Below are positions 1-42,330 of a stretch of 42,330 bases of DNA, piece after piece. The notes beneath the pieces were generated by a model. It ran no database searches. It saw only the letters and a list, made by a program, of their open reading frames with translations, and had not been told where the DNA came from. This stretch comes from Candidatus Desulfaltia sp. (GTDB taxonomy: Bacteria; Desulfobacterota; Desulfobacteria; Desulfobacterales; ETH-SRB1): contig JAUSPN010000004.1 in the NCBI GenBank assembly GCA_030656555.1, positions 1 through 42,330 on the forward strand. Reading direction: 5' to 3'. Numbering within the stretch: position 1 is the stretch's first letter; every line of letters begins with the position of its first letter. The position numbers and the translations under genes are program-made.

Positions 1-208
1 GAGGTTCAGGGTTATTTTTCTTGGAGCGCCGGGCAACTGCTATGCACCAATATTTTTAAATCGAAGATTGTTAGCAGTTAGCTTTTAGCAATTAGCCTTT
101 AGCTTAAAAAATCAAACAGTTAACACCTTCAGCTAAGAGCTGATGGCTAATAGCTTTATCCTGAACCTTTGAACCTTGAACCTCTGAACCCGTGAACGGT
201 AACCATAT
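1..208. repeat. Intergenic region with heptamer-like repeats
   Basis: No gene is seen here. Positions 71-105 hold five TTAGCNN heptamers in exact register. Positions 131-157 hold the complementary register (AGCTAAG, AGCTGAT, GGCTAAT, AGCTTTA), so the two arrays could pair into a long hairpin. Positions 161-205 carry a further array based on TGAACCT with a period of 7 to 8. It lies downstream of the slipin stop codon. It resembles the short tandemly repeated sequences known from cyanobacteria in form only; origin and function are not known. Confidence 0.6.
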
Positions 209-964
209 TTATTTGTCTTCCTTTTCTCGAGGTTTGATAAACGCGCTGAACAACTCAATCGGAAACGGAAAAATTGTTGTTGTATTCTGCTCTGCCGACA
301 TCTCGCGCATTGTTTGGAGATACCTGAGTTGCAAGGCCGTAGGGTGATTTTCAATTATTTTCGATGCTTCGGCCAGCTTTGCCGCAGCCTGGAATTCCCC
401 TTCTGCATTGATTACCTTAGCGCGACGTTCCCTTTCCGCCTCAGCCTGCTTAGCCATAGAGCGCTGCATCTCCTGTGGCAAATCAATATGCTTTAATTCC
501 ACGGTTGTAACCTTTAAACCCCACGGATCTGTATGTGTGTCCAGTATTGTCTGAAGCTGTTCATTAATATTTTCCCTTTCAGACAAAAGCTCATCAAGCT
601 CTACCTGACCGCATACACTTCTCAGGGTTGTCTGGGCAAGTTGAGACATAGCATAGTTGTATTGCTCAACCTCAATTATAGCCTTTATCGGATCGATTAC
701 CCTGAAATAGATTACAGCATTAACCTTTACCGAAACATTATCCCTGGTTATAACATCCTGGGGATCTACATCCATGGCTACAAGACGCAGGCTTACCTTT
801 ACCATTTTATCTATAATTGGAATAAGTATAATCAGACCGGGCCCTTTTGCCTTTATAACTCTGCCAAGTCTGAATATAACCCCTCGTTCATACTCGTTTA
901 ATATTCGTATGGCTGTTGACAGAAAAAAGGCTACAAGTATAACAACTGCAATTACTGTATACAT
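209..964 (-). CDS. Slipin (stomatin/prohibitin-family membrane protein)
   Basis: This is a 251-residue SPFH-domain protein. The first ~22 residues form one hydrophobic membrane segment, followed by the family signature [13 protein letters not shown] and the SPFH/band-7 domain. The C-terminal part contains the coiled-coil sequence [19 protein letters not shown] typical of slipins. Slipins form oligomeric membrane scaffolds and are usually paired with NfeD-type proteases, which may cleave or be regulated by them. The start at 964 is chosen over an upstream in-frame ATG at 1033 because it has an AAGGAGA ribosome binding site and leaves the membrane segment at the N-terminus. The NfeD gene lies 28 bp upstream, so co-transcription is likely. 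The partnership is inferred from family knowledge and gene order. Confidence 0.93.
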
Positions 965-992
965 TTTATTCTCCTTTTTTTGAAAATCATGT

Positions 993-2291
993 TCATTGGT
1001 TATCCTGTCGGCCAATACTGATCGGCTCAACATCGAGCATGAGATTTACCACCTTTATTACCCTTACCCTTGTCCCTTTGCTTATCCTGTTTTTTGAAGT
1101 CGCATTCCAGAGCTCACCGTGCACAAAGACCTTGCCTTCAGGCATGATATCCTCTTTTACAACTCCGATTTCACCGACAAGGCCATTTGCGCCTGTTTTA
1201 GGCTTTGATACCTGCGCCTTAAAAACCAGGCTCGCAAGTGTAACAAAAAAACCTGATACTATAACGATTGTCGGCAAAAACACCTGCCGCGATACCCTTA
1301 GTTCAGGGCTTGTGTTCTCAAACAACATCAGGGAGCCTAAAAAAAGCGAGGCTACCCCTGCTACGCTGAGAAGACCGTAGCTTGCAATCTTCATCTCCAT
1401 AATAAAAAATATCAGCGCAAGTAGAATGAGGAGTATGCCCGCATAATTGACGGGAAGTGTCTGAAAGGAAAAAAATGCTAATACAATTGCTATGGCTCCG
1501 ACCACTCCGGGGAAAATAGCGCCTGGATGTGACAGTTCAAAATAAATCCCTGCAAGGCCCAGCATCATAAGAATATATGCAATATTAGGATCGCTTATTA
1601 TTTTTAAGATCTTTGTTCTTATGTTTTCTTCCAGTATCGTCCTTTTGAGATTATCAAGGTTAATTATTCCTTTATCCTTAATTTTACGGCCGTTAATCTG
1701 TTTGATCAGATCATCCATATCTGTTGCCACAATATCTATGATATTTTGTTTCAGGGCCACGGTTTCCGTTACGGAAACACTTTCACGAATAGCCTTTTCA
1801 ACCCACTCCGCGTTCCGCCCCCGTTTGTTTGCAACACTCCTGGAATGAGCCACCATATCATTAACCACCTTTTCAGACATGGTTTTGTCTATCTCTTTTC
1901 CTCCGGCTCCTACCGGATGCGCAGCGCCGATATTTGTTCCTGGAGCCATTGCGGCAATATCAGCCGCCATGGTAATCATAACCCCTGCCGAAGCAGCCCT
2001 TGCTCCGCCCGGAGAAACATAGACCACAACAGGAACCCTGCTTGCAAGTATGGCCATGACAATATCACGCATAGACTCAGCCAGACCTCCCGGGGTATCA
2101 AGCTCAATGATAATGCAGGAAACATTATTATCTGATGCTTTCTTAATCCCCTGTTTTAAAAAATCAGCCGTGGCAGGGCTTATTGCGCCGGATGCCTTGA
2201 TAATATAGATTTCATTTTCTCCTGAAAAAGCATTTGCGGAAAAAAACAGCAATAATGCCGACAGGATAATTATGAAAAGTTTGTGTTTCAT
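993..2291 (-). CDS. NfeD-family membrane-bound serine protease (ClpP class)
   Basis: This 432-residue protein starts with a signal peptide (residues 1-22). A ClpP/crotonase-like protease domain follows, with LDTPGG near residue 65 and GGARAASAG around 95-103. By comparison with the archaeal homologue PH1510, Ser101 and probably Lys141 form the catalytic dyad. Four to five membrane segments follow (about residues 220-350), then a C-terminal OB-fold NfeD domain ([20 protein letters not shown]). Long-form NfeD proteases cleave hydrophobic regions of membrane proteins such as stomatins. The start at 2291 is chosen over the upstream ATG at 2366 because it begins exactly at the signal peptide and has a GGAG upstream. 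It is transcribed with the downstream slipin. Confidence 0.93.
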
Positions 2292-2349
2292 ATCAAATAC
2301 TCCGCAACAACAACCAAAGTTTTTCAGCAACCGTTCACGGTTACGTTTT

Positions 2350-3045
2350 TTATTTTTCCATTTCATTCATCAGCTTCTTCATATCCTCCCAGACATCCTT
2401 TTTCTTATCCGGGCTGCGAAGAAGATATGCAGGATGATATGTAGGCAAAAGCTTAATCCCCTTGTAATCATGAAAACGCCCTCTGAGCTTCGAGATAGGC
2501 TCTTTTGTGTCAAGAAGGATCTGTGCCGCAAAAGTCCCGAGAGCGCATATGAAATCCGGCTTTAGAGTAGCGATCTGGCGCTCCAGAAAAGGGAAGCACG
2601 CCTTAATTTCATCGGGCTCAGGATTTCTATTGCCCGGAGGACGGCATTTAATAATATTGCAAATATATACCTGCTCACGTGCAAGTTTAATAGCCTGAAT
2701 TATTTTGGTAAGAAGCTTGCCTGCCGCCCCAACAAAAGGTTCGCCGGTTTTATCCTCCTCAAAACCCGGCCCTTCGCCCACAAATACAAGGCTTGCTTTT
2801 GGGCTCCCCGCTCCAAAGACAATGTTTTTACGGCTGTTTGATAGTTTACAGCAGCGACAGTCTCCGATATCAGCGCGTATTTTCTCCAGGGTTTCAGGTA
2901 TAAATGCCCTGTCTCTTCCCCAACATTCAATGGTCTCAAGGCTTTTCTTTTTGCAGTCAAAACCAGTGCACCCGTTTTCAGCCAGAAAACAAAGATAGTT
3001 TTTCACCTCTTCAACAACAACATTTAATCCCCGGCTATTTGTCAT
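2350..3045 (-). CDS. Type-4 uracil-DNA glycosylase (Fe-S family)
   Basis: This 231-residue protein matches family-4 uracil-DNA glycosylases, which excise uracil arising from cytosine deamination. The family motif GEGPGFEEDKTGEPFVG is followed by NIIKCRPPGNRNPEPDEIKAC and the C-terminal TYHPAYLL. Cysteines in GDCRCC, KCRPPGN and KACFP are placed to bind the 4Fe-4S cluster of this family. The N-terminal ~50 residues with extra cysteines (ENGCTGFDC) are a common extension in Desulfobacterota. The start at 3045 is preferred over an in-frame ATG 36 bp upstream but the ribosome binding site is weak, so it is uncertain. It lies between coaBC and NfeD on the same strand with short gaps. Confidence 0.92.
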   Translation of the reverse strand: MTNSRGLNVVVEEVKNYLCFLAENGCTGFDCKKKSLETIECWGRDRAFIPETLEKIRADIGDCRCCKLSNSRKNIVFGAGSPKASLVFVGEGPGFEEDKTGEPFVGAAGKLLTKIIQAIKLAREQVYICNIIKCRPPGNRNPEPDEIKACFPFLERQIATLKPDFICALGTFAAQILLDTKEPISKLRGRFHDYKGIKLLPTYHPAYLLRSPDKKKDVWEDMKKLMNEMEK

Positions 3046-3095
3046 TTTATAGTTGCCACCAAAAATTACCACTAAGATCACAGAAATAAAACCTG

Positions 3096-4301
3096 CTACA
3101 ATATTTTCACAATCCTATCTAAAAGTATATGTGCCAAATCATCCTTTAACATTTCAGGAAGAGCCTCCCTGGTCTTATCTTTATACAAAAGGACGACCTT
3201 GTTGGTATCTGATCCGAATCCTGAAGAAGAACGGTTAACAAGGTTTGCCGCAATGATATCAAGTTTTTTTTCTGCAAGTTTTTTTTCTGCGTTGATTTCA
3301 AGATTTTCTGTTTCCGCAGCAAAACCAACAAGAATCTGATCCTTTTTTTTCCTGCCAAGCTCTTTTAAAATATCCTGGTTTTTTTTCAGAAACAAAGAAA
3401 TTTCATCTTTTCCCTTCTTTATCTTCTGTTTTTCTAACTTAACAGGCCTGTAATCGGAAACAGCTGCTGTTTTTATAATAATATTGGCATCTTCCATACG
3501 CTCAAACACAGCTCGTGCCATCTCCTTTGCCGTCTCCACCTTGATTACTTCTACATTAATTGGATCAAGAAGATTTGTAGGCCCGGAAATCAGCACAACC
3601 TTGGCGCCCCTGTGCTCTGCTGCTTTTGCAATGCTATAGCCCATCTTGCCTGATGAAGGGTTGCTGATAAATCTCACAGGATCAATTGGTTCCCGTGTCG
3701 GGCCTGCTGTTACAAGAACCTTTTTATTTTTCAGATCCTTTTGGGCAAGACGGTATAAAAGCCTGTCCAGTATATCTTTTGGTTCAGGAAGACGTCCGGG
3801 ACCGGAATCGCCGCATGCAAGCTCCCCTGCCTCCGGCTCAACGATAAAATATCCATCATCCCTTAACGTGGAAAGATTTCTGCAAAACGCCTTGTTCGCA
3901 TACATTTGAGTGTTCATTGAAGGACACAAAAGAACAGGGGCTGTCACCGCAAGCATTAATGTGGTCAAAGCGTCATCAGCTATGCCGTTTGCGATCTTGC
4001 CGATAATATTGGCTGTTGCAGGAGCAATAATCACCACATCTGCATCCCTTGCCCAATCAATGTGCCTTATGGATGCATCATTTTTTCTATCAATATTTTG
4101 AAAAAGATCAAAGCAGACCGGATTCCCTGATAATGCTTCAAAGGTCAGCGGCCCAATGAAAGACCTGGCATTTTGAGTCATTACTACCCTGACCTTTGCC
4201 CCCTGCTTATTAAGAAGCCTTAATAATTCTACACTCTTATATGCTGCAATGCCGCCGCATACACCAAGAACGATATTTTTATTTTCTATTTTGGTTTGCA
4301 T
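3096..4301 (-). CDS. coaBC: Bifunctional phosphopantothenoylcysteine decarboxylase / phosphopantothenate-cysteine ligase
   Basis: The 401-residue product carries both coenzyme A synthesis activities. The N-terminal flavoprotein (CoaC) half shows GGIAAYKS, PSMNTQMY and the lid motif GELACGDSGPGRLPEP. The C-terminal CoaB half shows VTAGPTREPIDPVRFISN followed by SSGKMGY. It converts 4'-phosphopantothenate to 4'-phosphopantetheine through a cysteine adduct, using CTP and FMN. The start at 4301 fits homologues, where the protein begins just before the flavin-binding strand; an upstream in-frame ATG (4352) lies in a repeat element. It heads the gene run toward the slipin gene. Confidence 0.95.
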   Translation of the reverse strand: MQTKIENKNIVLGVCGGIAAYKSVELLRLLNKQGAKVRVVMTQNARSFIGPLTFEALSGNPVCFDLFQNIDRKNDASIRHIDWARDADVVIIAPATANIIGKIANGIADDALTTLMLAVTAPVLLCPSMNTQMYANKAFCRNLSTLRDDGYFIVEPEAGELACGDSGPGRLPEPKDILDRLLYRLAQKDLKNKKVLVTAGPTREPIDPVRFISNPSSGKMGYSIAKAAEHRGAKVVLISGPTNLLDPINVEVIKVETAKEMARAVFERMEDANIIIKTAAVSDYRPVKLEKQKIKKGKDEISLFLKKNQDILKELGRKKKDQILVGFAAETENLEINAEKKLAEKKLDIIAANLVNRSSSGFGSDTNKVVLLYKDKTREALPEMLKDDLAHILLDRIVKIL

Positions 4302-4314
4302 AATAGTCTTTTTA

Positions 4315-4456
4315 GAGACCTTTGAAAAATGTTCAATTTTGTTCAAGTTCAAGGAAGGCTAAATTTTTAAACGTAGGAATACATTGAGTATTTCGAGGCT
4401 TAAAATTTGAGCCTGACGCAGTAATTGGGCAAAAGAGGGCGTTTTGCAAAGGTCTC
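4315..4456. repeat. MITE-like element with 14-15 bp terminal inverted repeats
   Basis: Positions 4315-4328 read GAGACCTTTGAAAA, and positions 4442-4456 read TTTTGCAAAGGTCTC, its complement with one extra base. The 142-bp unit has no coding capacity. It fills the whole gap between the lipoprotein gene and coaBC: its right end supplies part of the lipoprotein stop codon and its left end lies 13 bp from the coaBC start. A related ACCTTTGCAAAA core appears at 13128. It looks like a non-autonomous repeat element; I could not identify the mobilising transposase. Confidence 0.55.
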
Positions 4457-4940
4457 ATTTAAGAAGCCCTGCCTCAGCTTCATTAATTGTAGGCGCCACC
4501 CACACCTCAACATAGGTTTTAAAATCTTTCTCAGACATGTTTATAATGCACCATCTGCTTTCTTTCTGAAACAGCATGACAGTTCGCGGAGACTTAAATG
4601 AACTTATAGCCCTCCAGTTATCCTTTTGCATGTTGTTTTCAAAAAAGGCGATAAGGGTGCTTGTTGCGACCCTGCCGCTTAAAACAAGAACACCTGCGGA
4701 AAAGCCGGGGGTTTTGTATACAAAGGATTCTTTCTTATTGACACTTAATTCGTTTGGTATAAGCACATCTCCGAAATCATAATATAGAGGGGAAGGTCCT
4801 TCCTCCTTAGGTGTTGTAGCTTGCGATTCGGAGCCGCTCTTTTTCGATTTTACTCCTGCACATCCGGAAATTATGAGAAAAAAAACAGCACCTATTCCGA
4901 TAAATGCCAGAACCTTTTTTCTCTGCCTTATTATTGCCAT
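4455..4940 (-). CDS. Small lipoprotein of unknown function
   Basis: This 161-residue protein has an N-terminal positively charged stretch, a hydrophobic segment and a lipobox ending ISGC at Cys27, so it is probably lipid-anchored and exported. The mature part starts with a low-complexity Ser/Lys/Glu linker, then a compact domain (about residues 50-155) with VYKTPGFSAGVLVLSGRV and FFENNMQKDNWR. I do not recognise the family with certainty. It has a strong AGGAGG ribosome binding site. The stop codon overlaps the terminal inverted repeat of the adjacent element. Confidence 0.75.
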   Translation of the reverse strand: MAIIRQRKKVLAFIGIGAVFFLIISGCAGVKSKKSGSESQATTPKEEGPSPLYYDFGDVLIPNELSVNKKESFVYKTPGFSAGVLVLSGRVATSTLIAFFENNMQKDNWRAISSFKSPRTVMLFQKESRWCIINMSEKDFKTYVEVWVAPTINEAEAGLLK

Positions 4941-5215
4941 AACCCTACCTCCTATATGAGTTATAAGTTAGCGCACCTTCGGTGCGTACATAAGTGCCTA
5001 AAGTGAGCTAAAGTATATTAAAGTGCCTAAAGTTAAGGAATGCGCCTTTGGCGCTGCCAATTCTAATTTTTTTTCACGATACAACTTTGCTCACTTTGTT
5101 TCTATCTGAACTTATAACCAAGCCCCGAAAATCTATAGCACGCCGAAAGCGTACCACAACTTTAGGCATTTTAGGCACTTTAGCTCATTTTAGGCACTTT
5201 ATGTAATGCGTTTCT
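4941..5215. repeat. Intergenic repeats: two hairpins and paired 9-10 bp arrays
   Basis: Positions 4992-5035 hold AAGTGCCTA/AAGTGAGCTA-type units with a period of 9 to 10. Positions 5158-5203 hold the complementary array (CTTTAGGCA, TTTTAGGCA, CTTTAGCTCA). Between them are two small hairpins: CGCACC-TTC-GGTGCG near 4973-4987 and GCGCC-TTT-GGCGC near 5042-5054. The right array runs into the 3' end of the neighbouring TPR gene and supplies its last codons. Confidence 0.65.
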
Positions 5216-5467
5216 AATATTTTTGAGCTTTTTCAAGTTATTATATTTAAGCTCAAAATCAATCCATTTGCCAAGCAATAAAACAGGGTCGCTTAGAGCT
5301 TTTTCAGAAAGCTGTTTTTCAATTTTGGAAAGCTCATCAACAAGATCCTTTCTGTCGGGCTCCTGTTTTAAAAGTAATTTATAGATTTCAGCCGCCTTGT
5401 CTAAATAACCCTGGTCGGCGTAAACCTTTGCCATGGTTTTTGTATAAAAATCAGGATGATCTGTCAT
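5180..5467 (-). CDS. Small TPR-repeat protein
   Basis: The 95-residue product contains one clear tetratricopeptide repeat (KVYADQGYLDKAAEIYKLLLKQ, about residues 14-35) and a helical, charged C-terminal half. It probably mediates protein contacts; no enzymatic motif is visible. Its start overlaps the stop codon of the FtsB-like gene by 4 bp, indicating translational coupling. The last residues (HKVPKMS) and the stop codon are encoded by the 9-10 bp repeat array that fills the next intergenic region, so the C-terminus may be altered relative to homologues. Confidence 0.7.
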   Translation of the reverse strand: MTDHPDFYTKTMAKVYADQGYLDKAAEIYKLLLKQEPDRKDLVDELSKIEKQLSEKALSDPVLLLGKWIDFELKYNNLKKLKNIRNALHKVPKMS

Positions 5468-5763
5468 TTTTTGCTGTCCTGTTTTTTGCCTGTTTTGAAT
5501 ATAACCTCATCTTTACCTATTACTCCTAATTCCTGTCTTACTACATCTTCGACAAACTTGGGATCATTTTTCAATCTGTCTATCTCACGATACATATTAA
5601 GGTTCTTCTGGTTAAGCTTTTCATTTTTTTCAACCAGTCTATCTTTTTCACCTTTTATTTGGACGAAATCAAAAAGTCCGTCGTCTCCAAATATTATAAG
5701 CAAAAACAGGGAAAACAGAATCAATATTACTATGGACAGCGTGATATTTTGCCTGGTAGTCAA
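5464..5763 (-). CDS. ftsB: FtsB/DivIC-like septum formation protein
   Basis: The 99-residue protein has one N-terminal membrane segment (about residues 8-26), then a coiled coil (EKDRLVEKNEKLNQKN) and the FtsB/DivIC signature YREIDRLKNDPKFVEDVVRQELG. This layout is diagnostic of the bitopic division protein that bridges FtsQ and FtsL in the divisome. The family also includes general septum formation initiators, so the symbol is tentative. It overlaps murJ upstream by 4 bp and the TPR gene downstream by 4 bp, forming a coupled cell-envelope operon. Confidence 0.82.
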   Translation of the reverse strand: MTTRQNITLSIVILILFSLFLLIIFGDDGLFDFVQIKGEKDRLVEKNEKLNQKNLNMYREIDRLKNDPKFVEDVVRQELGVIGKDEVIFKTGKKQDSKK

Positions 5764-7328
5764 CTTTTTCTTATGCCCTTAACAATTATATACCAAATCT
5801 TTTCCAGTTCCGGACTTTTTATTAAAAAGGAAAAGAATCCATAAAGAAGAAAACCTATTATTATTGTTCCTATAAGCCCGAAAAAAAGGCCGTATAGAGA
5901 TCTGTCTGCTAACGGAATCATAAAAATGGAAAAAATTCTGATAATTACGCCCATTATTGCGGCACAAAGCAAGCTTTTGCAAGCAGATTCGGCAATACTT
6001 CTTAATCCTAATGGACCAAGCTTTATTCTTAACGCTCGAACAAGAAGCCCGAAGTTCAGCATTGAAGCAAGAGAGGTGGCAAGAGCAAGGCCCCCATGAG
6101 CGAGCGGCCACATCAGAATAATCCCAAGCACTATATTGGCAATGATCGATATTACGGCTATGCGCACAGGTGTCTTTGTGTCCTGCAAAGCATAAAATGT
6201 AGAAACAACTATCCTCACACCTGAAAATGCCCACAGACCTATACCATAATACAAAAGAGCGTATGCAGTCAATCGTGTAGCTTCGGAATCAAAAACACCC
6301 CTTTTAAACAACAGGGCAACAATCGGCTCCCTGAGTATAATAAGACCGACCATGGAAGGTATTGTTATGAATAACACCAGCTTCATTGCGTGTGAAAAGG
6401 TGGTTTTAACAGCCTCTAAATCCCTTGACGCAGCCTGCCTTGAAATGCTTGGCAAAATAGCGGTAGCAGCCGCTATTGCAAATATGCCGAGAGGAAACTG
6501 CACCAGCCGGTCTGCATAATAAAGATATGAAACGCTTCCTTCAGGCAGTAATGAGGCAAGAAGGGTGCCGACCAGAATATTAATCTGGTAAACAGCGGCC
6601 CCAAATACGGTTGGAAGCATTAACAGGCCAATCTTTTTCAGCCCGGGATGAAATATTTTTACCCTTTGCCAAAAATACAATCCTTTCTTAATAAGAAAGG
6701 GGATCTGAAAAGCAAGCTGAAGAACACCGCCGATAAGTACCCCTATGGCAAGGCCGGTTACCGGGTCGGTCATGTGTGGTGAAATAAAAAACACCGAACA
6801 TATCATTGCAATATTCAAAAAAACCGGCGCCAGGGCCGGGGCGGCAAAGTGACCGAGGCTATTCAGAATTCCCATGGAAAGGGCTACCAGTCCGATGAAA
6901 AAAATATAAGGAAACATAATGCGGGTCAAATTGACTGTCATGGAAAACTTTTCAGGCGAGTCAATAAATCCGGGCGCAATAATCTTTATAATGACAGGAG
7001 AAAGGAGAATGCCAAAAACAGCGACAATCGCAAGAATCATGGAAAGAAGCCATATGGCGGCTCTGGCCAGCTTAAAAGCTTCCTCTCTGCCTTTGACGGT
7101 CAGGTATTCCGTAAAAACCGGTATGAATGCAATACTAAGCGAACCTTCGGCAAAAAGCCTTCTCAGCAAGTTTGGAATCCTGAATGCTACAAAAAAAGCG
7201 TCTGAACTAAGCCCGGCCCCCAAAAACCATGCAATCACAACATCCCTTATAAAGCCGAACAGACGGCTTAATAAGGTTGCGGCGCCTACAACACCTGCAG
7301 CTTTTGTCACGCGTGTATTTTCAGACAT
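5760..7328 (-). CDS. murJ: Lipid II flippase MurJ (MviN)
   Basis: This 522-residue polytopic protein has about 14 predicted membrane helices and the MurJ signature near its N-terminus (AATLLSRLFGFIRDVVIAW, FRIPNLLRRLFAEGSLSIAF). MurJ moves the peptidoglycan precursor lipid II across the inner membrane. Further family motifs are GILNSLGHFAAPALAPV and FYALQDTKTPVRI. Length and motifs are normal for the family. The ribosome binding site is weak. It heads the run murJ, ftsB-like, TPR gene and lies divergent from rpsT. Confidence 0.96.
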   Translation of the reverse strand: MSENTRVTKAAGVVGAATLLSRLFGFIRDVVIAWFLGAGLSSDAFFVAFRIPNLLRRLFAEGSLSIAFIPVFTEYLTVKGREEAFKLARAAIWLLSMILAIVAVFGILLSPVIIKIIAPGFIDSPEKFSMTVNLTRIMFPYIFFIGLVALSMGILNSLGHFAAPALAPVFLNIAMICSVFFISPHMTDPVTGLAIGVLIGGVLQLAFQIPFLIKKGLYFWQRVKIFHPGLKKIGLLMLPTVFGAAVYQINILVGTLLASLLPEGSVSYLYYADRLVQFPLGIFAIAAATAILPSISRQAASRDLEAVKTTFSHAMKLVLFITIPSMVGLIILREPIVALLFKRGVFDSEATRLTAYALLYYGIGLWAFSGVRIVVSTFYALQDTKTPVRIAVISIIANIVLGIILMWPLAHGGLALATSLASMLNFGLLVRALRIKLGPLGLRSIAESACKSLLCAAIMGVIIRIFSIFMIPLADRSLYGLFFGLIGTIIIGFLLYGFFSFLIKSPELEKIWYIIVKGIRKS

Positions 7329-7361
7329 TAATTGCTTTTAAATAAAACCGTCAAATTTAAC

Positions 7362-7390
7362 TTGACATAGCTTTGAATATTATGTAGCTA
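7362..7390 (+). promoter_or_regulatory. Promoter of rpsT
   Basis: A consensus -35 box TTGACA (7362-7367) is followed after 17 bp by TAGCTA (7385-7390), a moderate -10 box. The rpsT start codon is 36 bp further on, preceded by AAGGAG at 7411-7416. Confidence 0.6.
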
Positions 7391-7425
7391 AAATTTTTTA
7401 AACCCATACAAAGGAGTTATATAAA

Positions 7426-7692
7426 TTGGCTAATCATAAATCAGCATTAAAACGGGCGCTCCAGAGTGAAGAAAGGCGCATGCGTAATAAAACAACGATG
7501 ACCAAGATCAAAAACATTGTCAAGGATGTGCGTCTTGCCGCAGGTAAAGAGTCGAATGAAACAGTTTTAAACAAAATTAATCAAGCGCAATCTGTTATCG
7601 ACAAAGCAGCAAAAAAGGGGATTATCCATAAAAAAAATGCATCTCGAAAAATTTCACGCCTTGCCGGCCTGGTAAAGTCAACTACAGCCTAA
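7426..7692 (+). CDS. rpsT: 30S ribosomal protein S20
   Basis: The 88-residue basic protein begins MANHKSALKRALQSEERR, the typical S20 N-terminus, and ends with KNASRKISRLAGLVKS. S20 binds 16S rRNA early in 30S assembly. It uses a TTG start codon, as S20 does in several bacteria including E. coli, with AAGGAG nine bases upstream. It is monocistronic, divergent from murJ, and its stop codon overlaps that of the convergent lptE gene by 4 bp. Confidence 0.98.
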   Translation: MANHKSALKRALQSEERRMRNKTTMTKIKNIVKDVRLAAGKESNETVLNKINQAQSVIDKAAKKGIIHKKNASRKISRLAGLVKSTTA

Positions 7693-8204
7693 AAATCCTC
7701 TGTCAGACTATTATAAACCTTTTCTGCAAGCCTTTTGGAAAGAGTTGAAATTGCATCATGTCTGTTTTGCTCTGTTGATAGCTTTGCAGAAACCACATCA
7801 TAGGCCTCATCGCCGGAAACAGCTTTTGACCAAACTATCCTGCCGTTGTTATCTGTTAATTTCAAATCAAGTGTAAATGTTACCCGTCTTTCAAGGGATG
7901 TGTGGACTCCACTGTGGGATATCGTCTCAATACTCATTGATTGAATTACACCGGAAAGGAAAGCATCGGCCTTGTCTATACTTGCGATTTTGCCTTTTCT
8001 CGTAAATTCATAGATAAGATCATTTGTAAATGTATTTTCAATTCCGATTTCAGAAGTGCGGTTTTCAAGAATTTTTACGGAAACACTATTTATGCCTGAC
8101 GGAAGAGTCCCGCCTCCGGCAAACCTGTAGCCGCATGCTGATAAAAAAACCAAAAAGCACAATATTGCAAAAACAATCCAAATTATTTTCCCTTTGAAAA
8201 ACAT
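7689..8204 (-). CDS. lptE: LPS-assembly lipoprotein LptE
   Basis: The 171-residue protein has a membrane segment ending in the lipobox LSAC (Cys24), followed by GYRFAGGGTLPSGINSVSV, the typical LptE opening. The fold continues with ILENRTSEIGIENTFTNDL and ends in a helical tail. LptE anchors and plugs LptD at the outer membrane for lipopolysaccharide insertion, so this organism is expected to have an LPS outer membrane. It follows leuS on the same strand, a common arrangement in proteobacteria. It has an AGGAGG ribosome binding site. Confidence 0.9.
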   Translation of the reverse strand: MFFKGKIIWIVFAILCFLVFLSACGYRFAGGGTLPSGINSVSVKILENRTSEIGIENTFTNDLIYEFTRKGKIASIDKADAFLSGVIQSMSIETISHSGVHTSLERRVTFTLDLKLTDNNGRIVWSKAVSGDEAYDVVSAKLSTEQNRHDAISTLSKRLAEKVYNSLTEDF

Positions 8205-8235
8205 TTTCCTCCTTTAACTTTAGCCAAGTAATTAA

Positions 8236-8298
8236 ATAGTCGAGTTGTCGAGTCGTAAAGTCCTTGAACCACTCGACCACTTGACCACTCGACCAATT
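8236..8298. repeat. Intergenic 8-bp repeats with inverted partner
   Basis: Units AGTCGAGT and TGTCGAGT (8238-8254) are followed by ACTCGACC, ACTTGACC, ACTCGACC (about 8270-8294), which are complementary. The period is 8 bp and the arms could form a hairpin between leuS and lptE. Confidence 0.6.
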
Positions 8299-8319
8299 GT
8301 AAGCAAAGCGAACTAAGTT

Positions 8320-10911
8320 CTATACTACAATACTTACCAGCTTCTTTTTAACGACAATGATCTTTTTTATGGGTTTATCATTTATGAATTTCCTTGCGCG
8401 TTCATCTGAAAGGGCTATCTCTTTTATGGCAGCATCGTCCGCATCAGCGCTCACGCTGAATCTGCTGCGAAGTTTGCCGTTTACCTGCACTACTATTTCA
8501 AGGCTGTCTCGCACAAGAGCATCTTCCCTGTATGATGGCCATGATTCCAAAAGAACGCTGGATTTACGCCCCAGGGCATACCAGAGTTCTTCAGCAAAAT
8601 GTGGAACTATGGGTGACAAAAGCAGTATGACCGATTCCATGGCAAATCTCATTACCCCTGCAGCGTTAGAGCTTTTTGCTGCAGGGTCTATGCCGTACAT
8701 GGTATTAACAAGCTCCATTACAGCGCTGATTGCTGTATTGAAATGGAACCTGCTTTCTATATCATCGGTAACCTTTTTTATGGTTTGATGGGCTTTTTTA
8801 TATAAAACCAGTATGCTTTCGTCCAGTTCGTCAGAATTGCCGTTAAAAGGGATCGCCTCTTTTATTAAATCGATCCAGACTGCCGCAAGGCTCCATATAC
8901 GATTCAGAAAGCGATATCCACCCTCAACTCCCTGGTCGCTCCATTCAAGATCCCTTTCCGGCGGAGCCGCAAAAAGACAAAAGAGTCGTGTAACATCAGC
9001 ACCGTATTGTTTTAGCATAATATTTGGGTCTATTACATTCTTTTTTGACTTGGACATCTTTTCAACCCGGCCAATTATAACCTTGTTGCCGCATTTTTTG
9101 CAAAAACCGCCTTCGGCTTCTTCAGGGAAAAGAAATCCATGCTCAGGACAGGAGGTAGTCTCCTTGCAGACCATACCCTGTGTCAGCAGTCTGGTAAAAG
9201 GCTCCTTGTATTTGACAAGCCCAAGATCTTTAAGCACACGCGTAAAATACCTTGAATAAAGGAGATGCAAAATAGCATGTTCAACCCCGCCGATATATTG
9301 ATCAACCGGCATCCAGTAGGAAACAGCCGCTGCATCAAACATGCCGCCATTGTAATCTGCGCTGCAGTATCTCTCAAAATACCAGGATGATTCAACAAAA
9401 GTATCCATTGTGTCGGTTTCTCTTTTTGCGTCAGGACTGCCGCACTTTGGGCATCTGGTTTTTGCAAAATAATCAAGACCTGCGAGCGGCGACCTTCCTC
9501 CGGGAAGAAGATCAGCCTTCTCAGGCAATACAACCGGAAGATCCTCTTCCTGGGCAGGAACAACCCCGCATTTCTTACAGTAAACTATGGGAATGGGGGC
9601 GCCCCAGTAACGCTGCCTGGAAATACCCCAATCTCTTAACCTGAAGTTGACTGTTTTTTCTCCAAAACCTTTTTCATCAAGAAAAGAAGCTATTTCATCA
9701 AGAGCTTTTTTATTATCCAAGCCGTCAAACTGGCCGGAATTAACCATAACCCCTTCGCCTGTATATGCTTCGGTTATGGTAGCAGCGTCGAGGTCCTTAT
9801 CAGAAGGTTTAACAACAATAATAATGTCAAGCCCGTATTTTTTGGCAAATTCAAAATCACGCTGGTCATGTGCGGGCACCGACATAACAGCGCCTGTGCC
9901 ATATCCCATGAGAGCAAAATTAGCTGTATATATCGGCATGCGCCTGCCGCTTAAGGGATTTATGCAATATGAACCTGTAAAGACCCCTTCCTTTTCATAA
10001 TTTTCAACAGCTTTGTCTGATCTATCCTGCATTGACATCTGTTCCACAAATTCTCTGATCTTATCTTCCTGGCCCGTGCCTTTTGAAAGCTCAGACACAA
10101 GCGGATGCTCAGGAGCAAGACACATGAAGGTTGCCCCGAAAACCGTATCCTGGCGGGTTGTAAATACAGGTATCACTTTTTCTGAATTATCTTTGGCCTT
10201 TTCAATCGGAAATCTTATCTGTGCACCGATACTTTTGCCGATCCAGTTTTTCTGCATGGTGATGACCTTGTCTGGCCAGCCGGGAAGCTTGTCACAATAA
10301 ACAAGCAAATCTTCTGCATAGTCGGTTATACGGAGAAACCACTGCCAGAGCTTTTTCTGGCGAACAGGTTTTCCGCATCTCCAGCACATACCAGCCTCTA
10401 CCTGCTCATTGGCAAGAACAGTTGTGCAGGTATTGCACCAGTTTACAAAGGACTCTTTTCTATATGCCATCCCCCTTTCATACATCTTTAAAAACAGCCA
10501 TTGTTCCCATCTGTAATATTCGGGCTCGCAGGTGGCTATTTCTCTGTCCCAGTCATAGCTGAAACCTATTTGCTTCAACTGAGATCGCATCGTCTTGATA
10601 TTATTGTATGTCCATCCGGCGGGATGAGTATTGTTTGCAATAGCAGCGTTTTCCGCGGGCATTCCAAAAGCATCCCATCCCATTGGATGCAGAACATTAA
10701 ATCCCCGCATTCTTTTATATCTTGCGACCACATCCCCTATTGTGTAGTTTCTGACATGACCCATGTGTATCTTGCCTGAAGGATAGGGAAACATCTCAAG
10801 AAGATAATACTTTTCCCTGTCAGGATCTTCTTTACACTTAAACAGCCCTTTCTCATCCCAATAGGATTGCCACTTTGATTCAACAGTTTTTGGGTCGTAT
10901 TTCTTGTCCAT
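8320..10911 (-). CDS. leuS: Leucyl-tRNA synthetase
   Basis: This 863-residue class I synthetase charges tRNA-Leu. The HIGH-type motif [11 protein letters not shown] is at residues 42-52 and KMSKS at 618-622. Between them lies the CP1 editing domain ([27 protein letters not shown]). Zinc-binding Cys pairs occur in [16 protein letters not shown] and CKKCGNK. The bacterial-type C-terminal domain ends the protein ([11 protein letters not shown]). Length is normal for bacterial LeuRS. lptE follows on the same strand after about 115 bp of repeats. Confidence 0.98.
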
Positions 10912-11024
10912 TTTCTATATAATACCTCTATCAATAAAGCTGGTTCAAGGAGGGTAAACAACCAAAATTATATTAATAATGCCATAATATGTTATTAATA
11001 GCAAGAGTTGCAATCAACGAATAC

Positions 11025-11948
11025 TCATGGCTTTATCGTTGTAAACAGGCCTCCATTTTCCCGTTTGATGACTCCTCTTCCAAGGAAAGTATTCATAATT
11101 TCATTATATTTCCTTTCGTACTCACCATTAAAATAAAGCTCAACCGTCTCTTTAAACCAATAGGTATCCATAAGGTCTGAGAAAAAGGTGTTTTCTTTAA
11201 CAGTCTTCTTCATCAAAAGTGTATAAACCATGATCTTTTTTATCAGATCATCACCAACAGTCTCTCGACAAAGCAAATACCTTTCAATCTTTTCCTTACT
11301 TTTTGATATGGCCTTTTTAATGTCATCAAAGGGTCTCCCGTGGCCGGGATAAACTATTTTCACATCAAGAGATTCAAGTTTCTGAAGAGATTCCAGCATG
11401 TGAAACAATGCCATGCTCCCTTCAACGCGTAGTGTCATTACTGCCACATCACTCTCCCAAAGCGCATCAGAAGATATGAGAATTTTTTCCCGGCTGTTAT
11501 ATAGGACAATGCCATCAGAAGCATGCCCTGGAGTATAAATTACCTGGAATTTATGAGGCCCGACAGCGATAATTTCGCCATCCTCCAGTGCTTGTGTACA
11601 TTTAAAAAAATCAGCTTCCTGGTTATAGTATCTCCACCATGTAGACCAATCATCTTGAGTGTCGATAAAATATTTACCGGCTTTGTGCAAGGCAATATCA
11701 CACCCGGATTTTTGCTGAATGATTTTATTGCCGCCTATATGATCACAATGGGTGTGGGTATTAACAATTAAGGAAATATCAGAAAGGTTTACCCCCAATC
11801 TTGTTATTGATCTATCTGTTTCGTTGAAGTCGGAAATATAGCCTGTATCAATAAGAATCGGGGCTTTAGATCTATAAACAAAGTGATTTCCGCTTAGATA
11901 ACCTCTTTCGATAAAAAACAGATCCTCTAAAATTTCATTCTTAAACAT
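11025..11948 (-). CDS. Metallo-beta-lactamase-fold hydrolase
   Basis: The 307-residue protein carries the two-metal centre signature THTHCDHIGG, followed by TPGHASDGIVLY, SSDALWESD and YPGHGRPFDD. It belongs to the glyoxalase-II-like branch of MBL hydrolases; the substrate cannot be read from sequence. The C-terminal ~90 residues are helical. It lies 92 bp downstream of two YeeE/YedE genes on the same strand. In BigR-type sulfide operons an MBL persulfide dioxygenase sits beside such transporters, but the motifs here are not specifically those of ETHE1, so a sulfur role is only a possibility. Confidence 0.85.
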   Translation of the reverse strand: MFKNEILEDLFFIERGYLSGNHFVYRSKAPILIDTGYISDFNETDRSITRLGVNLSDISLIVNTHTHCDHIGGNKIIQQKSGCDIALHKAGKYFIDTQDDWSTWWRYYNQEADFFKCTQALEDGEIIAVGPHKFQVIYTPGHASDGIVLYNSREKILISSDALWESDVAVMTLRVEGSMALFHMLESLQKLESLDVKIVYPGHGRPFDDIKKAISKSKEKIERYLLCRETVGDDLIKKIMVYTLLMKKTVKENTFFSDLMDTYWFKETVELYFNGEYERKYNEIMNTFLGRGVIKRENGGLFTTIKP

Positions 11949-11987
11949 GTGTATTATATCTTAAATTGGCACGCTAACAATCAGAAT

Positions 11988-12023
11988 GCGCCGCTTCGGT
12001 TTGGCCGCAAAGCAAAGCGGCGC
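11988..12023. repeat. GC-rich intergenic hairpin
   Basis: GCGCCGCTT (11988-11996) pairs perfectly with AAGCGGCGC (12015-12023) across an 18-nt loop, in an otherwise AT-rich gap. There is no T-run directly after the stem on either strand, so it looks like a repetitive extragenic palindrome rather than a classical terminator. Confidence 0.5.
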
Positions 12024-12040
12024 AGCTAACTCTAATATAT

Positions 12041-12565
12041 TTAAATGTTTTTATTTTGAAAAAATTTAAACAGCATTAAAATCGCAACAATAAAAATAAA
12101 AATAATAACCCAATGGTTTATTTTTAATATATCCGGCACAGTGATTTTACCTAAATTACCCCAGGCTAAAACATTGCTTTTTAGTGCCGGGTATACTTCA
12201 GCATACAAACCAGCTCCAACTAACATTCCCAATATAGCCCACAACGCGTGTATGCGTCCTTCACCTAAAGCTCCTAATGATGTTCCCGGGCAATATCCGG
12301 CAATAGCCCAACCAATGCCAAAAAGCAATCCACCTATAATTTGAGCAGCTACGTCAGTTGCCTTAATGCTAAATGAGATAATACCAAGATCTTTGCAAAG
12401 GTATATACCCACTGCGCCAACCATAATCGCTGAAAGCATAAATTTAATGATAGTCATATCTTTAAGCAGCAAAAAACCAACTTGTCGTTCAAACCGTATA
12501 GCTTGCGCTTTTTGTAAAAAGAAACCAAAGAGGATGCCTGTAATAATACCTAATAGAAGTCCCAT
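12041..12565 (-). CDS. YeeE/YedE-type sulfur transporter, second half-protein
   Basis: The 174-residue membrane protein has about four to five hydrophobic segments and the conserved motif GYCPGTSLGALGEGRIHALW. The Cys in GYCPG matches one of the essential cysteines of TsuA-type thiosulfate channels. The other cysteine motif is on the neighbouring gene, so the two half-size proteins probably assemble into one transporter. The genes are separated by 2 bp. Start has a strong AAGGAGG upstream. Thiosulfate or a related sulfur ion is the likely substrate, by family knowledge. Confidence 0.85.
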   Translation of the reverse strand: MGLLLGIITGILFGFFLQKAQAIRFERQVGFLLLKDMTIIKFMLSAIMVGAVGIYLCKDLGIISFSIKATDVAAQIIGGLLFGIGWAIAGYCPGTSLGALGEGRIHALWAILGMLVGAGLYAEVYPALKSNVLAWGNLGKITVPDILKINHWVIIFIFIVAILMLFKFFQNKNI

Positions 12566-12567
12566 AA

Positions 12568-13107
12568 TTACTTTCCTCCTTTATATAGTATTTTAGCAGT
12601 AATTATGCCGCCAATAATAAAACATGCCATAGCAATAAACCCGCTTACGGCAAGTTGCATAATGCTGCTTAATCCATGGCCACTGGGACATCCACCGGCA
12701 AGACGCGCACCAAACAAAAGGATAATCCCCCCGATAAAAGCGCCTGCTCCGCGAACAACAGCGCTATTACCAAATCGTTGTTTCCATATATCAGGAACAA
12801 ATTCTTTTTTGTAACTTTTCCCAAGAAGAGATGATAACAACGATCCTATAAAAATACCCAATACTACCATCATCTGCCAATCTACTTTTATTTTTTCATA
12901 TAGGAAGTACTCGTTAGTATCGGCATGCTCTTTTGCAACCTGTTGTTCAATAAGTCCGGTTACGCGAACAAACGTAGTTGAAGCACCGAGATACATGGGT
13001 TTTGATAATACTTTCGTAGAGACAACTACGGACAAAATGGCCAGTATGCCTACGAAAGCTCCAGCTAAATAAGGACTCCAAACGCTTTTGGTTAAATAGT
13101 TTTTCAT
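12568..13107 (-). CDS. YeeE/YedE-type sulfur transporter, first half-protein
   Basis: The 179-residue membrane protein has about four hydrophobic segments. The diagnostic motif is GARLAGGCPSGHGLSSIMQL, whose Cys corresponds to a conserved substrate-relay cysteine in TsuA/YeeE proteins. A soluble-looking stretch (about residues 45-70) separates the first two membrane segments. It is followed after 2 bp by the second half-protein and preceded by two exported thioredoxin-fold proteins. Together these suggest uptake and redox handling of a reduced sulfur compound in the envelope. Confidence 0.85.
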   Translation of the reverse strand: MKNYLTKSVWSPYLAGAFVGILAILSVVVSTKVLSKPMYLGASTTFVRVTGLIEQQVAKEHADTNEYFLYEKIKVDWQMMVVLGIFIGSLLSSLLGKSYKKEFVPDIWKQRFGNSAVVRGAGAFIGGIILLFGARLAGGCPSGHGLSSIMQLAVSGFIAMACFIIGGIITAKILYKGGK

Positions 13108-13216
13108 TTTAACTCCTTTCTTAACGAAACCTTTGCAAAACTATCGCTATTTGTCATTTTGACCAAAGAAAGAAATCTTAACAAACTTAAACCTCAACAG
13201 CGGGGTTTTCACGCTA

Positions 13217-13822
13217 CTATTTGTTGAGCTTCTCCAGTTCCCTTACGATGGACTCGAGGCGCGGCCGTTTATTTATATCATGTACGTCGATATAATGGAT
13301 GATGCCTTTCTTGTCGATTATAAAAAGCGCCCTTTCCGCAACTCCATCGGAACGCAACACACCATATGTGTCAGCTACCCTGCCGTGAGGCCAGAAGTCG
13401 GAAAGAACAGGAAACCATAAGTCCCCCATCTGGTTCGTCCATGCAAAGAGAGTCGGAATATTGTCCACCGTAATTCCTAAAAGTATGGCATCGTTTTTAT
13501 CAAATATGCTTTTCACAATGCCGTAGCCGGGCCACTGGTCCGAACAAACCGGAGTCCATGCTGCAGGAACAAAAGATATGACCACGTTCTTTTTCCCGAC
13601 GTACCGGCTAAGGGAAATTTTTCCCCCGGAAACTGCGGGAAGCGTAAAGTCAGGAGCACTATCTCCTGTCTTTACCTTCAAAACACTGTCTGTGGGCTTG
13701 AGTTTTTTAGGGTCATAAATATTATCCTTAAAGACATCTGAAAGACCGTAGGAAGAAGTTGTACCAAGAAAAAAAATCAGCACGATTCCTATCAGGACAC
13801 TGAGACAATTACTTTTTTTCAT
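13217..13822 (-). CDS. Exported peroxiredoxin-like protein (AhpC/TSA, 1-Cys type)
   Basis: This 201-residue protein has a signal peptide (about residues 1-26) followed by a peroxiredoxin fold. The active-site motif PAAWTPVCSD places the peroxidatic Cys at residue 93 with the usual Thr three residues before; the family Arg is in AERALFII. No second Cys is present in the mature part, so it would be a 1-Cys enzyme needing an external thiol donor. The adjacent CxxC protein is a natural candidate. Most peroxiredoxins are cytoplasmic, so the signal peptide is notable. It has a strong AAGGAGGTG and an 11-bp gap to the upstream gene. Confidence 0.88.
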   Translation of the reverse strand: MKKSNCLSVLIGIVLIFFLGTTSSYGLSDVFKDNIYDPKKLKPTDSVLKVKTGDSAPDFTLPAVSGGKISLSRYVGKKNVVISFVPAAWTPVCSDQWPGYGIVKSIFDKNDAILLGITVDNIPTLFAWTNQMGDLWFPVLSDFWPHGRVADTYGVLRSDGVAERALFIIDKKGIIHYIDVHDINKRPRLESIVRELEKLNK

Positions 13823-13833
13823 TTCGCACCTCC

Positions 13834-14409
13834 TTAATTTAATCCGGACAGTTGAAGCATCATGTCCAGGAATTGATCAGGATTGTTGACACCGCCAAGC
13901 TTGGAATAAAAAACCCGGTGAGTTCCATCATTATTGATTTTGATTCCTATGAAATATGGAGTTCTGACCTCTCCCACAGCCTTGTGGATGGAATAATCCA
14001 TATCTGGAAAAAGAGGAAAAGGGATATCGTATGTTTGCGCGAATATTCCTACCTCGTAGGAAGAATTTCCTGCTCCGATTCCTGTTAATTTGACTTTACC
14101 CTTCGACTTCGGATTATCTTCTATAACATTATATAGTTTGTTCACGGTGCGCGCATTGCCCTGGCAATGAGGACAATACATGCTGAAAATCTGGATGAGT
14201 ACTACCTTCGCCTTGATCTGGGGTATTTTGAAGAAACCGGAAGCTGGAAGGCCAAGATAGCTTCTATCGCTATCTTTTACAGGCACAGCAAGGTTTATTT
14301 CCGGCAGCATAGCCCCTTCTATCGGAGCCGATTCAGCAGTCATAACAGGAAAACTAAAAACAAAAACACAGACGGCAATGGCTATAAAATGTATTAGAAT
14401 TTTTTTCAT
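13834..14409 (-). CDS. Exported thioredoxin-like protein with CPHC motif (TlpA/ResA type)
   Basis: The 191-residue protein has a signal peptide (residues 1-27) and a thioredoxin fold with YCPHC (Cys79, Cys82) and the cis-Pro region RTPYFIGI. It is probably a periplasmic thiol-disulfide reductant. The start at 14409 is chosen over ATG 14418 because AAGGA lies nine bases before it but directly abuts the first ATG. It is the first gene of a run: this protein, peroxiredoxin, two YeeE/YedE halves and an MBL hydrolase. Reduction of the neighbouring peroxiredoxin or of a transported sulfur compound is inferred from context. Confidence 0.85.
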   Translation of the reverse strand: MKKILIHFIAIAVCVFVFSFPVMTAESAPIEGAMLPEINLAVPVKDSDRSYLGLPASGFFKIPQIKAKVVLIQIFSMYCPHCQGNARTVNKLYNVIEDNPKSKGKVKLTGIGAGNSSYEVGIFAQTYDIPFPLFPDMDYSIHKAVGEVRTPYFIGIKINNDGTHRVFYSKLGGVNNPDQFLDMMLQLSGLN

Positions 14410-14564
14410 GGTTTTCATTCCTTTCTTGTAAGTTACTCTTAAGATGATGTTTTTTCTATTTTAAATCTTTTCACCCATAAAATTACCTCCTTTTTTGCTT
14501 TGTATCAGACTGCGCCATAGGCGGAGCCCATTAATTGTAAAGACAATATTGAAGAGCCCTGTAA

Positions 14565-14596
14565 CCCCCGCAGCAAGCTACGGGGAATGCGCTCGC
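14565..14596 (-). repeat. REP-like GC-rich repeat, copy 1
   Basis: The 32-bp sequence contains CCCCG and CGGGG arms around GCAGCAAGCT. Its reverse complement matches 19788-19817 with only a few changes, including the flanking GCGAGCGCATT. It is a dispersed palindromic repeat. Confidence 0.6.
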
Positions 14597-14897
14597 TATT
14601 GCGGTTCAAATGTGATTGACATTTGTCAAACCCCATAATTGTTTCTTGATTTTAATATATATGCTATATATCATCTTGTATTTAATGAAAATACAAGAAT
14701 TATGTCGTCTTTAAAGACTTCGAAAACTTCAGGATCAGATCAATATGCGGTAGATTAAAAGGAATTATTTAGAAGAAATTTAGTTCAGAGCCATGCCCAT
14801 TACCAAGCCGACTAATCTAAACATATAAAAAATTATCAATAATATAACGATACGTCAAGTTATTTGCTTATTAATGGACGCATACGCTCGGCTTAAA

Positions 14898-14926
14898 TTG
14901 CCCCTTTTTTAGTTTTTTAGTAGAAT
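14898..14926 (+). promoter_or_regulatory. Possible promoter of xthA
   Basis: TTGCCC (14898-14903) and TAGAAT (14921-14926) are separated by 17 bp, 38 bp before the xthA start codon. The -10 box matches five of six consensus bases; the -35 box is weak. Confidence 0.4.
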
Positions 14927-14963
14927 TACAAAAAATGCCTACCATATGAGCAAGGAGATGAAA

Positions 14964-15752
14964 ATGGCATCCAAAACAATCAGACTGGTTTCATGGAACG
15001 TCAACGGCCTCCGGGCAGTGCTGAAAAAGGATTTTCACCGGTCTGTTGCAAAACTCGACGCCGATATCCTGGCCATTCAGGAAACCAAAATCCAGGTCGA
15101 TCAATTGACCCCTGAAATGATCGACGTGGATGGATATGCGTCCTGTTTTTCCCATGCTACCGTCAAAAAGGGATACAGCGGCGTAGCAGCCTATTCCCGA
15201 CTTACGCCAATACAGGTCAGGTATGGCATCGGTCTTCCCGGATTCGACAACGAGGGTCGAATCATTGAAATGACCTTTGATGATTTTATCTTCTTCAATA
15301 TATACTTTCCCAACGGCCAGATGAGTGAAATGCGGCTGCAGTACAAACTGGATTTTTATGCTGCGTTTTTTGCGTATGCCGATGCTTTAAAAGATGAGGG
15401 CAGGAGCCTGGTGATCACGGGCGACTTCAACACAGCCCACAACGAAATCGACCTGAAAAACCCCGGTCCCAATGCCAAACGTTCCGGTTTTCTCAGGATC
15501 GAAAGGGACTGGCTGGATAAAATCATCGAAAACGGGTATATAGACACCTTCCGCCACCTGTATCCTGACACCATCAAATACTCCTGGTGGGGCTACCGGT
15601 TCAATGCCAGAAAAAATAATGCGGGATGGCGAATCGATTACTTTTTTGTGACACGGAACATACTGGAAAAGGGGTGGATCAAAGACGCCTTTATTGAAAA
15701 TGACATTTTCGGTTCTGATCACTGTCCACTTGGGCTGGTGCTGGAAATATGA
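14964..15752 (+). CDS. xthA: Exodeoxyribonuclease III (AP endonuclease)
   Basis: The 262-residue protein is a complete ExoIII/APE1-type nuclease for base-excision repair. Motifs in order are SWNVNGLRA, IQETK (metal-binding Glu), GYSGVA, YFPNGQ, ITGDFNTAHNEIDL, RIDYFFVT and the terminal GSDHCPLG with the catalytic His. Of three close ATGs (14946, 14958, 14964) the third is chosen because AAGGAG lies just before it with proper spacing. It stands alone on the plus strand and appears somewhat more GC-rich than its neighbours, which could reflect transfer. It complements the uracil glycosylase at 2350-3045. Confidence 0.95.
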   Translation: MASKTIRLVSWNVNGLRAVLKKDFHRSVAKLDADILAIQETKIQVDQLTPEMIDVDGYASCFSHATVKKGYSGVAAYSRLTPIQVRYGIGLPGFDNEGRIIEMTFDDFIFFNIYFPNGQMSEMRLQYKLDFYAAFFAYADALKDEGRSLVITGDFNTAHNEIDLKNPGPNAKRSGFLRIERDWLDKIIENGYIDTFRHLYPDTIKYSWWGYRFNARKNNAGWRIDYFFVTRNILEKGWIKDAFIENDIFGSDHCPLGLVLEI

Positions 15753-15977
15753 TCCTTAGTGCTTTGATTGAAGCAGACTTTTAATGCCACTTTCTCAAGA
15801 ATGAAGACATGTTAGGAGGAATCACCCAAAAAGCAACAAAAACGAAATGTATCAACAAGATTGCATCTGCTGCCAACGAGTATTTGCTGTAAACCGGATT
15901 CATGTTTTCCCTATTCACTCTCCCCTTAAATCTATGTATTGAGTTGAACCCTGTATCAGGACGGGACAGGCAACCCC

Positions 15978-16043
15978 CTACATTTTATCCGTAATCTGAA
16001 CCATGATCCGGTCGTCTTTCAGCTTGACAGGGTAGGTGCGAAT
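15978..16043 (-). pseudogene. Possible HicB antitoxin fragment
   Basis: On the minus strand this stretch reads IRTYPVKLKDDRIMVQITD followed shortly by a stop. The YPVKL-x2-D spacing resembles the N-terminus of HicB antitoxins. There is no start codon in a good context, no continuation and no HicA. It would be a remnant; the match is short and the call uncertain. The rest of the ~300-bp gap (15753-16048) shows nothing recognisable. Confidence 0.25.
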
Positions 16044-16048
16044 TAGTC

Positions 16049-17569
16049 TCAACGATAAATTGGAACATCCACAGGCAAAGCCGAACTGTTTTCACTCTTT
16101 AACAATGTCTCATGTATCGCTATCATCTCAACCAAATAGAAAAGTGCGGCACGCGCTGTTTTTAAAGTGGAAATTAATTCATTGCGAATTGTGCCTGCGG
16201 TATAATGAACAATATGTTTATTCTTACGGCCATTGCCCACCTCTGATTTATGCAGTACGATAAAACGATGAGTGGCTGCATTTCTGAGAGATTTCTTGAC
16301 TTCCAGATAACCCTTTTTGTCGAGATCGTCTGATAGTTCAGCAAGTGCAACAATCGCCGGGTTACCGCTTTTGATCTCATCAGCTATCTTCGGCTGCCAT
16401 TCCATTTGCTTTGCGTCTTTTCTTTTTATTCGCCACTCGTTGATAAAGTTTACTCCTTTGGCCGAATCCTTAACACCGAAATATTCGGCGGTAGCAACCG
16501 CTACCTTGTCTAAAATGTCAAAACAGGATTTTTGCGCCACTGTTATCAATGACGAATCCATACCATAATGCGCATTATCAAGAGTATCGGAATAAAAACC
16601 GCTTTCGGGAAGTTTACATTCCAAAGCATAATAAGCAAGCCAGCGCGCCAGCAGATAATCAGCCTTCATCGTGTTAAACATCGCGAAAATAGGCGGAACG
16701 CCCGGCCCCTTAGCCGCGGGTTCGGTTATACTGCCGATTATCAGAGAATCCCAGCGTGAAATTGACTTGTCTAACCCTTCAATTGTGGCTGAAAGAGCCA
16801 GCCTGTTTTCTGCTACAAATTTTTCATACGGGCTTAAAGCTTCCAAATTCCGTTTTTTAATTTTAGAAGGCTTTGTTTCAAGAAGTTTTGAAAACGTCTC
16901 AAGTGCATGTTTTCCACCATATTTTAGTATACTTTCGGGTGAATCTTTAAATATCAGTATATGACGTGCGGCAATACTTCTCAGCATTTCAGGATCCCCA
17001 ATGCCGATATCAGCATAGTAAAGAAGAAACTGCGCGACTCGAGCAGCGGCAATGCCGTTTGACGGATCATGCATTAGCGCCTTTTCATAAGAATCATAAG
17101 CCTCAACCCAACGATAGGAGCGCCAGAGTAGATTTCCAATATTTGTCAGAGCCTGCGTTACCAGCTTAGAACCTTTTGAATTTCTTACAGTCAATCCATA
17201 AAGCCAGCGGGCTTCTCTGCGCATTTCCCAGGTATCGAGATGCCAGTTACTTTCAGAGCTGTTTTGAATTTCTGAAAGGCCAAAAAGACCGTTGGCCAGA
17301 TTATACCTGATATCAAGCCTGTCCGGATAGTCGTGAAGTATCCCGCGAAATATCTTAACCCCCTCTTCTATAGCCTCCTTATCATTGTTTGCCTTTCCAG
17401 CATCAACCAGAACGCAAGCCTTTAACCCGTCAATTGCCACCTTATCCAATATATCTGTTTGGCTAAGATTACGGGCAGCGACAATTGCTTCACCAGGAGC
17501 CTTTTCGAGCAGGTCATAAAGTTGGGATTGCAGATCCTCTATCTTAGCTGTAATATTATATTCGTTCAT
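16049..17569 (-). CDS. TPR protein with C-terminal LA2681-type HEPN domain (putative RNase)
   Basis: This 506-residue protein begins with helical TPR-like repeats (about residues 30-240, e.g. RWVEAYDSYEKALMHDPSNG). The C-terminal half contains a HEPN-like helical domain. The HEPN RNase signature R-x4-H appears as RNAATH (Arg429, His434). Flanking helices (ELSDDLDKKGYLEVKKSLR, TLKTARAALFYLVEMIAIHE) fit the HEPN four-helix bundle. The TPR plus HEPN layout matches the LA2681-like HEPN family, predicted RNA-targeting effectors in conflict systems. The start lies 5 bp after the stop of the epimerase gene, suggesting co-transcription. Activity is inferred from the motif only. Confidence 0.7.
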   Translation of the reverse strand: MNEYNITAKIEDLQSQLYDLLEKAPGEAIVAARNLSQTDILDKVAIDGLKACVLVDAGKANNDKEAIEEGVKIFRGILHDYPDRLDIRYNLANGLFGLSEIQNSSESNWHLDTWEMRREARWLYGLTVRNSKGSKLVTQALTNIGNLLWRSYRWVEAYDSYEKALMHDPSNGIAAARVAQFLLYYADIGIGDPEMLRSIAARHILIFKDSPESILKYGGKHALETFSKLLETKPSKIKKRNLEALSPYEKFVAENRLALSATIEGLDKSISRWDSLIIGSITEPAAKGPGVPPIFAMFNTMKADYLLARWLAYYALECKLPESGFYSDTLDNAHYGMDSSLITVAQKSCFDILDKVAVATAEYFGVKDSAKGVNFINEWRIKRKDAKQMEWQPKIADEIKSGNPAIVALAELSDDLDKKGYLEVKKSLRNAATHRFIVLHKSEVGNGRKNKHIVHYTAGTIRNELISTLKTARAALFYLVEMIAIHETLLKSENSSALPVDVPIYR

Positions 17570-17574
17570 CTTTT

Positions 17575-18600
17575 TTACTTATGGCCGTAGTAATCTTTAT
17601 ACCATGAAAGAAACCGGGTAATGCCTGTCTCTATAGTGGTGGCGGGTTTAAAGCCCACATCTTTTATCAAATCATCAATATCCGCATAAGTTGCCGGGAC
17701 ATCGCCAGGTTGGAGATCAAGAAATTCCTTTTTTGCTTTTTTGCCAAGAATATTTTCAATTGCCGCTATGAACTCCATAAGCTTAACAGGATTATTGTTG
17801 CCGATATTATAGAGTTTATACGGGGCGTATGATGACCCGGGATCAGGAGCATCCCCGCTCCATTTTTGATTTGGCTTTGGCAGTCTGTTCATTACCCTTA
17901 CCACCCCTTCTACGATATCATCGATATACGTAAAATCTCTTTCCATATTCCCGTGATTAAATACCTTGATCGGTTTTCCCTCAAGTATTGCTTTTGTAAA
18001 GAGAAAAAGCGCCATATCAGGCCTGCCCCATGGGCCATATACCGTGAAAAATCTCAGGCCGGTGCAGGGAAGCTGAAACAAATGGCTGTATGCATGAGCC
18101 ATAAGCTCATTTGATTTTTTGGAAGCAGCATAAAGAGAGACAGGATGATCAACATTATCATGAACCGAAAACGGCATATTTGTATTTGCGCCATATACAG
18201 AACTGGATGATGCAAACACCAGATGTTTAACATTGTTATGCCTGCAGCATTCAAGGATATTGACAAACCCTGCAATGTTTGAATCAACATAGGCACCAGG
18301 ATTTGTTAATGAATATCTCACGCCTGCCTGGGCAGCCAGATTTACGACAACATCAAAAGAGGTGTTTTTGAATATTTTTTCAAGTCCGTTTTTATCTGAG
18401 AGATCAATTTTATGGAACTCGAAATTCTCATGAGGCGCCAGTATTGCGAGGCGATCCTCCTTAAGTTTGACATCATAATAATTGTTTAAGTTGTCAACAC
18501 CTGTAACGTGACATCCGCTGTCTAAAAGGCGCTTGGTCAAATTAAAGCCGATAAAACCGGCTGCTCCGGTTACAAGAACTGTGTTAAATTTTATATCCAT
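17575..18600 (-). CDS. UDP-glucuronate 4-epimerase (NAD-dependent SDR)
   Basis: The 341-residue extended short-chain dehydrogenase has the Rossmann motif [16 protein letters not shown] and the catalytic triad Ser (ASSSSVYG), Tyr and Lys (YAASKKSNE). [16 protein letters not shown] and [18 protein letters not shown] are characteristic of the CapI/LpsL subgroup that converts UDP-glucuronate to UDP-galacturonate for capsule or LPS sugars. No other polysaccharide genes are adjacent. The HEPN gene follows within 5 bp. An AGAGGAAG ribosome binding site precedes the start. Confidence 0.9.
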
Positions 18601-18630
18601 GGTTTTTCTTCCTCTTATAAGTTTATTATT

Positions 18631-18730
18631 CTTTTTACGACGCCATCATGTTTGACGAACTCGTAAAAAGTCCAAGATGAAAAATCACTGCAACGCAGTA
18701 GATGGGACTTTTTACGACGCCATCATGTTT
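18631..18730. repeat. Repeat element with 23-bp direct repeats and nested hairpin
   Basis: CTTTTTACGACGCCATCATG plus TTT occurs at 18631-18653 and 18708-18730. Within, TCGTAAAAAGTCC (18661-18673) is the perfect complement of GGACTTTTTACGA (18705-18717), and ACTGC-AAC-GCAGT forms an inner hairpin. The right copy overlaps the AEC permease gene and encodes its last residues (NMMAS) and stop. Confidence 0.7.
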
Positions 18731-19635
18731 AGCCATATGGAAAAAGTTATCGCCGACAAAATAGTACTGATCGAAATGGCTGCCACGGAAAAATCCGTAT
18801 CCCCGCCTAATTCTTTTGCCATTACATAGCTTATAGTTGCTGTTGGAGATGCAAGCAAAATAAGACCCGGCAAAAAATCCTGTGGCGCTACTTGAAACAA
18901 TCTATATAATATAAAACCCATACCAGGCAATAGAATCAATTTCATTGCGCTTGAGAAAAGAACCAAAAGAGCCTGCAAACGTATTGGCTTGAAAGATAAA
19001 GAAGCTCCTATGAGCAGCAATGCCATGGGCAAAGCCAGGCCGCTGATAATATCAAGGATTCTATCTATGACAACCGGAATCGGCAATTCGGTAAAGGAAA
19101 ATACCATTCCGGCCATGGCCGATAATATCACAGGATTGCCCAATATTTTCCAGATCAGCTTTATTTTGCTTTTTCTTCCGGAAATATCAGTTGAATATAA
19201 CTGAAGCACAACTACAGCAAGAAGGTTTTGCAAAATCATTATAAAACCTGCAATTATGCTGGCACGTACGAATCCTTTATCTCCAAGATAGTAATATGCA
19301 ACAGCAAGACCTATATATCCGAGGTTTCCATGAAAGGAGCTCTGGATAAAGGTGCCGATCTGTTTCCGTCTTACCCGGACAATAGAGCCGACCACCCATG
19401 CAACAATAAAAACAGCCAAAACAGAAAGCAGGGTTATTGTCAGGACGGTTATGTCAAACTGGGTTTTCAAAGAAGCCCGTGAGATAGAACGGAAAATCAT
19501 AGCAGGTATTGCCAGATGATAAACAAGCTTATTTGCGGGTTCTAAAAAGGCCGGCTGAATAAACCCTGTGCGGCGGGAAAACAAGCCAAGAATGATAATT
19601 GCAAATATTGGAATTATTGTGGTAGCAATACTCAT
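18712..19635 (-). CDS. AEC-family permease (auxin efflux carrier type)
   Basis: The 307-residue protein has about ten hydrophobic segments and family features such as FLEPANKLVYHLAIPAMIFR, SFHGNLGYIGLAVAYY and LLASPTATISYVMAKELGGD. Members export or import organic acids or amino-acid-like compounds; the substrate is not predictable here. It is separated from the epimerase gene by a repeat element that also supplies its final residues and stop codon. It is probably transcribed alone. Confidence 0.88.
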   Translation of the reverse strand: MSIATTIIPIFAIIILGLFSRRTGFIQPAFLEPANKLVYHLAIPAMIFRSISRASLKTQFDITVLTITLLSVLAVFIVAWVVGSIVRVRRKQIGTFIQSSFHGNLGYIGLAVAYYYLGDKGFVRASIIAGFIMILQNLLAVVVLQLYSTDISGRKSKIKLIWKILGNPVILSAMAGMVFSFTELPIPVVIDRILDIISGLALPMALLLIGASLSFKPIRLQALLVLFSSAMKLILLPGMGFILYRLFQVAPQDFLPGLILLASPTATISYVMAKELGGDTDFSVAAISISTILSAITFSIWLNMMAS

Positions 19636-19990
19636 GTACAGACCTATTTAAAATATATTTTTTTATATAGGCTCCAAGTTCTTTATTCACAATGAATTAG
19701 ATAAAAATTGGACACTTTGTCGGTCTGGGTTTTAAGGTTCAGGGTTCAAGGGTTCAGTGTGAACTTTTAAAGCTGTGAACCGCAAAAGCGAGCGCATTCC
19801 CCGCTGCTTGCGGCGAGGTTAGGGAGCGAATACAAAAATAGCAAACTTCCTTACGGTCGAAGATTCCCCGCTGCTTGCGGCGGGGAATCTTCAATACTTA
19901 CAGAAATATTTTGTTTTGCGGCAGTTGAGCCGCAAGAATCTTTAATTTTAACAAGCAGTTTAGATGATTCAGCGTAAAGAAAAAGAAATT
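19636..19990. repeat. Intergenic region with GGTTCAN repeats and REP-like hairpins
   Basis: No gene is seen in this gap between divergent genes. Positions 19728-19780 hold GGTTCAG/GGTTCAA units with an inverted partner (GTGAAC, TGTGAACC). Positions 19788-19817 match the repeat at 14565-14596 in inverted orientation. Positions 19859-19892 form a perfect 13-bp stem (GAAGATTCCCCGC) with an 8-nt loop. The latter has no T-tail, so it is not an obvious terminator. Confidence 0.6.
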
Positions 19991-22441
19991 ATGTGTCAAG
20001 GGAAAAGCGCCTGCTTGAAATATATTGAGGTTGCAATAGCCCTTCCTGTTTATAATACCTTTACCTATCGTGTTCCGGAAAACCTTTCCTTTTTTGCAAA
20101 GATAGGGAAAAGGGCGCTGGTCCCTTTTGGCCGGCGAAGGGTTACAGGATATATTCTGGGTCCATCTGAGGATATGGATCACGGCGAGATAAAGCTTATC
20201 CTGGATATCCTTGATGAGACTCCGCTTTTCCATTCATCCATGATACCCTTTTTCAGATGGATTGCCGATTACTATATGTATCCCATCGGAGAGGTTATAA
20301 AAAACGCTCTCCCAGGCGGTTTAAATCTTTATGACTTTGTTGATGTTGCCATTACGGAAAAAGGCAAAAATGCATTGATTAAGGATAACCTTACCCCTTT
20401 GCAAAATGAAATTTTATGCCATCTGAAATTAAAATCATGCGGCCTGAAAACCCTTTGCGCAAAACTTAAAAGCCAGATCCCGAATTCTTTAATTCAGGCC
20501 ATGGAAAAACAGAACCTGATTATATGCAAACGGGAACTTAAAGGCAAAAGAACAGGCCCGAAGATGGAGCGGTATGTATCTATGATTAATCCGGGCATTT
20601 CTACCGACAAGTTGTCGGCGCAGAAAATGCAGATTCTCCATGTTTTGAGAGATGAGGGTGAAATATCGGTAAAAAAATTAGCAGAGATTATTCCGACTGC
20701 TACCAGATTAATAAAACCTTTAGAAAAAGCGGGTTATATTTCGATTTTTAATAAAAGGACATACAGAGATCCGTTTGGCGAATCTATAATACCTGACAAC
20801 CCTTATAATCTCACAAAAGAGCAGGAAAAAGCCGTTTCCACAGTTATAGATCTCCTTGGCAAGGGATTTGCGACCTGCCTTCTTGCCGGTGTTACCGGAA
20901 GCGGGAAAACAGAAGTCTATCTGCAGATAGCGGCCGAGGCCATAAAACGTAAGATTTCTGTTCTGATACTGGTTCCGGAGATTGTTCTTATATCTCAGAT
21001 GGAAAGACGGTTTCGAGCCCGTTTTGGGGATTGCGTTGCCTTGCTCCACAGCAGGCTTTCTGCTGGTGAACAATATGATCAATGGATGCGGATAGCGCGC
21101 CAAGAGGTCCGTATCGCCATAGGCGCGAGGTCCGCTCTTTTTGCTCCCTTTGCGGACATGGGGATCGTTATCGTTGACGAAGAACACGACACCTCTTACA
21201 AACAGGAAACCGGTCTTTGTTATAATGCAAGGGATCTTGCAATAGTCAGGGCAAAGCTGATGAATGGAGTCGCCTTGTTGGGATCAGCCACTCCTTCAAT
21301 ACAGTCGTACTATAATGTAAAAACAAAAAAATTTATTGAATTAACCCTGACAAAACGTGTTGAGAAACGTCCTCTTCCTGAAATTACAGTAGTTGATCTT
21401 CGTAAAACCAGGGATGTCAGAGGAATCGGATATTTTATTACATCTGAACTTTATAAGGCACTAAAGCAAACTCTAAGCCGTGGAGAACAGACCATCCTGT
21501 TTTTAAACCGTCGGGGTTTTGCCGGCTTTCCGGTCTGTGCGTCATGCGGCGCATCTTTAACCTGCAAAAATTGTGATATTTCTCTGACACTGCATCAAAA
21601 AGCCAATGCATACAAATGTCATTACTGCGGTTATTCGCTGGCAGGTACTTCAAATTGCTCTAAGTGCGGATCTTCCAAAATTAAGCTGCTGGGGCTCGGA
21701 ACTGAGAAGGTGGAAGAGGCTGTTAAGCATCTTTTCCCTGATGCAAGGGTTGCCAGGCTGGATCGGGATACGATCGGGAAAAAGCATGCCATGCTAAGCA
21801 TATTAAAAGGGATCAAAGATCATACCACAGATATACTTATAGGCACACAGATGGTGGCAAAGGGGCATGATTTTCCCAACATCACACTTGTGGGTATAAT
21901 TTGTGCCGATCTTTCGCTGAACTTTCCTGACTTCCGAGCAGGTGAACGGACGTTTCAGCTTTTAGCCCAGGTGTCCGGCAGGGCTGGCCGCGGAACGGTT
22001 CCCGGCAGGGTAATTTTGCAGACCTATAATCCTGATCATTTCAGTATAGAGGCTGCAAAAAATCAGGACTTTAAAGCATTTTACAATAAGGAAATTGTTT
22101 TTCGAAAAGCTCTGAATTACCCGCCTTTTTCAAGGATAATCCTGCTAAAAATATCTGGAAAAGATATTAAAAAAACACAAAGGTATGCTATGGATGTTGG
22201 TGATCTTTGCAGCGAGCTGAAAAACAACAACCGCTTTGTAAAGACTGTCGAGATATTAGGACCGATCACGGCCCCTCTTCCAAGGATAGCAAAACATTTC
22301 AGGTGGCAGATATTAATAAAAGGGCTAAGTGCGGAACATCTTCATGGGTTTGTTCATCAACTGCTGGTTAAAAACAGGGAAAGAATAAGCAGCAGGGATG
22401 TTAAAATGGTTATTGATGTGGATCCGTTTTTTATGATGTAA
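19991..22441 (+). CDS. priA: Primosomal protein N' (replication restart helicase PriA)
   Basis: The 816-residue protein is a complete PriA. The N-terminal 3'-DNA-binding domain (VALPVYNTFTYRV-like, RALVPFGRRRVTGYI) is followed by the superfamily 2 helicase core with Walker A GVTGSGKT (residues 300-307) and DEEH (396-399). The zinc region has four Cys pairs (CASCGASLTCKNC, CHYCGYS, CSKCGSS), then motifs VAKGHDFPNITLVG and QVSGRAGRG. It restarts stalled replication forks. ATG 19991 is preferred over 19964, which lacks a ribosome binding site, but neither is strong. A HAD hydrolase follows 22 bp downstream. Confidence 0.95.
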   Translation: MCQGKSACLKYIEVAIALPVYNTFTYRVPENLSFFAKIGKRALVPFGRRRVTGYILGPSEDMDHGEIKLILDILDETPLFHSSMIPFFRWIADYYMYPIGEVIKNALPGGLNLYDFVDVAITEKGKNALIKDNLTPLQNEILCHLKLKSCGLKTLCAKLKSQIPNSLIQAMEKQNLIICKRELKGKRTGPKMERYVSMINPGISTDKLSAQKMQILHVLRDEGEISVKKLAEIIPTATRLIKPLEKAGYISIFNKRTYRDPFGESIIPDNPYNLTKEQEKAVSTVIDLLGKGFATCLLAGVTGSGKTEVYLQIAAEAIKRKISVLILVPEIVLISQMERRFRARFGDCVALLHSRLSAGEQYDQWMRIARQEVRIAIGARSALFAPFADMGIVIVDEEHDTSYKQETGLCYNARDLAIVRAKLMNGVALLGSATPSIQSYYNVKTKKFIELTLTKRVEKRPLPEITVVDLRKTRDVRGIGYFITSELYKALKQTLSRGEQTILFLNRRGFAGFPVCASCGASLTCKNCDISLTLHQKANAYKCHYCGYSLAGTSNCSKCGSSKIKLLGLGTEKVEEAVKHLFPDARVARLDRDTIGKKHAMLSILKGIKDHTTDILIGTQMVAKGHDFPNITLVGIICADLSLNFPDFRAGERTFQLLAQVSGRAGRGTVPGRVILQTYNPDHFSIEAAKNQDFKAFYNKEIVFRKALNYPPFSRIILLKISGKDIKKTQRYAMDVGDLCSELKNNNRFVKTVEILGPITAPLPRIAKHFRWQILIKGLSAEHLHGFVHQLLVKNRERISSRDVKMVIDVDPFFMM

Positions 22442-22463
22442 AAAGGAAAGGCGATAGTTATAC

Positions 22464-23081
22464 ATGAAGAATATAAAGGTTGTAATTTTTGACTGCGATG
22501 GAGTCATGTTTGATACGGCAAAAGCAAACACGGCTTACTATAACAATGTTTTGCGCCATTTCAACAACCCGGATATGACGCCTGAGCAGTTTGCCTATTC
22601 CCACATGCATACCGCGGATGAGGCAATAGCGTACCTGTTTGATGATGAAAAGATGTTTGAACCAGCGCAAACCTATCGCAAAACCATGAGCTACCTGCCG
22701 TTTTTAAAATATATGGAGATAGAACCATATCTTAAACCTTTGCTTAAAAGGCTGAGGCCCAAATACAAGACAGCCATTGCTACCAACAGGACAGACACAA
22801 TGAACCGGGTGCTCGTCGAGTACAAACTAAAAGACTATTTTGATCTTGTTATCAGCGCCCTGGATGTTAAGCACCCCAAACCTCATCCTGAACAGCTTGT
22901 CAAAATACTGGAGCATTTTAATATAGCGCCATATAATGCAATTTATATCGGTGATTCAAAACTTGATGAAATAGCGGCAAAAGCAGCAAATATTCCTTTA
23001 GTCGCATACAAAAACACAGCAATTTCCGCTGATTTTCATATAAAAAGCTTAAAGGAACTCGAAGATATTATTGAGATATAA
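22464..23081 (+). CDS. HAD-superfamily hydrolase (phosphoglycolate phosphatase-like)
   Basis: The 205-residue protein has HAD motif I FDCDGVMFDT with both catalytic Asp residues, motif II ATNRTDT, motif III KHPKPHPE and motif IV GDSKLDE. A helical cap lies between motifs I and II (about residues 20-85). It is probably a small-molecule phosphatase; phosphoglycolate is a guess from the general family. It follows priA by 22 bp and is likely co-transcribed with it. Confidence 0.85.
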   Translation: MKNIKVVIFDCDGVMFDTAKANTAYYNNVLRHFNNPDMTPEQFAYSHMHTADEAIAYLFDDEKMFEPAQTYRKTMSYLPFLKYMEIEPYLKPLLKRLRPKYKTAIATNRTDTMNRVLVEYKLKDYFDLVISALDVKHPKPHPEQLVKILEHFNIAPYNAIYIGDSKLDEIAAKAANIPLVAYKNTAISADFHIKSLKELEDIIEI

Positions 23082-23199
23082 TGGTTTCGTAACCCTCTTA
23101 AAGCACCATCAGCAACCTGTCATAACCGACCAGATATTCACCCTGTCCCTTCTTTCTTTAAAAACAGACATCATGCTGTAGAGGTCATTTCCATTTTGT

Positions 23200-23249
23200 T
23201 TTTTATATCCCTTACCGTTCCAGGACTTGTCAAACATGACCTCTTTGTC
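23200..23249. repeat. Short third copy of the 24.6/27.8 kb repeat
   Basis: About 49 bp, from TTTTATATCCCTTACC to GACCTCTTTGTC, match parts of the repeats at 24630-24680 and 27790-27840 with very few differences. It lies just upstream of the ATPase promoter, so the ATPase gene is bracketed by copies of this sequence. Confidence 0.75.
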
Positions 23250-23263
23250 TTGAGATTTACCCG

Positions 23264-23291
23264 TTGACAACTGCATTAAATATTGTATACT
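23264..23291 (+). promoter_or_regulatory. Promoter of the DUF4143 ATPase gene
   Basis: TTGACA (23264-23269) and TATACT (23286-23291) are separated by 16 bp, a near-consensus housekeeping promoter 30 bp before the start codon. This module has its own promoter rather than reading from priA. Confidence 0.7.
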
Positions 23292-23320
23292 GCACAAAAT
23301 TACGGGAATTTGTGTGATCC

Positions 23321-24571
23321 ATGATAAAAAATGCGCTTATTGGTCAAAAAGCAGAAAGAGACGCTTTCTTAAAAGGCAATTATGTGCCGCGAGAAGGAGT
23401 ACCCTCTGCGAAGGCAGCTCTGGCAAACACCCTTATTAAAGTTATCATGGGGCCGCGAAGAGCCGGGAAGTCAGTTTTTGCCATTCAAATGCTTAAAGGC
23501 GTTGATTTTGCCTATGTGAATTTTGACGATGAACAGCTGGCGGATACAGATGATTTTGATGAGCTTCTCAAGTCTGTTTTAGAAGTATACGGGGAAACAG
23601 ACTATCTCCTTTTTGATGAGATTCAGAATGTCAAAGGCTGGGAGCTTTTCGTGAACAGGTTGCATCGCAGAGGGAAGAATCTAATTGTAACCGGCTCAAA
23701 TTCAAAACTTCTTAGCAGAGAACTTGCCACCCATCTAACCGGTAGATACACACCATTTCAAGTATTACCGTTTTCTTTTCCTGAATTCCTCATTGCCCGG
23801 AACTTCGATCTTGATAACACCCTGGAACTGAAGGAACGGCAGGGGTTGTTGCTCAGGAATCTGAGGGACTATCTCTCAACCGGTGGTTATCCTGAGATTG
23901 TAACCGGAAACCTGGACGGGAAACATTACCTCGCTACCTTGTTCGACAGTATCCTTTTTAAGGACATTGTAAAAAGATACAATGTTCGCTACGCTAAAAA
24001 ACTTTATGATCTTGGCCGCTACCTGATAACCAGTCATTCCTCTCTGTTTTCCTATAACAAGCTGAAAAATTTATTAGAGATCAGGAGTGTACACACCGTT
24101 GAAAATTATCTTGAGTATCTCAAAGAGGCTTATCTGATTTTCAACCTTGACAGATTCTCCGATAAAGCAAAAGAATCGTTGAAAAGTCCCAGAAAAGCCT
24201 ATGCATACGATCTCGGAATAATCAATTCAATAAAGTTCAAGATTTCTCCTGATTTTGGCAGACTTTTGGAAAATCTCGTAGCCATCGAGTTGCTGAGAAA
24301 AGAAGAAGAATTTTATTATTATAAGACCCGTGATGGCAAAGAGGTTGATTTTGCAATAAAAGAAGGCCTGACAATAGCACAGTTGGTCCAGGTCTGTTAT
24401 GAAATTAGCGACAAAAGCACACGAAACAGAGAAATAAACTCTCTCATCAAAGTGGCGGAAGAAACCGGTTGCCATAATCTCATGATCCTGACCTGGGATT
24501 TTGAAGGCAATGAAACCATCAAAGGGGAAAATATTGTTTTTTTGCCAATCTGGAAGTGGCTGCTTCCTTAA
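23321..24571 (+). CDS. AAA ATPase of the AAA_14/DUF4143 family
   Basis: The 416-residue protein has a Walker A GPRRAGKS near residues 43-50, Walker B YLLFDEIQN, sensor-like LIVTGSNSKLLSREL and the typical TGRYTPFQVLPFSFPEF. The C-terminal DUF4143 part ends with YYYKTRDGKEVDFAIKEG, a degenerate nuclease-like motif seen in this family. These ATPases are frequent, mobile accessory genes of unclear role. The ribosome binding site is weak. The last ~80 bp are duplicated at 26891-26970, where they no longer belong to an open gene. Confidence 0.88.
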   Translation: MIKNALIGQKAERDAFLKGNYVPREGVPSAKAALANTLIKVIMGPRRAGKSVFAIQMLKGVDFAYVNFDDEQLADTDDFDELLKSVLEVYGETDYLLFDEIQNVKGWELFVNRLHRRGKNLIVTGSNSKLLSRELATHLTGRYTPFQVLPFSFPEFLIARNFDLDNTLELKERQGLLLRNLRDYLSTGGYPEIVTGNLDGKHYLATLFDSILFKDIVKRYNVRYAKKLYDLGRYLITSHSSLFSYNKLKNLLEIRSVHTVENYLEYLKEAYLIFNLDRFSDKAKESLKSPRKAYAYDLGIINSIKFKISPDFGRLLENLVAIELLRKEEEFYYYKTRDGKEVDFAIKEGLTIAQLVQVCYEISDKSTRNREINSLIKVAEETGCHNLMILTWDFEGNETIKGENIVFLPIWKWLLP

Positions 24572-24839
24572 TTCTAATAGCCCATGCGGAATCTTAGTGT
24601 GATTTTTTTACTATCAATCCCTTTTCACTTTTTATATCCCTTACGGTTCCAGGGCTTGTCAAACATGACCTCTTTGTCATAATGACGCCCGGTATCATCT
24701 TTTTCAATTTTCCCAATTACCTCTGATCGGATTTGAAGAGAAAGATAACACAGATCCCAATGCCACAGATTGCATATAAATATCGCAACTGTCTGTGAAT
24801 AAGACTGAATGTTTGATGCATAGCAGCTATACGTAACAA
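24491..24839. repeat. Repeat R1 (intact copy of the split repeat)
   Basis: This ~349-bp block covers the ATPase 3' end and about 270 bp downstream. Positions 24491-24629 match 26891-27029 with about five differences; 24620-24839 match 27780-27999 with about a dozen. Here the sequence is continuous. On the minus strand it holds a short open frame ending RHYDKEVMFDKPWNRKGYKK and a stop, conserved in both copies, which I do not recognise. Confidence 0.9.
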
Positions 24840-25196
24840 ATGTCTGCGCATTACGGTGGAAGTTGATGTGGTTCTTGTTCGCGGCAATAATATGATGAAG
24901 CGCACTCGGCGCATCTATTCTGGCTTAACGTGGCAGGTGACTTCATTACAACAAGGAAATGAAAAAAGAAACGCCTAAATTCGACCCCATCCCCCTTTGT
25001 CTCTTTATTTTTGTTGACATTAACCTTATGAAGGAATAGAGGTTCAACCTTGAAAATTCCCGCAGGTTCTACCGGTGACGGATGTTCCGTCATTTTTTTC
25101 GGGATAAAAAAAATAAAAACAGCCTGTATTGTCACCATACCAGTTTTTTTGCCGGTGGCATGCAGGCTTTTGTGTCTTCTTAACAGGATAAAAGAT
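24840..25196 (+). promoter_or_regulatory. Leader region of the glycosyltransferase with terminator
   Basis: After a TTGACA box (25014-25019, with only a poor -10) come a small stem AACCT/AGGTT (25046-25068), an intrinsic terminator (25076-25099) and a second long-range stem AGCCTG (25121-25126)/CAGGCT (25163-25168). The glycosyltransferase ATG is at 25197. A terminator inside a leader suggests attenuation or an RNA switch; no known riboswitch consensus was recognised. Upstream, 24840-25000 shows no convincing gene. Confidence 0.4.
25076..25099 (+). terminator. Intrinsic terminator in the glycosyltransferase leader
   Basis: TGACGGA-TGT-TCCGTCA forms a perfect 7-bp stem with a 3-nt loop followed directly by seven T residues. 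Confidence 0.75.
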
Positions 25197-26669
25197 ATGT
25201 CAGTGTCTTTAAATAATGTGCAGGTTTCATCGGTTCTTTCACGTTTTACAGTAATTTTCAGGCAATATTTTAATACTCTCGGTCATGCCGTGCCTGCTAA
25301 AGAGAAACAACTTGATATAATTATTAAAATATTGATCTGTGCGGCTATAGCAGGAATTATTGCGGCAGACATAATATATATGGAACATTTTGGCGAAGTC
25401 CGCGAAGAATTGATGAAAATTTCTTATGGACTTGCTTTTATGCTCTTTGCACTGTTCTTTCTTTCAATAAGCGTACTTGAATTGATATGGAGATCTTATC
25501 TTGTCTGGAAATACAGGCCGGTCTCTCCCTGCTCCCATGATAAACTTCTTTCATGCAGCGTAGTGGTTCCCGCATTCAACGAAGGCAGACAGGTTTACAT
25601 GACCCTTAAAAGCCTTGCCGCAAGCAATTATCCTTCGGGAAAGCTTCAGATTATCGCTGTTGACGACGGAAGCTCTGACGACACGTGGTATTGGATATGC
25701 AAGGCAAAACTGGGGCTTGGAAGGAAAGTCACGGCATTAAAGCTCCCTTGCAATAAAGGGAAAAGGCATGCGCTGTATGCAGGATTTCAGCATAGCAGGG
25801 GCGAGGTTCTTGTTACCGTTGACAGCGATTCGGAAGTGAAACCGGAAACTATTCATAATCTCATAAGCCCGATGGTAAAAAACTTCCGTGTCGGGGCTGT
25901 TTCCGGAAATATCCGTGTATTAAACCATGATAAAGGCATAATTCCAAGGATGCTGGATGTGTTATTCGTCTTCAGTTTCGATTTCATACGCGCAAGCCAG
26001 AGCATGGTAAACATGGTGATGTGCACACCCGGAGCTCTTGCAGCCTACAGGAAGGACGCCATCATGCCGGTTCTTCAGGAATGGTTGAACCAGACCTTTT
26101 TCGGAAAGCCGTCAAATATCGGGGAAGACCGCGCCATAACGAACCTTATCATCAGGGAAGGCTATGATGTTTTATACCAGCGGAATGCAGTGGCATATAC
26201 CAATGTGCCGACAGGATATACGGGCCTCTGCAAGATGTTCCTCCGCTGGGCACGCAGCCATATACGGGAATCCATAGCAATGTCGAGGTTTGCATTTAAA
26301 AAATTCAGAAACGATTCCTTAGCGGGGCTGCGCATAAATCTCATTCTGCACTGGGTAGGGATCATCCTGTCTCCGTTCTTCCTGTTTGCGACGATAGCCT
26401 GCCTTTACTGGCAGCCTCTAGGGTTCGGATTATGTGTCATGGTCGGTATAATAATAACATCAACCGTAACCGGAATAGTATATACGAAACAATGCGGAAA
26501 CTCGGACGCGCTTTTGTCTTATCTGTACGGATTATTTGTCTTTGTAAGCCTCTCATGGATATCGATTTATTCGCTTGCAACCATGCACCACTCAGGCTGG
26601 CTGACCAGAAGCAACAGCATAAAAAAGAGACATCATCAACCATTCTGCATAGATTTTATTTTGACTTAG
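25197..26669 (+). CDS. Membrane family-2 glycosyltransferase (processive, NodC/HasA-like)
   Basis: The 490-residue protein has two N-terminal membrane helices, a cytoplasmic GT-A domain and three C-terminal helices. Catalytic motifs are VVPAFNEG, VDDGSSDDT, the metal-binding VDSDSE, GEDRAIT and RWARS, in place of the usual QxxRW. This order is typical of polysaccharide synthases such as hyaluronan or chitooligosaccharide synthase; the polymer is unknown. Residue 1 is placed at 25197 with AGGAT upstream, because the longer frame to 25050 runs through a terminator and a structured leader. The gene stands alone between two repeat copies, which could allow its deletion by recombination. Confidence 0.85.
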   Translation: MSVSLNNVQVSSVLSRFTVIFRQYFNTLGHAVPAKEKQLDIIIKILICAAIAGIIAADIIYMEHFGEVREELMKISYGLAFMLFALFFLSISVLELIWRSYLVWKYRPVSPCSHDKLLSCSVVVPAFNEGRQVYMTLKSLAASNYPSGKLQIIAVDDGSSDDTWYWICKAKLGLGRKVTALKLPCNKGKRHALYAGFQHSRGEVLVTVDSDSEVKPETIHNLISPMVKNFRVGAVSGNIRVLNHDKGIIPRMLDVLFVFSFDFIRASQSMVNMVMCTPGALAAYRKDAIMPVLQEWLNQTFFGKPSNIGEDRAITNLIIREGYDVLYQRNAVAYTNVPTGYTGLCKMFLRWARSHIRESIAMSRFAFKKFRNDSLAGLRINLILHWVGIILSPFFLFATIACLYWQPLGFGLCVMVGIIITSTVTGIVYTKQCGNSDALLSYLYGLFVFVSLSWISIYSLATMHHSGWLTRSNSIKKRHHQPFCIDFILT

Positions 26670-26773
26670 ATGGATTCGATTCCGGGAAGGAATTTCCGCT
26701 GCAAAGAAGCTCTCGTGTAAATCTGTAATAAAAATTGATTATTATTTGATCAACGGGAGCTGGAGTTTCGCGG

Positions 26774-26892
26774 TCACACTTTATTCCTGTTCCTGTTCTT
26801 TTTATACACACTAAGCCACTCTTCCCTGAATGCCTCAAACCGGTTCTCTTCTACGGCGGCTCTTATATCTTTCATTAGATCCTGGAGGGGAC
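26774..26892 (-). pseudogene. Fragment of the 3' end of tRNA-guanine transglycosylase (tgt)
   Basis: On the minus strand the frame reads DLMKDIRAAVEENRFEAFRE, then EWLSVY, a basic tail and a stop. This resembles the C-terminal helix of bacterial Tgt. The 5' part is missing: at about 26891 the sequence changes abruptly to the ATPase-derived repeat. It appears to be a remnant left at a rearrangement junction. Confidence 0.5.
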
Positions 26893-27029
26893 TTGGGATT
26901 TTGAAGGCAACGAAACCATCAAAGGGGGAAATATTGTTTTTTTGCCAATCTGGAAGTGGCTGCTTCCTTTATTCTAATAGCCCATGCGGAATCTTAGTAT
27001 GATTTTTTTACTATCAATCCCTTTTCACT
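26891..27029. repeat. Repeat R2, left part (duplicated ATPase 3' end)
   Basis: These 139 bp match 24491-24629 with about five substitutions, including the end of the ATPase reading frame and its stop. There is no ATPase gene body in front of it. It ends with CCTTTTCACT, after which a 750-bp insert begins. Confidence 0.9.
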
Positions 27030-27043
27030 AGAAAAAGGACATC

Positions 27044-27071
27044 TTGACATATGCTGGCCTTGGGGTATAAT
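27044..27071 (+). promoter_or_regulatory. Promoter of vapBC
   Basis: TTGACA (27044-27049) and TATAAT (27066-27071) are both perfect consensus boxes with a 16-bp spacer, 33 bp before the vapB start codon. The promoter lies inside the 750-bp insert, so the insert is a self-contained expression unit. Confidence 0.85.
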
Positions 27072-27104
27072 TTAATCAAAAATGTATGCTTATAGGAGAA
27101 TATC

Positions 27105-27323
27105 ATGAGGACTACAATTAACATAAAAGATGACCTTATGGATGCACTCTTGGCCAGCACAAAGGCTAAGACTAAAACTAAAGCCGTTGAATTATCTATC
27201 AGGGAGTATATAGAAAAAAAATCCATTGAAGACCTTATCTCCCTCAGCGGTAAAATCGATATCGATTTAGACTGGCAAAAGGAAGAAGAGGCTGAACTTA
27301 ATGAATACCGGGATCATAGTTGA
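27105..27323 (+). CDS. vapB: VapB-type antitoxin (ribbon-helix-helix)
   Basis: The 72-residue protein starts with a ribbon-helix-helix DNA-binding fold (MRTTINIKDDLMDALLAST) followed by the KAVELSIREYIEKK helix. Its acidic tail (WQKEEEAELNEYRD) would wrap the toxin. It should neutralise VapC and repress the promoter. AGGAG precedes the start. The toxin start codon lies inside the vapB 3' end (23-bp overlap), the usual coupling. Confidence 0.9.
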   Translation: MRTTINIKDDLMDALLASTKAKTKTKAVELSIREYIEKKSIEDLISLSGKIDIDLDWQKEEEAELNEYRDHS

Positions 27324-27693
27324 TACTTGTGTTTGGATTGAGTTTTTCCGCAAGTCAGAATCCAAACTCACACTCCACCTCAAGGCTCTTCTGCGGGAAC
27401 GTAAAGTAATAATGGTCGGTATGGTTATGGCCGAGATATTACAAGGCGTGAAAGCTCCAAAAGAAGCGAAGCTCGTAAAACAAAGCCTGGGAAAACTACC
27501 ATACCTGGAAATTACGCGGGATATATGGGAAGCAGCCGGTGAAATGTCGGCATCCCTCCGGGGCACAGGAATCACAATACCACTCTCCGATCTGATAATT
27601 GCGTGCGTAGCGCTTTCTGGAAACCATGAGATATTAACCATCGATCCACATTTCGAAAAGGTAGATGGACTTAGGCTTCACAATATTCCTTGA
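27301..27693 (+). CDS. vapC: VapC-type PIN-domain ribonuclease toxin
   Basis: The 130-residue protein has all four acidic PIN residues: Asp8 (VDTCVWIEF), Glu45 (MVMAEILQG), Asp97 (IPLSDLIIA) and Asp115 (LTIDPHFEK). VapC toxins cleave tRNAs or rRNA under stress when the antitoxin is degraded. Length is normal and the active site intact, so the module should be functional. Only about 85 bp separate its stop codon from the right end of the insert. Confidence 0.93.
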   Translation: MNTGIIVDTCVWIEFFRKSESKLTLHLKALLRERKVIMVGMVMAEILQGVKAPKEAKLVKQSLGKLPYLEITRDIWEAAGEMSASLRGTGITIPLSDLIIACVALSGNHEILTIDPHFEKVDGLRLHNIP

Positions 27694-27779
27694 TTTTACT
27701 TTAACCGTTCACATCGTCGCAAAAATATTATTAATGGGTCAAACGTAGACTTGACCATTAGCTCTCCAGTTGGCCAAGG

Positions 27780-27999
27780 CCTTTTCACTTTTTATATCCC
27801 TTACGGTTCCAGGACTTGTCAAACATGACCTCTTTGTCATAATGACGCCCGGTATCATCTTTTTCAATTTCCCCAATTACCTCTGATCGGATTTGAAGAG
27901 AAAGATAACACAGATGCCAATGCCGCAAATTACATATAAATATCGCAACTGTCTGTGAATAAGGCTGAATGTTTGATTTATAGCAGTTATATTTAACAA
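27780..27999. repeat. Repeat R2, right part
   Basis: These 220 bp match 24620-24839 with about a dozen substitutions. Homology stops at AACAA, within three bases of the crossover position of the attC-like site that follows. No gene is assigned in 27694-28043 apart from this repeat, the insert end and the attC-like site. Confidence 0.9.
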
Positions 28000-28049
28000 C
28001 GAATTAACCCATTGAGCGAAGCGGAACTGGTTTGAATAACTCGTTATAA
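27991..28049 (-). other. Integron attC-like recombination site (59 bp)
   Basis: Read on the minus strand, the site starts with TTATAAC (R'') and ends with GTTAAAT (R'), which fits the GTTRRRY consensus. Inside, TTCAAACC and GGGTTAA form the L''/L' arms with one unpaired base, as in classical attC sites, around a loop with CCGCTTCGCT. The order strongly resembles the attC sites of antibiotic-resistance cassettes. The stop codon of the minus-strand gene above it (28044-28046) lies inside R'', as is usual for cassette genes. R'' deviates from consensus at two positions. Confidence 0.6.
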
Positions 28050-28397
28050 TAAAGATTGTCCTATCTCACTGGAAACAGCAACCTTTAGTTGATCTTGGGT
28101 TATTTGGTGTTTTTGCAATTGCTTCATTAAAACATCGATAAAAGCAGGAAGTTTATCGGGAGGCACCATGACGGACCCCACACAATCTGCAACAATTTCA
28201 GTTGGCGGCGTTTTAAGTGTAGTAAGGTGGATCTCCGGTTTGAGTTCAAAAAATGAGAGCTTAAAATACCCTTCAATATTCTGAACTACCATATTGCTGG
28301 CGAACCGAGTGATAATAGTTTCTGGTATATTCCATCTAATGAGCATGGGTTCTTCTTGAGCAGTTTCTTTTATTAGTGCTTTTTTTCTCTTAGCCAT
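28044..28397 (-). CDS. Small protein, possibly DUF3467-like
   Basis: The 117-residue protein starts with a basic segment, then RWNIPETIITRFASNMVVQN and ends with a helix after VGSVMVPPDKLPAFIDVLMK. The layout (a beta-rich middle, then a helix after a PPD/SPE turn) resembles DUF3467, a small domain of unknown function. The assignment is tentative. It has a GGAGG ribosome binding site. It is the third gene of a run with the XRE regulator and the HigB-like protein, and its stop codon lies in the attC-like site. Confidence 0.6.
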   Translation of the reverse strand: MAKRKKALIKETAQEEPMLIRWNIPETIITRFASNMVVQNIEGYFKLSFFELKPEIHLTTLKTPPTEIVADCVGSVMVPPDKLPAFIDVLMKQLQKHQITQDQLKVAVSSEIGQSLL

Positions 28398-28440
28398 AAA
28401 TCCTCCAAATATTCTTAGAATTTTATATCAAATATATCAA

Positions 28441-28932
28441 TTATGTGGCGAGTGCGATATAAGGAGGATAACGTACAGGTGAAGCTATTTCAGCTTTCCC
28501 CGATGTTAAAGTCCTGATAACCTCGTTAGCTGCTGCTGTCAAAATGTTTATATTTTTCTGTACATTTGAAGATGTACTTACTATTTCTTGAAAAGCCCAA
28601 AAGTCACGCGGCTTGCCAGATTTTTCCCAGCAAATACTAAACACCTCCGAATTAATAGGCCCGTTTTCATTATTTGGGTCATTATCTTCATACGCTACAA
28701 TTGACACTTTTAGCCCAAGCGTTCTTGCACATTTAACGATTTTGCTAAGAGTAATATTACCAGGATTGTTGAGTATCTGAGAAACCCGCCCCTTTGTTAC
28801 ATTTAATCTTTGAGCAAGTTCATCTTGAGACATTGGTAGCGATTCCATCTTATCCTCTAATTGAGTAATGAAATCCGCAGCAATCCTGAAAAGAAAATCT
28901 TCGTTGCTTCGCTCTGTCCAGTGAGGCGTCAT
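28441..28932 (-). CDS. XRE-family regulator, likely antitoxin (HigA-like)
   Basis: The 163-residue protein has a helix-turn-helix at residues 35-56 (SQDELAQRLNVTKGRVSQIL) followed by a longer C-terminal region without a recognised domain. Its start overlaps the stop of the upstream toxin-like gene by 4 bp. Toxin-first order with an XRE protein second is the HigBA arrangement. It probably binds the 18-bp palindrome overlapping the promoter of the module. The C-terminal half may bind the toxin or a third component. Confidence 0.75.
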   Translation of the reverse strand: MTPHWTERSNEDFLFRIAADFITQLEDKMESLPMSQDELAQRLNVTKGRVSQILNNPGNITLSKIVKCARTLGLKVSIVAYEDNDPNNENGPINSEVFSICWEKSGKPRDFWAFQEIVSTSSNVQKNINILTAAANEVIRTLTSGKAEIASPVRYPPYIALAT

Positions 28933-29372
28933 AGATTCCTCCCAAAATAATCAGTTATAGCTCGCCAAACGGCTACTGTCGTTCTAAGTGTTTCTACTTG
29001 TTTTAAATCTGCCTCATCTGTTTTATGTTCCTTTTTAAATGCATAGCGAACTAATATACAAACTTGATAACTATTATTAGACGGTTTAGGATTGCATAAG
29101 AAACCATAAAACCGATGAGACTTAGCTTTAAAAACAAAACATTTGGTGTATCGCCCGTGAAATTCTGATTTATTCCAACCGTGATAACGCGAAGGTTTGC
29201 CGAGCTGGTTGTCTATCCACGCATCAAATCTCGTCCTCAACAAACTATCAATATTTCCTTTTAAATTATCAAAAATAGGCTTAGCCGCCACTTTCTTATC
29301 TCCAGAAATTAAAAAACAAACCCCTCGTCTTTGATGATGCTCTCCAGCAATAAATTCGATTCGATATGTCAT
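28929..29372 (-). CDS. HigB/Gp49-like putative toxin
   Basis: The 147-residue protein has SHRFYGFLCNP followed by YQVCILVRYAFKKEHKTDEA, which mirrors the central strands and the FxKKTxKT segment of HigB/Gp49-type toxins of the RelE fold. The N-terminal ~60 residues are atypical for that family, and length is greater than the usual 90-120. It is the first gene of a three-gene run with the XRE regulator, with ATGA coupling. The toxin role is inferred from the partial motif match and gene order. Confidence 0.5.
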   Translation of the reverse strand: MTYRIEFIAGEHHQRRGVCFLISGDKKVAAKPIFDNLKGNIDSLLRTRFDAWIDNQLGKPSRYHGWNKSEFHGRYTKCFVFKAKSHRFYGFLCNPKPSNNSYQVCILVRYAFKKEHKTDEADLKQVETLRTTVAVWRAITDYFGRNL

Positions 29373-29387
29373 TCACAGTTCCAAATG

Positions 29388-29416
29388 TAGTTTAGCTATA
29401 ACTAAACATATTGTCA
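29388..29416 (-). promoter_or_regulatory. Promoter and overlapping operator of the HigBA-like module
   Basis: On the minus strand TTGACA (29416-29411) and TAAACT (29393-29388) are 17 bp apart. An 18-bp palindrome, GTTTAG-TTATAG-CTAAAC (29389-29406), with one mismatched pair, overlaps the -10 box. It is a good site for autorepression by the XRE protein. Confidence 0.7.
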
Positions 29417-29597
29417 AGAGAATACTATGGCAGTTCTTAAGACTGGATATGATTAAGGGAACATACTCAATCAAAAGACTCTCCTCATGTATCATACGGG
29501 CAGACATCATCAGAAAACAGGGGACGATCTTCAGTTTATAAGTTTGTATCGTCAAAAATAGAACAATATTTCCGTTTCAGCTTCATGCCTGTAAAGT

Positions 29598-29646
29598 AAA
29601 AAGCCCCATCCTTCATATTTATGAAGAAACGGGGCTTTATTATTTT
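29598..29646. terminator. Bidirectional intrinsic terminator
   Basis: AAAGCCCC and GGGGCTTT form an outer stem, with CTTCAT-ATTT-ATGAAG as inner stem, flanked by A-rich and T-rich runs. It lies between the HigBA-like promoter and the MBL hydrolase gene. The rest of the 29373-29898 gap shows no gene; a 14-mer CATATGCAAGTCAA near 29733 recurs near 41925. Confidence 0.75.
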
Positions 29647-29898
29647 ACAATCCAATGGTTAGTCACCTGATCCTCCTGTTTGAGGTTCAAAAAACAGACC
29701 GAAATTAATATAAAACAATATAGATTAATTGCATATGCAAGTCAATTTATTATCTTTTTCGGGATTAAATGCTTGCGAGAGACCGTCTGAAGGGCTGGAG
29801 TAAAGCGGAGATTCAGTTCCAGCGGGGCGGCTGGGAATCTTCAAATATAACGGCGTGGGGAAAAAACTGTTTTGCTTCGGGCAGATTATTACGTAAAA

Positions 29899-30741
29899 TC
29901 AGATTGAGACAACACTATCGATTTCAATATTGTTTTCAGTCTGCTTGATGGTTGCAGCGGCGATGCAGGGATCATGTTGAAAAAAAAGAATCCAGCCTTC
30001 TTTTAATGCTCTGGTTAGAATCTTTTGTTTTTCATCAATTAAAGTCATTGGAAAATTATCATACGCCATATTCCAGGCAGCAGGAAGATGTGCTGATGTT
30101 GGAATAAGATCCGCGCAAAAAAAGAGAGGTTTTGTTTTATCTTTTATAAGTGGATGCTGCTGGCCGCGTGTATGCCCGTTGGTTACGATAATATCGATTC
30201 CTTCGAATATTTCTTGCGGGCCGTCAATAAGATTTAAAACCCCGGCTTTCTCCAGCGGCATGAAATTTTCTTCCATATAGCTTGCCCTGTCTCTCGCTGA
30301 TGGATTATTCGCAATTTCCCACTGTTTTTTTTGAATATAATATTCGGCATTCGGAAATTTCGGAACAGCCTTGCCATCCATGACAGATGTCGATCCTCCT
30401 GCATGATCAAAGTGGAGGTGGGTTATTATTACATCGGTAATATCGCTGCATGTCAATCCGAGTTTAGACAATGATATATTGATATTTGCTGAATCCAGAT
30501 CGACTTTATATATTTTTTTCAGCTTTTCAGATAATTTGTCGCCGATTCCTGTGTCAATTAGAATGTTTTTCCCTTTTCCCTGTATTAAAAGAGACCTTGC
30601 CTGCATGGGGATAAGATTTTTTTCATTGGCAGGGATTTTTCTTTCCCATAATATCTTTGGAACAACTCCAAACATTGCGCCGCCGTCTAATTCAAACCTG
30701 CCTGTTTCAACAGTAAAACATTCGTAATTTCCAAATCTCAT
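29899..30741 (-). CDS. Metallo-beta-lactamase-fold hydrolase
   Basis: The 280-residue protein has the MBL signature THLHFDHAGG, LIDTGIGDK before it, a conserved TNGHTRGQQH and FFCADLIPTSAH, which supply further metal ligands. It resembles the quorum-quenching lactonase/MBL branch; the substrate is unknown. The start at 30741 is chosen because the longer frame (to 30825) would overlap topA by 80 bp, while this ATG lies 4 bp after the topA stop. It is therefore likely co-transcribed with topA. Confidence 0.87.
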   Translation of the reverse strand: MRFGNYECFTVETGRFELDGGAMFGVVPKILWERKIPANEKNLIPMQARSLLIQGKGKNILIDTGIGDKLSEKLKKIYKVDLDSANINISLSKLGLTCSDITDVIITHLHFDHAGGSTSVMDGKAVPKFPNAEYYIQKKQWEIANNPSARDRASYMEENFMPLEKAGVLNLIDGPQEIFEGIDIIVTNGHTRGQQHPLIKDKTKPLFFCADLIPTSAHLPAAWNMAYDNFPMTLIDEKQKILTRALKEGWILFFQHDPCIAAATIKQTENNIEIDSVVSI

Positions 30742-30745
30742 AAGT

Positions 30746-33022
30746 TTAAATGCTTTCCTTATACCCGCATTCCTTGTCCATGCATGAGTGAAAAGTGCCT
30801 GCCCTTTTAGTAGTTTTTTCGACAAGAAACTTAGCTTTGCACTCGGGACATTCTTTTGCTACCGGCTTATCCCAGCTGGCAAATGTACATTCAGGATAAC
30901 GGCTGCATCCATAGAAGATTTTTCCGCGCCTTGACTTTCTTTCAACAATATCACCGGAACAGCCGTTTTCAGGACATTTTACACCGGTAGCCTGTACTGC
31001 ATGATTTGAATTTATTGATTTGGTGCTTTTGCATTCCGGGTATCCGCTGCAGGCAAGAAACGGACCGTATTGTCCCTGTTTAATGATCATGGGTTTACCG
31101 CATTTTTCACAAATTTTGTCTGTAGCCTCTTCTTTGGGCAGTTCAATCGGCTGTATTTTCCCTGTTTCATCCCTTGTGTAGTTTGTTGAATGTTTACATT
31201 CCGGATATCCGCTGCACGCAAGATATTGTCCGTTTTTGCCCACCTTGACATGCAATTGCCTGTTACATTCGGGACAGGTTAAATCTGCCGGGAAACCAAC
31301 GCCCCTCATATTGAGCATTGATTCTGATGCTGCGTCCAGATTTTTTTTGAAAGAGTCGTAAAAACGTTTAAGCACTTCTAAATAATCGGCCTCTGCGTCT
31401 TCAATACTGTCTAAACTATTTTCCATTCTGGCGGTAAAATCAACGCCAAATAGATCAGAAAAGCTTTCCACCAGAAGGTCGTTTACAATGAACCCGAGTT
31501 CATTTGGTATGAAATAACCTTTGACAAAATCCACATATCCTTTTTGTCTGATTATCGATAATATTGCGGCATAGGTGCTGGGACGTCCTATCCCGTTTTC
31601 TTCAAGTTCTTTGACCAGAGATGCTTCTGAAAATCTTGGAGGCGGTAATGTAAAATGCTGCTTTGGCTCCAATTTGTCGAGCTTTAATACCATGCCTTCA
31701 GAAAGTTCCGGAAGATCATCTGCTTTTCCTTCCCTTTCATCTGCCTCGTCAACAGACATATAAAGGGTCATAAAGCCCGGAAATTTAATGGTTGATCCGC
31801 TTGCGGTAAACAAACAGGAACCGGCACTTATAGATATCAGGCTGGTGTCAATAATAGCCTGTTGCATCTGTGATGCAACAAACCGTTTCCATATAAGGGT
31901 GTATAGAGACAGCTGGTCTTTGGAAAGATAACCGGCAATTTTTTCAGGTGTATTAAAAACCGATGTGGGTCGTATGGCCTCATGGGCGTCCTGAGCCTTT
32001 TTGCGGTTTTTGAAAAACCTCGGCTTTTCAAGAGCATATTGTTTGCCAAAACGCTCCCTGATCAGCGAAAGGGCTTCTTCGGCTGCCTCTTTTGACATCC
32101 TGGTTGAATCTGTACGCATGTATGTGATAAGCCCCTCTGGTTTTCCCGGCCCCAGATCTATGCCTTCATAGAGCTGCTGTGCTATAGTCATAGTTTTTTT
32201 GGCGGAAAATCTCAGTTTTCTGATGGACTCCTGCTGCAACTTGCTTGTGATAAAAGGGGGAAGGGGATTTCTTTTTGTGGTTTTATTTTGAACTTTTTCC
32301 ACTATAAAACTGCTGTCTGATATCTCATTAAGGATAGCGGTTGAAGTCTTTTCATCCGGAATGCTGATCTTTTTTCCGTCTTTTTTCGCAAGTTTTGCGG
32401 TAAATGGGGGGGGGCTGCTGCTCTCCAGATAAGCTGTTATCGACCAGTATTCTTTTGAATCAAAGGCATAAATGGCGCGCTCCCTTTCGCAGATTATACG
32501 CACTGCCACAGATTGCACCCTTCCTGCGCTCAGCCCGCCTTTGACCTTGCGCCACAGCAATGGCGAAACCTGATATCCCACCAGCCTGTCAAGTATTCTG
32601 CGTGCCTGTTGAGCCTCATATTTTTTCTTGTTGAGATTTTCAGGAGCGCCGATTGCCGTATTAATGGCATTTTTTGTGAGTTCATGAAACAATACCCTGT
32701 AAAACTTTCTGCCCTGTTTTTTTAGAATTTCTGCAGTATGGTATGCGATCGCTTCACCCTCCCTGTCAGGGTCGGGCGCAAGATATATTTCTGAAGCATC
32801 TCCGGCAGCCTTTTTTAAAGAAGATATAACCTTTTTCTTGCCCGGAATTATTATGTATTTTGGCTTAAAATCTTTTTCAATATCTATCCCTATTTCATTC
32901 GCGGGAAGATCCTTGATATGGCCGACGGTTGCAACCACATTATAGTTATCGCCAAGATATTTTTTTATGGTTTTTACTTTTGTTGGGGATTCAACTACGA
33001 TAAGCGGTTTAGTCACTATCAT
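30746..33022 (-). CDS. topA: DNA topoisomerase I
   Basis: The 758-residue type IA topoisomerase relaxes negative supercoils. It begins with the Toprim domain (LIVVESPTKVKTIKKYLG, APDPDREGEAIAYH), followed by the catalytic core with active-site Tyr301 in GLITYMRTDSTRMS. The C-terminus has four zinc-ribbon repeats (CPEC...CSGYPEC, CEKC...CSGYPEC, CPENGC...CSRYPEC, CPEC...C). An AGGA element precedes the ATG. A heptamer repeat array lies directly upstream between topA and dprA. Confidence 0.97.
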   Translation of the reverse strand: MIVTKPLIVVESPTKVKTIKKYLGDNYNVVATVGHIKDLPANEIGIDIEKDFKPKYIIIPGKKKVISSLKKAAGDASEIYLAPDPDREGEAIAYHTAEILKKQGRKFYRVLFHELTKNAINTAIGAPENLNKKKYEAQQARRILDRLVGYQVSPLLWRKVKGGLSAGRVQSVAVRIICERERAIYAFDSKEYWSITAYLESSSPPPFTAKLAKKDGKKISIPDEKTSTAILNEISDSSFIVEKVQNKTTKRNPLPPFITSKLQQESIRKLRFSAKKTMTIAQQLYEGIDLGPGKPEGLITYMRTDSTRMSKEAAEEALSLIRERFGKQYALEKPRFFKNRKKAQDAHEAIRPTSVFNTPEKIAGYLSKDQLSLYTLIWKRFVASQMQQAIIDTSLISISAGSCLFTASGSTIKFPGFMTLYMSVDEADEREGKADDLPELSEGMVLKLDKLEPKQHFTLPPPRFSEASLVKELEENGIGRPSTYAAILSIIRQKGYVDFVKGYFIPNELGFIVNDLLVESFSDLFGVDFTARMENSLDSIEDAEADYLEVLKRFYDSFKKNLDAASESMLNMRGVGFPADLTCPECNRQLHVKVGKNGQYLACSGYPECKHSTNYTRDETGKIQPIELPKEEATDKICEKCGKPMIIKQGQYGPFLACSGYPECKSTKSINSNHAVQATGVKCPENGCSGDIVERKSRRGKIFYGCSRYPECTFASWDKPVAKECPECKAKFLVEKTTKRAGTFHSCMDKECGYKESI

Positions 33023-33336
33023 TCCTTTCCTAACAGTTCACAGTTCACAGTTCACAGTTCACAGTTTACGGTTCACAGTTTACGGTTCACAGTTCACGGT
33101 TTACAGTTCACGGTTTACGGTTCACGGTTCACGGTTCACGGTTCACGGTTTTTTAAATGAATTTTGTAATGATTGAAACATGTTTGATATTTATCTTAAT
33201 TCTTAATTTTTTTCAGAAAATACCTTTGTCGATTGTCGATTATTTTTTTACAATCATCAATTCTTTGAGCCTCTTGCTTTTATGTTTTGAACAACCGTTA
33301 ACTGTAAACCGTGAACCGTGAACGGTTACTCCTTTC
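33023..33336. repeat. Heptamer tandem array and inverted partner
   Basis: Sixteen consecutive heptamers of the form GTTCACA, GTTCACG, GTTTACG or GTTTACA run without any register break from 33036 to 33147. A shorter complementary array (CTGTAAA, CCGTGAA, CCGTGAA, CGGTTA) lies at about 33294-33328. The stretch between is AT-rich without a gene. The two arms could form a long hairpin in the topA-dprA gap. Confidence 0.9.
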
Positions 33337-34455
33337 CTAACGCATGCTTTCTGTTTTTATGGAGAATAGTTTGCCGGGTGTTTGCGCCGCAACTCCGTTT
33401 AATTCCAGCCTGAGCAGTATGCTCGAAAGTTTTCCGGGCTCCATAGGAATTTTTCTCACAAGCTCGTCTATATGAACAGGATATGGCCCGAGCGCTTTAT
33501 ATACCGTCAATTCCTCTGATGATAATGGCGGAAGCTTAGCCTTTGTTTTATTTTGACCTGTGTTTTCTTTTGCAGCATATTCCTGCAAAAGAGGTGCAAT
33601 TTCTTCTATAATATCCTGCGTTTGTTCAACCAGTTTAGCGCCCTGTTTGATAAGTGTATGTGTGCCGGTGCTTTTAAAGGAATGGATGCTTCCGGGAACA
33701 GCAAACACCTCTCTGTTTTGCTCTGCTGCCAGGCGCGCTGTAATGAGCGACCCGCTTCTTTTAGTTGCTTCCACTATAACGGTTCCAAGTGAAATGCCAC
33801 TGATTATCCTGTTTCGTATTGGAAAATTATAAGCTTCAGGTTCTGTCATGAGAGAAAACTCTGAAATAACAGCGCCGTTAGCGGCGATTTTATGAAAGAG
33901 CTTTATATTTTCCGAGGGATAAACCCGTTCAAGGCCGCTTCCCAGAACGGCGATTGTTTTCCCTTTACCCATCAGGGCGCCTTCATGGGCAGCAGTATCG
34001 ATTCCTCTTGCCATGCCGCTGACGACGGTAATCCCATTTGAAGCCAGATTCAGGCAAAGCTGTTGGGTCGTCGATATCCCATAGGTTGTCGCATTCCTGG
34101 AACCAACAACGGCAATATTTTTTATAGATCCGTCAATATTGCCGTAAACATACAAAAATGGGGGGGGATCGGGTATTTGCAGCAAAAGAGAAGGATAATC
34201 ATTGTCTGCCATTGTGACAATCCGGTAACCTTTTTGCTTAACAAGATCAAGTTCCTTTTTAACCTGCTCAGATATCCTGTGCTGCTTTATCGCCGACACA
34301 AGGCGTTCGGACATGCCGTCGAGATTGAGAAGTTCTTCGCGCGATGCTTCAAAAACATGCGCCGGAGACTTGAAATGATCGATAAGACGTTTAAAATGGT
34401 AGAGCCCAATTCCAGGAACGCTTTTAAGAGCAAACCACGGCAGAATATTTTCCAC
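33337..34455 (-). CDS. dprA: DNA processing protein DprA
   Basis: The 372-residue protein has a SAM/HhH-like N-terminal region, a Rossmann-type DprA domain (VVGSRNATTYG, VSGMARGIDTAAHEGAL, FPIRNRIISGIS, SLITARLAAEQNREVFAVPG) and a C-terminal winged helix (about residues 310-370). It loads RecA on incoming single-stranded DNA, implying some natural transformation or recombination role. It uses a GTG start placed directly after the secF stop codon, so it is translationally coupled to secF. Confidence 0.95.
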   Translation of the reverse strand: MENILPWFALKSVPGIGLYHFKRLIDHFKSPAHVFEASREELLNLDGMSERLVSAIKQHRISEQVKKELDLVKQKGYRIVTMADNDYPSLLLQIPDPPPFLYVYGNIDGSIKNIAVVGSRNATTYGISTTQQLCLNLASNGITVVSGMARGIDTAAHEGALMGKGKTIAVLGSGLERVYPSENIKLFHKIAANGAVISEFSLMTEPEAYNFPIRNRIISGISLGTVIVEATKRSGSLITARLAAEQNREVFAVPGSIHSFKSTGTHTLIKQGAKLVEQTQDIIEEIAPLLQEYAAKENTGQNKTKAKLPPLSSEELTVYKALGPYPVHIDELVRKIPMEPGKLSSILLRLELNGVAAQTPGKLFSIKTESMR

Positions 34456-35496
34456 TTATTTTTTCTTCCCGCGCTTTTGCCAGGCAAGGAGTATGGGGCT
34501 TGCAACAAATATTGAGGAATATGTTCCTACAACCACACCTATTATCATTGCGAATGCAAAGTCGTGGATAATTTCGCCTCCAAGAACAAAAAGCGCGACA
34601 ACCGCAAAAAGAGTTGTCAAAGAGGTCAGAATTGTACGACTGAGTGTTTCATTTATACTTTTGTTTATGACTACTTCCAGAGCATTTTTGTGGTATTTTC
34701 GGAGGTTTTCACGGATACGGTCAAAAACAACAATTGTATCGTTCAAAGAATATCCGATTATGGTGAGAAGGGCGGCGATAATCGGAAGGGAGAACTCCTT
34801 GTCGCAAATAGAAAAAATACCTACAGTAATAATGACGTCATGGATAAGGGCAACAATAACGCCCATAGCGTATTTAAGCTCAAGAAACCAGAAGAGGATA
34901 AGTGTAACGACCACGGCAGCGCTGATAAAGAAGGCTACGCCGACATTGAATAAGGAAAGTAAATATACGGCAACCATAAGCGCTCCGGCCATTATGCCGC
35001 TTAACATCCATTTTAATTCAAAGCGTCCGGATATATATATGGTGATAAAGAGCAGCGCGTAGAACATGGCAAACAGAGCTTTTTCACGTAAATCTTTACC
35101 TACCTGAGGGCCTACCATTTCGACCCGACGAATCTCCACATCATTTCCCGTAGTGTATTTAAGAGCTTTTATTACTCTGGAAGTAAAACCTTGAGAACTT
35201 GAAACAGACATATCGGTCCTTATAAGATATTCATTCTCTTTTTTATCTCCAAACTCTTGAACTGATGATTTACCTAATTCAAGTTCATTAAGTCCTGACC
35301 TTACATCATCTAAGTTAACAGGCGTGTTAAACTTAACCTGTATTAATGTTCCGCCGGCAAAATCGATTCCGTATTTCGGCCCCTTATGTATTATCAGCGA
35401 GAAAAAACTGATGATGATCATTACAATAGACATAGAAAATGCAATTTTTCTTTTGCTGATGAAATTAATGTTTATATCAGGTTTTATAAGCTGCAT
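34456..35496 (-). CDS. secF: Protein translocase subunit SecF
   Basis: The 346-residue membrane protein has six hydrophobic segments and the SecF motifs YGIDFAGGTLIQV (near residue 43), FDRIRENLRKY and SLTTLFAVVALFVLGG. With SecD and YajC it uses proton motive force to help preprotein translocation. The start has GGGAGC upstream and follows secD by 14 bp. Confidence 0.96.
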   Translation of the reverse strand: MQLIKPDININFISKRKIAFSMSIVMIIISFFSLIIHKGPKYGIDFAGGTLIQVKFNTPVNLDDVRSGLNELELGKSSVQEFGDKKENEYLIRTDMSVSSSQGFTSRVIKALKYTTGNDVEIRRVEMVGPQVGKDLREKALFAMFYALLFITIYISGRFELKWMLSGIMAGALMVAVYLLSLFNVGVAFFISAAVVVTLILFWFLELKYAMGVIVALIHDVIITVGIFSICDKEFSLPIIAALLTIIGYSLNDTIVVFDRIRENLRKYHKNALEVVINKSINETLSRTILTSLTTLFAVVALFVLGGEIIHDFAFAMIIGVVVGTYSSIFVASPILLAWQKRGKKK

Positions 35497-35510
35497 TAAA
35501 CATGCTCCCG

Positions 35511-37088
35511 CTATATACTTAAAATTTTTACTTTTCGGTTAATTAAAAAATAGTCGAATACAAGCCGTGTCATGATAAGAGATGTAAACAGACTGGCGAT
35601 TACGCCCAAGCTTAATGTAATGGCAAATCCTTTAACAGGTCCTGTCCCGAACTGAAACAAAACAAGGGCAGCGATAAGTGTTGTGACGTTTGCATCCAGG
35701 ATTGTAAGTGTGGCTTTATTATACCCTGCATCTACCGCGGCTCGCGGTGTTTTGCCGATACCCAGCTCCTCTCTGATACGTTCAAAAATAAGAATATTCG
35801 CATCCACGGCCATTCCTATGGTTAGTATAATGCCCGCAATGCCCGGAAGTGTTAAAGTAGCCTGGAAACCTGCGAGTCCTCCGGCGATCAGGATAATGTT
35901 AAGGATAAGAGCAAAGTCGGCTATTAGCCCTGAACCCTTATAATACATAATCATAAACAGGGCTACGAGAATACCTCCGACATACACTGAAACAAGACCT
36001 TTGTTGATTGAATCAGCTCCAAGAGAGGGGCCTACGGTCCTTTCCTCAAGTATTTTTACAGGGGCTGGAAGCGCGCCGGCACGCAGAGCTATGGCAAGAT
36101 CCTTGGCCTCTTCCAAAGTAAAGCTGCCTGTAATGCGGGCCTCACCGCCGGTGATTTTTTCCTGTATAACCGGCGCGGAATAGACATGATCGTCCAGAAC
36201 AATTGCAAGGCGTTTTTTTACATTTTCTTCTGTTATTTTAGCAAAAGTTCTTCCGCCTTTTTTGTCAAAAGTAATGGAAACATAAGGTTCATTGAACTGT
36301 GAATCTATTTGAACTCTTGCATCTGTGAGATTTGCACCTGTTAAGAGCGTTTGCTTTTTAATAAGAAAGTAGTTTTTTATTTCTTGATTCGTTTCGAGAT
36401 TCTTTGTGATCTGAGCAAGTATTTCGCTTCCAGGAGGAATGTTTCCTTTTTTAGCGGCATTAACATCGTGTGCTTCATCCACCAGCTTGAACTCTAAAAG
36501 GGCTGTTTTGCCGATGAGATCCTTTGCTCTTTGTGTATCCCTTATCCCGGGCAGTTGAATTAGAATGCGTTTTTCCCCTTGATGTCTGATATCGGGTTCG
36601 CTCACACCAAACTGGTCGATACGGTTTCTTATGGTTTCAAGGGCCTGTGATGTCGCAAGTTTTTTGATATTATTGGTTTCTTCTTCAGGAAGATCCAAAA
36701 CTATGGAAAGCACCCCGTCATCTGTTGATTTTGAAACAACACGCAGATCTTTAAACTCTTTGCTTAGAAACTGTTCAAAACTGTTGCTGTTATCCTCTCC
36801 CTGCAATCTGACCGAGATCTTTGAGCCGTTAACCCTCTCTACACTTAGAAAACTTATGCGCTCTTTTTTTAAGAGATTTAGGATCTCAAGTCTAATGCGT
36901 TCTATTGTGCTCTCCAAAGCCTTTTCCGTATCCACTTCAAGCACAAGATGCATGCCTCCCTGGAGGTCGAGACCGAGATTTATCTTCTTGTGCGGCCACC
37001 ATGTCGGTTTCATTGAAGGAATAATATAGATAACAGCAGCTATAACAACGATTATAACTAAAATTAATTTCCAGGAAATATTTTTCAA
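35511..37088 (-). CDS. secD: Protein translocase subunit SecD
   Basis: The 525-residue protein has an N-terminal membrane segment, the signature LGLDLQGGMHLVLEVD, the periplasmic P1 head (TGSFTLEEAKDLAIALRAG) and five C-terminal helices with AVDANILIFERIREEL. It is the main periplasmic-facing SecDF subunit. It uses a TTG start preceded by AGAAGGA. A hairpin terminator lies between yajC and this gene. Confidence 0.97.
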   Translation of the reverse strand: MKNISWKLILVIIVVIAAVIYIIPSMKPTWWPHKKINLGLDLQGGMHLVLEVDTEKALESTIERIRLEILNLLKKERISFLSVERVNGSKISVRLQGEDNSNSFEQFLSKEFKDLRVVSKSTDDGVLSIVLDLPEEETNNIKKLATSQALETIRNRIDQFGVSEPDIRHQGEKRILIQLPGIRDTQRAKDLIGKTALLEFKLVDEAHDVNAAKKGNIPPGSEILAQITKNLETNQEIKNYFLIKKQTLLTGANLTDARVQIDSQFNEPYVSITFDKKGGRTFAKITEENVKKRLAIVLDDHVYSAPVIQEKITGGEARITGSFTLEEAKDLAIALRAGALPAPVKILEERTVGPSLGADSINKGLVSVYVGGILVALFMIMYYKGSGLIADFALILNIILIAGGLAGFQATLTLPGIAGIILTIGMAVDANILIFERIREELGIGKTPRAAVDAGYNKATLTILDANVTTLIAALVLFQFGTGPVKGFAITLSLGVIASLFTSLIMTRLVFDYFLINRKVKILSI

Positions 37089-37125
37089 TGATCTATTCCT
37101 TCTCTTGTCCGGTTTTTACCATATT

Positions 37126-37163
37126 AAAACCCCGGTTAACCTATATCGCCGGGGCTTTTTTTA
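37126..37163. terminator. Intrinsic terminator between yajC and secD
   Basis: CCCCGG (37130-37135) pairs with CCGGGG (37149-37154). On the plus strand it is followed by CTTTTTTT; on the minus strand the T-run after the stem is shorter (TTTTAATA). On the minus strand it could partly terminate transcripts after yajC before they reach secD. Confidence 0.65.
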
Positions 37164-37174
37164 ATTGTCGATCT

Positions 37175-37537
37175 TTATTTTTTATCTGAATCGGTTTTCT
37201 CTATTTTTGCCGGCTGCGCCTGTGGTGAAGACTGTAACAACGTTGAAACATTAGTCCGGTTTATTTTTATACGGACTCTCTCCGCCACCTCTATTGTTAA
37301 AGTGCCTTCGCCAATAGAGGTAACGCGTCCATGAATGCCGCCTGTTGTTATTACTTGGTCTCCATTTTTAATATTTTCGACCATCAAACGATGCGCTTTC
37401 TGCTTTTTTTGCTGGGGCCGGATAAGAAGAAAATAAAAAATAACGAACATAAGAATAAGAGGGACAAATGATCCAAGTCCACCACCCCCCTGTCCGGCTG
37501 CGCCTCCCTGACCCATTGCATATGCTATGTCAATCAA
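37175..37537 (-). CDS. yajC: Preprotein translocase accessory subunit YajC
   Basis: The 120-residue protein has a glycine-rich N-terminus, one membrane segment (VPLILMFVIFYFLLIRPQQK) and the YajC domain with VENIKNGDQVITTGGIHG. It partners SecDF. It uses a TTG start with GGAGGG upstream. It lies upstream of secD and secF on the same strand, the usual yajC-secD-secF order. Confidence 0.95.
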   Translation of the reverse strand: MIDIAYAMGQGGAAGQGGGGLGSFVPLILMFVIFYFLLIRPQQKKQKAHRLMVENIKNGDQVITTGGIHGRVTSIGEGTLTIEVAERVRIKINRTNVSTLLQSSPQAQPAKIEKTDSDKK

Positions 37538-37598
37538 AATTAACCCTCCTTCTTTGTTGTTGTTATTAACCAGGCAATTAAATATGTCATTCCGGTTT

Positions 37599-38243
37599 TT
37601 ATTCCCAAATCATTTCAGCGGAGCCTAATACGCTTGTTATAATAAGTTTTATATTTTCAGCGCCGCCATCAATCATAGACTTGCCGGCTGCCGGAGATGT
37701 CGCGGAAAATCTAACCATGTACACCGATTTCCAAGGAGTTATATAAGGGAAAAAGTGGGTTGTTACAACATCAACTTTTTTTATTTTCCTGATTTCAAGT
37801 GGATTTATCAGCTCGCCTTTTCCAGTAGTTAAATATATTTTCCATATAGAATCCTTTTTATTAAAATCATTAAGCTTTTTATCAGGCACATATGCGACAA
37901 GCATAAAATCATTATAAGCTAAAGCGGCATTTTTTTGATCTTTTAACAGTTTTGTTTTTTCACTGTCTGTCAGCTTGTATGCCCTGGCATACTCATTTGA
38001 ATAAGCATCTCTAAACTTAGACGATTTGAATGTGGCGGCAGCTATTAATTCAACGTCCAGACCTCTGTAAATACGGGCTTCTCTACTCCAATCTTTAAGG
38101 GCTGCATTATATTGACCGCCATTGTAAGGATTATACGACACTTTAATCCGTTCTATAGGCTCAAAAACCCGGCACCCCAGACAAAGGAAGATTACTATAA
38201 TTACCGGAAAAATTTTTATAGAAAATATTTTTAATAATTTCAT
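37599..38243 (-). CDS. Lipoprotein of unknown function
   Basis: The 214-residue protein has a signal sequence with lipobox LCLGC (Cys24). The mature part has no recognised domain; it contains RIYRGLDVELIAAATFKS and a VDVVTTHFFPYITPWKS region. It starts immediately after the purB stop codon with no gap, so it is translationally coupled. It probably is an exported lipid-anchored protein; nothing more can be said. Confidence 0.75.
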   Translation of the reverse strand: MKLLKIFSIKIFPVIIVIFLCLGCRVFEPIERIKVSYNPYNGGQYNAALKDWSREARIYRGLDVELIAAATFKSSKFRDAYSNEYARAYKLTDSEKTKLLKDQKNAALAYNDFMLVAYVPDKKLNDFNKKDSIWKIYLTTGKGELINPLEIRKIKKVDVVTTHFFPYITPWKSVYMVRFSATSPAAGKSMIDGGAENIKLIITSVLGSAEMIWE

Positions 38244-39542
38244 TTAACTGTCAACAAATACACGTTTAAAAATGGCGCTGATATACTTTAAATGATAGCT
38301 CACGTCAAATATTTCTTCAATTTTTTCAGAACTGAGCTGGCTGCAAATCTTTTTGTTTTTCAGAAGAAGGGCTTTGAAATCATTTTTATCCTTCCAGGCC
38401 CGCATTGCAATTGCCTGGACTATTTTATAAGAATCTTCACGAGTTGCGCCGGATTCCGCAAGAGCCAGCAATACTTGCTGAGAAAAAACAAGCCCTTTGA
38501 ACATATTCAGGTTTTGTTTCATTCTTTCAGGATATACAATCAGATTGTCTATGATTTTTGTGATTCTGTTTAATATATAATCGATCAGTATTGTGCTGTC
38601 AGGCGCTATGACCCTTTCAACAGAGGAATGACTGATATCCCGTTCATGCCACAGGGGAATATTCTCAAGAGAAGCCATGGCGTTTGAACGTATGATACGG
38701 GCAAGACCGCATATATTTTCAGACCCTATTGGATTACGCTTGTGCGGCATGGCCGAAGAACCTTTTTGGCCTTTTGAGAAAAATTCTTCTGCTTCAAGAA
38801 CCTCTGTCCTTTGCAAATGCCTTATTTCGACCGCCATCTTTTCTATGGATGAAGCCATGATGGCCATGCTTGTAAAATATTCAGCATGCCTGTCCCTTTG
38901 AACAATCTGGGTTGAGGCCGGAGCAGGTTTAAGCCCCAGTTTTTTACACACATACGCCTCAACGTCCGGAGAAATATTGGCAAATGTTCCCACCGCTCCT
39001 GATATCTTCCCGAAGCTTATTGTTTCAACCGCGCGCTCAAATCTTTCCTTATTCCGACGCATTTCATCATACCAGACCGCAAGCTTCAAGCCAAAGGTTA
39101 TAGGCTCTGCATGGATTCCGTGGGAGCGTCCGATCATCACTGTGTTTTTGTGTTTAAATGCCTTTTTCTTTATTGTCTGCAAAAGAATTTTACAGTCTTT
39201 AAGAATAATCATGCCTGCCTGTCTGAGAAGATATGCCATGCTTGTATCAAGAACATCGGAGGATGTCAGGCCCATGTGAATGTATCTTGAATCAGGGCCG
39301 ACATGTTCGGCAACATTTGTAAGAAAGGCGATAACATCATGTCTGGTTTCAGCCTCGATCTTTTCGATTCTTTTTATGGAAAACCCTGCTTTTTCCCTGA
39401 TATTATTAACAGCCTTTTGGGGTATCTTTCCTTTCTTTGCCAGGGCTTCACAGGCTAATATTTCAACCTTTAGCCATGTCTGATATCTGTTTTCATCCGT
39501 CCAGATATCTCCCATGACTTTTCTTGTATACCGTTTTATCAT
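38244..39542 (-). CDS. purB: Adenylosuccinate lyase
   Basis: The 432-residue enzyme acts twice in purine synthesis, cleaving SAICAR and adenylosuccinate to fumarate and AICAR or AMP. The family signature SSAMPHKRNP holds the catalytic Ser loop; TSSDVLDT and SHGIHAEPITFGLK carry the conserved His residues. Length and motifs match the short Bacillus-type PurB. The lipoprotein gene follows without a gap. Confidence 0.97.
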   Translation of the reverse strand: MIKRYTRKVMGDIWTDENRYQTWLKVEILACEALAKKGKIPQKAVNNIREKAGFSIKRIEKIEAETRHDVIAFLTNVAEHVGPDSRYIHMGLTSSDVLDTSMAYLLRQAGMIILKDCKILLQTIKKKAFKHKNTVMIGRSHGIHAEPITFGLKLAVWYDEMRRNKERFERAVETISFGKISGAVGTFANISPDVEAYVCKKLGLKPAPASTQIVQRDRHAEYFTSMAIMASSIEKMAVEIRHLQRTEVLEAEEFFSKGQKGSSAMPHKRNPIGSENICGLARIIRSNAMASLENIPLWHERDISHSSVERVIAPDSTILIDYILNRITKIIDNLIVYPERMKQNLNMFKGLVFSQQVLLALAESGATREDSYKIVQAIAMRAWKDKNDFKALLLKNKKICSQLSSEKIEEIFDVSYHLKYISAIFKRVFVDS

Positions 39543-39608
39543 AATTTTATGTTTCTGCGTTTTAGCTCGTTACTCGTTGCCGGTTACTTTTACCTTTAAG
39601 CTTTTTTC

Positions 39609-40334
39609 TTACTGCTCGGAAGTAATCCAGATCGTTTCACCATCAAACTGAATTTTGTTTACATGCTGGTAGTCTATATTATCCAGAAGCGCAAAAATCC
39701 GGCTCATATTATAGACAACTATCTTGCTTAAAGGGAAAATCAGATTAATGTCAACATCGAGTTTTCCTTCCTTTAAATTGTATATGTAAACAGTCTTTTC
39801 CGAAAATTTTAAAAGCTTGCCCACCCCTGAACTATATCCGAAACTGTCTGGTTCGTCGGCAATCGAAGAAACGGCAATACTCTTGCGATCAAAGTAGTCT
39901 TTTAAGAATTTAAAATGAATGGCCCATAAGTTGTCTCCGGGATGCACAACGTATATTCCGAATTCCTCTATACCGTTATTTGGCGCTATGTTGCCCGGTT
40001 TTATATCCTTTTCTATGATATCACCACTTTTAAGTTGTATCTTATCCAGGATTTCCTGCATGGAAATGGTTGATTCGCCCACCTTAAAGGATTCATCAGA
40101 TTTGACAATAATGTCAATCCCTTTTTTAAGACCGTATTGTTCTTTACGTTTTTTTGTAATGGCTTGAGGCTTATTGTAATTAATAACGGGTTGAGGCTTG
40201 ACAGGCACATAAACTTTTTCAGCAATTTGCTCGGGAAGATTAGCTTTGTTTTGCTTTTGCCAAAGCCATAAACCTGTTGCAATCGTCACGGCAGCAACCG
40301 CACAGACTATAAGGATTTTTAAAGCGTTATTCAT
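39609..40334 (-). CDS. Membrane-anchored protein with LysM-like motif
   Basis: The 241-residue protein has an N-terminal membrane anchor (about residues 6-24), a Pro/Lys/Gln-rich linker and a C-terminal domain. The sequence IYVVHPGDNLWAIHFKFLKD resembles the start of a LysM peptidoglycan-binding motif. It may sit in the periplasm contacting the cell wall. The start at 40334 is preferred over 40385: it has GAGGAAAG upstream and places the anchor at the N-terminus. It overlaps the rng gene by 8 bp and is coupled to it. Confidence 0.72.
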   Translation of the reverse strand: MNNALKILIVCAVAAVTIATGLWLWQKQNKANLPEQIAEKVYVPVKPQPVINYNKPQAITKKRKEQYGLKKGIDIIVKSDESFKVGESTISMQEILDKIQLKSGDIIEKDIKPGNIAPNNGIEEFGIYVVHPGDNLWAIHFKFLKDYFDRKSIAVSSIADEPDSFGYSSGVGKLLKFSEKTVYIYNLKEGKLDVDINLIFPLSKIVVYNMSRIFALLDNIDYQHVNKIQFDGETIWITSEQ

Positions 40335-41787
40335 AAATGATGTTGCTTTCCTCTGGGACCATTGTGTTGTCCCCTTTGATCTCAACTGAAAGATTCAGCC
40401 TGGCTTCCATGTCAAGGATTTCCTTGCGTTTTTTGTTTAATAAATAATTTGCTACTTCGATCGGCACAATAGCTTTTACGCTGGAAATCCCGTCCTTTAA
40501 AACCCCGAGACTGAGTTTGCGCAGAAAGCTCACTCCCAGAGTTTCCGGAGACGGGGTAAGCCCTTTTCCTTTGCAATACCGACAGGATTCAAAGCCGCCG
40601 AATCTAATAGACGGCCTGAGCCTTTGCCTTGACATCTCAAGCAGACCAAACCTTGAGATCTTGCCTGTTTTTATTTTGGCTTTATCTTCTTTTAGATTTG
40701 TTTTCAACATGCTTTCAACTTTAGTGTTGTGTTTCTGATCCCTCATGTCGATAAAATCTATCACTATCAGGCCGCCTAAATCCCTTAACCGCAATTGACG
40801 CGCAATCTCTTCTGCTGCTTCAATATTAGTCATAAATGCTGTTTCTTCGACCGACTTTTTCATGGTTCCCTTACCCGAATTAACGTCTATGGAAACCATG
40901 GCCTCTGTTTGTTCTATAACAATTGATCCACCTGATTTCAAGGCAACACGGTTTTCAAATATAGATGCAATCTGGTCTTCGAGCTGGCATTTTGTAAATA
41001 TCGGTTTTGCGCCTTTATAAAGTTTTACGATTTTTGTGTGTTTGGGAGAAATGATATGAACAAAGTCTTTAGTTTCGCGGGAGACTGAAGGATTGTCTAT
41101 AAGAATTTCGGTTACATCCGGAGTAAAATAGTCACGTATTGATCTTAAAACAAGATTTCTGTCTTTGTAAAGAAGGGCGGGAGCTTTTACATTATTAACA
41201 TTTTCTTTGATATTTTTCCACAATCGCAGAAGATATCTCAGATCCCCGGATATGAGCGATTTGGTGGTTTTTGTTCCGGCCGTACGGATGATAATGCCGA
41301 ATCCTTCAGGCAGAGCCAGGCCGTCAATAATACTTTTTAACTGTTTTCGCTCATCTTCATCTTCAACCTTGCGCGAAATCCCTCTTGTTTTGCTTCCAGG
41401 CAAAAGAACGATGTATCTTCCAGGCAGAGATATAAGTGTCGAAAGCATGGCCCCTTTTTTCATGTACGGGTCTTTTGTAACCTGCACAATTAGTTCCTGA
41501 CCACGTTTTACTATATTTGCTATTGAACGATCTCCCGAATCACTGTCCTGAAAGTAATCGCTGTGAATTTCATGCTTTTGCAAAAACCCGTGTCTTTCTG
41601 CTCCAAAATCGACAAAAGCAGCCTGAAGGCTGGGTTCAATACGCGCAATAATTCCTTTATAGATGTTGCTGTGGATTATTTCCCTTGCGGCGCTTTCTAT
41701 ATGAAATTCTTCCAGCTTGCCGTCTTTTACTTTCGCGATTCTGCATTCTTCAGGATCTATTGCATTGATAAGTATCTTGCAGCTCAT
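40327..41787 (-). CDS. rng: Ribonuclease G (RNase E/G family)
   Basis: The 486-residue endoribonuclease processes rRNA and mRNA. It has an S1 RNA-binding domain near the N-terminus (YKGIIARIEPSLQAAFVDFG), the RNase H-like and DNase I-like parts with metal ligands Asp301 (SIDVNSGKG) and Asp344 (VIDFIDM), and the zinc-link CRYCKGKG. These positions match the catalytic residues of E. coli RNase E. The length fits RNase G without the long C-terminal degradosome scaffold of RNase E. Confidence 0.95.
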   Translation of the reverse strand: MSCKILINAIDPEECRIAKVKDGKLEEFHIESAAREIIHSNIYKGIIARIEPSLQAAFVDFGAERHGFLQKHEIHSDYFQDSDSGDRSIANIVKRGQELIVQVTKDPYMKKGAMLSTLISLPGRYIVLLPGSKTRGISRKVEDEDERKQLKSIIDGLALPEGFGIIIRTAGTKTTKSLISGDLRYLLRLWKNIKENVNNVKAPALLYKDRNLVLRSIRDYFTPDVTEILIDNPSVSRETKDFVHIISPKHTKIVKLYKGAKPIFTKCQLEDQIASIFENRVALKSGGSIVIEQTEAMVSIDVNSGKGTMKKSVEETAFMTNIEAAEEIARQLRLRDLGGLIVIDFIDMRDQKHNTKVESMLKTNLKEDKAKIKTGKISRFGLLEMSRQRLRPSIRFGGFESCRYCKGKGLTPSPETLGVSFLRKLSLGVLKDGISSVKAIVPIEVANYLLNKKRKEILDMEARLNLSVEIKGDNTMVPEESNIIYE

Positions 41788-41832
41788 AATAATATTTGTT
41801 TTTTTCTCCCTTAAAAATAAAATATATTTTTT

Positions 41833-41875
41833 TGACAGGATTTACAGGATTAAAAGATCAAAACTTATCCTGTCA
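41833..41875. repeat. Intergenic repeat with terminal TGACAGGAT/ATCCTGTCA arms
   Basis: ACAGGATTT and ACAGGATTA units with 9-bp period are followed by the inverted arm ATCCTGTCA. It follows the same design as the other arrays in this window. Confidence 0.7.
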
Positions 41876-41984
41876 GAATCTTTGTTTTTTGTAATGATTT
41901 GCTTTTATTAAATATAAAATTGTCATATGCAAGTCAAACAATTTCTCTGTTCATCCCATTGAACCGACGCGAAGTCTGCATGAT

Positions 41985-42131
41985 CTAATGCCTTTTCGTT
42001 TTATTTGCCTTTTTTCTATCCAAAGCATGAGTATATATCACAGTAGTGTCGACATCTTTATGGCACAGAAGCTCCTGCATCATCCGAATATCATAAACAT
42101 CCTCCAAGAAGTGGGTTGCAAATGAGCATTT
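41985..42131 (-). pseudogene. C-terminal remnant of a tyrosine recombinase (integrase)
   Basis: The minus-strand frame reads [20 protein letters not shown] then [19 protein letters not shown] and a stop. This is the end of a phage/integron-type integrase, with the nucleophile Tyr in IYTH present. The usual GHxD is CHKD, and an in-frame stop lies before the remnant, so the N-terminal and core parts are lost. Confidence 0.8.
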
Positions 42132-42209
42132 TTATATTCCTTTTCTAATGCATTAGTCATTCTGTGCTTCTTTTAATTCTTTGATATAAAATTTTGGCTC
42201 TTTCTCATT

Positions 42210-42330
42210 TTAAGTGGGTAGCCCCACCTTACTGTAGTCCAGTTTTCCTGTAAGCATATAGATCATGGTTTTAAGGTTCTTAAAGGTTCTGTAGCCTCTC
42301 GCCTTTGCCTTGGCCGCCTGAACGAGACTG
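42210..42330 (-). CDS. ISL3-like transposase, C-terminal end (partial at window edge)
   Basis: The minus-strand frame reads SLVQAAKAKARGYRTFKNLK then TMIYMLTGKLDYSKVGLPT and a stop. The AKAKARGYR-x-FKNL stretch followed by a GKL motif is typical of the C-terminus of ISL3-family transposases. The gene continues beyond position 42330, so completeness cannot be judged. Confidence 0.7.
   Translation of the reverse strand, partial: SLVQAAKAKARGYRTFKNLKTMIYMLTGKLDYSKVGLPT

Follow-up and report, generated by a model that had tools for sequence, protein, structure and literature searches.

Two adjacent two-gene modules, a probable envelope peroxide reductase and a putative sulfur importer, in a Candidatus Desulfaltia-type sulfate reducer

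ORF calling on the window, a stretch of 42,330 nucleotides from Candidatus Desulfaltia sp., placed five genes between positions 11025 and 14418, all on the minus strand (Table 1). The five same-strand genes proposed in an earlier sequence-only reading were thereby confirmed, at or next to the positions given there. The first ATG of the CPHC frame lies at 14418; the earlier start at 14409 is the second ATG and may be the true one. From the ORF coordinates, the gaps in the order CPHC protein, peroxiredoxin (Prx), YeeE C-half, YeeE N-half, and MBL-fold hydrolase are 11, 109, 2, and 92 bases. The first three could be compatible with a single CPHC-Prx-YeeE pair transcript, while the 92-base gap contains a strong hairpin (region 11975–12030; −26.3 kcal/mol, z −3.7 by RNA folding). 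As it has no T-run, the hairpin is not a textbook terminator, and a terminator scan listed nothing between the YeeE pair and the MBL gene despite its strength. A promoter-like TTGTTA-16-TATAAT element (11980–11953) precedes the MBL gene, in a scan that overall performed no better than chance.

Table 1. Features of the locus, with positions in the window and supporting evidence
Feature	Position	Strand	Evidence
MBL-fold hydrolase	11025–11948	−	Pfam Lactamase_B, E 8e-25
Strong hairpin, gap between YeeE pair and MBL gene	11987–12024	−	Inverted repeat: 17-nt arms, 88% complementary, 4-nt loop
YeeE N-half (PmpB/YedE2-like)	12041–12565	−	PF04143, E 4e-18, positions 13–154; DUF6691; GYCPG
YeeE C-half (PmpA/YedE1-like)	12568–13107	−	PF04143 (Sulf_transp), E 4e-26, positions 171–310; GGCPSGHG
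Exported AhpE-like 1-Cys peroxiredoxin	13217–13822	−	Pfam AhpC-TSA, E 2e-31; PAAWTPVC (C93), R164
Exported ResA/TlpA-fold CPHC protein	13834–14418	−	ORF; ResA profile match; AlphaFold/Foldseek; MYCPHC, RTP

The active-site cysteines of the CPHC protein are C82 and C85, and the RTP motif forms its cis-Pro loop. The protein matched the ResA profile and gave a weak match to Pfam AhpC-TSA (5e-5, below the cut-off). Its AlphaFold model (mean pLDDT 90.5) found ResA structures 1su9/1st9 as best Foldseek matches, with TM-scores by target length of 0.82–0.83. Furthermore, the N-terminus is hydrophobic in 119 of 123 relatives. The protein thus combines the thioredoxin fold, CxxC motif, cis-Pro, and predicted export of ResA/TlpA thiol-disulfide proteins.

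The best PDB sequence matches of the peroxiredoxin were to Mycobacterium tuberculosis AhpE. C93 is invariant in 128/128 aligned sequences, the set P86-T90-C93 and R164 is 97–100% conserved across them, and 113 of 127 relatives contain a single Cys after residue 35. Having PxxxTxxC and the catalytic Arg but no further conserved Cys, the protein fits the 1-Cys AhpE-like class. Assignment to the Prx6 type was rejected. The active-site His before PxxxTxxC, needed in Prx6 for the fast reaction with sulfide, is absent, and the aligned position, which we take to be Prx6 His39, is Val or Ile in all 128 sequences.

The two YeeE halves have one conserved Cys motif apiece (GYCPG in the N-half, GGCPSG in the C-half, the C-half gene coming first), as the sequence-only reading had claimed for two half-size YeeE/YedE proteins. 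In an alignment to S. thermophila TsuA, C140 of the C-half corresponds to Cys293 and C92 of the N-half to Cys91. Both residues are essential in TsuA, as are the matching cysteines in CpYedE1E2, according to PMC11582611 and PMC10812762; the latter also describes YedE1E2 as bringing in zero-valent sulfur and lowering ROS. The likeness to PmpAB/YedE1E2 supports the earlier proposal of a thiol-dependent sulfur importer. The pair (12041–13107, module B) most probably imports sulfane sulfur. Two other assignments were rejected. The TsuA/SoxT full-length transporter is a single chain of 330–350 aa with three conserved Cys; the window has two chains, which scored 53 and 48 bits against the NCBIfam TsuA cut-off of 400. 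The BigR-type yeeE-yedE-pdo operon requires a persulfide dioxygenase next to the pair, which is missing here; the MBL protein scored 36 bits against a cut-off of 625 (NF040641), and its gene is not a conserved neighbour of the pair.

In 78 of 80 loci, the CPHC gene lies just upstream of the peroxiredoxin gene in the same orientation, within 100 bases in 68 of these. Together with the Caulobacter TlpA-PprX precedent, as described in PMC5403849, this supports the suggestion that the CPHC protein is a dedicated partner of the peroxiredoxin. We refer to the two genes (13217–14418) as module A. Same-strand genes within 5 kb of it, counted over 132 partly redundant loci, encode ferritin-like proteins (17 loci), rubrerythrin (12), desulfoferrodoxin (9), and Fur (5). 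A YeeE pair is near in only 2 of the 80 loci. Module A most probably removes envelope peroxide, and a conserved exported CPHC-peroxiredoxin pair is hereby defined in Desulfobacterota.

The five-gene operon of the sequence-only reading was rejected by the survey of relatives, since the genes occur unlinked there, the outcome that this reading had itself named as refuting. Of the 42 same-order genomes carrying both modules, 40 have A and B at separate sites and two have them side by side; a third same-order locus contains a truncated YeeE pair below the threshold. In the same-genus genome G201, a YeeE pair 89% identical to the window's lies on one contig and the peroxiredoxin (75%) on another. 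The MBL gene lies beside neither module in any of the relatives' loci examined, so its proposed operon membership was not borne out; we judge it to be outside the system, although it shares the strand, and it lies beyond the hairpin. The locus is two separate two-gene modules plus one unrelated gene, not one conserved operon, and the A-B adjacency is unusual.

Nucleotide homology likewise falls into two blocks: 14427–13217 matches genomes G202 and G206, and 13124–12040 matches the unlinked G201 pair (90%). G206 carries the same CPHC-Prx genes followed by a different YeeE pair, which in the tree belongs to another clade and groups with pairs linked to PrxU, a selenocysteine peroxiredoxin; in G202 the YeeE pair at this place is truncated. 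The clade of the window's pair (33 rows) is otherwise free of peroxiredoxin linkage, and one other row lies beside KatG-Fur.

Among 48 same-order genomes that carry both a C-half and a PrxU gene, 9 have the two less than 2 kb apart, compared to about 0.07 expected. This repeated neighbouring of peroxiredoxin and YeeE-type importer genes in related bacteria hints at a shared job, and joint function of A and B is plausible. Genome-level co-occurrence of Prx and C-half was given little weight because the statistics ignore kinship: 42 same-order genomes with both versus 29.4 expected (P 0.001), and in the phylum sample 18 versus 14.0 (P 0.10, loose C-half threshold) or 13 versus 8.5 (P 0.05, strict threshold). 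No description of a recurrent link between half-size YeeE and peroxiredoxin genes was found in the literature searched. If real, the link connects the oxygen defence of strict anaerobes with their import of sulfane sulfur.

The key cysteines of the CPHC protein, the peroxiredoxin, and the YeeE C-half all have selenocysteine (Sec) counterparts encoded by in-frame TGA in relatives. Sec stands in place of the first CPxC Cys in 10 of 133 CPHC sequences and of the GGCPSG Cys in 16 of 41 C-halves; two Prx homologues have it at the peroxidatic position. Because they are exchanged for Sec in nature, these residues were singled out for mutation. Downstream of the TGA, the C-half showed weak SECIS-like folding (mean z −0.74 for 8 Sec genes versus −0.08 for 12 Cys genes, the search pattern leaving out Sec genes with DGU), and none was detected for CPHC (−0.17 in 10 Sec versus 0.01 in 106 Cys genes). 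SelA was useless for discriminating Sec from Cys genomes (present in 31/33), and genome G069 has a C-half with TGA yet no SelA match. The organism's own genome also contains a gene for a YeeE-TlpA fusion that is interrupted by two in-frame TGA codons; no homologues of the fusion were seen among the other loci examined.

We consider it reasonably probable that the locus joins, head to tail, two modules conserved independently of each other, A acting as an envelope peroxide reductase and B as a sulfur-importing heterodimer, probably under the same stress, with the MBL protein excluded. The exported peroxiredoxin would reduce H2O2 or a hydroperoxide through peroxidatic Cys93, yielding a sulfenate; Cys82 of the CPHC protein would attack it, with Cys85 as the resolving residue. 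A membrane thiol carrier would then re-reduce the CPHC protein. In this genome no dedicated DsbD/ScsB was seen, the sole DsbD_TM match being CcdA-like and encoded within a gene cluster of arsenic type. The PmpA/PmpB (YedE1E2)-like heterodimer would move sulfane sulfur or a thiosulfate-like species inward between C-half Cys140 and N-half Cys92. Modules A and B may be read as one transcript in this organism, and the common stress would arise where reactive oxygen meets sulfide and sulfane sulfur.

The adjacency could instead be incidental, joining two separately useful neighbours without joint function, as the 40 unlinked genomes (the same genus included) and the two homology blocks suggest. We regard this as unlikely, given the YeeE pair of a different clade behind the same CPHC-Prx genes in G206, the recurrence of YeeE pairs beside peroxiredoxins, and the YeeE-TlpA fusion. 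A closer coupling in sulfidic anaerobes is improbable in our estimation: the exported 1-Cys peroxiredoxin would use envelope sulfide as co-reductant for peroxide, and the CPHC/UPxC protein would pass the persulfide to or beside the YeeE pair for import of sulfane sulfur, coupling peroxide removal to import. Sec/Cys interchange would then mark the three sulfur-handling centres, and the fusion would represent the final step in single-chain form.

Following the sequence-only reading, the locus could be an operon for sulfur capture and import, in which the thioredoxin-fold proteins would mainly serve to capture a reduced sulfur species through thiols and the MBL protein would process it. The fusion speaks for this view, as does the proposal in PMC11582611 that SoxT transporters cooperate with thiol-disulfide proteins of the periplasm, SoxS among them. 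As CPHC-Prx is conserved without YeeE pairs and near oxygen-defence genes instead, and the MBL gene is unlinked, we find it very improbable. Equally hard to credit is a module A working on sulfane sulfur rather than peroxide (Prx as persulfide or S8 reductase, CPHC as its partner), given the rubrerythrin, desulfoferrodoxin, and Fur neighbours and the missing Prx6-type His, even though S8 reduction by a cyanobacterial PrxI (PMC9426444) and persulfides from sulfide and 1-Cys Prx (PMC12697902) are reported, with AhpE work cited in PMC7315123.

Among known systems, module A resembles the ScsB-TlpA-PprX pathway against envelope peroxide in Caulobacter (Cho et al., 2012, as described in PMC5403849) in the pairing of an extracytoplasmic TlpA-like thiol protein with an extracytoplasmic peroxiredoxin, here as a conserved gene pair. 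In contrast to that pathway, no ScsB was found next to it, its peroxiredoxin is AhpE-like and 1-Cys, it is present in anaerobes close to genes for rubrerythrin and desulfoferrodoxin, and Sec forms exist. M. tuberculosis AhpE is likewise a 1-Cys peroxiredoxin, whereas the window's protein is predicted to carry a signal peptide and has a CPHC gene as conserved partner. Module B shares with PmpA/PmpB (YedE1/YedE2) two adjacent half-size genes with one Cys each, equivalent to TsuA Cys293/Cys91, but its halves are longer (174–179 versus about 130 aa) and a peroxiredoxin adjoins in place of a persulfide dioxygenase. Finally, the YeeE/YedE selenoprotein in the lists of PMC9312934 and PMC13188914 has its GUxSG motif at the same position as the Sec C-halves of relatives, the window copy being the Cys form.

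All five ORFs of the locus were found on the minus strand, in the order CPHC, Prx (an AhpE-like 1-Cys peroxiredoxin), YeeE C-half, YeeE N-half and MBL hydrolase, with gaps of 11, 109, 2 and 92 bases between successive genes. The family names proposed in the sequence-only reading agree with the family assignment, and the genes are as described there. For the CPHC gene, the start assigned there, 14409, is the second ATG. A GC-rich hairpin was noted 5' of CPHC, adjoined by a 22-base near-match to L124, a locus of the genus relative G201.

A second hairpin (-26.3 kcal/mol, z -3.7) lies between the YeeE pair and the MBL gene. No MBL counterpart was found beside CPHC-Prx (module A) or the YeeE pair (module B) in the relatives' loci, where weak matches were MBL-rhodanese type proteins. 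The MBL gene, included in the earlier proposal, was excluded from the system.

Coordinates of the features discussed
Feature	Locus	Position	Remark
CPHC and Prx genes (module A)	window	13217-14418	minus strand
YeeE C-half and N-half (module B)	window	12041-13107	minus strand
MBL hydrolase gene	window	11025-11948	minus strand
GC-rich hairpin	window	14566-14589	5' of CPHC
22-base near-match to L124	window	14587-14608	possibly a dispersed repeat
Nucleotide homology to G202/G206	window	14427-13217	
Nucleotide homology to G201	window	13124-12040	
Octaheme HAO-like and c7-type triheme cytochromes flanking CPHC-Prx	L121	2588-6759	close relative
Same	L120	3137-6642	close relative
Same	L122	4897-8259	close relative
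Transposase-like ORF	L122	8477-8941	identified by eye
YeeE pair and 5' genes	L124	7018-11821	G201
Second YeeE locus, own genome	contig C89 (L036)	9581-10994	YeeE half, then second half fused to TlpA-like domain
C-half with in-frame TGA	L084	7279-7788	G069

Module A most likely reduces peroxide in the envelope, as a pair comparable to TlpA-PprX. Of 392 candidate Prx loci in genomes with organism names, the 80 best were examined. A CPHC gene of the same orientation precedes Prx in 78 of these 80, at most 100 bases away in 68 of the 78; it was absent at L164 and L200. The nearest solved relative of Prx is AhpE of M. tuberculosis. C93, its one invariant cysteine (motif PAAWTPVC), was conserved in 128/128 aligned sequences, and the N-terminus was hydrophobic in 126/127 relatives. 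For the CPHC protein, the profile match and the structure model (pLDDT 90.5; Foldseek target TM-score to ResA up to 0.83) agree on a ResA fold. Within 5 kb of Prx, a census of 132 partly redundant loci, some stretches being present twice, revealed ferritin-like genes (17) and octaheme cytochromes (8), both checked in Pfam, as well as rubrerythrin (12), desulfoferrodoxin (9) and Fur (5), named, like KatG below, by reading sequences. Almost all of these neighbors share the Prx strand.

Among 389 genomes of the order Desulfobacterales, Prx (E<=1e-55) was detected in 123, the C-half (E<=1e-30) in 93 and both in 42. Only in the window's genome and G206 were the modules adjacent, and the proposed five-gene system, with its MBL gene beside neither module elsewhere, was not upheld. 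In G202 (Candidatus Desulfaltia bathyphila) the C-half is truncated and fell below the threshold; in G201, Prx and the YeeE pair are on separate contigs. Nucleotide homology to these relatives falls into two blocks, one per module. G206 and G202 share the order octaheme HAO-like cytochrome, CPHC, Prx, triheme c7-type cytochrome and YeeE C-half, followed in G206 by the N-half; both cytochromes are missing at the window locus. Downstream of the c7-flanked CPHC-Prx, L121 carries the YeeE pair and L120 a truncated C-half. At L122, a transposase-like ORF occupies the expected position of the pair. Upstream of the G201 pair, in the same orientation, are genes for a Rieske protein, cytochrome b and two heme proteins resembling ethylbenzene dehydrogenase.

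A tree of the C-halves places the window and G201 within a 33-row clade (SH-aLRT 96), and G206 within a 19-row clade (SH-aLRT 99) with nine pairs linked to PrxU (NCBIfam NF040737, 422 bits), a selenocysteine peroxiredoxin of wide distribution. The two adjacencies therefore involve different YeeE lineages. PrxU was present in 139/389 order genomes, 48 of them with a C-half, and the two were <2 kb apart in nine of the 48 (five families, six genera) versus a rough chance expectation of ~0.07, a count inflated by shared descent and deflated by draft contigs. PrxU was upstream, downstream or divergent. Outside the order, YeeE pairs likewise occur near PrxU (L095, L154, L155) or another TGA-bearing Prx (L089). 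At two loci, L078 and L093, KatG and Fur adjoin the pair. The neighborhood in the window is lineage-specific, yet part of a recurrent link between YeeE pairs and peroxiredoxins.

The window's own genome encodes SelA and a second YeeE locus, L036. Its YeeE-TlpA reading frame contains two in-frame TGA codons (CPTU, AGUP), one at the conserved Cys position, making it a putative double-selenocysteine fusion as judged from sequence; a DsbD_N domain protein follows. This fusion is independent support for a thioredoxin-like domain coupled to YeeE halves.

In-frame TGA also replaced the first Cys of CPxC in 10/133 CPHC sequences, the GGCPSG Cys in 16/41 C-halves (43/99 in a larger set) and the peroxidatic Cys (WTPV*) in exported Prx homologues of G026 and G016 (L302, L303). 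No SelA match was found in G069, although its L084 encodes such a C-half. In the available parts of PMC9312934 and PMC13188914, a YeeE selenoprotein is already listed, and the CPHC-like and Prx forms belong to known selenoprotein classes, matched by class rather than accession.

Module B is a pair of the PmpAB type and probably imports sulfur. The N-half directly followed the C-half in 97 of 99 C-half matches (97 stretches), the exceptions being the truncated copy in L120 and a contig-end copy (L246). By profile alignment, the GGC of the C-half and the GYC of the N-half correspond to Cys293 and Cys91 of Spirochaeta thermophila TsuA, residue numbers being counted along printed alignments. According to the accessible text of PMC11582611, PmpA corresponds to the C-terminal half of TsuA with Cys293 and PmpB the N-terminal half with Cys91, both cysteines being indispensable. 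Similarly, the sections available of PMC10812762 attribute zero-valent sulfur import and a decrease in ROS to YedE1E2, which requires its two Cys.

Follow-up and report, generated by a model that had tools for sequence, protein, structure and literature searches.

Chromosomal integrons of the Vibrio type hold toxin-antitoxin cassettes that carry their own promoters. The integron integrase needs little beyond GNT in its target, extended to GTTRRRY, and acts off-target (PMC10127599); cassettes at secondary sites, such as aadB in RSF1010 and those of Escherichia coli attG libraries, are cited in two reports (PMC10127599, PMC12444791), the second of which deals with attG sites (PMC12444791). In attC sites, strand choice is determined by an extrahelical base, most sites have a G after the AAC of the bottom strand, and inverted extrahelical bases shift recombination to R'' (PMC2727003). 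Clusters with a single attC are excluded by default in integron searches, which limits false positives, yet such clusters may be true (PMC9024848).

In this study, we analyzed an attC-like site at the end of three adjacent genes in a window of 42,330 nucleotides (the whole stretch of DNA examined here), which is contig C73 of a 2.73-Mb genome in 107 contigs. Considering the integrases and attCs of this genome, the point at which a repeat (R2) breaks off beside the site and a second junction of the same kind on contig C17, the most likely reading of the trio is that of an orphan cassette with a single attC, joined to the repeat by an integrase. Accordingly, we regard it as a probable orphan integron gene cassette with one attC, no integrase alongside and a 3' end formed by a real but weakened attC; that the segment 27991-28049 is an attC appears equally probable. 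The features of the locus are listed in Table 1.

Table 1. Features of the trio, its attC-like site and the neighboring repeats (positions in the window; a slash within a sequence or between two positions marks the crossover or boundary)
Feature	Position	Strand	Basis or remark
attC-like site, whole	27991..28049	-	top match of two attC covariance models in window, correct strand
R' box GTTAAAT	27991..27997	-	sequence; predicted crossover 27997/27996 (G27997/T27996)
L' arm GGGTTAA	28004..28010	-	sequence
L'' arm TTCAAACC, extrahelical C	28029..28036	-	sequence
R'' box TTATAAC, holds stop codon of third gene	28043..28049	-	sequence
Third gene, 117 aa; DUF3467-like, judged from its position and a weak similarity (24% to a DUF3467 protein)	28044..28397	-	no own Pfam match; alignment
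HTH protein, 163 aa, HigA/HipB-type antitoxin-like	28441..28932	-	HTH_3 E 1.7e-9; HipB chains in PDB
Putative toxin, 147 aa; 4-bp overlap with HTH gene	28929..29372	-	conserved in G113 (50%) and G400 (40%)
Promoter: TTGACA -35 (29417-29412), 17-nt spacer, TAAACT -10	29389..29417	-	sequence
Palindrome GTTTAGTTATAGCTAAAC (GTTTA..TAAAC) within promoter	29390-29407	-	sequence
Best candidate cassette 5' end, G/TTCCCT (29462/29461)	29459..29462	-	inferred from repeat end at about 29521 and conserved promoter; unproven
Dispersed repeat D upstream of trio	29521..29786	-	repeat searches
Repeat R2	27780..27999	+	homology to R1 stops at attC crossover
Repeat R1, unoccupied version	24620..24920	+	minus strand ...GACATTTG/TTACGT..., runs on where R2 stops

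Read on the minus strand from 28049 to 27991, the site consists of TTATAAC, GAGTTA, TTCAAACC, 18 nt, GGGTTAA, TTCGTT and GTTAAAT, and its elements follow each other as in an attC: R'', L'' with one extrahelical base, loop, L' and R'. The original prediction had described these boxes, arms, the extrahelical base and their order accurately, as the minus-strand sequence confirms, and had omitted an A-G mismatch in the L stem and a T before GTT. R' agrees with GTTRRRY at 7/7 positions and R'' with RYYYAAC at 5/7 with the AAC intact; the same TTATAAC 7-mer also serves as R'' in a genuine array attC (L100:4685). The L arms pair as TT[C]AA-A-CC / GG-G-TTAA, with the single A-G mismatch counting against the cassette reading, and reach a forward score of 5.5 (5.5-7.0 for most array sites), and the extrahelical C lies on the 5' arm, as in classical attCs. 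Both R-L spacers are 5 nt long, as in array sites and inside a range of about 4-8 nt. The base that precedes GTT is T (27998), a position occupied by C in at least 90% of 29 array sites, and this too counts against the cassette reading. The third gene ends at the site in the same orientation, and its stop codon TAA (28046-28044) lies inside R'', as had been predicted. The hairpin energy of the site is ordinary in comparison with shuffled sequences (z about -0.4).

A home-made scan for R boxes plus L pairing proved unspecific (six matches in the window at or above the same score) and was dropped; covariance models were therefore built. The first was based on 29 aligned sites from arrays beside integron integrases of the same phylum and the second on 44 sites. 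In this check, which had been proposed for the site and for which we used our own models, the site was the best match of the window with both, at 11.9 bits (E 1.5, filters off) and 12.2 bits (E 0.97), that is, at an E-value of about 1. The best match in 58 kb of control DNA from the same genome was a 26-bp fragment of 11.8 bits without the full structure. Scores of 11.9-12.2 bits are far below those of the confident attCs of this genome (23-47 bits) and would not be significant genome-wide, so that the sequence by itself makes attC identity suggestive or borderline, not significant. Requiring a position on a co-oriented stop codon brings the chance expectation to roughly 1% for the window, and a homology break within 3 bp contributes about another 2%, both values being rough, post hoc estimates.

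The host genome contains many integron parts. Four full-length integron integrases, located on C25, C43, C78 and C23, scored above the NCBIfam integron-integrase cut-off in a profile search, and the covariance models detected about 12 confident attCs (23-47 bits). C25 carries a proper cassette array with attCs at 27300-27388 and 28602-28673, and further attCs were found on C14, C26, C38, C53, C70, C72 and C98. The cassette cargo of the genome includes an acetyltransferase, a ThsB-like protein with a TIR domain and a DUF5334 protein; the latter two occur together in the C25 array (L012:16700-18700) and are possibly phage-defence cargo. With four integrases, the C25 array and the further attCs in the same genome, a trio cassette outside an array is plausible. 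On C73 itself, neither a full intI nor a second attC was found, which counts against the cassette reading, and no intI with attI adjoins the trio as in a complete integron. The nearest integrase trace on this contig is found at the window's right end (42006-42182), where a fragment of a broken tyrosine recombinase gene contains two in-frame stops.

Some additional observations were made in this genome. Contigs C78, C23 and C26 (L016:1-144, L017:1-143 and L112/L169:1-143) begin with an identical 139 bp that has one attC at its end. Relative to the adjoining genes, this attC has its extrahelical base on the opposite arm, and the three contigs part exactly at the AAC of R'' (preceding letters GCAT, CCCC and GCCG). 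It may represent a natural case of inverted extrahelical bases, and, judging from the contig ends, the assembly may be knotted at a repeated element. In the window, a 7-bp unit (ACAGTTC/ACGGTTC) occurs in runs of both orientations next to topA (33019-33165 and 33286-33326). An Rfam search and a tRNA scan of the window gave no matches.

The junction on the 3' side of the trio is defined by repeat R. R1 (24620-24839) and R2 (27780-27999) are identical at 208/220 positions (95%), and the homology ends at 27999; beyond this point, the C80 and C85 copies continue in the same manner as R1. The break is thus at most 3 bp from the crossover predicted between 27997 and 27996, in agreement with the original prediction. 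R2 also carries an insertion with a vapBC pair: a 750-bp segment (27030-27779) with a vapBC toxin-antitoxin pair (27105-27693) is flanked by 10-bp direct repeats CCTTTTCACT (27020-27029 and 27780-27789), R1 representing the empty site.

A second, independent case was found on C17, and its junction is the strongest support for an integrase reaction. On the minus strand, a copy of repeat D is followed by an attI-like sequence of 51 bp, of which the C23 integrase has an identical copy alongside. Next come an N-formylglutamate amidohydrolase gene, an unambiguous attC (TTCCAACAACAAGCTGAACCGG...CCGGTTAGCCTGGG/TTACAG) and the R flank, which is joined exactly at the G/TT left unoccupied in R1 (GACATTTG/TTACGT). 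As this second R copy meets a different attC at the same base, R was probably a repeatedly used target. A possible third case of R broken beside an attC is the copy at C85:54975, whose break falls almost on the same base; a weaker attC-like match, preceded by an IrrE-domain/DUF4411 gene pair, lies about 1 kb upstream of it. The wider reading, in which R is a dispersed landing or deletion target used again and again by the integrases of the cell, with the C73 and C17 copies (perhaps also C85:54975) broken at the same G/TT or G/AT beside an attC-ended gene, is offered tentatively. Whole or partial copies of the C23 attI-like sequence (GAACAGTTTTTTAAACCGGTATATTAAAGATTACGTATATTAATTG) are present at L168:3532-3582 (C17) and at about 1358-1403 and 2850-2876 of L169 (C26); they end at G/TT before a cassette-like gene with no integrase gene found adjoining, and repeat D precedes the copy on C17 and one of those on C26.

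It is against these junctions that a chance resemblance has to be weighed. An ordinary imperfect palindrome at an operon end might resemble an attC, with R2 ending there for some other reason, and a model E-value of about 1 for 42 kb, a folding energy no better than that of shuffles and 12.2 bits, far under the confident attCs of the genome, would all suit such a site. We consider this unlikely, because the site is the best match and has the correct strand, because it coincides with a stop codon and with a breakpoint of homology, because an unambiguous attC adjoins the C17 copy of R at the same base, and because integron parts are abundant in this genome.

The upstream side of the trio is less clear. 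Between 29844 and 29521 lie dispersed repeats that are present many times in this genome, and host DNA begins at 29845. Copies of repeat D elsewhere also adjoin attI-like sites or cassettes (C17 and C26) and lie near intI in C25. The 5' end of the cassette must therefore fall between about 29520 and the -35 box at 29417. In this interval, the G/TT boundary candidates are weak (29462 and 29519), and outside the promoter no G/TTRRRY boundary with complementarity to R'' was found, which counts against the cassette reading. Two other starts were rejected: G/TTATAG at about 29403, complementary to R'', because the homologues in genomes G113 and G400 also have the -35 box that precedes it, and G/TTATAT at 29850, because 29844 is a dispersed-repeat edge and the DNA beyond is host DNA that is also present in the same-genus genome G012. 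The remaining half of R2 was sought upstream of the trio and not found, which also counts against the cassette reading; the two halves of an empty target therefore do not flank the trio as after an attG insertion, with one R half at 27996 and the other absent upstream.

The missing half fits either an attC x R deletion made by the integrase or a later replacement of the 5' side. It has also been suggested that the module arrived as an integron cassette, possibly at a secondary site; the weak attC, the intact-looking integrons of the genome, the junction at the crossover and the C17 case speak for this, and the lack of an R half upstream speaks against a clean insertion at a secondary site, which should have left that half in place. 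The secondary-site step is plausible and rests on one junction. The host IntI would bind the folded bottom strand of the trio attC and cut at G/TT, and the cut attC would be joined to the G/TTA target in an R copy, so that R2 would stop at the crossover. With the rest of R2 absent upstream, the probable course is either an attC x secondary-site deletion, in which the DNA separating an array from R would have been lost, or an insertion followed by replacement of its 5' side with dispersed repeats. Even less likely than chance resemblance is a real attC relic whose junction arose by deletion, segmental duplication or transposition among the dispersed repeats of 23085-29844: the absent half of R2, the repeat patchwork of the neighborhood with its vapBC insertion and 10-bp direct repeat, and the right edge at a dispersed-repeat edge (29844) are in its favor, but the breakpoint lies at most 3 bp from the crossover in R2 and coincides with it in C17.

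The original prediction had called the module HigBA-like. The HTH protein resembles HigA/HipB at weak scores (HTH_3 above the cut-off; HigA model 26.5 bits versus a cut-off of 47.7), and the putative toxin has no Pfam, NCBIfam or PDB family match and an AlphaFold model of low confidence (pLDDT 45). The label DUF3467-like for the third gene is supported indirectly, by a G113 counterpart that is a DUF3467 protein (PF11950, E 4e-13). The layout of promoter and palindrome is repeated upstream of the G113 and G400 homologues. A conserved promoter of its own and a palindromic operator make expression and autoregulation of the trio possible without an integron promoter, and its products would act as a toxin-antitoxin pair accompanied by a small accessory protein.

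The trio is present in 3/395 genomes of the phylum and absent from 16 genomes of the family, a distribution that favors the cassette reading. Relatives of the putative toxin were detected in the 395 phylum genomes only in G113 (50%) and G400 (40%), where the toxin gene is always followed by the HTH gene (62-68% identity, 116-121 residues) and then by a small third gene, which varies: DUF3467 in G113 and a different small protein in G400. No attC was found at the 3' end of the G113 and G400 trios, which counts against the cassette reading, and the proposed search for the same cassette in integron arrays of other genomes found it in no array, nor was it found in plasmids, viral contigs or GTDB contigs. 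The G400 trio (L025:3463-5290) is bracketed by imperfect inverted repeats of 17 bp, GGCAGTGTCCCAATTTG / CAAATTAGGACACTGCC, in the manner of a small transposable unit; the module may thus travel by different vehicles.

The surrounding locus is itself variable. In comparison with G012 (L050), the window has an extra 6.8 kb (23085-29844) with ATATAAYGG at both edges; in G012 this segment is missing and the flanking HAD-type and metallo-beta-lactamase-fold genes are directly adjacent, which likewise favors the cassette reading. ATATAATGG joins both sides in G012 (L050 2430-2450), and ATATAATGG and ATATAACGG flank 23085-29844 in the window. Other members of the genus carry different DNA at this position, from which the variability of the locus follows.

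The trio offers a natural case, in an integron-rich genome, of a toxin-antitoxin-like cassette outside any array on its own promoter, and it suggests that one genomic repeat is a recurring target of integrases. Such a case would illustrate the way in which cassettes escape from arrays and become established in chromosomes, outside the setting of antibiotic resistance; if R is indeed such a target, cassettes would have moved from arrays into a multi-copy repeat or have been fused to it. Among known systems, HigBA/HipBA type II modules share with the trio a short toxin-like gene followed by an overlapping HTH_3 gene and a palindromic operator; in contrast to them, its putative toxin matches no Pfam, NCBIfam or PDB family and an extra DUF3467-like gene is present. 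It resembles the toxin-antitoxin cassettes of Vibrio-type integrons in having toxin-antitoxin-like genes and its own promoter in a cassette, and differs from them in its location outside an array, its three genes and its unrecognised toxin family. As a cassette with an attC and no neighboring intI, it resembles the CALIN class of IntegronFinder (attC without integrase), whose default reporting needs two or more attCs, whereas the trio has one, with a low score and no defined 5' end. With cassettes at secondary (attG) sites it shares an attC joined to a G/TT sequence that is neither attI nor attC; unlike them, it lacks the upstream half of the target, and that target is a multi-copy genomic repeat that has seemingly been used at least two times.
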